Assembly: GCF_011764485.1 (NCBI RefSeq)
Contig: NZ_AP022848.1
Span: forward strand, 1,144,001 to 1,208,000
DNA: 64,000 nucleotides
Direction of reading: 5' to 3'
Origin: Bosea sp. ANAM02
Lineage (GTDB): Bacteria > Pseudomonadota > Alphaproteobacteria > Rhizobiales > Beijerinckiaceae
The position numbers and the translations under genes are program-made. Positions 1 to 64,000 of the stretch are shown one piece after another. Numbering within the stretch: position 1 is the stretch's first letter; each line of letters opens with the position of its first letter. The notes under the pieces are model-generated. The model was not told the DNA's origin and did no database searches. It saw only the letters and a list, made by a program, of their open reading frames with translations.

Positions 1-381
1 GAGCCGGCGCTGATCATCAACGCCATGGCGTTCAAGCACACCAAATACCCGAACGCTGCGAAGGAATATCTCCGCTTCATGATGGAGAAGGAGCAGTACG
101 ACAAGTGGCTGACCGGCTGCTACGGCTACTGGGCCCAGCCGTTGAAGGGCTATGCCGAGAGCAAGGTCTGGCAGGCCGATCCGAAGATCGTGGTCTATCG
201 CGATACCTGGGACCGGGCGCTGTGGAGCGGCTACAAGGGCGCGATCAACGAAGCCGCCGGCACGGTCAATGCCGAATATGTCGTCGTCCAGATGGTCGCT
301 TCGGTCTGTGCCGGCCAGGCCACGCCGGAAGAAGCGGCCAAGGAAGCGGAGCGCCGCGCCAAGCGCTACTACCGGACCTGA
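1..381 (+). CDS. ABC transporter extracellular solute-binding protein, C-terminal part
   Basis: This reading frame is open from the first base of the window, so only the last 126 codons of the gene are present. The tail has the pattern of family 1 sugar-binding proteins: an LRFMMEKEQYDKW segment, a tryptophan-rich middle and a helical end with TPEEAAKEAERRAKRYY. The next two genes are a MalF-type and a MalG-type permease, so this is inferred to be the periplasmic receptor of that importer. The substrate cannot be read from this fragment. The signal peptide and N-lobe lie outside the window. Confidence 0.85.
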   Translation, partial: EPALIINAMAFKHTKYPNAAKEYLRFMMEKEQYDKWLTGCYGYWAQPLKGYAESKVWQADPKIVVYRDTWDRALWSGYKGAINEAAGTVNAEYVVVQMVASVCAGQATPEEAAKEAERRAKRYYRT

Positions 382-410
382 CGCGCTGATTGCGCTGATC
401 CGGAGACACG

Positions 411-435
411 CGGCCGCCGGCTCGTCCGGCGGCCG
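411..435. other. Stem-loop between binding-protein and permease genes
   Basis: A perfect 10-bp stem (CGGCCGCCGG paired with CCGGCGGCCG) with a 5-base loop lies 30 bases after the binding-protein stop. No T-run follows, so it is more likely a transcript-stabilising or attenuating hairpin than a full terminator. Hairpins at this place are common in sugar ABC operons, where they raise receptor over permease expression. That role is inferred here. Confidence 0.5.
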
Positions 436-519
436 ACGCGAGATCGCATCGGATATTCCCGAAAGGCCGCTTTCCGCCTTTCGCCCCGGTGCCATTGCCG
501 ACCCGAACGCGAGGGCGCC

Positions 520-1476
520 ATGGCCGTAGCTGCCGCCGAATCGCGAACCGTCTATAACCTGCAGCAAAGCTGGCTGGTGCGACTGTTCGACAACAAGCCG
601 TTCCTGATCTTTCTGTGCCTGCTGCCGGCGGCCGCCTTTCTGCTGATCTTCCTCAGCTATCCGCTGGGCTTGGGGATCTGGCTCGCCTTCACCGATACGC
701 GCATCGGCAGGCCCGGCATCTTCATCGGCTTCGAGAATTTCGTGTCGCTCTGGCACGATCGCGTGTTCATGACCTCGGTCTGGAACACGCTGCTCTACAC
801 GGGTGCCGCGACCATCGGAAAATTCGCGCTCGGCCTGTGGCTGGCGCTGCTGCTCAACAACCACCTGCCGTTCAAGTCGCTGCTCCGGGCGATCATCCTG
901 ATCCCCTGGATCGTGCCGACCGTGCTGTCGGCCATCGCCTTCTGGTGGATCTACGACCCGCAATTCTCGATCATCTCCTATGTGCTGGTCGACGTGCTCG
1001 GCTGGCGCGACAGCTATATCGACTTCCTCGGCCAGCCCTGGCCGGCGCGCTGGTCGCTGATCGCCGCCAATATCTGGCGCGGAATCCCCTTCGTCGCGAT
1101 CAGCCTGCTGGCCGGCCTGCAGACGATCTCGCCCTCGCTCTACGAGGCGGCGATGCTCGACGGCGCCAATTCCTGGCAGCGCTTCCGGCATGTCACGCTG
1201 CCGATGCTGATGCCGATCCTGGCGGTGGTGCTGACCTTCTCGGTGCTGTTCACCTTCACCGATTTCCAGCTGGTCTACGCGATCACCCGCGGCGGGCCCG
1301 TCAACGCCACGCATCTGATGGCGACGCTGGCGTTCCAGCGCGGCATCCCGGGCGGCCAGCTCGGCGAAGGCGCGGCGATCGCGGTCGCGATGATCCCGTT
1401 CCTCGTGATGGCGACGCTGTTCAGCTATTACGGCCTGTCCCGGCGCAAGTGGCAGCAGGGGGAAGACAATGACTGA
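520..1476 (+). CDS. ABC sugar-type transporter permease (MalF/UgpA family)
   Basis: 318-residue inner-membrane permease. After a cytoplasmic N-terminus it has a first membrane span near residues 28-50, then the binding-protein-dependent transport domain. The EAA loop reads EAAMLDGANSWQRFRHVTLPML around residue 208, which is the site that docks the ATPase. It is 43 codons past the stem-loop and overlaps the next permease by 8 bases, so the two are translationally coupled. Length and EAA motif fit the MalF/UgpA subfamily. No ATPase gene is visible in this cluster, so it must lie upstream or be supplied from elsewhere. Confidence 0.92.
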   Translation: MAVAAAESRTVYNLQQSWLVRLFDNKPFLIFLCLLPAAAFLLIFLSYPLGLGIWLAFTDTRIGRPGIFIGFENFVSLWHDRVFMTSVWNTLLYTGAATIGKFALGLWLALLLNNHLPFKSLLRAIILIPWIVPTVLSAIAFWWIYDPQFSIISYVLVDVLGWRDSYIDFLGQPWPARWSLIAANIWRGIPFVAISLLAGLQTISPSLYEAAMLDGANSWQRFRHVTLPMLMPILAVVLTFSVLFTFTDFQLVYAITRGGPVNATHLMATLAFQRGIPGGQLGEGAAIAVAMIPFLVMATLFSYYGLSRRKWQQGEDND

Positions 1477-2371
1477 CCAGACCCTCGAAACGCGCCCGCA
1501 GCTGACGGACAAGGAGCGCGACGGCGTCATCGACTGGTCGTCCGGCCCGCGGCGCTTCATCACGCTCTACCTGCCGCTCTCGGTGTTCGTGCTGGTGCTA
1601 CTGTTCCCGTTCTACTGGATGGCGATCACGGCGATCAAACCGAACGGCGAGTTGCTCGACTACAAGAACAACAATCCGTTCTGGGTGAAGTCGCCGACGC
1701 TGGAGAACATCAACAAGCTGCTCTTCCAGACCGACTACCCGCAATGGCTCTGGACCACGATGATGGTCGCGGCGGTGGCCACTGCGCTGTCGCTGTTCTC
1801 CAGCGTGCTCGCGGCCTATGCGATCCAGCGCCTGAAGTTCAAGGGCTCGCAATATGTGGGTCTCGCGATCTATCTCGCCTATCTCGTGCCGCCCTCGATC
1901 TTGTTCATTCCGCTGGCGACGCTGATCTTCCAGTTCGGCCTGTTCGACTCGCCGCTGGCGCTGATCCTGACCTATCCGACCTTCCTGATCCCGTTCTGCA
2001 CCTGGCTCCTGATCGGCTATTTCAAGTCGATCCCCTACGAGCTCGAGGAATGCGCGATGATCGACGGGGCGACGCGGCTGCAGACGCTGTGGCGGATCAC
2101 CCTGCCGCTTGCCATGCCGGGCCTGATCTCGGCCGGCATCTTCGCCTTCACCCTGTCCTGGAACGAGTTCATCTATGCGCTCGCCTTCATCCAGTCGGCG
2201 GAGAAGAAGACGGTCCCGGTCGCGGTCTTGACCCAGCTCGTCGAAGGAGACGTCTATCACTGGGGTTCGCTGATGGCCGGTGCGCTGCTCGGCTCGATCC
2301 CGGTCGCGATCCTCTATTCCTTCTTCGTCGACTACTACGTCGCGTCCATGACGGGTGCGGTGAAGGAGTAG
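1469..2371 (+). CDS. ABC sugar-type transporter permease (MalG/UgpE family)
   Basis: 300-residue partner permease. It has six predicted spans, a long periplasmic loop with NNNPFWVKSPTLENI after the first span, and the EAA loop EECAMIDGATRLQTLWRITLPL near residue 192. The ATG sits inside the end of the previous gene with a purine-rich AGGGGGAAG site just before it. Together with the upstream permease it forms the membrane channel of a carbohydrate importer. The downstream hydroxyacid dehydrogenases and LacI regulator suggest a sugar-acid or related substrate. That is context only. Confidence 0.93.
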   Translation: MTDQTLETRPQLTDKERDGVIDWSSGPRRFITLYLPLSVFVLVLLFPFYWMAITAIKPNGELLDYKNNNPFWVKSPTLENINKLLFQTDYPQWLWTTMMVAAVATALSLFSSVLAAYAIQRLKFKGSQYVGLAIYLAYLVPPSILFIPLATLIFQFGLFDSPLALILTYPTFLIPFCTWLLIGYFKSIPYELEECAMIDGATRLQTLWRITLPLAMPGLISAGIFAFTLSWNEFIYALAFIQSAEKKTVPVAVLTQLVEGDVYHWGSLMAGALLGSIPVAILYSFFVDYYVASMTGAVKE

Positions 2372-2434
2372 GCTTCTTCGCGGCGTCAGAGGCCGCGCTA
2401 TGGCCGCAGATTTCGATATGCAAGCGGACGCTGT

Positions 2435-2529
2435 CCGTCATGGTCGGGCTTGTCCCGACCATCCACGTCTTCATTGGTCGAGGGCGGTGTTCAAGACGTG
2501 GATGCTCGCCACAAGGGCGAGCATGACGG
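2435..2529. repeat. Bipartite palindromic intergenic repeat (type A)
   Basis: The outer arms begin CCGTCATG and end CATGACGG and are inverted copies over about 37 bases. Each arm also holds its own hairpin: GGTCGGG-CTTGT-CCCGACC and GCTCGCC-ACAAG-GGCGAGC. The transcript could therefore fold as one long hairpin or as two short ones. It lies between the permease stop and the dehydrogenase start. Confidence 0.7.
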
Positions 2530-2554
2530 TGGAGTCCACCAGGGGATTGCTATC

Positions 2555-3448
2555 ATGACGACCTCCATCGCCTTCGTCGGGCTCGGCGCCATGGGCGCGC
2601 CGATGGCCGAGAACCTCGTGAAGAAGCAGTTCCGCGTCACCGGCTTCGACATGCGCGAGGCGGCGCGTGAGGCGCTCGTCGCCGCGGGCGGGCACGCTGC
2701 CGCGAGCGCGAGGGAGGCGGCCGAGGGCGCCGAGGCGCTGGTGCTGATGGTCGTCAATGCGGCGCAGGCGCGCTCGGTCCTGTTCGAGGCCGGGGCGCTC
2801 GATGTTCTGGCGCCGGGCGCGACGGTCGTCCTGATGGCGACCTGCCCGCCCGGCGAGGCGGAGGCGATCGCGGCTGAGGTCACGAAGACCGGGCGGCATT
2901 TCATCGATGCGCCGGTCTCGGGCGGGGTGAACGGCGCGCGCAATGCGACGCTCACCATCATGGTCGGTGCGCCCCGGGAAAGCTTCGCGCGGGCGAAGCC
3001 GGTGCTGGATGCGCTCGGCGACAAGGTCTTCCATGTCGGCGAGAAGGCCGGGCAGGGCGCGACGGTGAAGACCGTCAATCAATTGCTCTGCGGCGTGCAT
3101 ATCGCGGTGGCGGCCGAGGCGCTGTCGCTGGCCGAGAAGGCCGGGATCGACGGGCGTCTGCTCTTCGAGATCATGGGCGGCTCTGCCGCCTCGTCCTGGA
3201 TGCTCCGGGATCGCGGGCCGCGTATGCACGAGCCCGATCCGGTCGTGGCGAGCGCCGTCGATATCTTCGTCAAGGATCTGGGCATCGTGCTCGATGCCGG
3301 GCGCGCGGCGAAGACGGCGCTGCCGCTGGCGGCTGCCGCGCACCAGATGTTCCTGTCGGCCTCGGGCCTCGGCCATGGCGGGCGCGACGATTCGCAGGTG
3401 GTCCGGGCCTATCGAGCGCTCAACGCCAAGCCCGCGAACGATGCCTGA
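2555..3448 (+). CDS. NAD(P)-dependent oxidoreductase, 3-hydroxyisobutyrate dehydrogenase family (L-threonate dehydrogenase-like)
   Basis: 297 residues, the usual length of the beta-hydroxyacid dehydrogenase family. The N-terminal Rossmann motif is FVGLGAMGAPMAENL (residues 5-19). The substrate-binding signature DAPVSGGVNGA follows at about residue 125, and the catalytic lysine lies in the KTVNQLLCGVH segment. The end, with SAASSWMLRDRGPRM and AVDIFVKDLGIVLD, is typical of the L-threonate dehydrogenase (LtnD) branch, so oxidation of a C4 sugar acid with NAD is plausible but not proven. The ATG at 2555 is chosen over an earlier frame start because it is preceded by AGGGG and begins right before the nucleotide fold. 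Confidence 0.85.
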   Translation: MTTSIAFVGLGAMGAPMAENLVKKQFRVTGFDMREAAREALVAAGGHAAASAREAAEGAEALVLMVVNAAQARSVLFEAGALDVLAPGATVVLMATCPPGEAEAIAAEVTKTGRHFIDAPVSGGVNGARNATLTIMVGAPRESFARAKPVLDALGDKVFHVGEKAGQGATVKTVNQLLCGVHIAVAAEALSLAEKAGIDGRLLFEIMGGSAASSWMLRDRGPRMHEPDPVVASAVDIFVKDLGIVLDAGRAAKTALPLAAAAHQMFLSASGLGHGGRDDSQVVRAYRALNAKPANDA

Positions 3449-3479
3449 ACAGGACTGACTCGGTGCTCGCAACCTTCAG

Positions 3480-3593
3480 CCCTCATCCTGAGGAGCCGCG
3501 CAGCGGCGTCTCAAAGGATGCTCCAATGGGCTCGGGAGCCACCTGGATCATCCTTCGAGACGCGCTCCCACGAAGCGCTCCTCAGGATGAGGG
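3480..3593. repeat. Palindromic intergenic repeat, CCTCATCCTGAGGAG family (type B, copy 1)
   Basis: A 114-base imperfect palindrome begins CCCTCATCCTGAGGAG and ends CTCCTCAGGATGAGGG. The inner arms are GGCGTCTCAAAGGATG and CATCCTTCGAGACGC. A second copy lies at 14427-14550. It separates two convergent genes and could act as a bidirectional terminator. This repeat type is scattered through genomes of many Hyphomicrobiales. Confidence 0.85.
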
Positions 3594-3609
3594 CGCGGTG
3601 GGTGAGGGT

Positions 3610-4683
3610 TCAGCGTCGCGGCGGCGGGCAGGTCGTTCCGCGGATATGGAGGGCCGGCGTCAGCAGCAGGCGCTGTGTCGGGGCCGTGGGATCGGCGATG
3701 CGGTTCAGCAGGAACTCGGCCGATTTGGCGCCCATGTCGTTCTGGAAATTGAAGATGGTGGTCAGGGCCGGAAACCACTGCGCCGCCTCCTTGACGTCGT
3801 CGCAGCCCACGATCGAGAAGTCCCGGCCGGCTTCCAGCCCGCGATGGCGCAGGCCGAGCATCGCGCCGAAGGCGGCGAGATCGTTCATGCAGGCGGCGGC
3901 GGTCGGCGGGTCATGGGCGTCGAGCACTTTCTGGATGCCCTTCAACCCGTTCTCGCGGGTGCCGTAGTCGAAATGGACCAGTGCCGGGTCGAAGGGCAGG
4001 CCGTGACGGGCGAGCGCATCGCGATAGCCGGCATAGCGGTTGCGGCCGGTCGAGATGCTCTCGTTGGCGCAGAGGAAGGCGATTCGGCGATGGCCGAGCC
4101 CGATCAGATGCTCCATCGCCAGATTGGTGCCGTGGCGGTCGTCGGCGCCGACGAAATCGAGGTCGAGCGCGGGGATCTCGCGCGAGAGCTGGACGATCGG
4201 AACGCCGGCATCGATCAGGGGAGCGAGGCTTTCCACCGTGCTGCCGCCGGCCGAGCACAGGACCATGCCGTCGGGCCGGTATTCGGCGAGCGTGCCGAGC
4301 ACGCGCTGCTGCCGGTCGAGGTCCTCGGCATAGGTGCCGAGCAGGATGGAGCGGTCGTAGCGGCCGGCGGTTTCGTCGATCGCCGCCAGGAGCTCGGCGA
4401 AATAGGGGTTGGTGATGTCGTGGAAGCCGACGCCGATGATGTTGGTGCGGTCGGTGCGCAACGACGCGGCGCTGCGATTGTAGCTGTAGCCCATTTCGCG
4501 GGCGATCTCGCGCACCCGGTGGCGCGTGGCTTCAGCCACGAGTTGCGAGCCGCGCAGCGCCAGCGATACCGTCGCGGTCGATACCGAGAGACGTTCGGCG
4601 ATGACCTGGAGCGTGACGCGGCTGCGTCCGGCGGGCGGCGGGCTGTTGGGCAGGCGGGGCCCGGGCGGGTCGCTGGCGGTCAT
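3610..4683 (-). CDS. LacI family transcriptional regulator
   Basis: 357 residues. The helix-turn-helix is near residues 21-45 (VTLQVIAERLSVSTATVSLA), with the hinge helix region GSQLVAEATRHRVREIAREMGY. The periplasmic-binding-protein-like effector domain starts near residue 75 with IIGVGFHDITNPYFAELL and ends with a typical LLTPALHIRGTT strand. It is divergent from the dehydrogenase at 4785 and convergent with the one at 2555, so it probably controls one or both plus the sugar importer. The start at 4683 is chosen because it leaves a short proline-rich leader before the DNA-binding helix. The longer frame has no clear ribosome site. Confidence 0.93.
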   Translation of the reverse strand: MTASDPPGPRLPNSPPPAGRSRVTLQVIAERLSVSTATVSLALRGSQLVAEATRHRVREIAREMGYSYNRSAASLRTDRTNIIGVGFHDITNPYFAELLAAIDETAGRYDRSILLGTYAEDLDRQQRVLGTLAEYRPDGMVLCSAGGSTVESLAPLIDAGVPIVQLSREIPALDLDFVGADDRHGTNLAMEHLIGLGHRRIAFLCANESISTGRNRYAGYRDALARHGLPFDPALVHFDYGTRENGLKGIQKVLDAHDPPTAAACMNDLAAFGAMLGLRHRGLEAGRDFSIVGCDDVKEAAQWFPALTTIFNFQNDMGAKSAEFLLNRIADPTAPTQRLLLTPALHIRGTTCPPPRR

Positions 4684-4784
4684 GACACGTCCACACTGAG
4701 CGCGGGCCCGAAGGCCGGCTTCCTGTCCGGCCATTCCGCCGACGTCCGCTTCCATCTCAACCATATCAGCGGGAGAATTTGAAG

Positions 4785-5696
4785 ATGACTGCAACCAAAG
4801 AGTCCATCGGCTTCATCGGAGTCGGCCTGATGGGGCAGGGCATGGCCCGCAACCTCGTCGACAAGGGCTTCCCGCTGACGGTGATGGGGCACCGCAACCG
4901 CAAGCCGGTCGAGGAGCTGGTCGCTGCCGGCGCGGCCGAGGCGAAGACGGCGAAGGAGCTTGCGTCGCGGTCCGGGATCATTTTCCTGTGCGTGACCGGC
5001 TCGCCCCAGGTCGAGGCCGTGCTGAAGGGCGAGGACGGCATCGTCGCCGGGGCGAAGCCCGGCACCGTGATCGTCGATTGCTCGACCTCGGATCCGACGG
5101 TGACGCTGAAGCTCGCGGCGGAGCTCGCAGCGAAGGGCCTGCATCTGGCGGATGCGCCGCTCGGCGGCACGCCGGCGCAGGCCGCGCTCGGCCAGCTCTC
5201 GGCCATGGTCGGCGCGTCGCCGGAGGTGTTCGCCCGGATCAAGCCCGCCTGCGAGGCCTGGGCGCAGAAGATCGTGCATCTCGGTCCGGTCGGCGATGGC
5301 CACAAGATGAAGCTGATCAACAATTTCCTGTCGCTCGGCTATGCCGCGATCTATGCGGAAGCGTTGACGCTCGGCCAGAAGATCGGGATCTCGCCCCGGA
5401 CCTTCGACAGCGTCATCCGCGGCAGCCGCATGGATTGCGGCTTCTACCAGACCTTCATGACCTATGTGCTGGAGCGCGACCGCGACGCCCACAAGTTCAC
5501 GCTGAGCAACGCGCTCAAGGACGTGCGCTATCTGGAGAGCGTGGCCAACGATGCCGGCGTCGCCAATCCGATCGGCAATGCCGTGAAGAACAGCTATGCG
5601 GCGGCCGTTGCCAGCGGCAAGGGCGAGGATTACGTGCCGATGCTATCCGACTGGATCGCCGGGCTGAACGGCATTTCGCTCGCCGGCAAGGGCTGA
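4785..5696 (+). CDS. NAD(P)-dependent oxidoreductase, 3-hydroxyisobutyrate dehydrogenase family
   Basis: 303 residues, with the nucleotide-binding motif IGFIGVGLMGQGMARNL near the start, the substrate loop DAPLGGTPAQA near residue 125, and the catalytic lysine in GHKMKLINNFLSLG. It belongs to the same family as the gene at 2555 but to a different branch, resembling glyoxylate/succinic semialdehyde reductases or 2-hydroxy-3-oxopropionate reductases. Its start codon ATG at 4785 follows GGGAGA with good spacing. Being divergent from the LacI gene, it is a likely direct target of that repressor. The true substrate is unknown. Confidence 0.88.
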   Translation: MTATKESIGFIGVGLMGQGMARNLVDKGFPLTVMGHRNRKPVEELVAAGAAEAKTAKELASRSGIIFLCVTGSPQVEAVLKGEDGIVAGAKPGTVIVDCSTSDPTVTLKLAAELAAKGLHLADAPLGGTPAQAALGQLSAMVGASPEVFARIKPACEAWAQKIVHLGPVGDGHKMKLINNFLSLGYAAIYAEALTLGQKIGISPRTFDSVIRGSRMDCGFYQTFMTYVLERDRDAHKFTLSNALKDVRYLESVANDAGVANPIGNAVKNSYAAAVASGKGEDYVPMLSDWIAGLNGISLAGKG

Positions 5697-5706
5697 AGCA
5701 GCGCGC

Positions 5707-6462
5707 TCAGGGCTGCGCCAGCAACCGGGAGAGACCTGCCGAGAGCCCCGTGCTGGCGACCGGAGCAGGCAGGGCGAGATCGCCTTGCCGCGGCTTCGGA
5801 CGCGGCTGGTCGAGCTCGGCCAGCAGCATGCGGATGCCGGCCTCGGCCGAGCAGATCACCGGCACCTCGACATGCGGCTGGACGCGGGAGGCAAGACCGG
5901 CGAGCCCGGCCCCGCCGAGAATGACAGCGCCGGCGCCGTCACGTTTCGCGACGAGGCGGCAGGCTTCCGCGAGCATGGCGATCGAGCCTTCGGGATCGCG
6001 GGCGATGTCGGCGCCGGTGGGCGCGACGGTCTCCACGGCGGCGAGACGATCGCCCAATCCGATCGAGCTGACGAATTCGTGCAGGATCGGCCCCCAGCGT
6101 TCGCCGCCGGTGACGATGGCGAAGCGCCCGGTCTGCTCCGCCGCCTGGCGGCTGCTGGCCTCGGCCATGCCGATCACCGGAATCCGGGCCATCTCCTTGA
6201 GGGCGAGCAGGCCGGGATCGCCGAAGCAGGCGAGATAGACGCCGTCGCAATCCTGGCCGTGCTCGGCGAAGGCCTCGAGCGCGGCATGGGCGGCGATGAC
6301 TCCGGCGCTGCGGCTGGCGATGTATTGCGCACCGAAACGTCCGGTGACCGGAACGAGTTCGGCCCCTGCCGGCAGATGGGGCTGGACGACGCGCGCGACC
6401 AGTGCCGTCATCTCCGGCATGGTGTTGGGATTGAGCAGGAGAATGCGCAAGCGGGTCCTCAC
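5707..6462 (-). CDS. Asp/Glu/hydantoin racemase family protein
   Basis: 251 residues, starting at a GTG. The N-terminus RILLLNPNTMPEMT is the hallmark of hydantoin racemases. The two active-site cysteines are expected in YLACFGDPGL (near residue 79) and in the VICSAEAGI segment near residue 213, where a C is present. These enzymes racemise 5-substituted hydantoins or amino-acid-like substrates. The stop is 10 bases from the convergent dehydrogenase stop, and a 234-base gap separates it from the upstream CoA-transferase on the same strand, so it probably has its own promoter. Confidence 0.85.
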   Translation of the reverse strand: MRTRLRILLLNPNTMPEMTALVARVVQPHLPAGAELVPVTGRFGAQYIASRSAGVIAAHAALEAFAEHGQDCDGVYLACFGDPGLLALKEMARIPVIGMAEASSRQAAEQTGRFAIVTGGERWGPILHEFVSSIGLGDRLAAVETVAPTGADIARDPEGSIAMLAEACRLVAKRDGAGAVILGGAGLAGLASRVQPHVEVPVICSAEAGIRMLLAELDQPRPKPRQGDLALPAPVASTGLSAGLSRLLAQP

Positions 6463-6696
6463 GATCCGAAATCCGGCCGTGAGACTTCGCTGATCGTTCG
6501 AGCGGGCCAGGTCGTGGCTGTCAGGAGCGGACGATGTCTCATCGGTCTGAAATCAACAGCAGATTTGCCGTCCGGCCTGCAAGCGGATGAATGGAGAAAC
6601 AGTGCTTCCATTCCGGCACGGCCGGCCATCGTCGGCACTGCCGGGCGTTCTCGCATTCCGCTGCGGTTACAGCAAGCGCTGGACGGGGTTCTACCT

Positions 6697-7809
6697 CTAT
6701 GAGCGGGGCGGGTCCGGCGCGAGTTTCGTTATGGTGCAGGGCGTCGCGCTGAAACGGATCGGCGGCTTCGTCGTGACCAGCCGCCCTTCCGTGGGATGCT
6801 CGACGGTTTCGAAGAAGCCTGTCGCCTTCAGATGCGGGTCGTCCAGCAGGTCGTCGAGCGTGTTGATGGCGGAGCAGGGCACGTCGATCTGGTCGAGGAT
6901 CGCCAGCCATGCGGCGGAGGTGCGGTGCAGAAGGCACTCCGCCAGCCGTTCGTAGAGCGTGTCGATCATCGCTGCGCGCGTCGCGCCGTCACCGAGTGCC
7001 TCGTCCGTCGCCCAGTCCTCGCGCCCGGCGGCGCGGAAGAGGGCCTGCCAATGCGCAGCCGTATAGGGCATTGCCGCGATGAAGCCGTCCGCCGTCCGAT
7101 AGGGCCGGCGATGCCGCGACAGCACGCGCGAATAGCCGCTGGCGCCGCGCGTGGGCTCGAAGCTCAGCCCGCCGAGATGCTCGACGGCGAGGAACGAGAC
7201 CATCGCCTCGAACATCGGAACCTCGATCGCCTGACCTTCTCCTGAAACCGCCCTGTGATAGAGCGCGGCATTGATCGCGCCGACGGCGAAGAGGGCGGTG
7301 GTCTTGTCGGCGACGATGGTGGGGGCATAGGCCGGAGCATCGCCGCTGCGCCCGGCCAGCGCGGCCCAGCCCGAGGCGGCCTGGATGACGTCGTCATAGG
7401 CCGGGCGGTCGCGGTAGGGCCCATCCTGGCCGAAGCCGACGATGGCGCAGTAGATCAGGGGCGGGTGCCGGGCGAGCAGCGTCTCCGGATCGAGCCCGTA
7501 GCGGCGGGCCGCCCCCATCCGCATGTTGTGGATGAAGACATCGGCATCCGCGATCAACTCCTGCAGGCGAGCGAGATCCTCCGCCGATCTCATGTCGAGC
7601 GCGATGCTGCGCTTGTTGCGGTTGCAGTTGAGGAAGGCCGCGCCCATGCCGGGCGAGCGGGCCGGGCCGGGCGCGCGCATGATGTCGCCGCCCGGCGGCT
7701 CGACCTTCAGGATATCGGCGCCCATGTCGCCCAGCGTCTGCGTCGCATAGGGGCCGGCGATGACCGTGGTCAGGTCGACGATCTTGATCCCGTCCAGTGG
7801 GCCCGGCAT
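6697..7809 (-). CDS. Class III CoA-transferase (CaiB/BaiF family)
   Basis: 370 residues, a little short for the family. The N-terminus PLDGIKIVDLTTVIAGPYATQTLGDMGADILKVEPPGGD is diagnostic. The catalytic aspartate is in the YDDVIQAASGW segment near residue 139 (canonical pattern ..YDxxxQAxsG). These enzymes move CoA between acyl groups. Neighbours are the racemase and an exported hypothetical protein on the same strand. The substrate is not predictable. Confidence 0.93.
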   Translation of the reverse strand: MPGPLDGIKIVDLTTVIAGPYATQTLGDMGADILKVEPPGGDIMRAPGPARSPGMGAAFLNCNRNKRSIALDMRSAEDLARLQELIADADVFIHNMRMGAARRYGLDPETLLARHPPLIYCAIVGFGQDGPYRDRPAYDDVIQAASGWAALAGRSGDAPAYAPTIVADKTTALFAVGAINAALYHRAVSGEGQAIEVPMFEAMVSFLAVEHLGGLSFEPTRGASGYSRVLSRHRRPYRTADGFIAAMPYTAAHWQALFRAAGREDWATDEALGDGATRAAMIDTLYERLAECLLHRTSAAWLAILDQIDVPCSAINTLDDLLDDPHLKATGFFETVEHPTEGRLVTTKPPIRFSATPCTITKLAPDPPRS

Positions 7810-7884
7810 GGCGCGCGAATCTCCGTTCAGCGCGCAGTGAAGCCGCCATCGGCGGATGGCGCAACGCCGCCTGCCGCGGAGGCG

Positions 7885-8724
7885 CTATGGCGCGTCCGGC
7901 TTCTTGCGGATCGTCGAGCGATGAGACAGCCATGCCTGCAGGTCGCCCTTCAGTTCGGGCGCATTCCGATTCTCGTCACGCTCGAACAAGGCCGTCCGCT
8001 GCCGCTCGAAGGTGCGGTCGTAGCGGCGCTGGAGGGTCGGGCGGTCATCCGCCGGCACGAGCCTTCCCGCACGCAGCGCAACGAAGCGGGCCTCGTAGGA
8101 GACACCCTCGCGCCCTTGCCGATTCCGGCTCTCGACGAAGCCCGTGATCGCGATGTCGCAGCCCGGCCTGCCCTGTGGGGCTGCGACGAGATGGCCGTCG
8201 CCCCAGTCGAGCACCTCGTCGAACTGCTTCAGCAGCGTCCAGTCGCTGGCGAAGACGCGGATGGTCCAGCTATTGATGCCGATGCCGTTGCCCTGGGTGT
8301 TCCAGGCGGCGAGCACGCGCTCGCGCGTGCCGTCGCCGTCGAGATCGACCGTGATCAGGTCGAAGCTCCCGAGCCGGCCGGCCATCAGGGAATCCGGCAT
8401 CTCGATGAGCTTCCGTCCTGTTCGCTCCAGCAGGAAGGCATGTTCCGGCGCGTTCTCGGGAATCTCGACGCCGTCGTCGAAGCTGGCGGCGCAGCGCCAG
8501 AGGCGGGCGCCATCACCCGCAGCGACGGACACGCCCCTGACGCATCCCATTCCGTTGGCCGGGGTCGGGGTCAGAGCTTCCTGCCGGGCCTCCTGCACGG
8601 TGGGGCGTGAAAAGGAGACGTCCCGGCAAGGCCGGAGCGCCGCCTCCGCGGTAGCGGGAATCAGCAGGGCGGCCAGCAGCGCGAACCGTAGATGAAGGCC
8701 TTGCGAGGTATTCAGGCGGATCAT
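7885..8724 (-). CDS. Exported hypothetical protein with a VCBS/FG-GAP-like calcium loop
   Basis: 279 residues. I do not recognise the family. The start at 8724 is chosen because it gives a clean Sec signal peptide (LRFALLAALLIPATAEA, cleavage near residue 26). The longer frame starts in arginine-rich nonsense. A DxDGDGTRER motif (LITVDLDGDGTRERVLAAW, near residue 145) resembles calcium-binding FG-GAP/VCBS loops. Several cysteines (CRD, GCVRG, RCAAS, GCDIA) could form disulfides in the periplasm. It is about 75 bases upstream of the CoA-transferase start on the same strand, so the two may be cotranscribed. Confidence 0.75.
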   Translation of the reverse strand: MIRLNTSQGLHLRFALLAALLIPATAEAALRPCRDVSFSRPTVQEARQEALTPTPANGMGCVRGVSVAAGDGARLWRCAASFDDGVEIPENAPEHAFLLERTGRKLIEMPDSLMAGRLGSFDLITVDLDGDGTRERVLAAWNTQGNGIGINSWTIRVFASDWTLLKQFDEVLDWGDGHLVAAPQGRPGCDIAITGFVESRNRQGREGVSYEARFVALRAGRLVPADDRPTLQRRYDRTFERQRTALFERDENRNAPELKGDLQAWLSHRSTIRKKPDAP

Positions 8725-9035
8725 CGAGCGTTCACCGGTTTTTTCCCCAGGGGAGCTGCCCCGTCGACGCGTATGGCGCCGTCCAGAGCGACACGGCGTC
8801 AGAATATTCGCTCCGCGGCGAGAGTAAATTGATCTCCGGAAGCCGCTTGCCAGGCGGGAGATATCGCGTTCTGCTCGGCATGCATCGATGGGCCGGTCGC
8901 CATCCTCGGATGCCCGCAGGTCGATCGAAGGGACCTGCGTCAGGTCGACAAGAGGTCGACAGGTTGGATGTTGCGTGCATATCATGCCTTGGTCGTGAGC
9001 CTGGTGCTTGCTGACGGGCCTATTCGGAGGCGGGA
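8725..9035. other. Divergent intergenic region without a gene (311 bases)
   Basis: No plausible coding frame with codon use like the neighbours is seen. The region separates the exported hypothetical gene (minus) from the amidohydrolase gene (plus), so it should hold both promoters. The right half contains repeated AGGTCGAC boxes, listed separately. GGAGGCGGG just before 9036 is the amidohydrolase ribosome site. Confidence 0.6.
8942..8961. promoter_or_regulatory. Tandem AGGTCGACA boxes, possible operator
   Basis: AGGTCGACA occurs at 8942-8950 and again at 8953-8961, 11 bases apart (one helical turn). A related CAGGTCGATC lies at about 8918. Each box carries the palindrome GTCGAC. The site is about 75-95 bases upstream of the amidohydrolase start, a usual operator distance. 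The regulator is unknown. Confidence 0.35.
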
Positions 9036-10271
9036 ATGACGATGCTTCATTTCAAGAATTTCGCTTTGCTCGAACCCGGTTTCGGCGAGTTGCGCCAAGG
9101 CTACGAGCTCGTCGTCGAGGGTGACCAAATCCGCGAGCTGTCCGACAAGCCGCTCAAGCACGCCAAGGCCGATGTGATCGATTGCGGCGGCCGCACCCTG
9201 ATGCCCGGCCTGATCGACAGCCATGTCCATGTCTTCCTGTCCGAGGTCTATATCCGTACGATGGAGAGCATGCCGCTGACGCTGATGACGGCGCGCGCGG
9301 TCCGGCTGATGAAGGGCATGCTCAATCGCGGCTTCACCAGCGTGCGCGATACCGGCGGCGCCGATTGGGGCATCAAGGAAGCGGTCGAGAAGGGCGACGT
9401 CGCCGGTCCCCGCCTGTTCATCGCGGGCGCTGCCATCGGCCCCACCGGCGGCCATAGCGACCCGCGCCGGCGCACCGATTTCGGCGCGCGCTGCCATTGC
9501 TGCAACGCCATGGCCTATACGATGAACGTGTCCGACGGCGTCTCCTCGGTGCGCAAGTCGGTGCGCGAGCAGATGCGGCTCGGCGCCGACCATATCAAGA
9601 TCATGATGTCCGGCGGCGTCGCCAGCCCCTACGACCCGCTCGATTCGATGCAGTTCAGCGTCGACGAGGTGAAGGCCGCGGTCGAGGAGGCGAAGGCGTT
9701 CGGCCGCTATGTCTGCGCGCACGCCTATACGCCGGAGGCGATCACGCGGGCGGCGCAATGCGGTGTGCGCGCGATCGAGCACGGCAACCTGATCGACGAG
9801 GCCTCGGCCAAGCTGATGGCGGAGAACAACATGTTCCTCACCGCCAATCTCGTCGCCTATTACGCGATGAAGGAGCGGGCGGCCGAGTTCGGTATGACCG
9901 GCGACATGCTGGCCAAGAACGATCTCGTCATCGATGGCGGCCTGCGCTCCCTCGAGATCTGCAAGCGGGCCGGCGTGCCGGTCGCCTATGGCTCGGACCT
10001 GCTCGGCCAGTTGCAGAGCGAGCAGTCGCGCGAGTTCCTGCTGCGCCGCGAGGTGCTCTCGCCGCTGGAGATCATCCGCTCGGCGACGACGGTCGGCGCC
10101 CAGATTCTGCGCATGGAAGGCAAGCTCGGCACGGTTCAGACCGGCGCCTTCGCCGACCTGATCCTGGTCGACGGCGACCCGCTCAAGGATCTCGCGCTGT
10201 TCCAGGAGCAGGGCAAGCATCTCGCCGCGATCATGAAGGGCGGCGCCTTCCACAAGAATACGCTGCACTGA
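9036..10271 (+). CDS. Metal-dependent amidohydrolase (imidazolonepropionase/prolidase-like)
   Basis: 411 residues of the amidohydrolase superfamily. The metal motif HxH is in MPGLIDSHVHVFL (near residue 66). HAYTPEA and IEHGNLID hold the later histidines and AYGSDLLG the catalytic aspartate. The lysine candidate is in GADHIKIMMSGG. It ends with the beta-sandwich remnant GAFADLILVDGDPLKDL. This group cleaves Xaa-Pro or Xaa-Arg dipeptides, or N-acyl compounds. It stands just upstream of a polyamine-type ABC importer on the same strand, so it may process the imported substrate. That is inferred. Confidence 0.9.
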   Translation: MTMLHFKNFALLEPGFGELRQGYELVVEGDQIRELSDKPLKHAKADVIDCGGRTLMPGLIDSHVHVFLSEVYIRTMESMPLTLMTARAVRLMKGMLNRGFTSVRDTGGADWGIKEAVEKGDVAGPRLFIAGAAIGPTGGHSDPRRRTDFGARCHCCNAMAYTMNVSDGVSSVRKSVREQMRLGADHIKIMMSGGVASPYDPLDSMQFSVDEVKAAVEEAKAFGRYVCAHAYTPEAITRAAQCGVRAIEHGNLIDEASAKLMAENNMFLTANLVAYYAMKERAAEFGMTGDMLAKNDLVIDGGLRSLEICKRAGVPVAYGSDLLGQLQSEQSREFLLRREVLSPLEIIRSATTVGAQILRMEGKLGTVQTGAFADLILVDGDPLKDLALFQEQGKHLAAIMKGGAFHKNTLH

Positions 10272-10424
10272 GAGCTGCCCAGCCGCCAGCCAGCAGATGA
10301 CGGAAATGCAGGCTTCAATGTTTGTAAGTGGCGTCGCAAACTGCCGTTCGAACGAGGGGACGGTCTTGGCTTCCAGAGTGGACGACATGCGGCAGGGAAC
10401 CGCCTGCCATAGGGGAACGATCGG

Positions 10425-11240
10425 GTGAGCGCCGGTTCGCAGCGATTCGGGCGCTACGCCTTGAATGGTGCAGCCGGGCTGTCGCTCGGCTTCATCCTGC
10501 TTCCGCTGATCTTCGTGACCTGGCTCGCCTTTTTCCGGCAGGAGATTCCGTCCTTCCCGCCGGAGGGCTATTCGCTGAAATGGTTCGCGGGCGCGGCGAA
10601 CAACAAATCCTTCATCGACGGCTTCACGCTGAGCCTACAGGTCGCCGTCGCATCGACGCTGATCGGATTGCTTCTCGGTGTGCCCGCGAGCCTCGCACTG
10701 GTGCGCCACCGCATTCCGCTGGGAGGCGGCATCAGCACGCTGCTGCTTTTGCCTCTGGTGATGCCGGGCATCGTGCTGGGCACCGCGACCTATGTCTTCC
10801 AGATCGAGGTCGAGATCGCCACGCAATTGCCGGTGATGGGCTCGCTCGGCGGGCTCATCGCGGCGCACACGCTCGTCGTCATCCCCTGGGTGGTGCGGCT
10901 GGTGACGGCGAGCCTCGCCGGCTTCGACCGCTCGATCGAGGAGGCCGCGCAGAATCTGGGCGCCGGCCCGGTCACCACCTTCTGGCGGGTGACGCTGCCG
11001 AGCATCCGGCCCGGCATCGTCGCGGCGGCGCTGTTCAGCTTCGTGACCTCCTTCGGCAATCTCGAGATGAGCCTGTTCCTGGTCGGGCCGGGACGGACGA
11101 CGCTGCCGATCGCGATCCTTCAATATCTCGAATGGAAGATCGATCCGACGGTGGCGGCGGCCTCCCTGATCCAGATCGTCCTGATCGGCGCCGCGATGAT
11201 CGTGACCGATCGCTATGTCAAACTGAGCCGGGTGGTGTGA
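10425..11240 (+). CDS. ABC transporter permease (PotC/YdcV-like)
   Basis: 271-residue permease, starting at GTG with AGGGGAA about 8 bases upstream. Six spans are apparent. The EAA loop is EEAAQNLGAGPVTTFWRVTLPSI near residue 167, the pattern of spermidine/putrescine-type permeases. It is the first gene of a four-gene importer set: this permease, ATPase, receptor, second permease. The gap to the ATPase is 4 bases. Confidence 0.93.
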   Translation: MSAGSQRFGRYALNGAAGLSLGFILLPLIFVTWLAFFRQEIPSFPPEGYSLKWFAGAANNKSFIDGFTLSLQVAVASTLIGLLLGVPASLALVRHRIPLGGGISTLLLLPLVMPGIVLGTATYVFQIEVEIATQLPVMGSLGGLIAAHTLVVIPWVVRLVTASLAGFDRSIEEAAQNLGAGPVTTFWRVTLPSIRPGIVAAALFSFVTSFGNLEMSLFLVGPGRTTLPIAILQYLEWKIDPTVAAASLIQIVLIGAAMIVTDRYVKLSRVV

Positions 11241-11244
11241 ACGG

Positions 11245-12303
11245 ATGGCGCGGCTTTCTCTCTCGCACCTGAAGAAGACCTATGGCGCGCTGACGGTCGT
11301 CGACGATGTCGACATCACGGTTGCCAACGGGGAGTTTCTCGTCCTGCTCGGCCCCTCCGGCTGCGGCAAGACCACGACCCTGCGCATGATCGCCGGCTTC
11401 ATCGCGCCGACATCGGGGGCGATCAAGATCGGCGAGCAGGACGTCACCAACCTGCCGCCCTGGAAGCGCCATTGCGGGCTGGTCTTCCAGAGCTACGCCC
11501 TGTTCCCGCATATGACGGTGGCGCAGAACGTCGCTTTCGGGCTGGAAATGCACAAGGTGCCGCAAGCCGAGCGCGGCACGCGCGTCGCCGAGGCGCTCAG
11601 GCTGGTCAGGCTCGGCGGCTTCGACGAGCGCTATCCGCGCCAGCTCTCCGGCGGCCAGCAGCAGCGTGTCGCGCTCGCCCGCGCGCTGGCGATGGAGCCG
11701 CAGGTGCTGCTGCTTGACGAGCCGCTCTCCAATCTCGACGCCAAGCTGCGCCTGGAGGTGCGGATCGAGATCCGCGAATTGCAGCAGAAGCTAGGCCTCA
11801 CCACGATCATGGTGACCCATGACCAGGAGGAGGCGCTGACCATGGCGGACCGCCTCGTCGTCATGGAAAAAGGACAGGTGCGCCAGATCGGCACCCAGCG
11901 CGAGCTCTACGAGAAGCCGGCCGATCGTTTCGTCGCCGGCTTCATCGGGCGCAGCGCCTTCATCGAGGGGCAGGTCACGGGCCAGGGGCGTTTCCGCACC
12001 GGCGGCGGGCTCGACATCGCCTGCGACGCCGCTGCCGCGCCCGGTCCCGCGACACTGGCGCTCCGGCCGGAGCGGATCGCGATCGGAGGCGAGGCGGACG
12101 GGTTGCCCAACCGTTTTCCGGCGCGGGTCGAGCATGCCTCCTATCTCGGCGCGCTGCTCGACGTTCAGGTCGCGCTCAACGAGCAGGACCGCATGCTTCT
12201 GCAGATCCCGAACAAGGTCGGGTCCGCCGAACCGCATGTCGGCGAGAGCATCACGATAGGCTGGGCCGAAAGCGCCGGGCTCGTCTATCCGCAAGGGGCC
12301 TGA
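11245..12303 (+). CDS. ABC transporter ATP-binding protein (PotA-like)
   Basis: 352 residues. Walker A is GPSGCGKTT at residues 36-44. The ABC signature is LSGGQQQR at about 134-141, followed by Walker B VLLLDEPLSNLD and the switch histidine in VTHDQEEALT. The C-terminal third is a TOBE-type regulatory domain (ALRPERIAIGG). It energises uptake through the flanking permeases at the inner face of the membrane. It is 4 bases from the upstream gene. Confidence 0.96.
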   Translation: MARLSLSHLKKTYGALTVVDDVDITVANGEFLVLLGPSGCGKTTTLRMIAGFIAPTSGAIKIGEQDVTNLPPWKRHCGLVFQSYALFPHMTVAQNVAFGLEMHKVPQAERGTRVAEALRLVRLGGFDERYPRQLSGGQQQRVALARALAMEPQVLLLDEPLSNLDAKLRLEVRIEIRELQQKLGLTTIMVTHDQEEALTMADRLVVMEKGQVRQIGTQRELYEKPADRFVAGFIGRSAFIEGQVTGQGRFRTGGGLDIACDAAAAPGPATLALRPERIAIGGEADGLPNRFPARVEHASYLGALLDVQVALNEQDRMLLQIPNKVGSAEPHVGESITIGWAESAGLVYPQGA

Positions 12304-12339
12304 CGGCTCCATCCGGCGTCCAGAAACGAGGGGAATACC

Positions 12340-13386
12340 ATGGCTTCATTCGACAGGCGTGATCTTCTGAAAGGTGCAGGCGCGGCAGCGCTGGTGACGG
12401 CGACCGGTATGCCGGCTCTCGCCCAGGCCGGCGGGCGCGTCGTCATCGGCACCTGGGGTGGCGACTATGCCAGGCTGCTGACCAAGAATATCGAGGACCC
12501 GATCCTCAAGGCGAAGGGCATCGAGGTGGTGCAGGACCAGGCCGGCGACGCGCCGCGCCGGGCCAAGATGGTGGCCGAGCGCCGCCTGCCGCGCGGTACC
12601 GTCGACATCCAGGGCCTCTCGGCCGCGAACATGTACGAGATGAACGAGGCCGGTGTCCTGGAGCAGCTCGACTACTCCAAGATCCCGAATGCCAAGAACC
12701 TGCTGCCGACGATGAAATATCCCTATGGCATCGGGCATATCTATTCGGGCAACGTCGTCATCTACAATCCCAAGATCATCTCGCCGGCGCCGAAGGGCTT
12801 CAAGGACTGGCTCGATCCGAAATGGGGTTCGAAGATCGGCTTCATCGACATCCAGTACCAATCGATCTTCATCGCCGCCTCCATGGCCGCCACCGGCGGC
12901 AAGGACATGAACGACATGGAGAAGGCCAAGGAGATCCTGCTCGCGGTCAAGAAGGCCGGGGCGCGCGTCTACCCGACCAACGAGGCCTTCGCCCAGGCGA
13001 TGAAGAACGAGGAGGTCGGAATCAGCGCGATCTGGAAGGCGCGCGTCGTCCAATGGCAGAACGCCGGCATCCCCTGCGAGGCGGTCTCGCCGGTCGAGGG
13101 TATCCCGACCTATGTCTCGGGCTTCGTGATCCAGAAGAACGCGCCGAACAAGGACAATGCCTACGCCTATATGGACGCGATGCTGGCCAAGGCGCCGCAG
13201 GAGGCCTTCGCCGTCGACATGGGCTATAACGGCACCGTCTCCGGCCTCACGATCGATCCGGCGCTGCACAAGCGCATCGGCTTCACGCCGGAAGAGGAGA
13301 AGACGCTGAAGGACCTCGACTACGCCTTCCTCGCCAAGAACGACGCGGCGATGAAGGAGTGGTGGGACAAGGTCTTCAAGGCCTGA
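12340..13386 (+). CDS. ABC transporter solute-binding protein (PotD-like), probable Tat substrate
   Basis: 348 residues. The N-terminus DRRDLLKGAGAAALVTATG is a twin-arginine signal (RRxLLK), and cleavage is likely near ALAQA (residue 30). The mature part starts RVVIGTWGGDYARLL and follows the spermidine/putrescine-binding fold of family 1/8 receptors. A Tat signal implies folding in the cytoplasm before export. It sits between the ATPase and the second permease. The substrate may be a polyamine, opine or similar cationic compound and cannot be assigned from sequence alone. Confidence 0.93.
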   Translation: MASFDRRDLLKGAGAAALVTATGMPALAQAGGRVVIGTWGGDYARLLTKNIEDPILKAKGIEVVQDQAGDAPRRAKMVAERRLPRGTVDIQGLSAANMYEMNEAGVLEQLDYSKIPNAKNLLPTMKYPYGIGHIYSGNVVIYNPKIISPAPKGFKDWLDPKWGSKIGFIDIQYQSIFIAASMAATGGKDMNDMEKAKEILLAVKKAGARVYPTNEAFAQAMKNEEVGISAIWKARVVQWQNAGIPCEAVSPVEGIPTYVSGFVIQKNAPNKDNAYAYMDAMLAKAPQEAFAVDMGYNGTVSGLTIDPALHKRIGFTPEEEKTLKDLDYAFLAKNDAAMKEWWDKVFKA

Positions 13387-13395
13387 TGCCCCCTT

Positions 13396-13527
13396 TGTCA
13401 TTCCGGGGCGCTCCGCTGGAGCGAACCCGGAACCCACGACTGGGCGAGACTTGCATTTTCGGCAACCGCGATCGCTCGCCCGGTCGCGGGTTCCGGGTTC
13501 ATGCCTTCGGCATGCCCCGGAATGACA
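13396..13527. repeat. Palindromic repeat, CATTCCGGGGC family (type C, copy 1), inside an ABC operon
   Basis: The arms TGTCATTCCGGGGC and GCCCCGGAATGACA bound a 132-base inverted repeat, with inner arms GAACCCGGAACCC and GGGTTCCGGGTTC. It fills the gap between the receptor stop and the second permease. The AGGAG ribosome site of that permease starts right at its right end. A folded transcript could separate receptor from permease expression. Confidence 0.85.
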
Positions 13528-13537
13528 GGAGTTGGTT

Positions 13538-14410
13538 ATGAGTGTTTCCGCTCCCGAAGCCGTCGCCGGCGCACGGACCAGGCTCGCCGGCCTGCTCGTC
13601 GTGCCGGCGACGCTTTTCGTCGCCCTGATGTTGATCGGGCCGCTGACGATCCTGTTCCGCTATTCGCTCAACAAGTTCGTTCCCGGCCAGTTCATGGTCG
13701 ATGCGCTGGTGATCGAGAACTACGTCAAGTTCTTCACCGATGCCTATTATCTCAACGTGCTCGCCCGCACGGTCCGCGTCGCGGTGATCTGCACGCTGGC
13801 CTGCCTGATCATGGGCTTCCCTCTGGCCTATGTGCTGGCGCGCACGCAAAGCCGCTTCAAGAACCTGATGGTCATCGCAGTCGTGCTGCCGCTCTTCGTC
13901 GGCAATGCCGTGCGCGCCGCCGGCTGGATGACGCTCTTCGGCAGCAAGGGGGCGTTCAACGCCTCGCTGATGGGGCTTGGCCTGATCGATCAGCCGCTGG
14001 AGATCATGTATACCGAGAATGCCGTGCTGATCGGCATCATCGCGGTCAACCTGCCCTTCATGGTGCTGACGCTGCAGAGCGTGATCGAGGGCATCCCGCG
14101 CAATGTCGAGGAAGCCGCCTTCAGCCTCGGCGCCGGCCCCGCGGCGATGTTCCGCCGCGTGCTCTGGCCGCTGGCGCTGCCCGGTATCCTCGCCGGCACG
14201 ATCCTGACCTTCATCCTGGCGATGAACGCCTATGCCACGCCGGTGCTGCTGGGCGGGCCGAAATTCCAGATGATGGGGCCGCTGGTCTATGGCCAGTTCG
14301 CGCAGCAGAACAACTGGCCCTTCGGCGGCGCGATCTCGTTCATCCTGATGACGGCGACGATCCTGCTCACCATGATCGCCCATCTCACCGTGCAGCGGCG
14401 CTATCGCTGA
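13538..14410 (+). CDS. ABC transporter permease (PotB-like)
   Basis: 290-residue permease. The span after residue 17 (LLVVPATLFVALMLIGPLTIL) leads into a PotB-type fold, with the EAA loop EEAAFSLGAGPAAMFRRVLWPL near residue 190. ATG at 13538 with AGGAG upstream is preferred over a TTG two codons earlier. It completes the importer that starts at 10425. The gene order permease-ATPase-receptor-permease, with a repeat before the last gene, is somewhat unusual. Confidence 0.93.
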   Translation: MSVSAPEAVAGARTRLAGLLVVPATLFVALMLIGPLTILFRYSLNKFVPGQFMVDALVIENYVKFFTDAYYLNVLARTVRVAVICTLACLIMGFPLAYVLARTQSRFKNLMVIAVVLPLFVGNAVRAAGWMTLFGSKGAFNASLMGLGLIDQPLEIMYTENAVLIGIIAVNLPFMVLTLQSVIEGIPRNVEEAAFSLGAGPAAMFRRVLWPLALPGILAGTILTFILAMNAYATPVLLGGPKFQMMGPLVYGQFAQQNNWPFGGAISFILMTATILLTMIAHLTVQRRYR

Positions 14411-14426
14411 GGCGAGTTGCCCATGT

Positions 14427-14550
14427 GAGCCCTCATCCTGAGGAGCCGCGTCAGCGGCGTCTCGAAGGATGTTCCAGATGCCTCCGGAGCCTCCTGAAAC
14501 ATCCTTCGAGACGCCATTCCCAAGAGAATGGCTCCTCAGGATGAGGGCTC
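14427..14550. repeat. Palindromic intergenic repeat, CCTCATCCTGAGGAG family (type B, copy 2)
   Basis: The arms GAGCCCTCATCCTGAGGAG and CTCCTCAGGATGAGGGCTC bound a 124-base palindrome that shares its left half with the copy at 3480-3593. It lies just after the last permease gene of the importer and before a true hairpin-with-T-run terminator. Confidence 0.85.
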
Positions 14551-14577
14551 AGGGAATGTCCAAATAGGTTCCCAAGC

Positions 14578-14613
14578 AAAACCGCTCCCGGCCGGGTGGC
14601 CGGAGGCGGTTTT
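14578..14613. terminator. Bidirectional Rho-independent terminator
   Basis: The stem AAAACCGC, then CCGGCC-GGGT-GGCCGG, then GCGGTTTT has A and T runs on its two sides, so it can stop transcription from both directions. It lies between the plus-strand importer and the minus-strand RND pump, which converge here. Confidence 0.85.
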
Positions 14614-14628
14614 CTCGTTGGCTTAGGC

Positions 14629-17600
14629 CTACTCGGCAGCCTGCAGGACCGGCGGCTCGATATCGTGTCGGGCGAGCGGGCGGTTGCCCGCGAGCTTGCG
14701 CATCAGCACGTAGAAGACCGGCGTCAGGAAGATGCCGAAGGCGGTGACGCCGATCATGCCGGCGAAGACCGCGATGCCCATGGCCTGCCGCATCTCGGCG
14801 CCGGCCCCGGTCGAGATCACCAGCGGCACCACGCCCATGACGAAGGCGAGCGAGGTCATCAGGATCGGCCGCAGGCGCAGGCGGCTGGCCTCGATCGCGG
14901 CCTGGACCGGCGTCCTGCCCTCGAACTCGAGCTCCCGCGCGAATTCGACGATCAGGATGGCGTTCTTGGCGGATAGTCCGACCAGGACGACGAGGCCGAT
15001 CTGGGTGAAGACGTTGTTGTCTCCGCCCGACAGCCAGACACCAGTCAGCGCCGCCAGCAGGCCCATCGGGATGATCAGCAGGATGGCGACCGGCAGGGTC
15101 ATGCTCTCGTACTGGGCCGCCAGCACCAGGAAGACCAGCAGGATCGCGACGGGGAACACGATCACCGCCGAGTTGCCGGCCAGGATCTCCTGATAGGTCA
15201 GCTCGGTCCATTCGAAGGCGAAGCCCTTGGGCAGGGTCTCCTTCGCGATGCGCTCCACCGCCTCCTGCGCCTGTCCCGAGGAGAAGCCCGGAGCCGCGCC
15301 GGCATTGATGTCGGCCGAGAGGAAGCCGTTATAGCGCATGGCGCGTTCCGGCCCGGAATCGCTGCGCACGTTGAGCACGGCGCTGAGCGGGATCATCTCG
15401 CCGCTGTTCGAGCGCACCCTGAGCTGGCCGATATGCTCGGGCTGGGCGCGGAAGGGCGCATCGGCCTGGACGCGCACGGTGTAGGTGCGGCCGAAGCGGT
15501 TGAAGTCGTTGACATAGGTCGAGCCGAGATAGGTCTGCAGCGTGTCGAACACCTCCGTCACAGGCACCCCGAGCTGGCGGGCCTTGGTGCGGTCGATATC
15601 GGCGTAGAGCTGCGGAACGTTGACCTGGAAGCTCGAGAACATGCCGGCGATCTCGGGTGCGGTCGCGGCCTTGGCCATGAAGGCCTTGGTCGCCTCGTCG
15701 AGCGCCGCGTAGCCCAGCCCGGCGCGATCCTCGATCTGCAGCTTGAAGCCGCCGATCGTACCGAGCCCCTGCACGGGCGGCGGCGGGAACATCGCGATGA
15801 AGGCTTCCTTGATGCCGCCGAACTGCTTGTTGAGATCGGCGGCGATGGCGTTGCCGCTCAAGGACGGGTCCTTGCGCTGGTCGAAGGGCTTCAGGCCGAC
15901 GAAGACGATGCCGGAATTCGACGAGTTGGTGAAACCGTTGATCGAGAGGCCGGGGAAGGAGATGGCGTTCTCGACGCCCGGATGCTTCAGCGCGATCTCG
16001 TCCATGCGGCGGATGACATCCTCCGTCCGGTCGAGGGTCGCGGCATCCGGCAACTGGGCGAAGCCGACGAGATACTGCTTGTCCTGGCCCGGCACGAAAC
16101 CCGAGGGCACCGCCTTGAACAGCACGCCGGTCGCACCGAGCAGCACGACATAGACCGCCAGCATCACCGCGCGATGCGAGATCACCCGGCGCACCCCGCC
16201 GCCATAAGCCTCGGACGAGCGGGTGAAGAAGCGGTTGAAAGCGCGGAAGAACCAGCCGAACAGCCTGTCCATGAAGCGGGTCAGCCCGTCCTTGGGAGCG
16301 TGATGGCCCTTCAGCAGCAGCGCGGCGAGAGCCGGCGAGAGCGTCAGCGAGTTGATCGCCGAGATCACCGTCGAGATCGCGATGGTCAGCGCGAACTGGC
16401 GGTAGAACTGGCCGGTCAGGCCTGAGATGAAGGCGAGCGGCACGAAGACCGCGACCAGCACCAGCGCGATCGCGATGATCGGGCCGGAGACCTCGCGCAT
16501 CGCCTTATAGGTGGCTTCGCGCGGGGAGAGGCCGTTCTCGATATTGCGCTCGACATTCTCGACCACGACGATCGCGTCGTCTACGACGATGCCGATGGCG
16601 AGCACCAGCCCGAACAGGCTGAGCGCATTGATCGAGAAGCCCATGACATACATCACCGCGAAGGTACCGACGATCGAGATCGGCACGGCGACGAGCGGGA
16701 TGATGGAGGCGCGCCAGGTCTGCAGGAAGACGATGACGACGAGCACGACGAGCGCGACGGCTTCGAGCAGCGTGGTGATGACCGCCTTGATCGAGGCGCG
16801 CACGAACTGGGTGGTGTCGTAGACGATCGAATAATCCACGCCCTCGGGCATGTTCTGCTTGATCTCGCGCATCGTCTCCTGGACGCGGTCGGCGATCGCG
16901 ATGGCGTTCGAGCCCGGGGCCTGGAAGACCGGCACGGCGACGGCCGACTTGCCGTTGAGCAGCGAGCGCAGCGCATAGTCGGCGGCGCCGAGTTCGATGC
17001 GGGAGACGTCCTTCAGCCGGACGACCGCGCCGTCGGCCGCGGTCTTGACGATGATCTCGCCGAACTGCTCCTCGTTCTGAAGGCGGCCCTGGGCGTTCAC
17101 CGAAAGCTGCAGGTCGAGGCCCGGCGCATTCGGCGAGGCGCCGATGACGCCGGCCGCGGCCTGGACGTTCTGGGCGCGGATCTCGCGCACGACGTCGCCG
17201 GGCGACAGGCCGTGCTCGGCGACCTTCTGCGGGTCGAGCCAGACGCGCATCGAGTAGTCGCCCGAGCCGAAGAGCTGGACCTGGCCGACGCCGTCGATGC
17301 GGGCGAGCCGGTCCTTGACGTTGAGCACCGCGTAGTTGCGCAGATAGGTCATGTCATAGCGGCCGTTCGGCGAGGTGATGTGCACCACCATCGTCAGGTC
17401 CGGCGAGCTCTTGACCGTGGTGACGCCGAGCCGGCGCACCTCCTCGGGCAGGCGCGGCTCGGCCTGGCTGACGCGGTTCTGCACGAGCTGCTGGGCCTTG
17501 TCCGGGTCGGTGCCCAGGCGGAAGGTGACGTTCAGCGTCATGACGCCGTCGGTCGTCGCCTGGCTCGACATGTAGAGCATGCCCTCGACGCCGTTAATCT

Positions 17601-17808
17601 GCTCCTCGATCGGCGTCGCCACCGTCTCGGCGATCACGCGCGGGCTGGCGCCCGGATATTGCGCCCGCACGACGACCGTCGGGGGGACGACTTCCGGGTA
17701 TTCGGAGATCGGCAGGGCCCTGATCGAGAGCAGCCCTGCCAGGAAGATCAGCACGGAAAGGACCGCCGCGAAGATCGGCCGATCGATGAAGAATTTCGAG
17801 AGGTTCAT
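14629..17808 (-). CDS. RND efflux pump inner-membrane transporter (HAE1/AcrB family)
   Basis: 1059 residues, full length for the family. It begins MNLSKFFIDRPIFAAVLSVLI, the standard first span. The second porter start is FFTRSSEAYGGGVRRVISHRAVML. The GxxxDDAIVVVENVER motif in the middle (span 4) carries the paired aspartates for proton relay. The start at 17808 is chosen because the extra upstream frame is repeat DNA. It uses the proton gradient to expel drugs or lipophilic compounds, working with the adaptor encoded upstream. No outer-membrane channel gene is nearby, so a shared TolC-like protein is likely. Confidence 0.96.
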   Translation of the reverse strand: MNLSKFFIDRPIFAAVLSVLIFLAGLLSIRALPISEYPEVVPPTVVVRAQYPGASPRVIAETVATPIEEQINGVEGMLYMSSQATTDGVMTLNVTFRLGTDPDKAQQLVQNRVSQAEPRLPEEVRRLGVTTVKSSPDLTMVVHITSPNGRYDMTYLRNYAVLNVKDRLARIDGVGQVQLFGSGDYSMRVWLDPQKVAEHGLSPGDVVREIRAQNVQAAAGVIGASPNAPGLDLQLSVNAQGRLQNEEQFGEIIVKTAADGAVVRLKDVSRIELGAADYALRSLLNGKSAVAVPVFQAPGSNAIAIADRVQETMREIKQNMPEGVDYSIVYDTTQFVRASIKAVITTLLEAVALVVLVVIVFLQTWRASIIPLVAVPISIVGTFAVMYVMGFSINALSLFGLVLAIGIVVDDAIVVVENVERNIENGLSPREATYKAMREVSGPIIAIALVLVAVFVPLAFISGLTGQFYRQFALTIAISTVISAINSLTLSPALAALLLKGHHAPKDGLTRFMDRLFGWFFRAFNRFFTRSSEAYGGGVRRVISHRAVMLAVYVVLLGATGVLFKAVPSGFVPGQDKQYLVGFAQLPDAATLDRTEDVIRRMDEIALKHPGVENAISFPGLSINGFTNSSNSGIVFVGLKPFDQRKDPSLSGNAIAADLNKQFGGIKEAFIAMFPPPPVQGLGTIGGFKLQIEDRAGLGYAALDEATKAFMAKAATAPEIAGMFSSFQVNVPQLYADIDRTKARQLGVPVTEVFDTLQTYLGSTYVNDFNRFGRTYTVRVQADAPFRAQPEHIGQLRVRSNSGEMIPLSAVLNVRSDSGPERAMRYNGFLSADINAGAAPGFSSGQAQEAVERIAKETLPKGFAFEWTELTYQEILAGNSAVIVFPVAILLVFLVLAAQYESMTLPVAILLIIPMGLLAALTGVWLSGGDNNVFTQIGLVVLVGLSAKNAILIVEFARELEFEGRTPVQAAIEASRLRLRPILMTSLAFVMGVVPLVISTGAGAEMRQAMGIAVFAGMIGVTAFGIFLTPVFYVLMRKLAGNRPLARHDIEPPVLQAAE

Positions 17809-17849
17809 GGGTGCGCCCCTTCGGAGCGGATAGGACATTGGACGAAAAA

Positions 17850-18002
17850 CGCCGTAATTCCGGGGCTTCGCGAAGCGAAGAGCCCGGAATCCAGAACCGC
17901 TGGGCTTGATCGGGATGCGGCCCGGCCGGAGTGCTTTTCTCCAGCATGGCATCGGTTCTGGATTCCGGGCTCGCCCCTGCGGGGCGCCCCGGAATGACGG
18001 CG
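17850..18002. repeat. Palindromic repeat, CATTCCGGGGC family (type C, copy 2), inside the efflux operon
   Basis: A 153-base inverted repeat has outer arms CGCCGTAATTCCGGGGC and GCCCCGGAATGACGGCG and inner arms CCCGGAATCCAGAACC and GGTTCTGGATTCCGGG. It occupies nearly all of the gap between the adaptor stop (18011) and the pump start (17808). A related copy is at 13396-13527. Confidence 0.85.
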
Positions 18003-18010
18003 GGGCTTTG

Positions 18011-19225
18011 TCAGCGTTGCGCGAGTTCGGTCGCGGGTTTCTTCAGTTCGCTCTTCTGCGCCATCGGCACCGGCTCGGGCGCGACGGTCGCGCCGGGGCG
18101 GACGCGCTGGAGGCCGTTGACGATGATGCGCTCGCCGGGCTTCAGGCCGGTATTGACGACGCGCAGGCCGTCATGGGTGGCGCCGAGCGAGACCTCACGC
18201 CAGGCCGCCTTGGCGTCGTCGCCGACGACGAAGACGAACTTCTTGTTCTGGTCGGTGCCGACGGCGCGCTCGTTGATCACGAGCTGCTGCTCGGCCCTGG
18301 CCTGCCCGAGCTGGACCCGGACGAACTGGCCGGGCATCAGCTTGCCGTCGGGATTGTCGAGCCGGGCGCGGACGCGGACCGTGCCGCTGGCGCCATCGAT
18401 GCCGTTATCGACGAAATGCAGCTTGCCGGTGAACTGCGCGGCCTGCGCCGTCGCGGTGCTGATCCTGACCGGGATCTGCTCCAGCACCCGCGAGCCCTGT
18501 ACCCCTGTTCCTTGCGGCAGCGAGGCGAGCGCATCGAGCACGCTGCGCTCGTCGGCATTGAAGGCGGCATAGATCGGATCGACCGAGAGCAGCGAGGTCA
18601 GGACCTGCCCGCCGGCCGCGATCAGGTTGCCGATGGTGACGTCGAGCCGGCCGATACGGCCGCTGATCGGGGCGCGGATCTGGGTGTAGTCGAGGTTGAG
18701 CTGCGCCGTGCGTCGGGCGGCCTCGGCGGCCTGGAGATTGGCCTGCGCCTCCCGCAGGTTGTTGACGCGGGTATCGACGTCGCGCTGGGAGAGGTTGCGG
18801 GTCGCCAGCAATTGCTGGCCGCGCTCGTTCTCGCTTTCGGCGAGCGCGACCCGGGCCTTCGCGCCCTGCACCTGCGCATCGGCCCGCTGGAGATCGGCGA
18901 GATAGGGCGCCTGGTCGATGCTGACCAGCAGGTCGCCCTGCTTCACGAGACTGCCCTCGCGGAAATGCACGGCCTCGACCACGCCGGCGACACGCGAGCG
19001 CAGTTCGACGCGCTCGATCGCCTCCAGCCGGCCGGAGAACTCGGCCCAGGGCACGACCTCGCGCGCCTCGACGGTCGCGACGGAGACGGGGACGGCAGGC
19101 GGAGCCGCAGGTGCTGTGTCGCCCTGCGCGCGGGTGCCGGACAATGCGAAGACTGTGACGGCGGTCAAGGCGACGGAGGCGGTGAGGCCGGCCAAAAGGC
19201 CGCGACGGTTCGTTCCCGGAATCAT
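18011..19225 (-). CDS. RND efflux periplasmic adaptor (AcrA/MexE family)
   Basis: 404 residues. A signal-anchor stretch (LLAGLTASVALTAVTVFALSGTRAQG) is followed by the adaptor fold. The lipoyl half is WAEFSGRLEAIERVELRSRVAGVVEAVHFREGSLVKQGDLL. A coiled-coil hairpin with QVQGAKARVALAESENERGQQLL comes next, then the second lipoyl half YTQIRAPISGRIGRLDVTIGN. The end holds the membrane-proximal domain GLKPGERIIVNGLQRVRPG. It bridges the pump to an outer-membrane channel. It is the first gene of the pair on the minus strand, 50 bases after the alpha/beta-hydrolase-like gene. Confidence 0.95.
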   Translation of the reverse strand: MIPGTNRRGLLAGLTASVALTAVTVFALSGTRAQGDTAPAAPPAVPVSVATVEAREVVPWAEFSGRLEAIERVELRSRVAGVVEAVHFREGSLVKQGDLLVSIDQAPYLADLQRADAQVQGAKARVALAESENERGQQLLATRNLSQRDVDTRVNNLREAQANLQAAEAARRTAQLNLDYTQIRAPISGRIGRLDVTIGNLIAAGGQVLTSLLSVDPIYAAFNADERSVLDALASLPQGTGVQGSRVLEQIPVRISTATAQAAQFTGKLHFVDNGIDGASGTVRVRARLDNPDGKLMPGQFVRVQLGQARAEQQLVINERAVGTDQNKKFVFVVGDDAKAAWREVSLGATHDGLRVVNTGLKPGERIIVNGLQRVRPGATVAPEPVPMAQKSELKKPATELAQR

Positions 19226-19275
19226 GGGGTCGGTCCTTCCTTGGAAATGCTTGGGATGTTCGAAAGAGGCGAGCG

Positions 19276-20112
19276 CTAGGAGGGCGCTGTCCGTTCATAG
19301 AAGGCGGCGATCTCGCCGCAGCTCTTGCAGAGACAGGAGCCTTCCTCGGCAGCATCCGCATAGGCCTGCGGCCAGCGCGTCGGCGCACTGAACTCGACAT
19401 GGCGGACGGCGATGCCGGCCCGGCCGAGACGATCGGCGTATTGCGCCGCTTCGTCGCGCATCGGGTCGTCCTGCCCGCTGATCAGCAAGGCCGGCGGCAG
19501 GCCGGCGAAGCGCGTCGCCTGGAGCGGAGCGGCGTAAGGGTGGGCGGCACGCTCGGGCGTGCCGAGATAATCGGCCCAGCCATCGGCCCAGCGGCAGCCG
19601 ACCGGGCCGGCCTGCGCGCCGCGCAGCGAGGCAGTGCCGAGGCAAGCGTCGAGCATCGGCGAGAACAGGATCTGGCCGGCGAGCGCCGGGCCGCCGCGAT
19701 CGCGCGCCATCATGGCCAGCGCCGCGGCGAGATTGCCGCCGGCTTCCTCGCCGGCGATGTAGAGCGGCGCGCCGCGCGTCGCCCAGCGATTGCGCCCCCT
19801 GGCAAGAGCCTCGAGCGCTGCATAGATGCGCTCCAGCGTCTCGGGAAAGCGCTGTACCGGCGCGAGCGGATAGGAAAGCGAGAACACGACCGCGCCGGCC
19901 TCGGTCAAAGCCGTGGCGACGGCCTGCCCCTCGGCCGGCGAACCGCTGTTGAAATGGCCGCCATGCAGGTGCAGCACGAGCCCGGCATTGTCCGGAACCT
20001 CGGCGGGGACATAGAGCCGGCCTGTGAAACTCTCTCCACGGGCGTTCAGGGTTTCCTCGCGCCAGAAGACGGAAAGGACCGGTTGCAATCTTTGCGCGGC
20101 GATCGCGGGCAT
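19276..20112 (-). CDS. Alpha/beta-hydrolase-fold protein with degenerate catalytic residues
   Basis: 278 residues resembling the hormone-sensitive-lipase branch. The oxyanion HGG box is present (LHLHGGHF, near 48-55). The nucleophile elbow, normally GDSAGG, reads GEEAGG (121-126), so glutamate 123 replaces serine. The C-terminal region, where the catalytic histidine is expected, reads VEFSAPTRWPQAY with no histidine. It is therefore probably not a serine hydrolase. The start at 20112 follows GAGGG and is preferred to an earlier frame start close to the LysR promoter. It is upstream of and on the same strand as the RND genes and divergent from the LysR gene. Confidence 0.8.
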   Translation of the reverse strand: MPAIAAQRLQPVLSVFWREETLNARGESFTGRLYVPAEVPDNAGLVLHLHGGHFNSGSPAEGQAVATALTEAGAVVFSLSYPLAPVQRFPETLERIYAALEALARGRNRWATRGAPLYIAGEEAGGNLAAALAMMARDRGGPALAGQILFSPMLDACLGTASLRGAQAGPVGCRWADGWADYLGTPERAAHPYAAPLQATRFAGLPPALLISGQDDPMRDEAAQYADRLGRAGIAVRHVEFSAPTRWPQAYADAAEEGSCLCKSCGEIAAFYERTAPS

Positions 20113-20188
20113 GATGAACCCTCGCTGTTGCGTTGCAGCACGAGATAGTGAATCGGCATTCCGGAATAAATACGCTATCTGCTCATTC

Positions 20189-20210
20189 ATTGTTCACGTA
20201 CAGAAACAAT
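20189..20210. promoter_or_regulatory. Inverted repeat in the LysR/hydrolase divergent region
   Basis: ATTGTT and AACAAT are separated by 10 bases that are themselves centred on GTAC. The site ends 10 bases before the LysR start codon, which fits an autoregulatory LysR-type site. A second palindrome, ATTCCGGAAT, lies at about 20158-20167 in the same 108-base gap. Confidence 0.45.
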
Positions 20211-20220
20211 CCGAGGGCAT

Positions 20221-21222
20221 ATGGACCAGCTTGCCGCGATGCGGGCCTTCGTGCGGGTCGTCGAGACCGGGACCTTTACGCGCGCCGCCGATCTCCTGGA
20301 CATGCCGAAGCCGACCGTCACGAAGCTGATCCAGCAGCTTGAGGCGCATCTGCGTGCCAAGCTGCTGAACCGGACGACGCGGCGCGTGACCGTGACCATG
20401 GACGGCGCGGCCTATTACGAGCGGGCGCTGCGCCTGCTCGACGAACTCTCCGAGCTCGATGCGAGCCTGACGCTGGCACAGGCGCGGCCGAGCGGGCGGC
20501 TCAGGGTGGATTGCAGCTCCTCGCTCGCGGTCTCGGTGATCATCCCGGCGCTGCACGAGTTCCACGCCCGCTATCCCGATATCCAGCTCGATCTCGGCCT
20601 GAGCGACCGGCCGGCGGACCTGATCGGGGAGAACCTCGATTGTGCCGTGCGAGCGGGCGAGATCGTCGATCAGAGCCTGATCGCAAGGCGGATCGGCGAG
20701 ATGCAGCTCATTACCTGCGCGACGCCGGATTATCTCGCGCGCCACGGCACGCCGTTGCATCCGCGCGATATCGAGGACGGGCACCGGATCGTCGCCTATC
20801 GGCCGGCCCTCGGCGGGCGGGTGCTGCCGCTGGTCTACCAGAACCGGGACGAGACGATCGAGGTCTCCGGGCGCTATGCAATCGCGCTGAATGACGGCAT
20901 GGGCTATCTCGCCGCCGGGCTCGCCAGCCACGGCATCATGCAGTTGCCGACCTTCATGGCCCGCGCGCCGATCGCCGACGGACGGCTCGTGCCCCTGCTC
21001 ATGGATTGGTGCACGGCGCCGAAGCCGCTGCACATCGTCTATCCGCCGAACCGCCACCTCAGCAACAAGGTGCGCGTCTTCGTCGACTGGCTGGCAGAGC
21101 TGTTTGCGCGCGACGAGTTTGTGCTGTCGCGCGGCGGCAGTTGCAAGCCGACGATCCTGCCCTCCGTGCCGGTGCCGATCCCGGCCAAGGCCGATCAGCT
21201 TTCGTCGAGCAGCAGCGCGTAG
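20221..21222 (+). CDS. LysR family transcriptional regulator
   Basis: 333 residues. The N-terminus MDQLAAMRAFVRVVETGTFTRAADLLDMPKPTVTKLIQQLEAHL is the winged helix-turn-helix. The rest is the two-lobed effector domain (LRVDCSSSLAVSVIIPALHEFHARYPDIQLDLGLSDRPADLIGENLDCAVRAGE). It is divergent from the degenerate hydrolase and the RND pair, so it most likely controls them. Its 3' end overlaps the convergent EIIA gene by 28 bases, which could give antisense effects. The C-terminal tail past residue 300 is longer than usual and low in complexity. Confidence 0.93.
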   Translation: MDQLAAMRAFVRVVETGTFTRAADLLDMPKPTVTKLIQQLEAHLRAKLLNRTTRRVTVTMDGAAYYERALRLLDELSELDASLTLAQARPSGRLRVDCSSSLAVSVIIPALHEFHARYPDIQLDLGLSDRPADLIGENLDCAVRAGEIVDQSLIARRIGEMQLITCATPDYLARHGTPLHPRDIEDGHRIVAYRPALGGRVLPLVYQNRDETIEVSGRYAIALNDGMGYLAAGLASHGIMQLPTFMARAPIADGRLVPLLMDWCTAPKPLHIVYPPNRHLSNKVRVFVDWLAELFARDEFVLSRGGSCKPTILPSVPVPIPAKADQLSSSSSA

Positions 21223-21641
21223 ATGTCCTCTCCGCCCGCGGCCTTGCGGATGCGGTCGCGGATCTCGGCCGGGCGCAGGCGCTTCGCGATGCAGGCCAGC
21301 GCATCGATGCGGCCCTTGCCGCCATTCACCGGCGTCAGCACCAGGCAGACGAGATCGACAGGCGCGCCGTCGATCGCCTCATAGGCGACGGGCTTTTCAA
21401 GGCGCGCCAGCAGTCCGAAGGGTTCGGCGAGGCCTTCGACAGGCGCATGCGGCATCGCCAGCCCGCCGCCGACCCCGGTCGAGCCCAGCGCCTCGCGGCG
21501 GTTGAGCGCGTCGAGGATCGCGGCTTCCGGCAAGGCGAGCTGCTCGGCCGCCTTCTTCGCAAGCGCTCGGAACAAAGCCGGCTTGTTCGCGGCGGCGAGC
21601 CTGACGATCGAGCGCGGGCGGATGATGTCTGCTGGGGTCAT
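21195..21641 (-). CDS. PTS EIIA-Ntr (PtsN-like) protein, last gene of the kdp operon
   Basis: 148 residues of the PTS fructose/nitrogen EIIA-2 domain. The phosphorylated histidine is His65 in STGVGGGLAMPHAPVEGL. The protein starts at ATG 21641, 28 bases after the kdpE stop on the same strand, so it looks like the distal gene of kdpFABCDE. In E. coli, dephosphorylated EIIA-Ntr binds KdpD and stimulates its kinase. A dedicated paralogue here would feed phosphotransferase status into potassium control. That role is inferred from family and position. Confidence 0.85.
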   Translation of the reverse strand: MTPADIIRPRSIVRLAAANKPALFRALAKKAAEQLALPEAAILDALNRREALGSTGVGGGLAMPHAPVEGLAEPFGLLARLEKPVAYEAIDGAPVDLVCLVLTPVNGGKGRIDALACIAKRLRPAEIRDRIRKAAGGEDIYALLLDES

Positions 21642-21669
21642 GGTTCGGTCTTGTGCCTTGCGGCAGGGC

Positions 21670-22362
21670 TCATTCGGCTTCGCGCAGGCGGTAGCCGACG
21701 CCGGTCTCGGTGGTGATGTATTGCGGCTGGTCGGGGCTGCGCTCGATCTTCTGGCGGAGCTGCCGGACATAGACGCGCAGGTACTGCACATCGGCCGAGG
21801 CGCCCCAGAGCTGCTTCATCAGGAACTGATGGGTCAGCACCTTGCCGGCATGCTGCACGAGGATGCGCAGGATGTCGTATTCCTTGGGCGAAAGCTTCAC
21901 CTCCTGCTCGCCAAGCCGGACGATGCGCTTGACCAGATCGACGGAGAGCTCGCCGGTCTGGAAGATCGGCTTCTCGCCCTGCTGCTGTAGCTTGTGGCGC
22001 AAGGCGACGCGCAGGCGGGCCGCCAGTTCCTTCATGCCGAAAGGCTTGGTGACATAGTCGTCGGCGCCGTTCTCCAGCGCCTCGACGATACCGGCCTCAT
22101 CGGTGCGGCTCGACAGGATGACGACTGGGAGGGTGAGCGCCTCGGCGCGCCATTTCTGCAGGAGCTCCTGCCCGGACAGGTCGGGCAGGCCGAGATCGAG
22201 AATGACGAGATCGGGGATTTCCTCGGCGATGCGTTCGATCGCCTCGCGCGCCGTCGCGGCCTCGCGGATGGCATAGCCCTCGGTCGAGAGGCCGACGCGG
22301 AGCAGGCGGCGGATCGCCGGCTCGTCGTCCACGACCAGCACCTTGATATCCGTTGCCGTCAT
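21670..22362 (-). CDS. kdpE: KdpE response regulator
   Basis: 230 residues, OmpR/PhoB subfamily. The receiver has the acidic pair in VLVVDDEP (11-13), phospho-acceptor Asp56 in VILDLGLPD and lysine in YVTKPFG. The C-terminal winged helix has [31 protein letters not shown] and ends [16 protein letters not shown]. Its ATG overlaps the kdpD stop by 4 bases. When phosphorylated by KdpD it should activate the kdp promoter. A tandem site that could bind it is described at 30079-30098. Confidence 0.97.
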
Positions 22363-25067
22363 GATTGTGATTCCAATGTCTTAGGCTGACTGTCAGCCGG
22401 CATGCGGATGGTGAAGACCGCGCCGCTGCGATCCGTCCGGTTGGCCGCCGTGATCGTGCCGCCCATGGCCTCGACGAAGCCGCGGCAGATGGCGAGGCCG
22501 AGCCCGGTTCCGGCGCGGACCTGATCGCCCTTCCGGACGCGGTAGAAGCTGTCGAAGACGCGTTCGAGATCGGCGGGCGGCAGGCCCGGTCCCTCGTCGG
22601 TCACCGTCACCAGCACTTCGCGGCCGTCCTGCCGGGCGCGGATGGCGATGGCGCTGCCGGTGGGGGCATATTTCGCGGCGTTGTCGAGCAGGTTGAACAG
22701 CACCTGCTCGAACAGGACGGGGTCGAGCCTGAGCATCGGCAGGTCGCCGGGCAGGGCGGTCTCGATGGGGTGGCCGGAGGTGATCTTGCTGGCGCGGCGC
22801 AAGGCGCTGCCGACCACGTCGGCGACATCGACGAGCGCGGCGTTCGGCTCCATCGCGCCAGATTCGATCCGGGTCATGTCGAGGAGATTGGCGATGAAGC
22901 GGTTGAGCCGCTCGGATTCGTCGATCACGGTCGCGAGCAGCGCGGTGCGATCCTCTTCCGGCAGGGCCTGGCGATAGTCGCGCAAGGTGCCAGCCGCGCC
23001 CATGATCGAGGCCAGCGGCGTCTTGAGGTCATGCGAGATCGAGGTCAGCAGGGCCGAGCGCAGGCGGTCGGCCTCGGCCGCGAGCCTGGCGCGGTCGACA
23101 TCGGCGACGAGCTGGATACGCTCGATGGCCACCGCAGCCTGGTCGGCCAGCGCATCGAGCAGGCGCTGCTGCTCCGGCGTCAGCAGCGGACCCTCCTTGT
23201 CGTCGTCGAGGCCGATCACGCCGATGGCGGTGCGGCCGGTGCGCAGGGGCAGATAGAGCCGCTTCGCGCCGGGCAAGGTGTCGGCGCCGCGCCCGGCCGG
23301 GCGGTCATGCTCCCAGGCCCAGCGCGCGGCGGCGATATCGGCATCGACCAATGTGTCGTCGGGCGGATAGCCGGCACGGACATCGAGCGTTCCCTCATCC
23401 GGCATCAGGATGACGACGCGCAGGCGCAGCATCGAGGCGATCTGGAAGGCGCTGGCCCACAGCACGTCGTCGAGCGTGCCGGTGCCGGCGAGCTTTTTCG
23501 AGAAGAGATAGAGGTCCTCGGTGGTGCGGGCGCGCTGGCGGGCGGCATTGGCCTGGCGCTGGACGCGGGCGGTGAGGTTCGAGGCGATCAGCGCGACGAG
23601 CAGGAAGAAGCCGAGCGCTACGACGTTCTCGGGATCGGCGATCGTGAGCGTATAGAGCGGCGCGATGAAGAAGAAGTTCAGCGCGAGCGCGCTCAGCAGC
23701 GAGGCGAAGAGGGCCGGCCAGAGCCCTGCCGTTACGGCCGAGGCGAGCACGGCGGTCAGGAAGACCAGCGCGATATTGCGCAGGTCCATGATCTCGCTGA
23801 GCAGCTTGGCCGCGCCGAGCGCCATTGCGGCATAGGCCGCCGCCGCGAGATAGGGCCTGGCCGAGAGGCCGGACTTGCCGATGGCCGAGACGCCGGCGTC
23901 CGTCTCCGGCGGCTGCTCGCGCAAGGCGACGACATGGATGCCGATATCGCCGGCGCGACTGATCAGTTCATGCGAGACGGAGGCCTTGAGCCACTCGCGC
24001 CAGCGCGGCTTGGCCGGCTTGCCGACGATGATCTGGGTGACGTTGCCGCTGGCTGCATGGCGCAAGATTTCGCCCGCCACGTCTTGACCGGGCAGCGTGA
24101 TCGCCTCCGCGCCGAGCTGTGCCGCGAGCCGGAGCGCATTGGCGATGCGGGTCTTGGCCGCTTCGGGCAGGGCGGCTTCCTGTGGTGTCTCGACATGGAG
24201 CGCGCTCCAGGGTGCGCGCAGGCGGTCGGCCTGCCGCTTGGCATGGCGGATCAGGGCCGACGCCCCGGCGCTGTCGTCGATGCAGACCAGGATGCGCTCG
24301 CCCGCCGCCCAGGGGCCGGAGATCGCGTGTTCCTGCATATGGCTGAGAAGCTGCTCATCGACCCGCTGAGCGGTGCGGCGCAGCGCCAGCTCGCGCAGGG
24401 CCGTCAGGTTGCCCGGCGAGAAATAATTGGCGACGGCGCGCTTGGCGGTCTTGCCGAGATAGACCTTGCCCTCTTCGAGCCGCTTGATCAGGTCGGCCGG
24501 GGTCAGGTCGATGATCTCGATATCGTCGGCGCGGTCGACGATCGAATCCGGCACGGTCTCGCGCACGCGGATCCGGGTGATCTGGGCGACGACGTCGTTC
24601 AGGCTCTCGACATGCTGGATGTTGAGCGTGGTGTAGACGTCGATGCCGCGCGCGAGCAGTTCCTCGACATCGAGATAGCGCTTGGGATGGCGGCTGCCGG
24701 GCGCATTGGTATGGGCGAACTCGTCGACGAGGACGAGCGCCGGGCGGCGCGCCAGGATCGCGTCGAGGTCCATCTCGTCGAGCGCGCGGCCCTTGTAGTC
24801 GGCGAGCCGGCGCGGGACGATCTCGAAGCCGTCGACCAGCGCCTGCGTTTCGCTGCGGCCATGGGTCTCGACGACGCCGATCACGACATCGACCCCCTCG
24901 GCCCGGCGCGCTCGTCCGGCGGTCAGCATCTCGTAGGTCTTGCCGACGCCGGGCGCCGCGCCGAGGAAGATCTTCAGGCGCCCACGGCCTTCGCGCTGGG
25001 CACTCGCCAGCAGCGCCTCGGGCGAGGGCCTGCCTCTCGTCTCGCGATGGCTGTCGGCGATGGTCAT
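22359..25067 (-). CDS. kdpD: KdpD osmosensitive potassium sensor histidine kinase
   Basis: 902 residues. The N-terminal KdpD domain has Walker [10 protein letters not shown] (36-44), then a universal-stress-protein domain ([27 protein letters not shown]), four closely spaced membrane spans, a GAF domain, and the kinase core with His679 in [13 protein letters not shown] box [10 protein letters not shown] and DEGPGLPP. It senses low potassium or osmotic stress and phosphorylates KdpE. ATG 25067 is chosen because the sequence then matches the usual KdpD start and avoids overlap with kdpC. A TTG at 25148 would overlap kdpC by 29 bases. Confidence 0.96.
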
Positions 25068-25119
25068 GCGGTCCGCAGGGGAAAGCGGCGGCGCCTTGCG
25101 CGCCGCCGGGGCCTTTGTG

Positions 25120-25725
25120 TCAGCGCCGGGCGGCGCCGTCGAGAGCAAGGTTCAGCGCGAGCACGTTGACGACGGGCTCGCCGATGAAACCGAGCTTGCG
25201 GTTCTCGACGAGGGTATCGACCAGCGCCTTGAGCGTCGCCGGGTCGGCGTTGCGAGCCCTGGCGACGCGCGCGATCTGGAAATAGGCGGCCTCGGGCGAG
25301 ATATGCGGGTCGAGCCCGCTACCGGAGGTCGTCACCAGCTCCATCGGCACCGGCGCATCCGGGTTCTCGGCCTTGAGCTTTTCGGTCTCGGCCTTGATCC
25401 GATCGACCAACTTCCGGCTGGTCGGGCCGAGATTGGAGCCGCCGGAACTGGCGGCGTTATAAGGCGCGTCCACGGTCTTGGTGCTGTCGCTCGGGTCGGT
25501 GCCGACCGTCGCCGAGGGGCGCCCGTGGAAATAGCGCTCGCTGGTGAAGTTCTGGCCGATCAGGCTGGAGCCGATGATCCTGCCGTCCTTCTCGATCAGG
25601 CTGCCATTGGCCTGGCGCGGGAAGACGGCCTGGGCGATGCCGGTCATGGCGAGCGGGTAGGCAAGGCCGGTGATCGCCGCGAGCGCGACGATCATCGCGA
25701 GGGCGGGGCGGATCTGCTTGAGCAT
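25120..25725 (-). CDS. kdpC: KdpC potassium-transporting ATPase subunit C
   Basis: 201 residues with one N-terminal span ([39 protein letters not shown]) and the periplasmic signature YFHGRPSAT...[18 protein letters not shown], then [26 protein letters not shown]. It helps KdpA bind potassium and raises ATP affinity of KdpB. It is 11 bases after kdpB and 52 bases before kdpD. Confidence 0.97.
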
Positions 25726-25736
25726 GGTCGAGTTCC

Positions 25737-27794
25737 TCAGACGAGGCCGATGGCGGTGATGGCCATGTCGATGGCCTTGATGCCGATGAAGGGGACGACG
25801 AGACCGCCGAGCCCGTAGACGGTGAGGTTGCGGCTGAGCAGGGCGCCGGCGCCGACGGCACGGTACTTCACGCCCTTCAGCGCGAGCGGGATCAGCGCGA
25901 CGATGATCAGCGCGTTGAAGATGATCGCCGAGAGGATGGCGCTCTGCGGCGTCTGCAAGCCCATGACGTTGAGCGCGCCGAGCTGCGGGTAGAAGGCGAG
26001 GAACATCGCCGGGATAATGGCAAAATACTTGGCAACGTCGTTGGCGATCGAAAAGGTCGTCAGCGCGCCGCGCGTCATCAGCAGCTGCTTGCCGATCTCG
26101 ACGATCTCGATCAGCTTGGTCGGGTCGCTATCGAGATCGACCATGTTGCCGGCTTCGCGGGCCGCGACCGTGCCGGTGTTCATGGCGACGCCGACATCGG
26201 CCTGCGCGAGCGCCGGCGCATCGTTGGTGCCGTCGCCGCACATGGCGACGAGCTTACCCTTGGCCTGTTCCTCGCGGATCAGCGCGAGCTTGTTCTCGGG
26301 CGTGGCCTGGGCAAGGAAATCGTCGACACCGGCCTCGGCCGCGATGGCGGCGGCGGTCATCGGGTTGTCGCCGGTGATCATCACCGTGCGGATGCCCATG
26401 CGGCGCAGTTCCGTGAAGCGCTCGCGGATGCCGCCCTTCACGATGTCCTTGAGATGGACGATGCCGAGCAGGCGGCCGTCGCGCGCGACCGCGAGCGGCG
26501 TGCCGCCGGCCTTCGACACCTCGGCGGCGATAGCCTGGATCTCCCTGATCGTCTCGGGCGTGGAGCGGGCATCGGCGCCATCGACATATTTCAGCACGGC
26601 ATCGACCGCGCCCTTGCGGATCTGCGAGCCCTCGAGATCGACGCCGCTCATCCGACTCTGCGCGGTGAAGGGGGCGAAGGTCGCGTGCAGGGCGCCCATA
26701 TCGCGGGCGCGGATGGCGTATTTCTCCTTGGCGAGCACGACGATCGAGCGGCCTTCCGGCGTCTCGTCGGCGAGCGAGGCGATCTGGGCGGCATCCGCCA
26801 GTTCCTGCTCGCCGACGCCGCGCACGGGGCGGAACTCGGTCGCCTGCCGGTTGCCGAGCGTGATCGTGCCGGTCTTGTCGAGGAGGAGCGTATCGACATC
26901 GCCGGCGGCCTCGACGGCGCGGCCCGACATGGCGAGCACGTTGAAGCGCACGAGACGATCCATGCCGGCGATGCCGATGGCCGAGAGAAGCGCGCCGATC
27001 GTGGTCGGGATCAGCGTCACGAAGAGCGCGACCAGCACGACGACCGGGATATAGCCGCCGGCATAGGTGGCGAAGCTCGGGATCGTCACGGTGGCGAGCA
27101 CGAAGATCAGCGTCATGCCGGCGAGCAGGATGTTGAGCGCGATCTCGTTCGGCGTCTTCTGGCGCTCGGCGCCCTCGACCAGCGCGATCATGCGGTCGAT
27201 GAAGGTGGAGCCGGCCGCGGCGGTGATGCGCACGCGGATCCAGTCGGAGAGCACCTGCGTGCCCCCGGTCACGGCCGAGCGGTCGCCGCCGGATTCGCGG
27301 ATGACGGGGGCTGATTCGCCGGTGATCGCGGCTTCGTTGACCGAAGCGACGCCTTCGATGACTTCGCCATCGGAGGGGATGATGTCGCCGGCCTCGACCA
27401 GCACGACATCGCCGACCTTCAGCGAGGTGCCGGGCACGAGCCGGAACTGGCTGCGGTCATCGCCCGAGAGCAACTTGGCCTCGGTCTCGGAGCGGGTCTT
27501 GCGCAGCGAGTCGGCCTGGGCCTTGCCGCGCCCCTCGGCCACCGCTTCCGCGAAATTGGCGAAGAGCACGGTGAACCAGAGCCAGAGCACGATCTGGAAG
27601 GAGAAGCCGAGATCGGCGCCCCCGGTGGCGAGGTCCTTGACGAAGAGGATGGTGGTCAGGGCCGAGACCACGGCGACGACGAACATCACCGGGTTGCGGG
27701 CGAGGCTGCGCGGGTCGAGCTTGCGGAAGGCGTCGGCAAGGGCCGGCAGCAGGATCCGGGCGTCGATCAGGCTCGCGGATTTGGATGGGCTCAT
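25737..27794 (-). CDS. kdpB: KdpB potassium-transporting P-type ATPase catalytic subunit
   Basis: 685 residues, standard for KdpB. The actuator loop has TGESAPV, the phosphorylated Asp306 lies in [14 protein letters not shown], and the hinge reads [25 protein letters not shown]. Membrane segments match the family. It hydrolyses ATP to drive potassium uptake through KdpA. A 57-codon membrane-protein gene lies between kdpA and kdpB. Confidence 0.98.
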
Positions 27795-27827
27795 AAAAGG
27801 CTCCAGCGGAGAGGTGTCGGGTCCGGC

Positions 27828-28001
27828 TCAGGCAGCGGCGACGAGGCCGGCGAGCGCCCGGACGAGCAGCAGGACGAGGAACAAAGCGACCGTCAGGCCG
27901 AGGATGAGGGCGGCAGGGCGCGAGGGTGCCCTGTCCGTTTCGCGCGAGGCGGCGTCGCGATGGACGGCGTCGCGGCGCATTTGGCGCAGGCAGCTTGCCA
28001 T
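27828..28001 (-). CDS. Small membrane protein between kdpA and kdpB (57 aa)
   Basis: A short frame not seen in the classic kdpFABC operon. It has a strong ribosome site, GAGGAGG, directly before ATG 28001. Residues 1-30 are polar and basic (MASCLRQMRRDAVHRDAAS and on). Residues 31-56 form one hydrophobic helix (ALILGLTVALFLVLLLVRAL). It stops 33 bases before kdpB and starts 10 bases after kdpA. The single-span shape with a cytoplasmic positive tail suggests a small accessory subunit or regulator of the pump. The family is unknown to me. Confidence 0.75.
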   Translation of the reverse strand: MASCLRQMRRDAVHRDAASRETDRAPSRPAALILGLTVALFLVLLLVRALAGLVAAA

Positions 28002-28011
28002 GGCGGCCTCC

Positions 28012-29715
28012 TCAGAAGCTCTGGCCCGCGAGCATCGCGAGATGCTCGACGATCGGGCCGACGGCGAGTGCGGGGAAGAAGGTCAGGCCGCCGACGATCA
28101 GGATGACGCCGACGAGCAGGCCGACGAAGAGCGGGCCGTCGGTCGGGAAGGTGCCGGCCGAGGCGGGTACGGATTTCTTCTCGGCGAGCGAACCGGCGAT
28201 GGCGAGCGCCGGGATGATGACCAGGAAGCGGCCGACCAGCATCGTGATGCCGAGCGTCACGTTGTACCAGAGCGTGTTGGCCGAGAGGCTGGCGAAGGCC
28301 GAACCGTTATTCGCTGCCGCCGAGGTATAGGCGTAGAGAATCTCGGAGAAGCCGTGCGGGCCGCTATTGCCGGCGGAGGCAACCGCGCCGGGCAGCACCA
28401 CGGCGATCGCGGTGAAGACCAGCATGCCGGCCGGCAGGCAGAGGATGGCGAGCATCGCCATCTTGACCTCGCGGGCCTCGATCTTCTTGCCGAGATATTC
28501 CGGCGTGCGGCCGACCATCAGGCCGGCGACGAAGATCGCCAGCACGACGAAGAGCACGATGCCGTAGAAGCCGGCACCGACGCCTCCGACAATGATCTCG
28601 CCGAGCTCCATGTTGATCAGCGGGATCATGCCGCCGAGCGCGGTGAAGCTGCCATGCATGGCGTTGACCGCACCGCAGGAGGCCGCCGTGGTGACGACGG
28701 CGAAGAGGGCCGAGAGCGGGATGCCGAAGCGCATCTCCTTGCCTTCGAGATTGCCGCCCTGAAGGCCGAGAGACTGAAGCAGCGGGTTGCCGGCGGCTTC
28801 CGCCCAGTAGCATACGGCGATGCCGGCGATGAACAGGGCGCCCATGGCGGAGAGGATCGCCCAGCCCTGGCGCTCGTTGCCGACCATCCGGCCGAAGACA
28901 TTGGTCAGCGCGGCTCCGATCGCGAAGATCGAGACCATCTGGATCAGGTTCGAGATGGCGTCGGGATTCTCGAAGGGATGGGCCGAGTTGGCGTTGAAGA
29001 AGCCGCCGCCATTGGTGCCGAGCATCTTGATCGCGAGCTGGGAGGCGACCGGGCCGCGCGCGATGGTCTGCTGCGCGCCTTCGAGCGTCGTCGCCGTCAC
29101 GGACGGGTCGAACGTCTGCGGGACGCCGAGCGCTACATAGGCCGGCGTCAGCAGGATGCAGAGCGGCAGCAGCAGGTAGAGCGTCGCGCGGGTCAGATCG
29201 ACCCAGAAGTTGCCGACGGACTTGGCGGAAGCGCGGGCGAAGCCACGGATCAGCGCGACGGCGATGGCGATGCCGGTCGCGGCCGAGACGAAATTCTGCA
29301 CGGTGAGGCCGAGCATCTGCGTCAGGTAGGACATCGTGCTCTCACCGCCGTAATTCTGCCAGTTCGTGTTGGTGACGAAGCTGACCGCCGTGTTGAAGGC
29401 GAGGTCGGGTGCAACCGCGCCCATGCCGTCCGGGTTCAGCGGCAGCAGGCCCTGGAAGCGCTGCAGCCCATAGAGCAGCAGCAGGCCGGCGAGGTTGAAC
29501 AGCAGCAGCGCGACCGCATAGGCGCTCCAGTGCTGCTCCTCGCGCTCATGCGTGCCGGCGAGCGCATAGAGCCCGCGCTCGACCGGCGCGAGCACCGGGG
29601 AGAGGAAGGTGCGCTCGCCCTTGAAGACGCGCGTCATGTAGCTGCCGAGCGGCTTCACCAAGGCGAGCACGAGCGCGCAGAAGAGAAGGATCTGAATCCA
29701 GCCATAGAGTGTCAT
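28012..29715 (-). CDS. kdpA: KdpA potassium-transporting ATPase channel subunit
   Basis: 567 residues, ten or more spans. It starts [27 protein letters not shown] and contains the selectivity-filter-like segments [37 protein letters not shown]-like ASCGAVNAM and [14 protein letters not shown]. It is the potassium-selective channel of the Kdp complex. It follows kdpF by 31 bases. Confidence 0.98.
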
Positions 29716-29746
29716 GGGAGGGCTTTCGAAGCTCTATGCCTGGCGC

Positions 29747-29836
29747 TCAGAAGCGCTCGGGGCGCAGCAGCGCATAAGTAAGGTAGACGAGCAGGACCGC
29801 AGTCACCGCGCCGCCGAGGAGATAGTCGACGAACAT
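29747..29836 (-). CDS. kdpF: KdpF small stabilising subunit
   Basis: 29 residues: MFVDYLLGGAVTAVLLVYLT, then YALLRPERF. One hydrophobic span and the closing LLRPERF are hallmarks of KdpF, which is usually about 29 residues. GAAGGAGCC stands before the ATG at 29836. It stabilises the KdpABC complex in the membrane. It lies between a 26-codon ORF and kdpA. Confidence 0.93.
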   Translation of the reverse strand: MFVDYLLGGAVTAVLLVYLTYALLRPERF

Positions 29837-29848
29837 GAGAAGGCTCCT

Positions 29849-29929
29849 TCAGAGCGCGTTGCAGGCCGAGACATAGGCGAGCGCGGCTGCGAAGAAGCCG
29901 AGCGCGAGCGCGAGCATGGCGATATCCAT
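29849..29929 (-). CDS. Very small membrane protein at the head of the kdp operon (26 aa)
   Basis: ATG 29929 opens 26 codons: MDIAMLALALGFFAAALAYV, then SACNAL. It is a single hydrophobic helix ending in a Y-x-x-A-C motif. AAAGGACC precedes the start. It ends 12 bases before kdpF, so the two small genes are probably co-translated. I believe similar short ORFs occur upstream of kdpF in other Hyphomicrobiales, but I cannot check. A structural role beside KdpF is plausible. Confidence 0.7.
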   Translation of the reverse strand: MDIAMLALALGFFAAALAYVSACNAL

Positions 29930-30078
29930 TGCCGTGGTCCTTTCGACCGGGCGTTACCGATGGGCCGGCGCATGCGAACCCGCCTTCCCACGGAAGGCGA
30001 GGACGCGAGCGGATCGACCATGGCTGGGATTATCGTGCCGGGGGCATAGCCGTTCGAGACGGCCGGCGGCGTCGCAGA

Positions 30079-30098
30079 ATAGGAATTTTATAGGAATT
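30079..30098 (-). promoter_or_regulatory. Putative KdpE-binding direct repeat upstream of kdp
   Basis: ATAGGAATT occurs at 30079-30087 and 30090-30098, an exact direct repeat with an 11-base period, as OmpR-family regulators require. It is AT-rich in a GC-rich gap. On the minus strand a GATAAT -10-like box lies at 30034-30029. That would place the repeat near -66, a normal activator position for KdpE. The 195-base gap separates kdp from the MFS gene. Confidence 0.55.
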
Positions 30099-30124
30099 CG
30101 GCTTGGTCTGCGGACGCGCGGCCT

Positions 30125-31780
30125 TCAGCCGTGAGGCGTGTCGGAGCGGAAGATGCCGGGCTTTCGCGGCACGGCGGTGGGGCGCTCGATCGAGAGGGTC
30201 ACCTCCGGCGCACCATCCCCCTGATGCAGATCGATCAGGCTATCGTTCAGCGCCCGATCGACCGCAGTCCTGCGATAATTGAAGCGCAGGTAGTCGTGCC
30301 AGGTCGGCGTGCGGAAGCTTTCGGTCCAGACCGTGATGTCGTGGAGGTTGCGGGTCAGGATCCAGCGACGTGCGCCGTTGCGTCCCTGGGCACGCCGGCG
30401 CTGCAGCATCAGGGCGAGGAAGGCTTCGACCTGATCCGGGGCGATCCGGTATTCGATCTTGACGGCGATCGGCCCGCTGCGCGGCTTCAGGTCGAGGCCG
30501 AGTGCAGGCGTTTCGAAATTGTCGGGCGTCGAGACGTCGGAATCCTTGCGCTGATGGATCGGCAGGAGAAAGCCGAGGAGGGCGACGCCGAGGGACGCCG
30601 CGCTCGAGGCCTGCAGGGCGAAGCTCAGGGAATAGCTCTCGGTGACCGCTCCCCAGAGCCAGCTTCCGGCAGCCAGTCCGAGCGAGGTGAGGGCATAGTA
30701 GAGCGAGATCGTCCGGCCGACGACCCAGCGGGGGCTCGCCCATTGCACGCTGATGCTCAGGCCCGACCAGCCGAGCACCCATCCCGCGCCGCCGAGCATC
30801 AGCGCGATGGCCGCGACGGCCGGCATATGTGTCAGCGAAAGGCAGAGCGTGCAGGTCGCGCAAGCCGTGCAGGCCAGTTTCAGCATCTGCTCGTCCGAGA
30901 GCTTGCGCCGCAGCGTGGTCGAGGCGAGGCCGGCCAGCAGCGCTCCCGCGCCGAAGCCTGCCATCAGGGTGCCATAGGCGATGGCGCCCTGCTTGAGCTG
31001 GTCGCGCACCACCAAGGGCAGCAGGGCGAGGATGGCGATGCCGGCGAAACCGAAGAGGAAGCCGCGCCCGAGCGCCGTCTTGATCTCCGAGGACAGGGAG
31101 GTGAAACGGATGCCGTCGGAGATCGCCGTCAGCATCGCCTCGGGCGGCAGGCGCGGGACCGGCACCGTCCAGCGCGAGCGCCAGACAACAGCGAGCGGCG
31201 CGAGATGGCCGAGCGTGTAGAGGCAGAAGGCTGTCAGGGGACCGAAGGTCGCCAGGATGATGCCGCCGAGCGCGGGGCCGACGCTGCGCACGGTGTTGAA
31301 GCCGACCGATGTCAGCGTCACGGCCGCCGCGAGGTCCTTGCGATCGACGATGTCGCCGACCGAGGCCTGCCAGGCAGGGTCGTTGAAGGCGATGCCGCAG
31401 CCGGCGAGAAAGCTGAAGAACAGGATGACCCAGGGATTGATCATGCCGAGCGCGACGAGGATCGTCAGCGTCGCGGCGGTCACCGTCATCAGGGTCCGGG
31501 CGGCCAGCATCACCTTGCGACGATTGAAATTGTCGACGATGGCGCCGGCGAAGATCGACAGGATGAAGGCGGGCAGGTTGGTCGCGGCCTGGACCAGGGC
31601 GACCATGACGCTGGACGGGGTGATGGTCGCCATCAGCCAGCTCATGGCGATGGTCTGGATCAGCCAGCCGAGCCCCGAGATCAACCCGGCGAGCCAGATT
31701 GCCCGGAAGGTGACGTTCCTGAGAGGCGCAAACGGCCCGGCGGCTGCCGCGGGCTTCTGCACATCCATGGCTCGGCTCAT
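30125..31780 (-). CDS. MFS transporter, MFS_3/EntS-like, with C-terminal monooxygenase-like domain
   Basis: 551 residues. Residues about 18-410 form twelve spans of the transmembrane-secretion-effector (MFS_3, PF05977) type, with NFNRRKVMLAARTLM in the loop 2-3 motif. The last 120 residues (AVKIEYRIAPDQVEAFLALMLQRRRAQGRNGARRW and on) form the soluble ABM-like domain usual for this family. Members export siderophores or other small molecules, but the substrate here is unknown. The gene is upstream of kdp on the same strand with a 195-base gap, and the ECF motif of the next block was not found before it. Confidence 0.88.
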   Translation of the reverse strand: MSRAMDVQKPAAAAGPFAPLRNVTFRAIWLAGLISGLGWLIQTIAMSWLMATITPSSVMVALVQAATNLPAFILSIFAGAIVDNFNRRKVMLAARTLMTVTAATLTILVALGMINPWVILFFSFLAGCGIAFNDPAWQASVGDIVDRKDLAAAVTLTSVGFNTVRSVGPALGGIILATFGPLTAFCLYTLGHLAPLAVVWRSRWTVPVPRLPPEAMLTAISDGIRFTSLSSEIKTALGRGFLFGFAGIAILALLPLVVRDQLKQGAIAYGTLMAGFGAGALLAGLASTTLRRKLSDEQMLKLACTACATCTLCLSLTHMPAVAAIALMLGGAGWVLGWSGLSISVQWASPRWVVGRTISLYYALTSLGLAAGSWLWGAVTESYSLSFALQASSAASLGVALLGFLLPIHQRKDSDVSTPDNFETPALGLDLKPRSGPIAVKIEYRIAPDQVEAFLALMLQRRRAQGRNGARRWILTRNLHDITVWTESFRTPTWHDYLRFNYRRTAVDRALNDSLIDLHQGDGAPEVTLSIERPTAVPRKPGIFRSDTPHG

Positions 31781-31926
31781 TTCCGACGTCTGCTCCAGGG
31801 CCGCCGGCAGGGGTTCCGAGCGCTGTTCCGAATCTTATGTCACGTTTCCTTAGCCGGTGGCTCTGAGTTTCCGGAATGGAGGCCTTGCAGCGCTCCTTGG
31901 CCGGCCTGACGGCATATGCCTGCGAT

Positions 31927-31956
31927 CGGGACGCCCGCCGATCGGCGGGCGTCCCG
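31927..31956. terminator. Perfect 30-base palindrome downstream of the DUF4394 gene
   Basis: The 15-base arm CGGGACGCCCGCCGA is followed at once by its exact reverse complement with no spacer. As RNA it would form a GC-rich hairpin of about 13 pairs. It lies 15 bases after the DUF4394 stop. There is no T-run, so termination is probable but it could also be a protein site. Confidence 0.6.
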
Positions 31957-31971
31957 ACAGGCGAAACGATT

Positions 31972-32754
31972 CTACATCGCGGGAAGCACCGCGATGTCCC
32001 TGGCCGCGGCGGTGAGGCCTGTGATCTTGCCGATCGCGGTCGCCTTGCCTGTCGCCAGGTCGACCTTGTGCAAGGCGCCGTCGGCGAGCAGCCAGCCGGT
32101 ATTGGCGCCGTCCGCCGCGGTCTCGATGTCGAAGGCGACCGTCTTCGGCATGACCCCGAGCTTGCCGACAGCGCCGAGGACGCCGTCATTCGGAGGCGCC
32201 TGCTTGATCAGTCCGCCGATCTTGCCGTCGATATCGTAGAGCGCCGTTTCCTTCGTGCCCTTGACCGAATTAGTGTAGGCGCCGGCCACGATCATCGGCG
32301 CTTCGCCCTTGTGCATGTCGGTCTCGGCGAATTTCAGCTTGCCGTCGACGGTGGTCTTGCCGTCGTCGACATTGACGCGAAGGTTCGTTCCGTCCGAGCC
32401 CATCACCCGCAAACGGTCGGCGGCGGGGTTGAAATCGACCGTGGCCGTCGCGCCGGCGGACAGCACGGTATCCATCTTGGATTTCTTCGTCGCCTTGCCG
32501 GTCTTGTCGACCGTGTAGATCGTGCCGTCGATGCCGAGCGCATAGAGCATGCCGTCGGCCGGTCGGACATCGATGCCGGCGATCTTGCCGGCGATGCCGG
32601 TGACCTTCATGGATTGGCCGGCCTTCAGAGATGCAGTGTCGATCATGGTGAGCGTGTCGTCGCCGGTCAGGGCCGCGAGCGTGGCTGCCTGCGCGGCAAT
32701 CCCGCTGCCGAGGCAGGTGGAAACGACGAGGGCGAAACGGATCGTCTTGGTCAT
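31972..32754 (-). CDS. DUF4394 domain exported protein
   Basis: 260 residues. A Sec signal peptide (IRFALVVSTCLGSGIAAQA, cleavage near residue 23) is followed by a beta-propeller-like DUF4394 domain with repeated strands such as LAALTGDDTLTMIDTASL, IAGIDVRPADGMLYALG and TVDFNPAADRLRVMG. The function of DUF4394 is not known. It is likely periplasmic. It is divergent from the first ECF sigma gene, a pairing common for SigK/RskA-type loci. It has its own copy of the shared ECF-type promoter motif (32808-32836). Confidence 0.88.
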   Translation of the reverse strand: MTKTIRFALVVSTCLGSGIAAQAATLAALTGDDTLTMIDTASLKAGQSMKVTGIAGKIAGIDVRPADGMLYALGIDGTIYTVDKTGKATKKSKMDTVLSAGATATVDFNPAADRLRVMGSDGTNLRVNVDDGKTTVDGKLKFAETDMHKGEAPMIVAGAYTNSVKGTKETALYDIDGKIGGLIKQAPPNDGVLGAVGKLGVMPKTVAFDIETAADGANTGWLLADGALHKVDLATGKATAIGKITGLTAAARDIAVLPAM

Positions 32755-32807
32755 CTTGTCCTCCGGTTCTGTCAGGCGCCGCGGGAGTTTCTGGCGGCGC
32801 TCATGCC

Positions 32808-32836
32808 GGATAGAGCCGGGACAAGGTGTTGGATGC
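32808..32836 (-). promoter_or_regulatory. ECF-type promoter for the DUF4394 gene (P1)
   Basis: Read on the minus strand: GCATCC (32836-32831), 18 bases, TATCC (32812-32808). The start codon is 53 bases downstream. It shares spacing and core bases with six other sites between 32.8 and 42.5 kb. Confidence 0.6.
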
Positions 32837-32862
32837 GCTCAAAAAAATAAAACGGCTGCCGT

Positions 32863-32892
32863 GCATCCATTACGGCTGCGACAGCGTATCCT
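32863..32892 (+). promoter_or_regulatory. ECF-type promoter for the first sigma/anti-sigma pair (P2)
   Basis: GCATCC (32863-32868), 18 bases, TATCCT (32887-32892). The start codon is 45 bases downstream. The -35 lies within the imperfect inverted repeat CCGTGCATCCATTACGG (32859-32875). This repeat and the GCGTAT of the -10 recur at the same spacing before the lipoprotein hydrolase gene at 42477. Confidence 0.65.
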
Positions 32893-32936
32893 CTCGTCGT
32901 GCAGTCCAGCCGGGACTGTCGAGCAAGGGATTCCGC

Positions 32937-33497
32937 ATGGGCGTCGACGCCGCGCAATCGCACGGAACAGGTATCGAGCAGGCGCTCGCAGCCTGCGCCG
33001 GCGGCGATAAAAACGCGCTCCGGCGCATCTACGACCAGGAATGCCCGCGTATGATCGGTGTGGCGCAGCGTATGCTGAAGCGCCGCGCCCTGGCGGAGGA
33101 AGCGGTGCAGGACAGTTTCATCCTGATCTGGCGGCATGCGGGACGGTTCGATCCGCAACGCGGTTCGGGCCTGACCTGGATCTATGCCATCCTGCGCAAT
33201 CGGACGCTGTCGATCCTGCGCGACGAGAGGCGCATGGAGACGGATGAAAACCCGATCGGCGCGGAAGCCGCCAGCGACGACGACGATCCCGAGACGGTGA
33301 TGGCGAAGCTTTCCGATGCCGAGGCCCTGCGCGGCTGCCTTGAGACCCTGCCTGCCGCCCGGCGCGGAATGGTGCTGCTCGCCTTCGCGCAGGGGCTGAG
33401 CCATGGCGAGATCGCCGGCAGGCTCGGCATGCCGCTCGGCACGGTGAAATCCTGGATCCGGCGCTCGCTGATCGCCCTCAGGGAGTGCCTCGGATGA
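32937..33497 (+). CDS. ECF RNA polymerase sigma factor (SigK-like)
   Basis: 186 residues. Region 2 is ALRRIYDQECPRMIGVAQRMLKRRALAEEAVQDSFILIWRHAGRFDPQRG with the DNA-melting WIYAILRN element. Region 4 is LPAARRGMVLLAFAQGLSHGEIAGRLGMPLGTVKSWIRRSL. ATG 32937 follows AAGGGA and fits the TSS expected from the promoter at 32863. The next gene, an RskA-like anti-sigma factor, overlaps it by 4 bases (ATGA). The protein should direct RNA polymerase to its own promoter and perhaps to the related promoters nearby. Confidence 0.93.
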   Translation: MGVDAAQSHGTGIEQALAACAGGDKNALRRIYDQECPRMIGVAQRMLKRRALAEEAVQDSFILIWRHAGRFDPQRGSGLTWIYAILRNRTLSILRDERRMETDENPIGAEAASDDDDPETVMAKLSDAEALRGCLETLPAARRGMVLLAFAQGLSHGEIAGRLGMPLGTVKSWIRRSLIALRECLG

Positions 33498-34216
33498 CGC
33501 AGGAGCCGAACCGCGAAATCCGCGCCGGAGAATATGTGCTTGGCCTGCTCGATGGCGCCGAAAGGGAGGCGTTCGAAAGGCAGATGGCGGGCGATGCGAA
33601 GCTGGATGCCGCGGTGGTCCGCTGGCAGGAACGGCTGGCGCCGATCGACATGATTGCGCCGGCGCTCGCTCCATCGGCCGATCTCTGGCAGCGGATCGAG
33701 CGCGGACTCGGCCGCGCTCCCGCCGCAAGCCCGGCGGCAGCGCGAAGGACCGCGCTCGGCGCCCGGCTTGCGCGATGGTGGGACAATCTCTGGCTCTGGC
33801 GCGGCGCGGCCTTTGCCGGCGCCGCGGCGGCGATCCTGCTCTCCGTCGGGCTCGTCGCGACCCTCGACCGCGCCCGCCGTCAACCCGTGATGGTCGCCGT
33901 CCTGCTGACGGATGCCAATATCGCCGCGGCGGTGGTGAACACGTTCGCCGACGGGCGCGTCGAATTGCTGCCGCTTCAGGATATCGCGGTGCCGCAAGGG
34001 CGGGCTCTGGAAATCTGGACGCTATGGGACCGGGCGGCCGGGCCACGCTCCGTCGGCCTGATCGACCGGGCTCGCGCCGTGGCGTTGCGGCTCGACGACC
34101 TGCCGCTGGGCGCCGACCAGCTCTTCGAGATCACGGTGGAGCCGGCTGCCGGTTCCCCGACCGGGCGCCCGACCGGCCCGATCGTCGCGAAGGGCCTGAC
34201 TGCGCGACGCCTTTAG
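33494..34216 (+). CDS. RskA-like membrane anti-sigma factor
   Basis: 240 residues. The cytoplasmic N-terminus REIRAGEYVLGLLDGAEREAFERQMAGDAKLDAAVVRWQERLAPID is the anti-sigma part and lacks an HxxxCxxC zinc motif. A single span lies at about 98-120 (AAFAGAAAAILLSVGLVATL). The periplasmic RskA domain has PQGRALEIWTLWDRAAGPRSVGLIDR. It should sequester the sigma factor encoded just upstream until an envelope signal triggers its proteolysis or release. Start ATG 33494 overlaps the sigma stop. Confidence 0.9.
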   Translation: MTQEPNREIRAGEYVLGLLDGAEREAFERQMAGDAKLDAAVVRWQERLAPIDMIAPALAPSADLWQRIERGLGRAPAASPAAARRTALGARLARWWDNLWLWRGAAFAGAAAAILLSVGLVATLDRARRQPVMVAVLLTDANIAAAVVNTFADGRVELLPLQDIAVPQGRALEIWTLWDRAAGPRSVGLIDRARAVALRLDDLPLGADQLFEITVEPAAGSPTGRPTGPIVAKGLTARRL

Positions 34217-34259
34217 ATGAGCGGCACCGCGATGGGCGTGGCTGAAAGGCCGGCGCCCG

Positions 34260-35495
34260 TCAGCGACCTTGCAGCGCGATCAGGTTGACGTCGATCGTGC
34301 GGGCGCGGAAGCCCGCCTCGCAATAGCAGAGATAGAACTCCCAGAGCCGGCGAAACGGCTCGTCGAACCCCAGCGGAGCGATGTCCGCCCAGCTCTCCAG
34401 GAAGCGCCGGCGCCACTCCTTCAGGGTCAGGGCGTAGCTCTCGCCGAAGTCGAGCTCTTCGACCACGGCGAGAGCGGCCGCCTCGGCGCTGCGCCTCAGG
34501 GCCGGAACCGAGGGCAGGCTGCCGCCGGGGAAGATGTAGCGCTGGATGAAATCGGTGCCTTGCTGGTAGCTTTCGAACAGCGCGTCGTCAATCGTGATCG
34601 CCTGCAGGACGACCCGGCCGCCAGGCTTGAGCGAGCGGCCAAGGGTGTCGAAATAGGAGGGCCAATAGGCCCGGCCGACCGCCTCGATCATCTCGATGGA
34701 AACGATGCGGTCGAACTGTCCGGCAATGTCCCGGTAGTCCCGAAGCTCGATGGTGACGCGCCCGGACAGGCCTGCTTCGGCGATGCGCTGCCGTGCCGCT
34801 TCGAGCTGGGCCGGCGACAGGGTTATCGCTGTCACCCGGCAGCCCTCGCGGGCGAGCCGCTCCGCCAGCGCACCCCAGCCGCAGCCGATCTCCAGGACAT
34901 GCTCGCCGCCCGATAGATCGAGCATGGCGACGATCCGGTCGAGCCGGCGCTGCTGCGCGGCTTCGAGCGTCTCGCCCGGCCCCTCGTAGAGCGCCGAGGA
35001 ATACATCATGCTGGCGTCGAGCCAATGGCCGTAGAATGCGTTGCCGAGATCGTAATGCGCGGTGATGTTGCGGCGGCTGCCGCGGCGGGTATTGGCGTTG
35101 AGCACGTGGCGCAGGCGGTTGACCAGCCGTGCCGGCCAGGCGCCCGAAACCAGCTTGCGCAAGGTCGCGTCGTTGCGCGCGCCGAGCTCGATCAGGGCTG
35201 TAAGGTCCGGCGTATGAAGGTCGCCGTCGCGATAGGCTTCGGCCAGGCCGATATCGCCGTCGAGCAGAAGGCGTCGCATCGCGCGCCAGTTGTTCAGGAT
35301 CATCGTCGCCTGCGGCCCCGGCAGGCCGGGCGCGCTGCAGACCCGCTCGCCGTCCGGCGTGAAGACCGTGAGCTGCCCGATCGTGATGCGGGAGAGCACG
35401 CGACGCAGGAACCAGCGCGACAAGCTCAATCCGTTCGGCGCCGCGAATGTCTGCTCGGGCAGGCGAAGGGGATGATCGGTTTCGGGCCGGCTCAT
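34260..35495 (-). CDS. Cyclopropane-fatty-acid synthase family methyltransferase
   Basis: 411 residues, full length for the CFA synthase family. SAM motif I is HVLEIGCGWGALAERLA near residue 190. Substrate-region signatures are ITAHYDLGNAFYGHWLDASMMYSSALY, IVSIEMIEAVG, and FIQRYIFPGGSLPS. It methylates acyl chains of membrane phospholipids. Homologues in RpoE-ChrR regulons act in cyclopropane or furan fatty-acid formation. It is the third gene of a minus-strand operon (FAD oxidoreductase, DUF1365, this), with 4-base overlaps at each junction. Confidence 0.93.
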   Translation of the reverse strand: MSRPETDHPLRLPEQTFAAPNGLSLSRWFLRRVLSRITIGQLTVFTPDGERVCSAPGLPGPQATMILNNWRAMRRLLLDGDIGLAEAYRDGDLHTPDLTALIELGARNDATLRKLVSGAWPARLVNRLRHVLNANTRRGSRRNITAHYDLGNAFYGHWLDASMMYSSALYEGPGETLEAAQQRRLDRIVAMLDLSGGEHVLEIGCGWGALAERLAREGCRVTAITLSPAQLEAARQRIAEAGLSGRVTIELRDYRDIAGQFDRIVSIEMIEAVGRAYWPSYFDTLGRSLKPGGRVVLQAITIDDALFESYQQGTDFIQRYIFPGGSLPSVPALRRSAEAAALAVVEELDFGESYALTLKEWRRRFLESWADIAPLGFDEPFRRLWEFYLCYCEAGFRARTIDVNLIALQGR

Positions 35496-36295
35496 GGTTG
35501 CGTCGCTCCTTTCGCGTGCGGCGTCGCCATGCGGCCCCGGCTGAAGGGCGGCTCCGGCGCGGCCGAATGCGGCTGCCAGGGAATGCGCTTCGCCAGCAGC
35601 CGCAATGCGTGCCAATGGATGGCGGCGGTGACCTTCAGCGTGAGAAGCGGATGGGTCGCGAGCAGCCGCAGCAAGGTGGCATCGCCGAGTTCGGATCGCT
35701 TGCCGCTCAGCACGGCGGTGATCAGGCGCCCTTGGGCGTCGCTGCCCTCGATGGCGACGGAGACGCGCTGTCCCGGCGGGGTCACCGTGAAGGCGTAGCT
35801 CATGCCCAGCTTCATGAACGGTGAAACGTGAAAGACCTTGTCGGCCTCCTGCCGCACGGTGCCTTCCGCAGCTTCGGCCGGCGCGACATAGCTGTGAACT
35901 TCGCCGAACGTGTTGTGCACCTCATAGACGGTGGCGCAGAGGCTGCCGTCGCGGCGGTAGCAGAAATAGGTGCTGAGGGGATTGAAGGCGTAACCGAGGA
36001 TGCGCGGCATCGTCAGGAGGTGGATCGGGCCGCCGTCATGGGCGATGCCGGCATCCGTCAGGGCGGCCTCGACCTGCGGGCGCAGCGGACGGCCGCTGCG
36101 ATCCCCGTAATCCGCGTCGCGAAAGGCGTAGAGATTGAAGCGGTTGCGCGAGAAGAACGCGAGCTTCGTCGAAAGCCGGTCGATCTCGTCGAGATCGAGC
36201 AGCATCCAGAAGACGCGATAGGCCAGCGCATGCGGGCGGGGCCGGAAGCGATGATGCCTGACACGGCCGACATAAAGGGCGGATTGCCAGGTCAT
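35492..36295 (-). CDS. DUF1365 family protein
   Basis: 267 residues. The N-terminus SALYVGRVRHHRFRPRPHALAYRVFWMLLDLDEID and the middle LLTMPRILGYAFNPLSTYFCYRRDGSL are diagnostic of DUF1365 (COG3496). The biochemical role is unknown. The gene nearly always lies between a FAD-dependent oxidoreductase and a CFA synthase, as here, so it probably takes part in modification of unsaturated acyl chains. It overlaps both neighbours by 4 bases. Confidence 0.93.
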   Translation of the reverse strand: MTWQSALYVGRVRHHRFRPRPHALAYRVFWMLLDLDEIDRLSTKLAFFSRNRFNLYAFRDADYGDRSGRPLRPQVEAALTDAGIAHDGGPIHLLTMPRILGYAFNPLSTYFCYRRDGSLCATVYEVHNTFGEVHSYVAPAEAAEGTVRQEADKVFHVSPFMKLGMSYAFTVTPPGQRVSVAIEGSDAQGRLITAVLSGKRSELGDATLLRLLATHPLLTLKVTAAIHWHALRLLAKRIPWQPHSAAPEPPFSRGRMATPHAKGATQP

Positions 36296-37629
36296 GCGGC
36301 CAGGTTCCGCTGGGCCGCGTGCGGGATGCGGCCGGATTCATCGCGCACCTGCCAGGGCCGGCGCACGCCGCCGAGGGCCTCGGCGACGGCAAGCCCCGCC
36401 TGCAAGCCGTCCTCGTGGAAGCCCGATCCGAAATAGGCGCCGCAGAACCAGCTCCGACGCATGCCCTGCAAGGACCAGAGCCGTTCCTGCGCATCCAGTG
36501 CGGCGGCATCGAACAACGGGTGTTCATAGACCTCCTCGTGGAGGATGCGTTCGTGGCGCAACGTGTCCGGCGGGTTGAGCGTGACGAAAAAGGGCCGTGC
36601 TTCCGGGAGACCCTGAAGGCGGTTCATCCAGTAGGTGACGGCGCAGGCCGCATCCGGCCGGGCGCGGTCGCCGATATGGTTCCAGCTCGCCCAGGCGCGA
36701 CGGCGTTTCGGCATCAACGCTTCGTCGCCATGGAGCACCGCGCGGTTGCGGCTGTACCGGAAGGCGCCGAGTGCCTCGGCTTCCGCGCTGCTGGCGTCCG
36801 TGATCATCGCCAGCGTCTGGTCGGCATGGCTGGCGAAGACGACATGGTCGAAGGTCTCGGTCCAGCCCTCGCCGCTCAGAACGGCGGCATCGGCGGCACG
36901 CCGAACCTGCCTCACCGGCGCGCCGGTCCGTACCTCGCCCCGAAAGGCTTTCCGCAGCGTCTCGACATAGGTGCCGCTACCGCCGGTCACGGTGCGCCAG
37001 ACCGGCCGGTCGGTGAGCTGGAGCAGGCCGTGATTGTGGTGGAAGCGCAGGAAGGCCGCGGCCGGATAGGACAGGATTTCCGCGCAGGGCGCCGACCAGA
37101 TCGCGGCAGCCATCGGCAGGAGATGATCGTCGCGGAATGCGGCGCCATAGCCGCCTGCGGCGAGATAGTCGCCGAGCGAGACGCCACCTGCGCCACCCGC
37201 AAGCGCATCCCTGGAGGCGTTGCGATAGAAGCGGGTGATGTCCTGGAGCATCGCCCAGAAGCGGGGGCGCACCAGATTGCTCCGCTGGGCGAACAGGCCG
37301 GCCACGCTGGTGCCGCTGTATTCGAGCCGCCCGCCGTCGAGAGACACGGCGAAGGACATCTCCGTTGCCTGCGTGGCGACGCCCAGATGCGCCATCAGGG
37401 CGACGAAATTCGGATAGGTCGCCTCGTTATAGACGATGAAGCCCGTATCGACCGCCGTTTCGCCGCCATCGCCGGCGATGCGGACCGTATTCGCGTGACC
37501 GCCGAGGCGGGGCGCGGCTTCGAACAGCACCACGTCATGGGCCTGTCCCAGCAACCACGCGGCCGAAAGCCCGGAGATGCCGGCGCCGATCACGGCGATC
37601 CGCATCGTCTTGCCCTGCGCCCGTTCCAT
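36292..37629 (-). CDS. FAD-dependent oxidoreductase (COG2907, amine-oxidase-like)
   Basis: 445 residues. The dinucleotide-binding motif is IAVIGAGISGLSAAWLL near residue 10, then LFEAAPRLGGHANTV and a second FAD contact near DTGFIVYNEATYPNF. The end has GSGFHEDGLQAGLAVAEALGG, which closes the FAD site. It is the first gene of the FAD-DUF1365-CFA operon. Start ATG 37629 has AGGGA 7 bases upstream and lies just after the TSS expected from P3; longer starts would be before the TSS. It probably oxidises an acyl chain. An UfaO-like role in furan fatty acid synthesis is a guess. Confidence 0.9.
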   Translation of the reverse strand: MERAQGKTMRIAVIGAGISGLSAAWLLGQAHDVVLFEAAPRLGGHANTVRIAGDGGETAVDTGFIVYNEATYPNFVALMAHLGVATQATEMSFAVSLDGGRLEYSGTSVAGLFAQRSNLVRPRFWAMLQDITRFYRNASRDALAGGAGGVSLGDYLAAGGYGAAFRDDHLLPMAAAIWSAPCAEILSYPAAAFLRFHHNHGLLQLTDRPVWRTVTGGSGTYVETLRKAFRGEVRTGAPVRQVRRAADAAVLSGEGWTETFDHVVFASHADQTLAMITDASSAEAEALGAFRYSRNRAVLHGDEALMPKRRRAWASWNHIGDRARPDAACAVTYWMNRLQGLPEARPFFVTLNPPDTLRHERILHEEVYEHPLFDAAALDAQERLWSLQGMRRSWFCGAYFGSGFHEDGLQAGLAVAEALGGVRRPWQVRDESGRIPHAAQRNLAA

Positions 37630-37654
37630 CGTCGCGTCCCTGCTGATCATGAGC

Positions 37655-37684
37655 GGTATACGCGGCATGGGACGAACTGGATTT
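37655..37684 (-). promoter_or_regulatory. ECF-type promoter for the FAD oxidoreductase operon (P3)
   Basis: On the minus strand: AAATCC (37684-37679), 18 bases, TATACC (37660-37655), with GCG before TAT as in the other copies. The start codon is 25 bases downstream. Confidence 0.65.
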
Positions 37685-37715
37685 GTCGCGGGGCCGGCAA
37701 AAGCTCAGGGCGGTG

Positions 37716-37745
37716 TGACCCAACACCGCCGCGCCTGCGTAAACG
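37716..37745 (+). promoter_or_regulatory. ECF-type promoter for the membrane-protein/DUF2147 genes (P7)
   Basis: TGACCC (37716-37721), 18 bases, TAAACG (37740-37745), again with GCG before TA. It is the weakest of the seven matches at the -10. The start codon at 37779 is 34 bases downstream. It shares the gap with P3, which points the other way. Confidence 0.45.
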
Positions 37746-37778
37746 CGGGAAGGCCGGGAAATTCCGCGAGAGATCTGG

Positions 37779-38381
37779 ATGATGCCGATGAGCAGAATGA
37801 AGCGGATGGCTGCGATGATCGGCGGGTATGCGGCACATCCCGATCCCCGCGGCGCGGTCGCCAATGCCGTCGCGCTGGTGATCGTCTCGAACCAGCCGTT
37901 CTATCCGCTTTACGTCTACTGGGCGGTCTCGCCGGTCGTCGCGCCCTCCTATCTGACGTTCCTCTCGACGCCTTTCTTCGCCGCCGTGCCGGCAGCCATG
38001 CGGCGCAACCCGCTGTCGGGACGAGCGCTGCTTCTGGCCGCGGGTATCGGCAATACCCTGCTGTGCCGCGCCGCTTTCGGCCCCGGATCGGGGGTCGAGG
38101 TCTTCCTGTTTCCCTGTCTCATGCTGGCGCTGATGCTGTTTCGCCGTTCCGAACGCGTCTTTGCATTCGGCTCCGCCGCGCTGGCCTATCTCGCCTACCT
38201 CCTGCCGACCTCGCTGCTCGGCGCGCCATCGCATCTCTACGAGCCCGTCGAGTACGCGGCTTTGCAGCGCCTGAACTTCCTCAGCGCGGCTTCCCTGACG
38301 GTGCTGATCGGATGGCTCTTCTGCAGGAGCCTCGACAGAATTTCGCGTGGCGATGAAACCGGCGACGCCCGCGGAGCGTAG
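37779..38381 (+). CDS. Multispan membrane protein of unknown function
   Basis: 200 residues and about six hydrophobic spans, for example GAVANAVALVIVSNQPFYPLYVYWAV, FLSTPFFAAVPAAM, GVEVFLFPCLMLALMLF and FGSAALAYLAYLLPTSLL. I do not recognise the family. It may be related to the membrane domain of sensor proteins. It is divergent from the FAD oxidoreductase operon and 30 bases upstream of the DUF2147 gene. Two ATGs (37779, 37782) are equally possible starts. Its place inside the block with the shared promoter suggests an envelope stress role. Confidence 0.75.
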   Translation: MMPMSRMKRMAAMIGGYAAHPDPRGAVANAVALVIVSNQPFYPLYVYWAVSPVVAPSYLTFLSTPFFAAVPAAMRRNPLSGRALLLAAGIGNTLLCRAAFGPGSGVEVFLFPCLMLALMLFRRSERVFAFGSAALAYLAYLLPTSLLGAPSHLYEPVEYAALQRLNFLSAASLTVLIGWLFCRSLDRISRGDETGDARGA

Positions 38382-38411
38382 ACGGGATGCATCCGCCGAA
38401 AGGATCTCGTC

Positions 38412-38780
38412 ATGACGCGCCTTCCGCTTGCTCTCGCGCTCGCCGTCCTTGTGGTCGACGGCGTATCCGCCAGCGATCTCGACGGGACATGGCTGCGCGA
38501 CGACGGCAATGCGCGCGTGCGGATCGCGCCATGCGGCGACAAGATCTGCGCCACCAATCTCTGGATCGGCGACACCAGCAAGGGCGAGGCGGCCGGCGAC
38601 AAGCTCGTCATGACGCTGGCCCGCCAGCCCGACGGCACATTTTCCGGCAGCGCCTACGACCCCAAGCGCGACTGGACCTATGCGATGACGATCACCGCGA
38701 CGCCCGGTGCGCTCGTCACCCGCGGCTGCATCGTGGGGGGCCTGATCTGCCGCGACGTGAACTGGAAGGCTGCCGAGTGA
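38412..38780 (+). CDS. DUF2147 family exported protein
   Basis: 122 residues. A Sec signal peptide (RLPLALALAVLVVDGVSA, cleavage near residue 20) is followed by the DUF2147 core: DGTWLRDDGNARVRIAPCGDKICATNLWI and a C-terminal half ending GLICRDVNWKA. Three or four cysteines may form disulfides. The family is periplasmic and of unknown function, often tied to lipid or envelope genes. No separate promoter motif was found, so it is probably read with the gene 30 bases upstream. Confidence 0.87.
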   Translation: MTRLPLALALAVLVVDGVSASDLDGTWLRDDGNARVRIAPCGDKICATNLWIGDTSKGEAAGDKLVMTLARQPDGTFSGSAYDPKRDWTYAMTITATPGALVTRGCIVGGLICRDVNWKAAE

Positions 38781-38801
38781 CGGCGACCGATCTCATCCCT
38801 G

Positions 38802-38831
38802 TGATCCGGTGCGGCGTCACCCGCGTATCTG
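38802..38831 (+). promoter_or_regulatory. ECF-type promoter for the ECF-ChrR operon (P4)
   Basis: TGATCC (38802-38807), 18 bases, TATCTG (38826-38831). This is the best match to the TGATCC -35 described for RpoE of Rhodobacter. The transcript would start near 38838, ahead of the sigma gene at 38869, which fits autoregulation. Confidence 0.7.
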
Positions 38832-38868
38832 GCCTATGGTTCCCGCACTCGCCCTGACCGTCGACGGC

Positions 38869-39456
38869 ATGCGCAAGGCGGGAGCCTGCGCGCAAGGAGG
38901 TCGCTTCATCGTCCTGTTCGACCCCAACAGACTGATTGCCGCGATTGCGCGCTCGGGCGACCGGGAGGCTTTCGCCGCGCTGTTCGACCATTTCGCGCCC
39001 CGCGTGAAAGGGCTTCTGATGCGCGGCGGTGCTTCGGCGGAGCTGGCCGAGGAGGTCGCGCAGGAAACGCTCTTGGCCGTCTGGCGCAAGGCCGCCCTGT
39101 TCGACCCTGCGAAAGCCAGCGCCTCGACCTGGATCGCAACGATCGCGCGCAATCTGCGCATCGACATCGCCCGCCGCGAAATGCGCTCGCGGCTATCGCA
39201 AGTTTACGAGATTCTGGATGAAGAAGCCCCCGAACAACCCGATGCGACGCTCTCCGGCGCCGAGCGCGATGCGCGCGTGAGGGCCGCGATGACCCAGCTT
39301 TCCCCCGACCAGTATCGCGTGGTCGAACTGGCGTTCCTGGAAGGCTTCAGCCATCAGGATGTCGCAAACCGTCTCGCCATCCCGCTGGGCACGGTGAAGT
39401 CCCGCCTACGCCTGGCATTGTCGCATCTGCGCGGCCGGCTGGAGGACCTGCGATGA
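38869..39456 (+). CDS. ECF RNA polymerase sigma factor (ECF11/RpoE-like)
   Basis: 195 residues from the chosen ATG. Region 2 is FAALFDHFAPRVKGLLMRGGASAELAEEVAQETLLAVWRKAALFDPAKASASTWIATIARN. Region 4 is LSPDQYRVVELAFLEGFSHQDVANRLAIPLGTVKSRLRLALSHLRGRL. The next gene overlaps by 4 bases and encodes a ChrR-type anti-sigma factor, which marks the ECF11 group (singlet oxygen and organic peroxide response). The start is uncertain: an earlier ATG is at 38836, and a strong AAGGAGG at 38894-38900 precedes only non-standard in-frame codons. Confidence 0.88.
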   Translation: MRKAGACAQGGRFIVLFDPNRLIAAIARSGDREAFAALFDHFAPRVKGLLMRGGASAELAEEVAQETLLAVWRKAALFDPAKASASTWIATIARNLRIDIARREMRSRLSQVYEILDEEAPEQPDATLSGAERDARVRAAMTQLSPDQYRVVELAFLEGFSHQDVANRLAIPLGTVKSRLRLALSHLRGRLEDLR

Positions 39457-40079
39457 GCGTCGCGCATCGCCCATCCGACGAAACGCTCGCAGCCTTCGCC
39501 GCGGGGCAGCTCGACGAGGGGCTGGCGCTGGTCGTCGCCTGCCATGTCGAAGCGGACCCGGAGAGTCGGCGGCGCCTGCGGGAGCTGGAGGCCGTGCAAG
39601 GCGCGCTGCTGGAGGAGGTTCAACCCGTCGCGATGGCCGCTGGGCCCCGGGATAGGCGCGGCGGCGCGACGGCTGCTGCGGATTCCGGAATGGCGCGATC
39701 GCCCGTTGAAGCCGGCATGCCCGGCGTGCTTCGCCCTTACGGCCTTGGTCCGTGGCGGCCGATCGGCATCCGCATCGCCATGCGGCGCGTCGAGGTCCCC
39801 GGCGCGGATGCGCGTGTCTTCATGTTGCGGGCCGGACCTGGAATCGCCCTGCCGCACCACAAGCATACCGGCTTCGAATGGACCACGATTCTCGCCGGTG
39901 CCTATGAACATGAGTACGGGCGCTATGCGGCCGGGGATTTCGACGAGGCCGATGCCGAGCATGACCACACGCCGCGCGTGGACCCGGTCGAAGGCTGCAC
40001 CTGTATCGTCGCGATGACGGGCAGCGTGCGGCTGCAGGGATGGCTCGGCAGGCTGCTGCAGCCGCTGGTGCGGTTTTGA
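39453..40079 (+). CDS. chrR: ChrR-type cupin anti-sigma factor with altered zinc site
   Basis: 208 residues. Residues 1-80 align with the ChrR anti-sigma domain: His5 and His31 are kept, but the two zinc cysteines expected at 35 and 38 are Asp35 and Ser38 (ACHVEADPESRR). The C-terminal cupin keeps His136, His138 and Glu142 in LPHHKHTGFEW, and His172 in EHDHTP, the metal ligands of the ChrR cupin lobe. It should hold the upstream sigma factor inactive and release it on oxidative signals. The start overlaps the sigma stop (ATGA). The next gene begins within its stop codon. Confidence 0.9.
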   Translation: MSVAHRPSDETLAAFAAGQLDEGLALVVACHVEADPESRRRLRELEAVQGALLEEVQPVAMAAGPRDRRGGATAAADSGMARSPVEAGMPGVLRPYGLGPWRPIGIRIAMRRVEVPGADARVFMLRAGPGIALPHHKHTGFEWTTILAGAYEHEYGRYAAGDFDEADAEHDHTPRVDPVEGCTCIVAMTGSVRLQGWLGRLLQPLVRF

Positions 40080-40876
40080 CGGTCGTCTCCTTTGCCGCGG
40101 CTGTTGCCTTCGTGGCGCTGGCCATGTCCGCCTTCATGGCCTTGGCGACGAAGGTCGAACGCCGCACCGGCAATTCCGGCTGGATCGACGTGGTCTGGAC
40201 CTTCGGCCTGGGATTCGCGGGCATCGCCGGGGCGCTGCTGCCTTTCGGGAACGGGCCGATGTCGCGGCGCCTGCTCGTCGCGACGCTCGCTCTGGCATGG
40301 GCGCTTCGGCTCGGCCTGCACATCGCGCGGCGGACCAGCGGCATCGCTGAAGATCCACGCTATGCCAGATTGAAAAGCGACTGGGGCGGCGATGCTCCCC
40401 GGCAGCTCGCCCGGATGCTGCAGATGCAGGCATTGGCGAGCATCCCACTGGGGTTGGGAATCGTTCTGGCGGCCCATAAGCCCATGCCTTCGCTGGGCTG
40501 GGGCGATCTCGCGGGTATCGCCGTGTTCGCGGCCGGGCTGGCGGGCGGGGCCGTGGCCGACGGGCAGTTGCGGGCCTTTGCCCGTTCGAACCGCGGCGGC
40601 GTCTGTGATTACGGCCTGTGGCGCTGGTCGCGCCATCCCAATTATTTCTTCGAATGCGTGCTGTGGTGCTCCTATGCCGTGATCGCTCTGGGTGCCGGCT
40701 ATCCATGGGGCTGGCTCGCCTTGCTCGCGCCGGCCTGCATCACCCTGTTGCTGACGCGCATCTCCGGCATCCCGCCCCTGGAAGAGCACATGCTCGCCAA
40801 GCATGGCGATGCCTATCGCGCGTACCAAAGCCGAACCAGCGCCCTGATCCCGCTGCCGCCGAAAGGAGCGACGTGA
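40076..40876 (+). CDS. DUF1295 membrane protein (steroid 5-alpha-reductase-like)
   Basis: 266 residues, starting at a TTG that overlaps the chrR stop (TTGA). Several spans are followed by the conserved C-terminal signature GVCDYGLWRWSRHPNYFFECVLWCSYAVI, and it ends EEHMLAKHGDAYRAYQSRTSALIP. DUF1295 (COG3752) proteins resemble steroid reductases and isoprenylcysteine methyltransferases and probably reduce or modify a lipid in the membrane. It is coupled to chrR upstream and to the CFA-family gene downstream. Confidence 0.9.
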   Translation: MTVVSFAAAVAFVALAMSAFMALATKVERRTGNSGWIDVVWTFGLGFAGIAGALLPFGNGPMSRRLLVATLALAWALRLGLHIARRTSGIAEDPRYARLKSDWGGDAPRQLARMLQMQALASIPLGLGIVLAAHKPMPSLGWGDLAGIAVFAAGLAGGAVADGQLRAFARSNRGGVCDYGLWRWSRHPNYFFECVLWCSYAVIALGAGYPWGWLALLAPACITLLLTRISGIPPLEEHMLAKHGDAYRAYQSRTSALIPLPPKGAT

Positions 40877-41898
40877 TGACGATCATGCAGAAGCTTTCGA
40901 CCTGGGGCGAGGGGCTCCCGGTTCCCGATGCCGTCAGCCGCATGGTGATTGCGTCGCTGGTCGGGCGCACCGCGCGTTCGCTGACCGCGCAGTCAAGCGA
41001 TGCCGCAAGCTTTGCCCGCGACATGGCGGATTTTCCGATTGCCGTTCATACCGACGCCGCCAACGCCCAGCATTACGAGGTGCCGGCCGCCTTCTTCGAT
41101 CAGGTTCTCGGCGCCCGGCGCAAATACTCCTGCTGCTACTACGCCGATCCCGGCGATACGCTGGCGGCAGCCGAGGAGAAGGCGCTGGAGCTGACCGCTG
41201 AGCATGCCGGGCTGGCCGAGGGCCAGCGGATCCTCGAACTCGGCTGCGGCTGGGGTTCGCTGTCGCTTTGGATGGCGGAGCGCTATCCGAAGGCGCGGAT
41301 CGTGTCGGTCTCCAACTCGGCTTCACAGCGCGCCTATATCGAAGCGCAGGCGCAGCGCCGCCATCTCGGGAATCTCACCGTCGTCACCGCTGACATGAAC
41401 GCGTTTGCGACGGAGGAGCGTTTCGATCGCGTGGTCTCCGTCGAGATGTTCGAGCACATGGCGAACTGGCGCGAACTGCTCGGGCGTGTTCGTCGCTGGC
41501 TGAAGCCGGACGGCCGGCTCTTCATCCATGTCTTCGCCCATCGGCAGGGCTGCTACCGCTTCGACGCCGCCGATACGGGCGACTGGATCGCGCAGCACTT
41601 CTTCACCGGTGGCCTGATGCCGAGCGCGACGCTGGCGCATCAGTTCCCCGATCTCTTCACCGTTGAGGCCGAGTGGCGCTGGAGCGGCGAGCATTATCGC
41701 GCGACGGCCGAGGACTGGCTGGCGAATTTCGATCGCAACCTCGCGGCGATCGACCCCATCCTGCGCGATACCTATGGCGCGGATGCGCTGCTCTGGAGGC
41801 GCCGCTGGCGCCTGTTCTTCCTCGCGACGAGCGGCTTGTTCGGCCATGCCGGCGGCGAGGCCTGGGGCGTCCATCACTACCGACTGCGCTCGGCGTAA
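40876..41898 (+). CDS. CFA-synthase-family SAM methyltransferase (second copy)
   Basis: 340 residues, shorter than true CFA synthase. SAM motif I is RILELGCGWGSLSLWMAERYP near residue 118. The lipid-region motifs are HYEVPAAFFDQVLGARRKYSCCYY and VVSVEMFEHMANW. The end has WRLFFLATSGLFGHAGGEAWGVHHYRL. ATG 40876 follows AAGGAG by 7 bases and overlaps the previous stop by one base. This branch usually travels with DUF1295 and ECF11/ChrR genes. Its acyl substrate is unknown and may differ from that of the gene at 34260. Confidence 0.9.
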   Translation: MTIMQKLSTWGEGLPVPDAVSRMVIASLVGRTARSLTAQSSDAASFARDMADFPIAVHTDAANAQHYEVPAAFFDQVLGARRKYSCCYYADPGDTLAAAEEKALELTAEHAGLAEGQRILELGCGWGSLSLWMAERYPKARIVSVSNSASQRAYIEAQAQRRHLGNLTVVTADMNAFATEERFDRVVSVEMFEHMANWRELLGRVRRWLKPDGRLFIHVFAHRQGCYRFDAADTGDWIAQHFFTGGLMPSATLAHQFPDLFTVEAEWRWSGEHYRATAEDWLANFDRNLAAIDPILRDTYGADALLWRRRWRLFFLATSGLFGHAGGEAWGVHHYRLRSA

Positions 41899-41918
41899 AC
41901 GGCCGGGCGGCCGATGCT

Positions 41919-42332
41919 CTAAACCCAGCCCCAACCGGCCAGGCGGCGGACGACGCCGAAGGCGAACCATGTGCACAGGCCGACCACGACCGTGCCGTAG
42001 ACGAGATCGGCCAGCGTGATCGTCAATGTCCAGGGCCGCAGCGTGGCATAGTTGGTCAGGTCGTAGGTGGCATAGGCGAGCAAACCGATGAGCGCGCCGT
42101 TGAGCAGGGCTGCATTCGCGCTACCGTCGCGCAAAGCCGGCATCAGCGCGAAATGGACCACCCCGAGCGGGAACCCGAAATAGAACAGCGCCGCCGGCCA
42201 GTAGCGCACCGGTTCGACGATCAGGTCGCCCAGGACCGGGCGGTAGAGCCTTGCGGTCATCGTGCTCAGCCAGATGGCGTCGCAAATGCCGAAGGCGAGG
42301 AGGAAGGCGACGTAACCGGCGGTGAAGCGCAT
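41919..42332 (-). CDS. DUF2177 membrane protein
   Basis: 137 residues, four spans. The conserved DUF2177 features are visible: FGICDAIWLSTMTARLYRP near the start, the VRYWPAALFYFGFPLGVVHFAL span, and LLAYATYDLTNYATLRPWTLTITLADLVYGTVV. Start ATG 42332 is chosen for its CAGGAGATC ribosome site and because it lies just after the TSS expected from P5. The function is not known. It converges with the methyltransferase gene and is divergent from the lipoprotein hydrolase gene. Confidence 0.9.
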   Translation of the reverse strand: MRFTAGYVAFLLAFGICDAIWLSTMTARLYRPVLGDLIVEPVRYWPAALFYFGFPLGVVHFALMPALRDGSANAALLNGALIGLLAYATYDLTNYATLRPWTLTITLADLVYGTVVVGLCTWFAFGVVRRLAGWGWV

Positions 42333-42355
42333 GACGATCTCCTGAATTCCGAGAA

Positions 42356-42385
42356 GAGATACGCCGGGTGTGCAAGGATGGTTCA
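42356..42385 (-). promoter_or_regulatory. ECF-type promoter for the DUF2177 gene (P5)
   Basis: On the minus strand: TGAACC (42385-42380), 18 bases, TATCTC (42361-42356), with GGCG before TAT. The start codon is 23 bases downstream. Confidence 0.6.
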
Positions 42386-42417
42386 GTGCCGCTTGCGATC
42401 TGCTCCCATCGTGCCGT

Positions 42418-42447
42418 AAATCCATTACGGCCGGCGGAGCGTATAGG
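42418..42447 (+). promoter_or_regulatory. ECF-type promoter for the lipoprotein hydrolase gene (P6)
   Basis: AAATCC (42418-42423), 18 bases, TATAGG (42442-42447). It overlaps the exact inverted repeat CCGTAA-ATCCA-TTACGG (42414-42430), which is nearly the same as that at P2. The start codon is 29 bases downstream. Confidence 0.65.
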
Positions 42448-42476
42448 TGGCGATACGGTTCTCGCCACAGGTGACC

Positions 42477-43322
42477 ATGACGCTCCGGATTGCTCGACGC
42501 ACGATCCTGCCGCTGCTCGCCGGGCTCGCATTGCCCGCCTGCGCGGCCCTGCGACCGGGCGGCCTGACCCAGGGCGCGCGCGACGTTGCCTATGGCCCGC
42601 ATCCCCGTCAGCGCATGGATATCTATGTTCCTCCCGGCGCCCCCGACGTGCCGAAGCCGGTGGTCTTCTTCGTCTATGGCGGCTCATGGGCGAACGGCGC
42701 CAAGGAAACCTATTCCTTTGTCGGGGATGCGCTTGCCGCACGCGGCTTCGTCACGGTGATCGCGGATTATCGCCTGGTGCCGGAGGTCCGTTTCCCGGTC
42801 TTCATCGAGGACGGCGCGCTGGCGCTGCGCTTCGTGCGGGACACTGTCGCCCGCTTCGGCGGCGCGCCGCGAGACCTCCACCTGATGGGGCATTCGGCGG
42901 GTGCATACAACGCCATGATGCTGACGCTGGACCAGCGCTATCTTGCCGCCGTGGGGATGCGCACTGGCGACATTCGGTCGACCATCGGCCTCTCCGGCCC
43001 CTACGATTTCCTGCCGTTCGACATCGATGTGACGAAGGCGGCGTTCGGAACTGCGCGCGACCTGGCCGGAACGCAACCGATCAATTTCGTGCGCCGGGAC
43101 ACGCCGCCGATCTTTCTGGCGACGGGCTCCGACGACACGACGGTCCTCCCTCGCAACAGCGAGCGCCTGGCGGCGGCGCTCAAAAGGGCCGGCGCCCGAT
43201 CGGTCGCTCTCAAGATCTATCCGGGACTCGGCCATGCCGGCACGGCGACGGCGCTCTCCAGGCTTCTGCAATGGCAGGCACCCGTCCTCGACGATGTCGT
43301 AGCGTTCCTGAAAGAAACCTGA
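42477..43322 (+). CDS. Lipoprotein alpha/beta hydrolase (esterase-like)
   Basis: 281 residues. The N-terminus ends in a lipobox (LAGLALPAC), so the mature protein is probably a lipid-anchored periplasmic enzyme. The oxyanion segment is VVFFVYGGSWANGAKE. The nucleophile elbow is LMGHSAGAYNA, the acid is in ATGSDDTTVL and the histidine in PGLGHAGT, so the triad is complete. This is the BD-FAE/carboxylesterase type. Start ATG 42477 is used rather than a GTG at 42447 that falls in the promoter. Shared control with the lipid genes suggests a lipid or ester substrate. Confidence 0.88.
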   Translation: MTLRIARRTILPLLAGLALPACAALRPGGLTQGARDVAYGPHPRQRMDIYVPPGAPDVPKPVVFFVYGGSWANGAKETYSFVGDALAARGFVTVIADYRLVPEVRFPVFIEDGALALRFVRDTVARFGGAPRDLHLMGHSAGAYNAMMLTLDQRYLAAVGMRTGDIRSTIGLSGPYDFLPFDIDVTKAAFGTARDLAGTQPINFVRRDTPPIFLATGSDDTTVLPRNSERLAAALKRAGARSVALKIYPGLGHAGTATALSRLLQWQAPVLDDVVAFLKET

Positions 43323-43428
43323 CGTCATTGCTCCAGATATCGACCGGCGCCTTGGGCCCACATCGTCAGGTTGCCGGGAAGCGGACGGGAGCGCCCCTGC
43401 GATCGATGGTGCCGCGGCTCAGCACTGC

Positions 43429-43457
43429 ATGGCCCGGCCGGTCGTCGGCCGGGGCAT
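43429..43457. terminator. Hairpin between convergent genes
   Basis: A 12-position stem with one mismatch (ATGGCCCGGCCG against CGGCCGGGGCAT) and a GTCGT loop lies between the hydrolase and M20 stops. It can act in both directions. There is no clear T-run. Confidence 0.55.
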
Positions 43458-43470
43458 CGATCTCGATCGG

Positions 43471-44883
43471 TCAGAACATGTGGAAAGGCGGCTTGGCATC
43501 ATCCGGCAGGAGCGGCTTGTAGGGCGTCTGGGCCAGGCGTTGCCGGAAATCGGCCTTGGCCTGTTCCAGGAGCCCTGGTTCGACGAGCGCGTCCACGGCG
43601 ACGCCCGCCATGACCTTCGCGACGTGGACCATGCCCTTGTGGGCCAGCGGAGACTGCCCGTGAGCGGTCAATTGCCAGGAATGCCCGGGCGTGCCGATCG
43701 TATAGGTCGCGCCGCGCGCCTGGACGGTCGGAACGGCCCAGGAGACATCGCCGACATCGGTGGATCCCATCATCCGCGGACCCGGCACCTCCTTGGGCGC
43801 GATCGCGTTGCACAGGGGGAAATCCGTTGCCGGCAATCCCGAGCGGCGGAAGGCGCTTTCGATATGCGCCGGCGTCACCGTCTTCTGCATGCGCCGGGCG
43901 AAGGCGACGTCGTCCGCATCGAAAGGCGGCGGGCCGAGCCGGTCGAAATTGCGCTGCATCGCATCTTCCAGGGGCGTGTTAGCCAGCAGGTTGCTCATCG
44001 CGCTGACGACTTCGCTCGTAACCGTCGTCTCGGTCATTAGCGCCGCGCCTTCGGCGATGTTGCGGACACGGGCGAGCAGCTCGTGAACCTGGGAGACCAT
44101 CGTCGCGCGCACCACGTAGCGCAGCCTGGCCTTCGCCTGCACGACATTCGGCGCGATGCCGCCGGCATCCAGATAGGCATAATGGATGCGGGCATCGGAC
44201 GGCATGTGCTCACGCATGTAGTTGACGCCGACATTCATCAGCTCGGCGGCATCGAGGGCCGAGCGGCCGAGATGCGGCGCAGCCGCGGCATGGCTGGCGC
44301 GGCCGGTGAACTCGAAGTCGATCGTCGTGTTCGCCAGCGACATGGCGGCCGTCACCGCCGCGAAATCGGCCGGGTGCCAGGAAATCGCGATGTCGACGTC
44401 CGCGAAGGCGCCTTCCTTGACCATGAAGGCCTTGCCGGCCCCGCCTTCCTCTGCCGGGCAGCCATAGTAGCGGACGCGGCCCTTAAGCCCTCGCTCCGCC
44501 AGGAAATCCTTGACCGCCGCGGCCGCCAGCATCGCGCCGGCGCCGAGAAGATTATGGCCGCAGCCGTGACCGGCCGGCTGGTTCGGCAAAGGCTGGTGCT
44601 CGGACAGGCCGGGAGCCTGCGACAGCTCCGGCAGCGCATCGTACTCGCCGAGGATGGCGATCACCGGGCCGTCTTCTCCCGCTTCGCCCATGACGGCGGT
44701 CGGCAGGCCGGCGATGCCGGTGGCGACGCGAAATCCCTCGCGCCGCAGCTGCTCGGCATGGGCCGCTGCCGACTTGACCTCCCGGTAGTTCAGCTCGGGC
44801 ATTTCAAAGACGCGGTCGCTCAGCTCGATATAGTCCGCCTGCTTCGAATCGACGATCGTCCAAATCTTGTCGGTGTTCTGCAC
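43471..44883 (-). CDS. M20 family amidohydrolase (AbgB-like, p-aminobenzoyl-glutamate hydrolase type)
   Basis: 470 residues. The metal-binding motifs are ILGEYDALPELSQ, GHGCGHNLLGAGA and CPAEEGGAGKAFMV. The dimerisation lid has GRASHAAAAPHLGRSALDAAELM. Length and motif order match the AbgB/amidohydrolase branch of M20, which removes acyl or aromatic groups from amino acids. It is preceded by a 226-base non-coding gap and followed by a convergent gene. Confidence 0.92.
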   Translation of the reverse strand: MQNTDKIWTIVDSKQADYIELSDRVFEMPELNYREVKSAAAHAEQLRREGFRVATGIAGLPTAVMGEAGEDGPVIAILGEYDALPELSQAPGLSEHQPLPNQPAGHGCGHNLLGAGAMLAAAAVKDFLAERGLKGRVRYYGCPAEEGGAGKAFMVKEGAFADVDIAISWHPADFAAVTAAMSLANTTIDFEFTGRASHAAAAPHLGRSALDAAELMNVGVNYMREHMPSDARIHYAYLDAGGIAPNVVQAKARLRYVVRATMVSQVHELLARVRNIAEGAALMTETTVTSEVVSAMSNLLANTPLEDAMQRNFDRLGPPPFDADDVAFARRMQKTVTPAHIESAFRRSGLPATDFPLCNAIAPKEVPGPRMMGSTDVGDVSWAVPTVQARGATYTIGTPGHSWQLTAHGQSPLAHKGMVHVAKVMAGVAVDALVEPGLLEQAKADFRQRLAQTPYKPLLPDDAKPPFHMF

Positions 44884-45109
44884 AGCCTTCTCCCGCGATG
44901 CATTCGCGCCAATAGATGCCGCCGAGGGCTGCCATCCTCCGCAATGGCACGGCGTGAGCAGCCCCGGCGGCGAGAGGCTACTACAACGACAGCGGCAGAA
45001 CGGCTGAATTTTGCGTCGAAGAATCGGCGATTGTTGCAGGCCGACACATATTCCGGAGCCGTCTTCGCTTCAGCGTCTCCGCCGTCAACCGGTCTTTCGG
45101 AAGCGGGGC

Positions 45110-46099
45110 TCACCCGGCGGCGACCGCGACGAAGCGATGGCGATAGTCGCCCGGCGAAAGCCCGACAAGGCGATGGAAGAGCTTGCGGAAGGCGGCGACA
45201 TCCTCGTAGCCGACCGCCCAGGAGATCTGCTCGATCGAGCGCCGGGTGAACTCCAGCAGCTCGCGCGCCTTGCCGACGCGCAGGTGCTGGGCATATTCGA
45301 TCGGCTTCAGGCCGGTCGCGGCCTTGAAGCGGCGCTGGAAGGTGCGCTCCTCCATCGCCACGACCTTCGCCATCTCGCCGACGCTGATCGCCTTGGCCTC
45401 GCGCGCCTGCAGCCAGTGCTGCACCTTCAGGATCGCCTCGTCGCCATGGGTCAGGCGCGGGGAGAAGCGCGAATAGTGCCGCTGCTCGCGCCCGGCGGAA
45501 TCGATCAGCATGAAGCTGCCCGTCTCGGCCATCACGGTTGAACCCAGAAGCCGATCGACGAGCCGAAGGCCGAGATCGGTCCAGGCCATCAACCCGCCGG
45601 CGGTGACGATGTCGCCGTCCTCGATCACCATCTTGTCGGTGTCGAGCCGGACATCGGGAAAGCGTTCGCGGAAGGCATCGGCGAAGAGCCAGTGCGTCGT
45701 CGCCGGGCGCCCCGACAGCAGGCCTGTCGCCGCCAGCGCGAAGACTCCGCCGCAATTGGCCGCGAGCGTCGTGCCCTGGGCGTGCCGATCGAGCAGCCAG
45801 CGCGCATAGGGCGTCGCCTCCTCCATCTCCATCGGGCCGGCGAGCCGGCCGGGCACGACCAGCACGGCGGGCTCCATCGGCCGGTCGAGCTGCGGATGAC
45901 TGTCGAAGACCCGGACGAGGCAGCCGTCCTCACCCGGCCGCCAATGGCTGACGCGCAGTCCCGGCCCGCCGCGCTTGCCGGAGAAATGCCCGGCGATGTC
46001 GAGAAGGTCGGTCATGCCATGGACCATCGCGGTCTGGCAGCCCGGATAGAGCACGAGTCCGATCTCGGCCTTCGGCGGCGCTGGGGTGGCTGCGACCAT
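45110..46099 (-). CDS. GlxA-type AraC family regulator with DJ-1/PfpI domain
   Basis: 329 residues. The N-terminal half is a DJ-1/PfpI-like domain ([25 protein letters not shown]) with the elbow cysteine in [17 protein letters not shown]. The C-terminal part is a double helix-turn-helix of the AraC type ([68 protein letters not shown]). It is divergent from the alpha/beta hydrolase and SDR genes, which are likely targets. ATG 46099 gives a short leader before the first strand. Confidence 0.92.
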
Positions 46100-46115
46100 G
46101 GCTCGTCTCCACGTT

Positions 46116-46144
46116 TGTCGGTTTTGGCCCGGTGAATGTCGGTT
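46116..46144. promoter_or_regulatory. Two TGTCGGTT boxes 21 bases apart (possible AraC-type operator)
   Basis: TGTCGGTT at 46116-46123 and 46137-46144 are exact copies. The 21-base distance puts both on one face of the helix, as expected for the two helix-turn-helix units of an AraC-family dimer or monomer. The boxes lie between the regulator start (46099) and the hydrolase start (46242). Confidence 0.45.
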
Positions 46145-46241
46145 CCGCCAATCCCGATCATTCCTCACGCGGCGTAATCCTTCAACCACGGGGCGCGGAC
46201 GTCCCGGCAGGTATCCTCAAGGCATTGAAAGGATGACGACA

Positions 46242-47069
46242 ATGACCACAATCACCACCAAGGACGGCACCCGCATCTTCTACAAGGACTGGGGCCCGAA
46301 GGACGGGCAGCCGATCATCTTCTCCCATGGCTGGCCGCTGACGGCGGATGCCTGGGATGCGCAGATGGTCTTCTTCGCCAATCAGGGCTTCCGCACCATC
46401 GCCCATGACCGGCGCAGCCATGGCCGCTCCGACCAGGTCTGGGCCAACAACACCATGGACCGGTATGCCGACGACCTCGCCGAGCTGATCGAGCAGCTCG
46501 ACCTGAAGGACGCGGTCCTGGTCGGCCATTCCACCGGCGGCGGCGAAGTCACCCGCTATATCGGTCGCCACGGCACGGGCCGCGTCGCCAAGATCGGCCT
46601 GATCGGCGCGGTGCCGCCGCTGATGCTCAAGACCGAGGCCAATCCCGGCGGCCTGCCGATCGACGTCTTCGACGGCATCCGCAAGGGCACATACGACAAC
46701 CGTTCGCAGTTCTTCCTCGACCTGACGATCCCGTTCTACGGCTACAACCGGCCGGGCGCCGTGATCTCCGAGGGTATCCGCCAGAGCTTCTGGCAGCAGG
46801 GCATGATGGGCGGGCTCAAGGGTCAGCTCGACTCGATCCGTGCCTTCTCGGAGAGCGACTTCAACGCCGACCTGAAGCGCTTCGACAAGCCGACGCTAGT
46901 GCTGCACGGCGACGACGACCAGATCGTGCCGATCGGCGCCGCGGCGCTCTCGACGGTGAAGATCGTCAAGCACGCCGTCCTCAAGGTCTACGAGGGCGCC
47001 GATCACGGCCTGACCCAGACCCATCAGGACCGCTTCAACACCGACCTGCTGGCCTTCATCAAGGGCTGA
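46242..47069 (+). CDS. Alpha/beta hydrolase (non-heme chloroperoxidase-like)
   Basis: 275 residues. After [22 protein letters not shown] the oxyanion strand is [14 protein letters not shown]. The elbow is [13 protein letters not shown], the acid is [10 protein letters not shown] and the histidine is in [10 protein letters not shown]. This is the cofactor-free haloperoxidase/esterase branch. ATG 46242 lies 8 bases after AAGGA; ATG 46233 would overlap that ribosome site. It is followed by an SDR gene on the same strand after two hairpins. Confidence 0.92.
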
Positions 47070-47078
47070 CCGCCCGCC

Positions 47079-47148
47079 GGCCGGACTGATCCGGCCACCC
47101 CCCCTCACTCATCGCGAACCCAGCGCCGGACGGCGTTCAAGCCGTCCG
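47079..47148. terminator. Two hairpins between the hydrolase and SDR genes
   Basis: Stem 1 is GGCCGG-ACTGAT-CCGGCC (47079-47096). Stem 2 is CGGACGGC-GTTCAA-GCCGTCCG (47127-47148). The 12 bases after stem 1 are C-rich and no T-run is present, so termination may be partial. The second may set SDR translation, since it is 30 bases before that start. Confidence 0.4.
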
Positions 47149-47177
47149 CTCGCCCCCTCACAACCCGGAGAATCCAG

Positions 47178-47957
47178 ATGACCAAGCAGACCTTCCTCGT
47201 GACCGGCGCCTCGAACGGCATCGGCGCCGTCTATGCCGACCGCCTCGCCCGGCGCGGCCATGATCTCGTCCTCGTCGCCCGCAGCGCCGACAAGCTCGAG
47301 GCGCTGGCCGGGCGCCTGCGTCAGGAAACCGGCGTCGCCGTCGAGGTGCTCGCCGCCGATCTCGGCAAGGCCGGCGATCTCGCCCGTGTCGAGAAGAGGC
47401 TGCGCGAGGACGCCGCGATCACCGGGCTCGTCAACAATGCCGGCATCGCCGGCGAGGGCCCGATCCAGACCGCCGACCCCGCGCATATCGACAGCATGAT
47501 CGCGCTGAACGTCTCCGCCGTGACGCGGCTTGCCGCCGCGATCGCCCCGCGCCTTGCTGCCCGCGGTGCCGGCACCATCGTCAACATCACCTCGGTGACG
47601 GCGCTGATGCCGGAGGCGTTCACCGCCGTCTACCCGGCGACGAAGGCTTACGTGCTCGCCTTCAGCGAGGCGCTGCAGACCGAGCTCGGACCGAAGGGCG
47701 TGCATGTCCAGGCCGTGCTGCCGGGCATCACCCGCACCGCGATCTGGGAGGAGGAGCGCCTCGCCCAGATCCCGGCCGAGATGGTGATGTCGGTCGACGA
47801 CATGGTCGATGCGGCGCTCGCCGGGCTCGATCTCGGCGAACGGATCACCATCCCGTCCCTGCCCGACACCGCCGATTTCGAGCGTTTCATCGCCGCCCGC
47901 GGCGCGCTGCGCCCGAACCTTTCCCTTCGCAAGCCCGCCCCGCGCTACGGCGCCTGA
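47178..47957 (+). CDS. Short-chain dehydrogenase/reductase (SDR)
   Basis: 259 residues. The cofactor motif is FLVTGASNGIGAVYADRLA near residue 6. NNAG (LVNNAGIAGEG) and the active-site pair YPATKAYVLAFSEALQTEL (Tyr-x-x-x-Lys) are present, with the serine in NITSVTAL. This is a classical SDR, NAD(P)-dependent. The substrate is not known. It follows the chloroperoxidase-like gene and is upstream of a small membrane protein, and all may belong to the GlxA-type regulator's unit. Confidence 0.93.
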   Translation: MTKQTFLVTGASNGIGAVYADRLARRGHDLVLVARSADKLEALAGRLRQETGVAVEVLAADLGKAGDLARVEKRLREDAAITGLVNNAGIAGEGPIQTADPAHIDSMIALNVSAVTRLAAAIAPRLAARGAGTIVNITSVTALMPEAFTAVYPATKAYVLAFSEALQTELGPKGVHVQAVLPGITRTAIWEEERLAQIPAEMVMSVDDMVDAALAGLDLGERITIPSLPDTADFERFIAARGALRPNLSLRKPAPRYGA

Positions 47958-47985
47958 ATCAGCGGCCAGACCAAGGACCACCGCC

Positions 47986-48489
47986 ATGATCCCCGGACTT
48001 TCCATCGAAACCCTGCTGACCGTCCATGTCGCGGTCAGCCTGATCGGCATCGCCACGGGCCTCGTGGCCATGCCCGCCCTTGCCGCCGGCCGCTGGCTCC
48101 GCGGCTGGCAGGCCGCCTTCCTGATCACGACGGCGCTGACCAGCGTGACCGGCTTCCTGTTCCCGTTCAGCGGCGTGACGCCGGCCTTCCTCTTCGGCTT
48201 GATCTCGATGCTGGCGCTCGCCGTCACGGCCGCGACCTGGCCGTTCCGGGCGCATCATACGGCCGCCGGCATCGCCTATGCTGTCGCGGCGACGCTGGCG
48301 CTCTACCTCAATCTCTTCGTCCTGATCGTGCAGTCCTTCCGGAAGGTCCCCGCGCTGCAGCCGCTGGCTCCGACACAGAGCGAACTCCCCTTTGCGATCT
48401 CCCAGATCGTGCTGCTGCTCGTGGTCCTCGTCATCGGTGCCGGTGCAGTTCTCAAAGCGCGCCTCGGCCGTCTGAATAGCTTGCCCTGA
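47986..48489 (+). CDS. Hypothetical four-to-five-span membrane protein
   Basis: 167 residues. The frame begins MIPGLSIETLLTVHVAVSLIGIATGLVAMPALAAG and has about five hydrophobic segments. I do not recognise a named family. It resembles small integral membrane proteins found next to SDR or alpha/beta hydrolase genes. The start ATG 47986 is 28 bases after the SDR stop, so it is probably cotranscribed with it. Confidence 0.8.
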   Translation: MIPGLSIETLLTVHVAVSLIGIATGLVAMPALAAGRWLRGWQAAFLITTALTSVTGFLFPFSGVTPAFLFGLISMLALAVTAATWPFRAHHTAAGIAYAVAATLALYLNLFVLIVQSFRKVPALQPLAPTQSELPFAISQIVLLLVVLVIGAGAVLKARLGRLNSLP

Positions 48490-48659
48490 CGGAAACGAGC
48501 GGCTGGGAACCTGTCCCCAGCAACCGGCATGCAGAGAAAGGCCCTGGCGCGCTCCACCGGACAAGATTGAATCCGAAGGATTCGTGAGGGCGCCCGCCGG
48601 CCGGTCAGGCCGCCCCATCGGAGCGGCGAGCGAAGCGAACTGGCCTGAGATGGGAAAAA

Positions 48660-48744
48660 TGGTGCCCCTGGCCGGGATCGAACCAGCACTCCTTGCGGAA
48701 CTCGATTTTGAGTCGAGCGCGTCTACCAATTCCGCCACAGGGGC
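48660..48744 (-). tRNA. tRNA-Leu (anticodon CAA)
   Basis: On the minus strand the gene starts GCCCCTGTGGCGGAATTGGT and ends CAGGGGC, A, then an encoded CCA. The acceptor stem is seven pairs (GCCCCTG with CAGGGGC). The anticodon stem is CTCGA/TCGAG with loop CTCAAAA, giving CAA. A long variable arm and GGTTCGATCC T-loop are present. All leucine tRNA hallmarks fit, including the type II arm. Confidence 0.95.
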
Positions 48745-48761
48745 CCTTTGCAGGCGGGCGG

Positions 48762-48789
48762 ACTATAGCGATCGATGGAGGTCGGTCAA
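48762..48789 (-). promoter_or_regulatory. Sigma-70-type promoter of tRNA-Leu
   Basis: On the minus strand: TTGACC (48789-48784), 16 bases, TATAGT (48767-48762). The tRNA 5' end is 18 bases downstream of the -10. Confidence 0.75.
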
Positions 48790-48941
48790 TCGCCGGCGCC
48801 GCCATTCCGGCAGGTTTATGCGGGTGATCGGCATGGTGTCCCGCCGACGGCACCGCATGGCGTTGACGGAATGCAAAAACACGCTTCTGGGAAGCGTGGA
48901 GGCCGTTGCCTCACCCCTTCGCTCGTGCTCTAGAGCGCGCC

Positions 48942-49553
48942 ATGCTCAAGCGCCTCTACGAATGGACGATGTCGCTCGCCGCCCGGCCGCGGGCGGAAAT
49001 CTGGCTGGCGGTGGTCGCCTTCGTCGAAAGCTCCTTCTTCCTGATCCCGGCCGACGTCCTGTTCGTGCCGATGGCGCTGGCCCGGCCGCGGCGGGCCTAT
49101 CGGCTGGCTTTCGTCGCGACGCTGTTCTCCGTGCTCGGCGGCATCGCGGGCTATGCGCTCGGCTATTATGCCTTCGAGGCGCTGGCGAAGCCGGTCCTCG
49201 CTTTCTACGGCAAGCTCGACGCTTTCGAGACGCTCAAGGCCTGTGCCGGGCCGGATACGACGCTGATCCTGCTGACGACCTCGGGCCTCGCCCATCTGCC
49301 GCCGATCAAGGTGGTGACGATCCTGGCCGGCGCCGTCCATATCGGCCTGGCCTTCTTCGTCATCTCCTGCGTGCTGGCGCGCGGGGCGCGCTTCTTCGCG
49401 CTCGCCTTCCTGCTCCGGCGCTATGGCGACACGATCCGCCATTTCATCGAACGTCGCCTGAAAGTGATCGCCGTGGTGGGCGCCGCCTTGCTGATCCTGC
49501 TTTATTTCGGCCTCAAGCTCGTCGCAGGGTCGGGCCAGCTTTTCTCCTGCTGA
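48942..49553 (+). CDS. YqaA family membrane protein (SNARE-associated/VTT domain)
   Basis: 203 residues. After MLKRLYEWTMSLAARPRAEIWL it has the DedA-like pattern FVESSFFLIPADVLFVPMALARPRRAYRLAFVATLFSVLGGIAGYALGYYAFE. Four to five spans are seen. YqaA/DedA proteins help flip undecaprenyl phosphate or phospholipids, but a role for this one is not known. ATG 48942 is chosen to start just before the first amphipathic helix. It is 7 bases upstream of dsbB. Confidence 0.88.
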   Translation: MLKRLYEWTMSLAARPRAEIWLAVVAFVESSFFLIPADVLFVPMALARPRRAYRLAFVATLFSVLGGIAGYALGYYAFEALAKPVLAFYGKLDAFETLKACAGPDTTLILLTTSGLAHLPPIKVVTILAGAVHIGLAFFVISCVLARGARFFALAFLLRRYGDTIRHFIERRLKVIAVVGAALLILLYFGLKLVAGSGQLFSC

Positions 49554-49560
49554 GCCCGTC

Positions 49561-50088
49561 ATGACAGCTTCCGCCGCCGCCGCCCCCGCTTTGCGCCGCC
49601 TGCCCAGCGCGCGGCAATTGACCGCCCTCATCGGCGTTGTCAGCCTGGCCTTGATCGCGGGAGCCTGGTTCTTCGAACTGGTCCTGCACCTGCGCCCCTG
49701 CAAACTCTGCCTCGAGCAGCGCGCGCCGCATTATGCTGCGATCGGGCTCGCACTGGTCGGGCTGACGCTGGCGCGCTCGCCACGCTTGCAATGGCTGGTT
49801 CTGCTCGGCCTCGCCGGCTTGATGGCCTGGAGCACCGGGCTCGGCGTCTATCATGCCGGCGTCGAATGGGGCTGGTTCCTCGGGCCGAACGATTGCGGCG
49901 GGGCGGCCCCGGCCGCAGCCGGCATGCAGGATTTCATGAAGCAGTTGCAGACGACGCGGATCGTCGCCTGCTCGGAAGCGGCCTGGCGCTTCCTCGGGCT
50001 GTCGCTGGCCGGCTGGAACGCTTTGGCATCGGCCGGGCTCTTCCTGCTCGCCGTGCTCGGTCTGCTGCGTGGAAAGGCGGCGACGTAA
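49561..50088 (+). CDS. dsbB: Disulfide bond formation protein DsbB
   Basis: 175 residues and four spans. The first redox pair is Cys47-Lys-Leu-Cys50 in HLRPCKLCLEQR, the second is Cys112 (PNDCGG) and Cys137 (VACSEA). It passes electrons from DsbA to quinone in the inner membrane. It follows the YqaA-like gene after 7 bases and converges with the HNH gene after 3 bases. Confidence 0.93.
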   Translation: MTASAAAAPALRRLPSARQLTALIGVVSLALIAGAWFFELVLHLRPCKLCLEQRAPHYAAIGLALVGLTLARSPRLQWLVLLGLAGLMAWSTGLGVYHAGVEWGWFLGPNDCGGAAPAAAGMQDFMKQLQTTRIVACSEAAWRFLGLSLAGWNALASAGLFLLAVLGLLRGKAAT

Positions 50089-50091
50089 GCC

Positions 50092-50649
50092 TTACGGCTC
50101 CAGCTCCGAATCCCAGTAGAGATAGTCCAGCCAGCTCTCGTGCAGATAGTTCGGCGGGAAGAGCTTGCCGTTGCGGTGGAGATCGTTGACCGTCGGCGCA
50201 TAGGGCTTCTGGGCCGGAAACATCTCGACTGCGGCCGGCATCTTGTCGCCCTTGCGCAGGTTGCAGGGCGAGCAGGCGGCGACGACGTTCTCCCAGGTGG
50301 TCAGGCCGCCCTTGGAGCGGGGAATGACATGGTCGAAGGTCAATTCCTCGCGCGTGTTGCAGTATTGGCAGGCGAAGCGGTCACGCAGGAAGACGTTGAA
50401 GCGGGTAAAGGCGGGGGTGCGCGAGGGCTTGATATAGCTCTTGAGCGAGACCACCGAGGGCAGCCGCATGTCGAAGCTCGGGCTGCGGACCACCGTGTCG
50501 TATTCGGAGACGATGTTGACGCGGTCCATGAAGACCGCCTTGATCGCGTCCTGCCAGCTCCACAGCGACAACGGATAGTAGCTGAGCGGCCGGAAATCGG
50601 CGTTCAGTACCAGAGCCGGACAACCGTCCGGCGATGCCATCGGATGCAT
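50092..50649 (-). CDS. HNH endonuclease family protein
   Basis: 185 residues. A conserved lead, ALVLNADFRPLSYYPLSLWSWQDAIKAVFMDRVNIVSEYD, precedes the HNH core. The zinc pairs are CQYCNTREELTFDHVIPRSKGG and WENVVAACSPCNLRKGD. This highly conserved alphaproteobacterial type is probably a housekeeping nuclease and not a mobile element part. ATG 50649 is used; a TTG at 50664 is possible. Confidence 0.9.
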   Translation of the reverse strand: MHPMASPDGCPALVLNADFRPLSYYPLSLWSWQDAIKAVFMDRVNIVSEYDTVVRSPSFDMRLPSVVSLKSYIKPSRTPAFTRFNVFLRDRFACQYCNTREELTFDHVIPRSKGGLTTWENVVAACSPCNLRKGDKMPAAVEMFPAQKPYAPTVNDLHRNGKLFPPNYLHESWLDYLYWDSELEP

Positions 50650-50870
50650 CACATGCGCCGTCAAACCCGTCGCACCTCCGCTTCGTCGAGCGGGACGAAT
50701 CCCGCTCGGGGATCAATGTAAGCGCGAGACGACAGGAATGTGAAGGAGCTTGTTGCAGTTGCGGCAAGCATCTGCGCGCGGGCGAGGGGCGTCCTCATCC
50801 GCGGCGGCAAAATGGTCGATTGTGGTGGTTTCGGGCCGGATTTCGGAGCCGCCGTGCCCGGCCCGGTTCG

Positions 50871-51755
50871 TCAGCGGGTCGGGACGGGCTTCTCGCCGCG
50901 ATAGTCGTAGAAGCCGCGCTTGGTCTTGCGGCCGAGCCAGCCGGCCTCGACATATTTCACCAGCAGCGGGCAGGGGCGGTATTTCGAATCAGCCAGGCCG
51001 TCGTGGAGCACCTGCATCACCGAAAGGCAGGTGTCGAGGCCGATGAAATCGGCGAGCTGGAGCGGACCCATCGGATGATTGGCACCGAGCCGCATGGCGG
51101 TGTCGATCGCCTCGACCGAGCCGACGCCCTCGTAGAGCGTGTAGACGGCCTCGTTGATCATCGGCAGCAGGATGCGGTTGACGATGAAGGCCGGGAAATC
51201 CTCGGAAACCGAGACGGTCTTGTGCAGGCTGTCGACGAGGTGCTTGGCGCGCTCGAAGGTGCCGTCATCGGTGGCGATGCCGCGGATCAGCTCGACGAGC
51301 TGCATCAGCGGGACCGGGTTCATGAAATGGATGCCGATGAAATGCTCGGGGCGGTCGGTCGCGGCGGCAAGGCGCGTGATCGAGATCGAGGACGTGTTGG
51401 AGGCGAGGATCGCGTCCGGACGCAGATGCGGGCAGACGGCCGTGAAGATCTTGCGCTTGACCTCCTCGTTCTCGGTCGCGGCCTCGATCACGAGGTCGCA
51501 ATCGCCGAGATCGGCCAGGCCGACGGCGGGCTGGATGCGGGCGATCGCGGCGCGGCGCTCCTCCTCGGCAAGCGCGCCCTTCGAGACCTGGCGGGCCATG
51601 TTGCCGTCGATCGTGGCGAGCGCGGCCTTGATCCGCTCCTCGGCGATGTCGTGCAGCCGGATGTCGAAGCCGGCGGCGGCCGCGACATGCGCGATGCCGT
51701 TGCCCATCTGGCCTGCCCCGATAATGCCGATCGTCTTGATCGCGTGGTCCGACAT
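50871..51755 (-). CDS. hbd: 3-hydroxybutyryl-CoA dehydrogenase
   Basis: 294 residues. The NAD fold is [29 protein letters not shown] near residue 7. The catalytic region is [22 protein letters not shown], with the histidine near residue 139 and the glutamate 12 residues later. The dimer domain has [18 protein letters not shown] and [17 protein letters not shown]. It oxidises 3-hydroxyacyl-CoA to acetoacetyl-CoA in butyrate or polyhydroxybutyrate metabolism. It follows etfA on the same strand across an 82-base gap with a hairpin. Confidence 0.95.
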
Positions 51756-51798
51756 GGTTTGATCCCGGATGAACGTTCAGGCTCCCGCAGGAGCGGAG

Positions 51799-51820
51799 CG
51801 GGCCGCCCTGGGGCGGCCCG
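51799..51820. terminator. Hairpin between etfA and the hydroxyacyl-CoA dehydrogenase
   Basis: A 9-bp stem, CGGGCCGCC-CTGG-GGCGGCCCG, lies 18 bases past the etfA stop. No T-run follows on the minus strand. It may reduce read-through into the dehydrogenase gene. Confidence 0.5.
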
Positions 51821-51837
51821 GAAGGGTGGCGCCGGCC

Positions 51838-52782
51838 TTACTTGCCGGCTTTGGCGAGTTCGGCGTCGAGCTCGGGCAGGATGGTGAAGAGATCGCCGAC
51901 GAGGCCGTAATCGGCGATCTGGAAGATCGGGGCTTCCTCGTCCTTGTTGATGGCGACGATGACCTTCGAATCCTTCATGCCGGCGAGATGCTGGATCGCG
52001 CCGGAGATGCCGACCGCGATGTAGAGCTCGGGCGCGACGACCTTGCCGGTCTGGCCGACCTGCCAGTCGTTCGGGGCGTAGCCCGCATCGACCGCGGCGC
52101 GCGAGGCGCCCATCGCGGCGCCGAGCTTGTCGGCGACGGGCTCGATTACCTTGCCGAAATTCTCGGCCGAGGCGAGCGCGCGGCCGCCCGAGATGATGAT
52201 CTTGGCCGAGGCCAGCTCCGGACGGTCGGACTTCGCGACCTCCTCGCCTTTAAAGGAGGCGACGCCGGGGTTCTCGGCGGCCGAGACGCTCTCGACCGCG
52301 GCCGAGCCGCCTTCGCCCGCCGCCGCGAAGGAGGCGGTGCGGATGGTCAGGAGCTTCTTGGCGTCGGTCGATTGCACGGTCTGGATGGCATTGCCGGCAT
52401 AGACCGGGCGCTCGAAGGTGTCGGGCGAGACGATGCCGCTGACATCGGAAACCTGCATCACGTCGAGGAGGGCGGCGACGCGCGGGAGCACGTTCTTGCC
52501 GGTCGTGGTCGAGGGCGCGACGATGGCGTCGTAATTGCCCGCGAGCTTGACGATCAGCGCGGCAAGCGGCTCGGCCAGCGCATGGCCATAGGCCGCGTCA
52601 TCGGCGAGCAGCACCTTCTCGACGCCGGCGAGCTTGGCGGCGGCATCGGCCGCGCCCTTGGCGCCCTCGCCGGCGACGAGGATGTGGACGGGACCGCCGA
52701 GTTGGGCGGCGGCGGTCAGCGCCTTGGCTGTGGCGTCCTTGATCGAGGCGTTGTCGTGTTCGGCGATCAGCAGCGTGGTCAT
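51838..52782 (-). CDS. etfA: Electron transfer flavoprotein alpha subunit
   Basis: 314 residues. It starts [22 protein letters not shown]. The FAD-binding C-terminal half has [41 protein letters not shown] and [50 protein letters not shown]. It accepts electrons from acyl-CoA dehydrogenases and passes them to ETF-quinone oxidoreductase. Its start overlaps the etfB stop by one base. Confidence 0.97.
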
Positions 52783-53528
52783 CAGATCACCCCGGCGGTC
52801 TTGAGCTTGGAGACGAGTTCGGCGGCATTGGCCACCTTGACGCCGGCGGAGCGGCCGGCCGGCTCCACCGTCTTCAGAACTTTCAGGCGGGGCGCGACAT
52901 CGACGCCAAGCGCATCGGCCGAGGTCTCGTCGAGCGGCTTCTTCTTCGCCTTCATGATGTTCGGCAGCGAGGCATAGCGCGGCTCGTTGAGGCGCAGGTC
53001 CGTCGTGACGATCGCCGGGAGCTTGAGCGAGACCGTCTGCAGGCCGCCATCGACCTCGCGGGTGACGTCGACGCTGTCGGCGCCAAGCTCGACCTTCGAG
53101 GCGAAGGTGCCCTGGCCCCAGCCGAGGAGAGCGGCCAGCATCTGGCCGGTCTGGTTGCAATCGTCGTCGATCGCCTGCTTGCCGAGGATGACGAGGTCGG
53201 GTGCCTCCTGCTCGACGACCTTCTTCAGCAGCTTGGCGACGGCGAGCGGCTCGACGATCCCGTCGACTTTCACGAGGATGCCGCGATCGGCGCCCATGGC
53301 GAGGCCCGTGCGGATCGTCTCGGCGGCCTGCGCCGGGCCGATCGAGACCACGACCACCTCGGTCGCCTTGCCGGCTTCCTTCAGGCGCAGCGCTTCTTCG
53401 ACGGCGATCTCGTCGAAGGGATTCATCGACATCTTCACATTGGCGAGCTCGACGCCCGAACCGTCCGCCTTCACGCGGATCTTCACGTTATAATCAACCA
53501 CCCGCTTGACGGGCACCAAGATCTTCAT
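52782..53528 (-). CDS. etfB: Electron transfer flavoprotein beta subunit
   Basis: 248 residues. It opens [27 protein letters not shown]. It has [21 protein letters not shown], and the AMP-site loop [32 protein letters not shown]. The ETF signature reads [28 protein letters not shown]. It pairs with EtfA. A -35/-10 pair is proposed at 53624-53652. Confidence 0.97.
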
Positions 53529-53623
53529 TGCCAGATCACCGTTCAGAAGAGATGAGCCTCGCGCCGCACCGTACCTGACGGCAGGACAGCGGCATCGCGG
53601 CCCTCGGCTGGAATGCGTTGGGA

Positions 53624-53652
53624 CCGTAACGACGCCCGTTTGCGCTTGTCAA
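53624..53652 (-). promoter_or_regulatory. Probable housekeeping promoter of etfBA
   Basis: On the minus strand: TTGACA (53652-53647), 17 bases, TTACGG (53629-53624). The -35 is a perfect consensus. The etfB start is about 95 bases downstream. Confidence 0.55.
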
Positions 53653-53692
53653 CGTTCGTCCGGGCACGGCTCGGGGGCAAAACAGCGCGGCT

Positions 53693-54391
53693 TCAGCCAT
53701 GGGCGACCTTGCGCCCGAACAGGGCGATGCTGCGGTGCACGAAGAGCGGGGTCAGCGCGGCACCCGTCGCCAGCCCGCCGAGATGCGCCCACCAGCCGAC
53801 ATTGCCGTCGGCGCCGAACAGGGCGGAAGCGGCCTGCAGCAGGATCCAGCCGCCGAGCGCATAGAGCGCCGGGATATGGATCGGTATCCAGTTGAAGGCG
53901 AGGCCCCAGATCCGGACCCGCGGATAGATCATCAGATAGGAGGCGATGACGCCGGAGATGGCGCCCGAGGCACCGATCAGCGGCTGCTGCGAATCCGGAT
54001 ATAGGCCGGCGTGGAACAGCGAGCCGCCGAGCCCGCACAGGAAGAAGAAGGCGAGGAAGCGGGCATGGCCCATCGCGTCCTCGACATTGTCGCCGAAGAC
54101 CCAGAGGAACAGCATATTTCCGACGAGATGGGCGATGTTGGCATGCAGCAGGATGTTGCTGAACAGCGTCGCCCAGGCAGGTAGGTGGGCGAGACCTTCG
54201 GGCAGTTGCGCCGTGCCGAACAGCACCGAGGGAATCATGCCGAAGCCGGCCATGATCGCCAGCTCCGCGTCCTGCCCGGGCGAGAGCTGCAGCACGATCT
54301 GCAGGGCGAGACTGGCGCCGATCAGCCCATAGGTGATGTAGGGCGTTCGCATGAAGCGCAGCGGGACGCCGTCATGCAGGGGGACGAACAT
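53693..54391 (-). CDS. Rhomboid family intramembrane serine protease
   Basis: 232 residues and six to seven spans. Catalytic Ser142 is in GASGAISG and His203 in WWAHLGG. HANIAHLVGNMLFLWVFGDNVED is the conserved second-span histidine/asparagine region. It cleaves single-span membrane proteins. No partner substrate is evident. It lies 9 bases after the adenosyltransferase gene on the same strand, so both are likely cotranscribed. Confidence 0.95.
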   Translation of the reverse strand: MFVPLHDGVPLRFMRTPYITYGLIGASLALQIVLQLSPGQDAELAIMAGFGMIPSVLFGTAQLPEGLAHLPAWATLFSNILLHANIAHLVGNMLFLWVFGDNVEDAMGHARFLAFFFLCGLGGSLFHAGLYPDSQQPLIGASGAISGVIASYLMIYPRVRIWGLAFNWIPIHIPALYALGGWILLQAASALFGADGNVGWWAHLGGLATGAALTPLFVHRSIALFGRKVAHG

Positions 54392-54400
54392 GGCGCTTGC

Positions 54401-54982
54401 TCAGCGGTTCTGGCCGGGCACCCAGAGCACGTCACCGGCTGCCTTGGCGTTGAGATGGCGGGAGGCGACGAACAGGAAGTCCGAGAGGCGGTTGATGTAT
54501 TTCAGCGCGGGCGCGGCAACCATCTCGCCCTCGGTCGCGGCGAGTTCCGTCATCAGGCGTTCGGCCCGGCGGCTGACGGTGCGCGCAAGGTGGAGATGGG
54601 TCGCGGCCGGCGTGCCGCCCGGCAGGACGAAGGAACGCAGGGGAGCGAGCTCGGCATTGAGCAGGTCGATCTCGCTCTCGATCCGGTCGACCTGCGCCTG
54701 GACGATGCGCAAGGGCTCGAAGGCGAGGGGCTTGTCGGTCTCGGGCGTCGAGAGATCGGCGCCGAGATCGAAGAGATCGTTGCTGATCCGGCTGAGCATG
54801 GCGTCGACCAGGGCATCTTCCGCGGCAGCATGCAGGCGGGCGAGGCCGATACAGGCATTGGTCTCGTCGACCGTGCCGTAGGCGGCGACGCGCAGATCGA
54901 ATTTCGGGCGGCGCGGGCCGCTCGTCAGGCCGGTCGTGCCGTTGTCGCCGGTGCGCGTGTAGATGCGGTTGAGCTTGACCAT
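54401..54982 (-). CDS. Cob(I)alamin adenosyltransferase, PduO type
   Basis: 193 residues. The ATP-binding N-terminus is LNRIYTRTGDNGTTGLTSGPRRPKFDLRVAAYGTVDETNACIGLAR. The helical end includes FVLPGGTPAATHLHLARTVSRRAERL, with the conserved R-R-A-E-R. It forms adenosylcobalamin from cob(I)alamin and ATP. Its position near etfBA and a 3-hydroxyacyl-CoA dehydrogenase is typical of Hyphomicrobiales. No cobalamin riboswitch was seen upstream. Confidence 0.95.
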   Translation of the reverse strand: MVKLNRIYTRTGDNGTTGLTSGPRRPKFDLRVAAYGTVDETNACIGLARLHAAAEDALVDAMLSRISNDLFDLGADLSTPETDKPLAFEPLRIVQAQVDRIESEIDLLNAELAPLRSFVLPGGTPAATHLHLARTVSRRAERLMTELAATEGEMVAAPALKYINRLSDFLFVASRHLNAKAAGDVLWVPGQNR

Positions 54983-55040
54983 GCCATGCTTATAGCGCGG
55001 CGGCGGCCGGACGGAAGCGCGTTTGCGGCGGGCCGCCAGG

Positions 55041-55637
55041 TTAGAACGTGTAGCCGAGCCGCGCGCCGATATTGGCCGGGCCGCGGCTGCCGGCGCCCGG
55101 CTTGTCTGAGCAGCCGGCGGTGCTGAAATGCTCGAGCGTTGTTACGAGACTCCAGCGATCCGAGAGCCGGAAGCCGAGGGCGGCGGCCTCGCGCGTGCCG
55201 GTGTTGCAGCCGACGGCGAGGCGATTCTCGGGGACGACCAGCCCGGTCTTGCCGTCGTTCAACGCGGCGCCGAGGCTCGCCTCGACGAAGACGTCGCGGG
55301 TCACGTCGAAGGTCCAGGTCGCGCCAGCGTAGGCATAGCGCGTGCCGTTGAGATTGAGGCTGGCGCCGATGTTGAAACGCGGGATGAAGGCCGCCGCGAT
55401 CCGGTCGCTCAGCGGAACCAGGCGCGGCGACAGCAGGTCGGCGCTCAGGTTGGGCAGGCCGCTCTCCCGGCCGCCGGGATTGGCGAGGCCGGCGCCGACC
55501 CGCGCTTCCCAGGCGGGAGCCGGCGCTTCGGTGGCGGGGGCGTAGCTGGAGACGCTGCCGGAGAGGGACCGGGTCTGCGCCGGAGCGGCGGAGGCGGTCA
55601 GGCAAACGGCAAGGGATAGCAACGCGACGCGAACCAT
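55041..55637 (-). CDS. PagL-like acyloxyacyl hydrolase (lipid A 3-O-deacylase)
   Basis: 198 residues. ATG 55637 gives a clean signal peptide (VRVALLSLAVCLTASAAPAQ). The mature part is an outer-membrane beta-barrel. The C-terminal signature LVTTLEHFSTAGCSDKPGAGSRGPANIGARLGYTF resembles the PagL active-site strand, where His and Ser stand two residues apart. It would remove the 3-O acyl chain of lipid A. The third catalytic residue is not clear to me. The C-terminal phenylalanine is typical of barrel proteins. Confidence 0.8.
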   Translation of the reverse strand: MVRVALLSLAVCLTASAAPAQTRSLSGSVSSYAPATEAPAPAWEARVGAGLANPGGRESGLPNLSADLLSPRLVPLSDRIAAAFIPRFNIGASLNLNGTRYAYAGATWTFDVTRDVFVEASLGAALNDGKTGLVVPENRLAVGCNTGTREAAALGFRLSDRWSLVTTLEHFSTAGCSDKPGAGSRGPANIGARLGYTF

Positions 55638-55790
55638 GAGCCTTCGGCAATAAGCGTGTGAGCAGGCGTTAGTGAAGCACACATACTCGTGTCCGGAATG
55701 TGGCAGAACCCGGCAATCCGGGCTTCCGTCCACAAGCGGGAATGTTGCGTGTCTCTTTGATTTCAAAAGCTTGCGCGCAATGTCGCAGGC

Positions 55791-55979
55791 TCAGCCGTTC
55801 CGCCACCACAGCACGATGACGATCAGGACGATGGCGACGAACTGCAGGATCACACGCAGGCGCATCAGGCGCTGCGAGGTGTTGGCGCTGCCGCCGCGCA
55901 GCATGTTGATCAGCCCGAGCAGCAGGACGACGGCGACGGCGCCGACCGCGACGGACACGAGCGTATTCGAAAACGTCAT
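55791..55979 (-). CDS. Twin transmembrane protein (HIG1-like)
   Basis: 62 residues in two spans joined by a short basic loop: VSVAVGAVAVVLLLGLINML, RGGSANTSQRLMRLRVI, LQFVAIVLIVIVLWW. The RGGS..TSQRLMR.RV loop is conserved in this alphaproteobacterial family, which resembles the HIG1 domain of cytochrome oxidase factors. It usually sits close to the adenosyltransferase and ETF genes, as here, with a PagL-like gene inserted between. Confidence 0.87.
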   Translation of the reverse strand: MTFSNTLVSVAVGAVAVVLLLGLINMLRGGSANTSQRLMRLRVILQFVAIVLIVIVLWWRNG

Positions 55980-56051
55980 GGCGACAGGCTTAGGACGGTG
56001 CGAGGGACTTGGCCAGCGCCCAGATAGGGCCGGCGCCGGTTGGGAAGTGGG

Positions 56052-57332
56052 TCAGCTCGTCGCAGCCGTCTGCGCGAGGGCACGGCCGCGGACGGGCATC
56101 GAGAGGTCGTCTGCAAGCGCGCGGCAGATCGCGGGGAGGCCGTCGAGCAGGTCCGGCACATAGGCCTGGGACGGAGGCGGCCGGCGCGGCAGGGCGTGGA
56201 GCGCGGCGGCCATCACGCGCGGATCGCGCTCGCCCTCGCCGGTCTGGGAGGGATCGTAGAGGACATCGACCAGCTTGAGCTCGTCGGCGCGGCCGGCACG
56301 GATCGCCTGCTCCAGGCGCGGCCGGACCCGCGGCACGATCAGCGCCGGCTTGTCGAAGGACAGGATCTCGCAGAAGGTGTTGTAGCCGCCCATGGCGACG
56401 ACGCAGTGGGCCCGGTTCATCAGCAGCTCCAGGCGCGGCTCGAAGCCGAGTCCCTCGAGCTTGGGATTGCGGGCGATGCGCTCGGCGAATTCCTTGCGCT
56501 TCTCGCGCGACATGAAGGGGCCGAAGACGATGAGCGCCGGCAGTTCGATCGTCGGGTCGGCCTCATAGGCGGAGATCACCCAGTCGATCACGCCGGCGCC
56601 GTCGCCGCCGCCGCCGGGCGTAACCAGGATGAAGGGCTGCTTGGTGATGCGCGGATAGCGGTTCGGCGGCATCGGGCTCGGCACCGCGCGCTTGAGATAG
56701 CCCATGTAGCGGAGCTTGTCGGCGAAGCGATGCTGGTTCGGCAGGCCGGTCAGGGGCTGATAGACGTTGTCGAGACCGTAGACGAAGATGTCGTCATAGA
56801 CCGTGTCGAGCGCGTCAAGCGCGCCGTTGCGGCTCCATTCCTCCAGCACGGCGGCGGGCTCGTCGAGCACGTCGCGCAGGCCGAGCACGATGCGGGCGCC
56901 GCGCCGGCGCAGGATGTCGAGCGAGGGCTTCAATTCGCCGCGCAGGCCGACGGGCTCCTTGTCGACGATGACCACGTCGGGATCGAAGGAGAGCACGGTC
57001 TGCTTGATGATGTCGGTCCGCAGCCGGATGATGTCGTCGAGGTCGAGATTGAGATGATGCGGCTCGTAGCTGCCGTCGCTCTGCTTCTCGACGCCGGGAA
57101 TGCGGACGTAATCGACGCCGTCGCCGAACTGGAAGCTCGAGATCACCGACGAGCCGGAGACGATGATCACCGAGATATGCGGGAAGCTCGCGATCAGCGC
57201 ATTGGCGATGGCGCGGCAGCGGCGGATATGGCCGAGGCCGAAGGTGTCGTGGCTGTAGATCAGGACGCGCGGAGCATGGGGGCTACGCGGCGCGCGCTCG
57301 GCGCCGGCGAGATCGACGACGTTTGAAGGCAT
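56052..57332 (-). CDS. Glycosyltransferase, GT28-type (MurG-like fold)
   Basis: 426 residues. The N-terminal motif RVLIYSHDTFGLGHIRRCRAIANAL binds the acceptor. The nucleotide-sugar part has PFILVTPGGGGDGAGVIDWV and, near the C-terminus, VVAMGGYNTFCEILSFDKPALIVPRVRPRLEQAIRAGR. The fold is like MurG or monogalactosyldiacylglycerol synthases, and the acceptor here is unknown. It is the last of three minus-strand envelope-glycan genes, behind a 148-base gap with a -10 of TATAAT. Confidence 0.88.
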   Translation of the reverse strand: MPSNVVDLAGAERAPRSPHAPRVLIYSHDTFGLGHIRRCRAIANALIASFPHISVIIVSGSSVISSFQFGDGVDYVRIPGVEKQSDGSYEPHHLNLDLDDIIRLRTDIIKQTVLSFDPDVVIVDKEPVGLRGELKPSLDILRRRGARIVLGLRDVLDEPAAVLEEWSRNGALDALDTVYDDIFVYGLDNVYQPLTGLPNQHRFADKLRYMGYLKRAVPSPMPPNRYPRITKQPFILVTPGGGGDGAGVIDWVISAYEADPTIELPALIVFGPFMSREKRKEFAERIARNPKLEGLGFEPRLELLMNRAHCVVAMGGYNTFCEILSFDKPALIVPRVRPRLEQAIRAGRADELKLVDVLYDPSQTGEGERDPRVMAAALHALPRRPPPSQAYVPDLLDGLPAICRALADDLSMPVRGRALAQTAATS

Positions 57333-57403
57333 CGTAACGTCGCCCCCCGAAAAGGCCAGACGACCTCTTGGCGAGGACGAACGCAGTTGAAAACGATGGA
57401 ACG

Positions 57404-57432
57404 ATTATAACTGGTCGCAGGTGACGATCCAA
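57404..57432 (-). promoter_or_regulatory. Probable promoter of the GT28-type gene
   Basis: On the minus strand: TTGGAT (57432-57427), 17 bases, TATAAT (57409-57404). The -10 is a perfect consensus, the -35 is weak. The gene starts 72 bases downstream. Confidence 0.5.
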
Positions 57433-57480
57433 GCCTGTTGAAGCACCGTCCAGGATGATGATCCCGGCTTCCCGATGATG

Positions 57481-58278
57481 TCATCGGAGGCCGGAAACGC
57501 CGTTCGATATGGCGCCGGGTGGCACCACGAGCTGTCCGGGATCGATCGAGCGGATTGCTGGATGAGCGGTGGCTGCGCCCAGGATATCGGAGAGCGCGGA
57601 CCAGGCGGTGTCGTCGTGGTCGCGATGGTGGAGGAGCAGCCCCAGTTCGATGTCGCCGGCTTCGTCCTGTCGCTGCTGCGCGAGCAGGACGACGAGTTCA
57701 GCGAGAATGTCGGTGACAGGGCGTCCGACGCGTCCGCCCCGCCAGTCCATCACGTCGACATGGGTGTTGAGCAGGCGCGGGCCGCCGTCCGGGCCGAGAC
57801 GATAGCCGCGGAAGCAGGAGAGGCCGGCGAAGCCGAGTTCGCCGAGCCGCGCCGCATGGCTTTGGGCGATGCGGTTCCAGGGCGGCACGAAGATCGGCAG
57901 GAGGGCGTCGCCGAGAAGATCGTGCAGGCGCCGCCGGCCCTGCGCGATCTCGGCATCGACATCGGCTGCCTCGCGCTCGGCCCCGAACTCGGATTTCTTG
58001 CTGCCGGCGGGCGCATGGTTCCGATGGGTGGCGCCGTGCTGGCAGGGGCGCAACAGCGGCATGTCGCGCAGTGCTGCTGCGAGCGCGGGCTCGGCCAGCA
58101 GGGGGATGACGGCGAGCAGGATGGGCGCGGCAAGGCGCTCGGCCAGCTCCGACAGACGATCGAGGGCGGGGCTCGGCGCCACGGCGTCATCGTCGCGCAG
58201 CCAGAGGTCGATCTTGCGGCCGGCCGCGCTCCATTGATCGAGTTCGAGCGCGAGTGGCTGCCAGTGTGGGGCCTTCAT
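57481..58278 (-). CDS. Polysaccharide deacetylase-like protein (NodB fold)
   Basis: 265 residues. It has the NodB-like strand-helix order: IDLWLRDDDAVAPSPALDRL with the metal-binding aspartates, QHGATHRNHAP for the histidine pair, and VPPWNRIAQSHAARLGELGFAGLSCFRG for the arginine/aspartate region. It may N- or O-deacetylate a surface glycan. It overlaps the next glycosyltransferase start by 4 bases. A fold-back hairpin covers its stop codon (near 57466-57495). Confidence 0.8.
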   Translation of the reverse strand: MKAPHWQPLALELDQWSAAGRKIDLWLRDDDAVAPSPALDRLSELAERLAAPILLAVIPLLAEPALAAALRDMPLLRPCQHGATHRNHAPAGSKKSEFGAEREAADVDAEIAQGRRRLHDLLGDALLPIFVPPWNRIAQSHAARLGELGFAGLSCFRGYRLGPDGGPRLLNTHVDVMDWRGGRVGRPVTDILAELVVLLAQQRQDEAGDIELGLLLHHRDHDDTAWSALSDILGAATAHPAIRSIDPGQLVVPPGAISNGVSGLR

Positions 58279-59450
58279 GGCGTCGCTTTCCCGGATGGCG
58301 ATTGCAGCTTGGCGCCCCGGTTGCGTAGGGCAAGGGCGAGGCCTTCCGCCAGCCTTTCGGCTGCGCGCGCCGGCGAGCGCTCGGCGAGGATGAAGCGGCG
58401 GGCGGCCGCGCCCATGCTCTCGCGCCGCTTCCTGTCGCGCAGCAGGCCGGTCAGCGCTGCGGCCAGTGCGACTTCATCATGTTCGGGGACGAGCAGGGCG
58501 GTTTCGCCGGCGCGCACCGTCTCGGCGACGCCGCCGCTGTCGAAGGCGACGACCGGCAGGCCTGCCGCCTGGGCCTCGAGATAGACCAGTCCATAGGCTT
58601 CGCCGATGCCGGGCCAGAGGAAGATATCATGCCGGGGAAGCTCGGACAGGATCGCGTCGCGGTCGAGCCGGCCGCACCAGTTGACCCGGCCTTCGGGCAG
58701 GCTTGCGAAGGTGGCGGCGATCTCGGCATGGCACGGGCCGTCGCCGATGATGCTCAGCGTCCAGTCCTCGGTCCGGCATCGGTCGAGAATGCGGGCAAGC
58801 GCGAGATAGCTTTGCAGCTTGGCGCCTTGGCGCATCATGGCGACAGTGATCAGGCGCGGCGTGCCCGCCGGGGCGGCGGTCAGGGCCGGCTCGCTGCCGG
58901 GCGCGACGAAGGGCGGCAGTGGAAGCAGGGCCGTGCCGGCGTTCCGCCAGGGTTCGAGCCCCTGCCGGTCGCGTTCGGTGAAGTGGAAATGGACGTCGCC
59001 GTCCGCCAGCGCCTGCCGTGCGACGGCGCTGTGTGCGGCCCATTCGCCCGCCGCACGCCGGGGGGAATCGCTCGATTCGGCCGTCACATAGGCAATGCCG
59101 AGCGCCGCTGCGATCCCGGGTCCGAGGAAGTCGGGCGAGCGGTAGTAGTTGTGATAGGTGAACCAGAGATCGGGCCGCGGCTTGTCGTCCCGGTAGCCGG
59201 CGAGCAGGGCGTCGCGCAGGCGGTCGGCCTCGGCGGCGACGCTGGCGAAACGGGCGGGGTCGGGCTCGCGAAAATAGGTCTTCGGCGCCGCGACCGGCTC
59301 GACGGCATGGCCGAGGCTTTCGAGCGCGGCCATGAGCTGGCGCGCCATGCGGCGGTCGCCGGAGACGCCATCGTCCCCGAGCGGGTTGAGCGGTGTGTGG
59401 AAGGCGATGCGCAAGTTGGTCTTCGGGAGTGGCGACGGTGTGCGTCTCAC
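58275..59450 (-). CDS. Glycosyltransferase family 4 protein
   Basis: 391 residues. The two-domain GT-B fold is seen. The acceptor side is FHTPLNPLGDDGVSGDRRMARQLMAALESLGH, and the donor side has LSIIGDGPCHAEIAATFASLPEGRVNWCGRLDRDAILSELPRHDIFLWPGIGEAYGLVYLEAQAAGLPVVAFDSGGVAE, including the E-x7-E motif. It transfers an activated sugar in an envelope polysaccharide or glycolipid pathway. It lies 1 base from the stop of the ABC permease upstream, so the importer and glycan genes form one unit. Confidence 0.92.
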   Translation of the reverse strand: MRRTPSPLPKTNLRIAFHTPLNPLGDDGVSGDRRMARQLMAALESLGHAVEPVAAPKTYFREPDPARFASVAAEADRLRDALLAGYRDDKPRPDLWFTYHNYYRSPDFLGPGIAAALGIAYVTAESSDSPRRAAGEWAAHSAVARQALADGDVHFHFTERDRQGLEPWRNAGTALLPLPPFVAPGSEPALTAAPAGTPRLITVAMMRQGAKLQSYLALARILDRCRTEDWTLSIIGDGPCHAEIAATFASLPEGRVNWCGRLDRDAILSELPRHDIFLWPGIGEAYGLVYLEAQAAGLPVVAFDSGGVAETVRAGETALLVPEHDEVALAAALTGLLRDRKRRESMGAAARRFILAERSPARAAERLAEGLALALRNRGAKLQSPSGKATP

Positions 59451-59451
59451 G

Positions 59452-60639
59452 TCAGCGATAGGGATCGGCCGCGTCGCGCAGGCCGTCGCCGAGGAAGTTG
59501 AAGGCGAGGATGATCACGATCACGGGCACGACCGGATAGAGCAGCCAGGGATAGAGCGCCACCACGTTGATGTTCTGGGCCTCGTTGAGCATCACGCCCC
59601 AGCTCGTGATCGGCGGCCGCAAGCCCAGGCCGAGGAAGGACAGCGCCGTCTCGCCCAGGATGGTCTTGGGAATGGTGATGGTGGCCGAGGCGATGAGATG
59701 GCTCATGAAGCCCGGCACGAGATGCAGCGCGATGATGCGGCGCGGCTTCGCGCCCATGAGCTGGGCGGCGACGACGTAGTCCTCCTCGCGCAGCGAAAGC
59801 AGCTTCGAGCGCACTGATCGGGCGAGCCCGGTCCAGTCCATCAGGCCGAGGATCACGGTGATGCCGAAATAGACCAGCAGCGGGCTCCAGGTCGGCGGCA
59901 GGATCGAGGCCAGCGCCAGCCAGAGCGGGATATGCGGCAGCGACTGCACGATCTCGATGATGCGCTGGATGAAGAGGTCGACGCGGCCGCCGTAATAGCC
60001 GGCGATGCCGCCGATGATGACGCCGAGCACGAAGGAGACGGAGACGCCGAGCAGGCCGATCGAGAGCGAGATGCGCCCGCCATAGAGGATGCGCGAGAGC
60101 ATGTCGCGGCCGAGCCGGTCGGAGCCGAGCAGGAAGAAGGTGCCGCCTTCGGGCGCGCAGACGAGATGCGTGTTGCCGGGGATCAGGCCCCAGAAATTAT
60201 AGTCGTCGCCCTTGCAGAAGAAGCGCAGCTTCTGCGGGCGAGAGGTGTCCGCCTCGTACTCGCGCTTCAGGTTCTCCATGTTGAGGCGCATCGTGTAGGG
60301 ATAGACGAAGGGGCCGATGAAGCTGCCTTCGTGGAAGAGATGGACGCCCTGGCTGGGTGCCCTGATGAAATCGGTGTTGCGCGTCGTATAGTGAAAAGGC
60401 GCGAGGAATTCGGCAAAGGCCGCCATCGCGTAGATCGCGACGATCACGAAGGCGGAGATGACCGCGAGCTTGTGCTTGCGGAACTTCCACCACATCAATT
60501 GCCATTGCGAGGCGAGGTAGACCCGCTCCTGCTCCGGGGTCATCGCCTCGGTGGCATAGGGCTCGAACGGGGCCGTCGACACCTCGTGCGGCAGGGCTGC
60601 GCCGTCCGGCGGGAGATGATTGAGCGTCGTCGCCTTCAC
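59452..60639 (-). CDS. Oligopeptide/oligosaccharide ABC transporter permease (DppC/AgpC-like)
   Basis: 395 residues, longer than usual for DppC (about 300). The extra part is a periplasmic insert near residues 60-150 after span 1 with FHYTTRNTDFIRAPSQGVHLFHEG and LRFFCKGDDYNFWGLIPG. This insert recurs in rhizobial alpha-galactoside/opine-type importers. Then the permease core follows: LLGSDRLGRDMLSRILYGGRISL and EAA loop EEDYVVAAQLMGAKPRRIIALHLVPG. It works with the DppB-like permease overlapping by 4 bases. Confidence 0.93.
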   Translation of the reverse strand: MKATTLNHLPPDGAALPHEVSTAPFEPYATEAMTPEQERVYLASQWQLMWWKFRKHKLAVISAFVIVAIYAMAAFAEFLAPFHYTTRNTDFIRAPSQGVHLFHEGSFIGPFVYPYTMRLNMENLKREYEADTSRPQKLRFFCKGDDYNFWGLIPGNTHLVCAPEGGTFFLLGSDRLGRDMLSRILYGGRISLSIGLLGVSVSFVLGVIIGGIAGYYGGRVDLFIQRIIEIVQSLPHIPLWLALASILPPTWSPLLVYFGITVILGLMDWTGLARSVRSKLLSLREEDYVVAAQLMGAKPRRIIALHLVPGFMSHLIASATITIPKTILGETALSFLGLGLRPPITSWGVMLNEAQNINVVALYPWLLYPVVPVIVIILAFNFLGDGLRDAADPYR

Positions 60640-61637
60640 TTGGTCGCGGCTCCCTGAAGGCGGATGCGCGGATCCAGGATGGCGAGCGCGATATCCGAGA
60701 TCAGCACGCCGATCACGGTGAGGAAGGACAGAAACATCAGGAAGGAGCCGGCGAGATACATGTCCTGGCTCTGCAGGGCGCGGATCAGCAGAGGGCCCGT
60801 GGTCTGCAGCGAGAGCACGATGGCGACGACCTCGGCGCCCGAGACGATCGAAGGCAGGATGTCGCCGATATCCGAGATGAAGAAATTGAGCGACATGCGC
60901 AGGGGGTATTTCCGCAGCGCCTTGCCGGGCGGCAGCCCCTTGGCGCGGGCGGTGACGTAGTACTGCTTCTGCAGCTCGTCGAGGAGGTTGGCGCGCAGCG
61001 CCCGGATCATGCCGGCGGTGCCGCCGGCGCCGATGATGATGACGGGAATCCAGAGATGCTCCAGCACCGATTTGAGCTTGTCCCAGCTCATCGGCTGGTT
61101 GAGATAGGCGGGGTCGACGAGCCCGCCGATCGAGGTGCCGAACCAGATATTGGCGAAATACATGAAGACCAGCGCCAGCAGGAAATGCGGCACGGCGAGC
61201 CCGACGAGGCCGAGGAAGGTCAGCCCGTAATCGCCCCAGCTATATTGGTGCGTGGCCGAGTAGATGCCGATCGGGAACGCGACGATCCAGGTGAAGATGA
61301 TGGTCGCGAAGGAAACCATCATGGTCAGCAGCAGGCGATCGCCGACGATCTCGCGCACCGGGCGCTGATATTCGAAGGAGTAGCCCATGTCGCCCTGGAG
61401 CAGGCCCGCGACCCAGCGGACGTAGCGCTCCACCGGCGGCCTGTCGAAGCCGTATTCCTTCTTCAGGAACTCGATGCGGCTCATGTCCGCCTTCTCGCCC
61501 TGGGCCTGCATCTCGGCGGCGAGCGTCTCGAAGTAATCGCCTTCGGGCAGGTTGATCACGGTGAAGATCAGCGCGCTGGTGACGATCAGCGTCGGGATCA
61601 TGATCAGGATGCGCTTGAGGATGTAGCGGAGCAGCAC
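60636..61637 (-). CDS. Oligopeptide/oligosaccharide ABC transporter permease (DppB/AgpB-like)
   Basis: 333 residues. The first span is LKRILIMIPTLIVTSALIFTVINLPEGDYFETL, and the core contains YVRWVAGLLQGDMGYSFEYQRPV, LRANLLDELQKQYYVTARAKGLPPGKALRKYPLRMSLN and DPRIRLQG near the end. It lies 3 bases after the receptor gene stop and overlaps the next permease by 4 bases. Confidence 0.95.
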   Translation of the reverse strand: MLLRYILKRILIMIPTLIVTSALIFTVINLPEGDYFETLAAEMQAQGEKADMSRIEFLKKEYGFDRPPVERYVRWVAGLLQGDMGYSFEYQRPVREIVGDRLLLTMMVSFATIIFTWIVAFPIGIYSATHQYSWGDYGLTFLGLVGLAVPHFLLALVFMYFANIWFGTSIGGLVDPAYLNQPMSWDKLKSVLEHLWIPVIIIGAGGTAGMIRALRANLLDELQKQYYVTARAKGLPPGKALRKYPLRMSLNFFISDIGDILPSIVSGAEVVAIVLSLQTTGPLLIRALQSQDMYLAGSFLMFLSFLTVIGVLISDIALAILDPRIRLQGAATK

Positions 61638-61640
61638 GGG

Positions 61641-63596
61641 TCAGGCCTTCGTTTCCGGCCTGTCGAACCAGAAGGTGTCGGGCATGTAGCGGCCGATGAA
61701 GGCGCCGGGTTCGAAGCTGTAGAGGCCCTTCTCGGGCACGTTGCGCAGGTCGTTCGAGACGACGATCGGCTGCAGGGTGCTGTTGATCACGCCGATGGTG
61801 AAGAGCTGCTCGGCATTGATCGCCAGCATCTTGTGCCAGATGGCGCGGCGCTGGTCGCGGGTCGAGCTCATGCGCCACTCCTCGTAGAGCCGCACGAGCT
61901 CGTTGACCTCCGCCATCGCCGGTCGCTCACCCTCGCGGCCGCTGCTCTCGATGAACTGGCCCCAGCGCGGCCACTGGAACTGGGCCGAGGAGGTCGGCGC
62001 CAGCGCATCGGGCTCCATGTCGGAGGTGACCAGCGCGTTGTCCATGCCGGCCCAGGCCGACATCACGGTCTGGCCGGCGAGAATGCGGCGGCGGAAGACA
62101 TCGCGCTGGGTCGAGCGCGGGTAGATCTTGATGCCGACATCGAAGAAGTCCTGCTTCAGCAGGTCGAGGATGTCGGTCTCCTCGGTGTTCTCGCCGGCGG
62201 TTTCGATGGTGAATTCCAGCCGGCGACCGTCCGGCAGAAGGCGGATGCCGTCATCGTCCCGCTTCGTCAGGCCGATCTCGTCGAGCAGGCGGTTCGCCAG
62301 CGCCGGATCGTGCTGGGTCCAGAGCGCGGCGAGCTTCGCGTCGTAAAGCGGGCTTTCGGGCAGGGCGGTGTTGCCGCTCTCACGCGCCAGCCCGAAGAAG
62401 ATGACCTTGTTGACGTCCTTGCGGTTGATCGCGACCGAGATCGCCCGGCGGTAGCGGACGTCGCGGTTGAGGTCGCGCCAGACCGGATCGATGGCGTTCA
62501 GATTGGGGAGCAGGGCGAAATAGGCGCCCTCCGCCCGCTTCCACAGCCTGACGTCGAAATTCATCCGCTTCGCGGCTTCCTTCAGGAAGGTGTAGTTGTC
62601 GAAGCGGATGTAGCGGGCCTGGAGATCGGCCTCGCCGGCCGCGGTCTTGGCCGGGACGAGCGCGCTGGTGCCGATCGTCATCGTCACCTCGTCGACATAA
62701 GGGAGCTGGCGGCCGTTGCCGTCGATGCGGTGGAAGTAAGGGTTGCGCTCGAAGACGAACTGCTCGGCCGGCAGGGGCGTGGTGTTGCGCCAGGGCTCCA
62801 GCGTCGGCAGCTTCGGGTTCTCCGGCCGGTACATCCGCGACAGCCGCTCGTGCAGCGCGCCCCAGTCGCGCACGCGATGCTCCTTGACGCGCTGGGCGAG
62901 CTCGCGCTTGGGGGCGTGTTTCTCGTGGAACTGCTTGAGGTAGCGTGACGGCATGAAGATATAGGTCGGCTGCGCGCCGGCCAGTGCCGGCAGGAAGACC
63001 GGGTTCGGCGCCTTCCAGCCATAGCGGACTTCCGTCTCGCTCAGGATTTCGAAGACAGGCGGTTCGCCTGCTGAGAGCAGTGCCTGCGGAGGCCCGCCGG
63101 GCGAAAGCCGCTTGTTGTTGGCGATATCCTCCCACCAGTAGCGGAAATCCTCGGTGGTGAAGGGGGAACCGTCCGACCAGCGATGGCCCTGGCGCAGCCT
63201 GAGCGTGAAGATGCGGCCGTCCTCGACGTCGCAGCTCTCCAGCACGTCGGGCACAAGGTCGAGATTGTCGTCATAGACCATCAGGCGGGTGTAGCCGTAG
63301 AGCGTCATCATGCGGATGTCGCGCTGGTCGCCCATCAGCATGCGGATATTGCCGCCATGGCGGCCGGGCTCGCGGCCGAGCGCGGCCAGATCGATGATGC
63401 GCGGATTGGCCGGAAGGCGCGCCGCTGCCGGGGGCAGGGAGCCGTCCGCGACCCGGTCCTTGAAGAACGGGCTGTCGATCGCGGTGCCGGAGAACGGTGC
63501 GGCCTGCGCGAGGCGCGGGAGGCCGAGGCTCGCGACGGCGGCGGAGCCGAGCAGCAGCGTGGTGCGGCGGGTCGGGTCGTGGCGGCGCTGCGTCAT
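61641..63596 (-). CDS. ABC transporter solute-binding protein, family 5, large (651 aa)
   Basis: The N-terminus [26 protein letters not shown] is a signal with a twin arginine. The mature protein is longer than DppA (about 510 residues) and similar in size to YejA or AgpA receptors. Family 5 features include [32 protein letters not shown] and [24 protein letters not shown] large ligand such as an oligopeptide, oligosaccharide or opine is likely. ATG 63596 overlaps the ATPase stop by 4 bases. Confidence 0.93.
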
Positions 63597-64000
63597 GGCA
63601 CCAGCTCCCGGATATCGGCATTGGGCCGTGCCAGCACATAGTGACCGTCGCCGAGCGGCAGATGCGCCAGTGCGCCTTCGTCGGGCCCGACCTTGAAGGC
63701 CCTGTCCCAATCGCTGTCGTCGGAGGCGCCGCCGGGCGCTGCCAGCTTGAAATCGAGCTTGCGGTCGAGATCGGCGAAGGGCACCGAGCGCAGCAGCGCG
63801 CGGGTGTAGGGATGGGCCGGGCGGGTGAAGAGCGCGTGGCGCGGCGCCAGCTCGACGATCCGGCCGTTGGCCATCACCGCGATGCGGTCCGCCATGTAGT
63901 TCACCACGGCGAGGTTGTGCGAGATGAACAGGAAGGTCAGGCCCCGCTCGGCCTGCAGGTCCTTGAGCAGGTTGAGGATCTGCGCCTGCACGGAGACGTC
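63593..64000 (-). CDS. ABC transporter ATP-binding protein, C-terminal part
   Basis: The frame is open to the last base of the window, so the N-terminal part of the gene is missing. The remaining 135 codons hold the D-loop [12 protein letters not shown], the switch histidine in [23 protein letters not shown], and the oligopeptide-type tail [15 protein letters not shown]. This is the Dpp/Opp-type ATPase for the importer downstream. It may be a fused double-ATPase protein, which would have to be checked in the next window. Confidence 0.92.

Follow-up and report, generated by a model that had tools for sequence, protein, structure and literature searches.

Two putative ECF sigma factor systems with closely similar promoter codes adjoin at a membrane-lipid gene block of Bosea sp. 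ANAM02

Seven promoter-like sites with a common spacing precede genes of a membrane-lipid block in a 64,000-nucleotide stretch of the Bosea sp. ANAM02 genome (hereafter the window), raising the question of whether they serve one ECF sigma factor regulon or more than one. An earlier note on this DNA had listed the seven sites and assigned them to a single RpoE-ChrR-type regulon with the code TGATCC-N18-TAT. All seven read as they were written there, with matching strands and coordinates (Table 1), and the spacing holds. However, TAT as the -10 element was replaced after comparison with published sites by CGTA, which is found at six of the seven; the lone exception is the DUF4394 site, which has TCTA. 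In this form, the code of the seven sites is the published ECF11 (RpoE-ChrR) promoter TGATCC-N16-CGTA, a consensus that rests on ChIP-seq in P. syringae and on two mapped starts in Shewanella. The reading favoured here, at a probability of roughly 0.85 and from sequence comparison, is that two autonomous ECF systems adjoin at this locus, SigB-ChrR and SigA-RskA.

Table 1. Features of the locus in window coordinates; "kept" counts genus blocks in which a site has at least 8 of 10 consensus letters
Feature	Coordinates	Strand	Remarks
DUF4394 protein, apparent signal peptide	31972..32754	-	Pfam PF14339, 234 bits
Site GCATCC-N16-TCTATCC before DUF4394	32808..32836	-	SigK-type class; reverse-side GCATCC in other loci
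A-rich tract between divergent -35 elements	32837..32862	.	AT 0.58
Site GCATCC-N16-CGTATCC before sigA-rskA	32863..32891	+	SigK-type class
sigA, SigK-like ECF sigma factor	32937..33497	+	Pfam; start by inspection
rskA, anti-sigma factor with RskA_C domain	33485..34216	+	PF10099 70.5 bits, cut-off 29.4
cfaX, CMAS-family SAM methyltransferase	34260..35498	-	PF02353; third gene of FAD operon
DUF1365 protein, UfaO-like	35492..36295	-	PF07103
FAD amine-oxidase-like protein, UfaD-like	36292..37605	-	PF01593, PF13450; start uncertain
Site AAATCC-N16-CGTATACC	37655..37684	-	Before FAD-DUF1365-cfaX operon; ChrR class; kept 36/36
Site TGACCC-N16-CGTAAACG	37716..37745	+	Before membrane-protein gene; ChrR class; kept 29/29
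200-residue membrane protein	37779..38381	+	Weak MASE7 match, PF20967 28.2 bits, cut-off 26.2
Weak eighth site TGAAACC-N16-CGTAGA	38354..38382	+	Before DUF2147; overlaps upstream gene's end
DUF2147 protein	38412..38780	+	PF09917
Site TGATCC-N16-CGTATCTG	38802..38831	+	Before sigB-chrR-DUF1295-cfaY; exact consensus; kept 37/37
sigB, RpoE (ECF11)-like sigma factor	38869..39456	+	R. sphaeroides RpoE 2q1z_A; start uncertain
chrR, ChrR-family anti-sigma factor	39453..40079	+	TIGR02451 154.4 bits, cut-off 124.5
DUF1295 membrane protein	40040..40876	+	PF06966
cfaY, second CMAS-family SAM methyltransferase	40876..41898	+	PF02353
DUF2177 membrane protein	41919..42332	-	PF09945; start by inspection
Site TGAACC-N16-CGTATCTC	42356..42385	-	Before DUF2177; ChrR class; kept 37/37
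Site AAATCC-N16-CGTATAGG	42418..42447	+	Before esterase gene; ChrR class; true site kept 21/23
BD-FAE-type esterase	42477..43322	+	PF20434; lipoprotein signal by eye; start by inspection

Short motifs of this kind may arise by chance, or incidentally where coding sequence is constrained and GC content is high. The pattern ATCC-N18-TAT has five matches in the window, and all five fall inside the block. The same letters spaced by 14, 15, 16 and 17 nucleotides give 7, 3, 2 and 0 matches, and spaced by 19, 20, 21 and 22 nucleotides give 5, 1, 1 and 2, with one of the five N19 matches falling in the block. The earlier note had proposed a genome scan and a comparison with shuffled sequence, and both come out in favour of the sites. 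Genome-wide, ATCC-N18-TAT has 136 matches in 5.65 Mb versus 25 for the reversed control, so that about 0.2 would be expected per 9.6 kb. When gene starts were scored for the ten letters of TGATCC-N16-CGTA within 130 bp, a consensus published for other bacteria, at least 8 letters were found at six of the eight block starts, versus a mean of 0.33 and a maximum of 4 in 3,000 first-order Markov shuffles. The DUF2147 and DUF4394 starts score 7 and 6, respectively; among control starts the MFS gene, before which the motif had rightly been called absent, reaches a best score of 5, and three others reach 6-7. Single starts are weaker, with shuffle P values of 0.064 for the esterase gene alone and 0.027 for both sigA and the FAD gene. 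The argument for chance draws on a loose 8/10 scan of the window, which yields 61 matches at N16, equally 61 at N19, and 30-53 at the other six spacings tried in the range N12-N20; 13 of the 61 N16 matches lie inside the block, compared with 4-12 at other spacings. The loose motif by itself is not specific, because N19 gives as many matches as N16.

Comparison with related genomes also bears on a chance origin. The site footprint was drawn on loci L031-L066, without 43 more distant loci (L067-L109), out of 215 relatives found and 79 loci kept, a set that overlaps with a 37-block genus set and in which one membrane-protein row (L035) is a locus-edge artefact. Starts were excluded where the alignment left more than the first 25-30 query residues uncovered, where identity fell below 40-45%, or where a locus end was too close. 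Across the 37 genus blocks, five transcription units keep their site, which is rarely missing, while spacers drift; the counts in Table 1 come from related genomes that are not independent. In the case of the sigB operon, at least 9 of 10 letters are present in 37/37 blocks, and the FAD site has 9 letters in only 7/36. The esterase site was matched in 22/23 blocks, one match (G297a) lying elsewhere than the usual place, hence 21; the site is missing in G348 (L041), L046, L054 and L064. In the wider set, the DUF2177 site has 8 letters in 28 of 33 loci, with a spacer of 17 in four Phreatobacter-type loci and no site in L065. The DUF2147 site, absent from the earlier list, reaches 8/10 at a spacer of 17 in 26/29 loci, by eye at the same place. 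Genes internal to operons mostly have no site of at least 8/10 letters (chrR 0/37, DUF1365 0/35, DUF1295 1/30, cfaX 2/33, cfaY 3/37). In seven genomes cfaX lies outside the FAD operon, and AAATC(C/T)-N16-CGTAT precedes it in six of them, five from the 37-block set and one from the wider locus set.

On the side of chance, 8-letter matches at the wrong spacing occur in 15/37 loci before cfaY and 14/30 before DUF1295, both places with conserved coding sequence, and the site before DUF2147 shares bases with the end of a reading frame. Against it stand the exact spacing, the nearly fixed distance to the genes, and hexamers that are kept in dozens of genomes while spacers drift. Strict patterns have 32 distinct matches in the genome, six in the block and 26 outside; the six are all at promoters, as compared with about 3 of the 26. 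A chance origin is thereby ruled out for practical purposes by spacing, genome counts and conservation, being already contradicted by the comparative data.

Of the 26 outside matches, 19 are inside frames judged coding by a GC3 rule of our own and seven are not. Three of these seven are 39-98 bp before a frame and plausibly precede a gene; a fourth is followed by a frame at 160 bp, a fifth touches a frame of doubtful status, and the last two face none. As far as strict patterns go, a regulon distributed over the genome was rejected on this low count, though weaker members may lie elsewhere. One of the three plausible copies precedes a heavy-metal ATPase gene, and by eye it resembles a MerR-type operator. 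Exact TGATCC-N16-CGTA strings are present in 67/67 genus genomes, 1-10 times each (reversed control, 0-2), and were discarded as a genus-wide regulon marker; the string alone is no mark of the regulon, because it is also found in 31 genomes that lack DUF1295, used here as the marker of the block.

The gene families, the sites, their conservation and a division of the sites into two classes are demonstrated at the level of sequence, and it is the division that decides the number of regulons. An RpoE-ChrR-type code does precede the units of the local membrane-lipid block, as had been claimed, but the inclusion of DUF4394 and the second sigma pair in that regulon is not supported. Their two sites carry GCATCC, the code of a SigK/RskA/DUF4394 module, and it was this split of the -35 letters that led us to reject a single regulon for all seven sites. 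GCATCC occurs at 0/161 sites of the five ChrR units.

SigA matches RpoE (2e-22) and SigK (9e-22) about equally among PDB sequences. The two conserved cysteines given as the hallmark of SigK sigma factors in passages of PMC7509140 correspond to SigA C141 and C191, are kept in 59/59 homologues, and are lacking in SigB. All 59 SigA loci have an RskA match beside the sigma gene, and the DUF4394 gene adjoins sigA in 47; these loci are the best 30 per search, of 53 matches each, from the order set and the genus set. By eye, the window RskA has one transmembrane stretch. GCATCC-N16-NGTA precedes sigA in 51/59 loci, including 22/29 outside the genus, when 90 bases past the aligned start are scanned (48/59 with 30 bases), and TGATCC does so in none of the 59. 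At eight of the 59 loci GCATCC-N16-NGTA was not found, one of the eight having TCATCC. The arrangement resembles SigK-RskA (ECF18/ECF19; excerpts of PMC7509140) in having a two-cysteine sigma, an overlapping RskA_C gene, and a divergently oriented gene whose promoter is of the same class, but differs in its partner protein, DUF4394, and in its promoter, GCATCC-N16-NGTA, for which no published statement was found in the literature searched, including portions of PMC4821874. DUF4394 is likely the target of the SigK-type system. The A-rich tract between the divergent GCATCC sites is a possible UP element: mean AT between divergent sites is 0.54 in 48 SigK-type pairs versus 0.28-0.30 in ChrR-type pairs, in a comparison that scanned both strands and whose second ChrR group may include some pairs in duplicate.

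A single seven-promoter regulon that includes DUF4394 and sigA-rskA, whether one sigma factor reads it or both do, would fit the -35 ending NCC and the spacing common to all seven sites, the widespread CGTA, and the juxtaposition of sigA-rskA and the block in the window, L230, L234, L236 and L237, with a remnant in L235. Such a regulon is nonetheless quite improbable given the split of the -35 letters into GCATCC and TGATCC-like. In addition, the SigK-type sigma is found in 51/67 genomes of the genus and in 51 of 297 sampled from the order, with its own code kept in most loci examined, and ChrR units keep their sites without it, as evidenced by four blocks with no detectable SigK-type sigma that retain 19/20 ChrR-class sites.

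Alternatively, SigB might also switch on sigA-rskA and DUF4394 in the few genomes where the modules adjoin, the SigK-type system then acting one level down in the lipid response. The GCATCC-N16-CGTA before sigA matches the ECF11 consensus at 8/10 letters, a score at least as good as that of the AAATCC site before the FAD gene, and in the subclade of the window the -10 before sigA is CGTATCC. However, the same GCATCC precedes sigA even though 54/59 loci have no ChrR-block gene within 1.5 kb, and it is unchanged in the five adjoining cases, making this hierarchy unlikely. Two autonomous systems remain the preferred reading. Since little beyond two letters of the -35 separates the codes, some cross-recognition may occur, most of all before the FAD and esterase genes, where the -35 is AAATCC. 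The neighbouring systems would have in common their spacing and most of the -10, differing mainly in TG versus GC at the start of the -35, and the adjoining pair may represent a clean case of how close promoter codes can lie unmerged.

For SigB, all three marks of an ECF11 pair are present: a sigma factor closest to RpoE among PDB sequences (2q1z_A, E 3.9e-38, versus 2.2e-24 for SigK), an adjoining chrR gene, and an exact TGATCC-N16-CGTA at 38802. The ChrR fold matches 2q1z with a probability of 1.00, and its score against the narrower NF051881 model is below the cut-off (185.3 versus 300). The assignment of sigma factors to sites is inferred, as are the ends of the operons, the signals to which the systems respond, and the lipids that are made. 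SigB (RpoE/ECF11-type) would read a TGATCC-like -35 and a CGTA -10 16 bases apart, and would drive its own operon sigB-chrR-DUF1295-cfaY and two divergent pairs, namely the FAD-DUF1365-cfaX operon opposite the membrane-protein gene (plus DUF2147) and DUF2177 opposite the esterase gene, giving a regulon of five units, perhaps six with DUF2147. ChrR would restrain SigB until stress from singlet oxygen or lipid peroxides sets in; the enzymes would then methylate the acyl chains of the membrane and oxidise them, with furan fatty acids as the probable products. SigA (SigK-type) would read GCATCC-N16-NGTA and drive sigA-rskA and, divergently, DUF4394, with RskA as its predicted membrane anti-sigma factor.

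The larger regulon looks like the known singlet-oxygen and membrane-lipid response. Its Pfam families and promoters agree, in a comparison by family only, with UfaM, UfaD and UfaO under ECF11 control, and furan-fatty-acid genes are likely among its members. As in the UfaM/UfaD/UfaO pathway (excerpts of PMC7380195, in which UfaO contains DUF1365), there are a SAM methyltransferase, a FAD protein and a DUF1365 protein, but the block has a pair of CMAS paralogues and also contains DUF1295. The R. sphaeroides RpoE-ChrR (ECF11) singlet-oxygen regulon has a core of about 8 genes (according to sections of PMC6852236) and resembles the block in sigma sequence, ChrR family, cupin ligands, promoter code and furan-fatty-acid-type genes under that code. 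The block differs in grouping five or six units together, with few strict promoter copies elsewhere in the genome, in containing DUF2147, DUF2177 and the esterase, and in the zinc site of its ChrR. The predicted targets in P. syringae likewise include an esterase/lipase gene.

Passages of PMC6852236 give the anti-sigma zinc ligands of ChrR as H6, H31, C35 and C38, and report that in Rhodobacter this zinc is necessary for inhibition, while its precise role in the singlet-oxygen response is described in the same review as unknown. At these positions the window ChrR has R, H, D and S, with three of the four ligands replaced, and it lacks the ligand set of a ZAS (zinc-binding anti-sigma) domain; H6, C35 and C38 are lost likewise in nearly all of a 45-sequence ChrR clade. 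The cupin metal ligands H141, H143, E147 and H177 are kept. For instance, the cupin HxH...E is present in 71 of 72 distinct ChrR sequences (30 loci among 240 matching genomes included), the remaining one having a gap there, and H172, the equivalent of H177, is invariant in a 23-row alignment. We lean slightly towards an ECF11 switch in the Bosea/Phreatobacter lineage that uses a ChrR in which H6, C35 and C38 were replaced together, mostly by R, D/N and S, with a second lineage of the order part-way. With the zinc site lost, inhibition would have to depend on contacts between protein groups, possibly an R6-D35 salt bridge, and only the cupin domain would be left for sensing. If so, the clade would provide a natural experiment as to whether singlet oxygen is sensed by the anti-sigma zinc, its conservation without the site making the question of the role of zinc directly testable. 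Zinc-free anti-sigma domains such as that of RseA (parts of PMC6852236 and PMC7406223) likewise have a helical domain held without zinc, but here that domain continues into a ChrR cupin and has an ECF11-type sigma as its partner.

As judged from its promoters, the block is a compact ECF11-type lipid-stress regulon adjoining an independent SigK-type module. New here are the clean separation of two near-identical promoter codes, and a ChrR without the anti-sigma zinc site. By Pfam and NCBIfam assignment, the sigB-chrR operon accompanies FAD, DUF1365 and CMAS genes, families that include UfaD, UfaO and UfaM. In R. sphaeroides these proteins are responsible for producing furan fatty acids (PMC7380195), and the genes of the block would likewise make such lipids. 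RSP_1091 is described as a flavin-containing protein (PMC5507510), and genes of this kind are included in the core ECF11 regulon (Dufour 2008, as cited in PMC6852236). The block has its nearest relatives in Bosea species, which makes its host a Bosea-type alphaproteobacterium.

The seven promoter-like sites named by the earlier note are all present in the window sequence at the positions reported. Five matches to ATCC-N18-TAT occur in the 64-kb window, all five inside the block, and the genome (5.65 Mb) holds 136, a frequency that predicts only ~0.2 for the block. The published consensus of ECF11-type sigma factors, TGATCC-N16-CGTA, comes from ChIP-seq in Pseudomonas syringae (PMC5507510) and from two mapped starts in Shewanella (PMC4336711); CGTA lies at exactly this spacing in six of the seven sites. 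The exact ten letters occur three times in the genome, once as the sigB promoter and twice within apparent coding frames. Four strict patterns gave 32 distinct genome matches, six of them in the block and all six at promoters, counts that are somewhat biased toward the block since NNATCC-N16-CGTAT was picked with its sites already known. Of the 26 strict matches elsewhere, 19 are in apparent coding frames and seven are not, three of these sitting 39-98 bp before a frame. Two counts call for caution. A loose 8-of-10 motif has 61 matches in the window at N16, and an equal number at the wrong spacing N19. In each of 67 genus genomes the exact string has 1-10 copies (reversed control, 0-2), including 31 genomes where the DUF1295 block marker was not found. 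Elsewhere in the genome, CGATCC-N16-CGTATC lies 44 bp upstream of a frame without a Pfam match, with another CMAS methyltransferase gene nearby (locus L135), and TGAACC-N16-CGTA lies 39 bp upstream of a heavy-metal P-type ATPase, overlapping by eye a MerR-type palindrome (locus L126).

Positions of features referred to in the text
Feature	Position	Reference
Window	1,144,001-1,208,000	main contig
Membrane-protein gene	37779-38381	window
Weak site before DUF2147	38354-38382	window
chrR	39453-40079	window
L126 site	C1:43095	genome
L135 site	C1:1833911	genome
Abutting remnants, G325	about 10297-10299	locus L235

Conservation of the ChrR-unit sites was scored in the window and in 36 blocks taken from 35 further genomes within the genus. 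At least eight of ten letters are kept before sigB (37/37), the FAD operon (36/36), the membrane-protein gene (29/29), DUF2177 (37/37) and the esterase (21/23; raw 22, with one match elsewhere), and nine letters in 37, 7, 25, 31 and 13 cases, respectively. The same eight-letter scan of operon-internal genes gave 0/37 for chrR, 0/35 for DUF1365, 2/33 for cfaX, 1/30 for DUF1295 and 3/37 for cfaY. At eight other spacings no unit had more than one match of at least nine letters at any one spacing; eight-letter counts there can be high (cfaY 15/37, DUF1295 14/30, sigB 12/37) where the coding sequence is conserved. Across relatives the spacers vary and the hexamers are kept. In a wider set of up to 36 loci, from Bosea through other families, the eight-letter counts are 35/35 for sigB, 35/35 for FAD, 21/22 for the membrane protein, 28/33 for DUF2177 (with spacer 17 in four Phreatobacter-type loci) and 16/20 for the esterase, whose site was not found in loci L041, L046, L054 and L064. 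Rearrangement of cfaX supports a function for these sites: the gene lies outside the FAD operon in seven genomes, and AAATC(C/T)-N16-CGTAT precedes it in six (five in the genus scan, and G305 in the wider-locus scan); the seventh, G345, had a different sequence with an equal or higher score. Such a relocated site also accounts for one of the two cfaX matches in the scan of operon-internal genes. A weak conserved site, TGAAACC-N16-CGTAGA, lies before DUF2147 and overlaps the upstream gene's stop codon. The only Pfam domain detected in the membrane protein is the MASE7 sensor domain, matched barely over the cut-off. Genome G297 carries the ChrR block in two copies (L231, L233), with the SigK-type sigma found there as a fragment only.

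The two sigma factors differ. The nearest match of SigB, which has no cysteines, is R. sphaeroides RpoE; SigA, in a PDB comparison, matches RpoE and SigK about equally well, has an RskA partner, and keeps in 59/59 homologues the two cysteines that are a SigK hallmark (PMC7509140). A search of 297 genomes sampled from the order detected the SigK-type sigma in 51; within the genus it was detected in 51 of 67 (one a fragment), and the ChrR-block marker protein in 36 of the 67. The window's genome is included in all three counts. Among the 59 SigK-type loci fetched, RskA is present in all and a DUF4394 gene is within reach in 47. With the first two -35 letters left unconstrained, GCATCC-N16-NGTA precedes sigA in 51 of the 59 (29/30 within the genus, 22/29 outside). 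Of the remaining eight, one carries TCATCC and seven lack a site of this kind; TGATCC was found in none of the 59. On the DUF4394 side, with a looser -10 and the first two letters again unconstrained, GCATCC accounts for 45 of 49 matches, from 48 loci with any match, and TGATCC for none. At the five ChrR units, in contrast, 161 sites include TGATCC 38 times, otherwise TGAACC, AAATCC, TGACCC and similar, and never GCATCC, which would have scored the same as AAATCC. Thus the lipid-stress regulon proposed by the earlier note is supported as an ECF11-type one, but its inclusion of the second sigma pair and DUF4394 is not. Geometry also differs, the -35 elements of the SigK-type pair being 24-28 bp apart in 37/48 loci with an A-rich tract between (mean AT 0.54), and those of ChrR pairs ~31 bp apart (AT 0.28-0.30). 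In four genomes with the ChrR block (G314, G325, G348 and G358), the SigK-type sigma was not detected at E 1e-40 and 19 of 20 ChrR-class sites are kept; therefore, the AAATCC sites seem not to need SigA. In G325 a DUF4394 remnant (residues 69-214) abuts an RskA remnant (residues 145-243), seemingly the footprint of a deleted SigK-type module.

ChrR binds zinc through H6, H31, C35 and C38 of its anti-sigma domain and H141, H143, E147 and H177 of its cupin; the former zinc is reported to be needed for sigma-E inhibition, while what exactly it does in the response to singlet oxygen is stated to be unknown (PMC6852236). In the window's ChrR the four anti-sigma positions are occupied by R, H, D and S, and all the cupin ligands are retained. 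CxxC is present in 18 of the 72 distinct ChrR sequences fetched, all 18 with H6, and H6 is missing in 52 of the other 54. The 45 sequences lacking C35 form one group (100/100 support) of Bosea, Phreatobacter, Enterovirga and near kin, in which 44 are without H6, 44 without C38, and all retain H31. A second lineage, with partial ligand loss, comprises nine sequences from two other families, seven with CxxS. Besides the window's chrR, these replacements were noted among loci L031-L066 and L230-L295. Anti-sigma domains without zinc are known from other groups (PMC7406223); a literature search of limited depth found no description of a ChrR clade without this site. In the ChrR model, whose best PDB match is 2q1z, the cupin is predicted with confidence, and so are three helices of the anti-sigma domain (block pLDDT 81-97, residues 1-50). 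AlphaFold does not model zinc, and the model therefore does not show stability without it. R6 is paired with D35 in 26 of 27 D35 sequences, a lead only, because the sequences are relatives.
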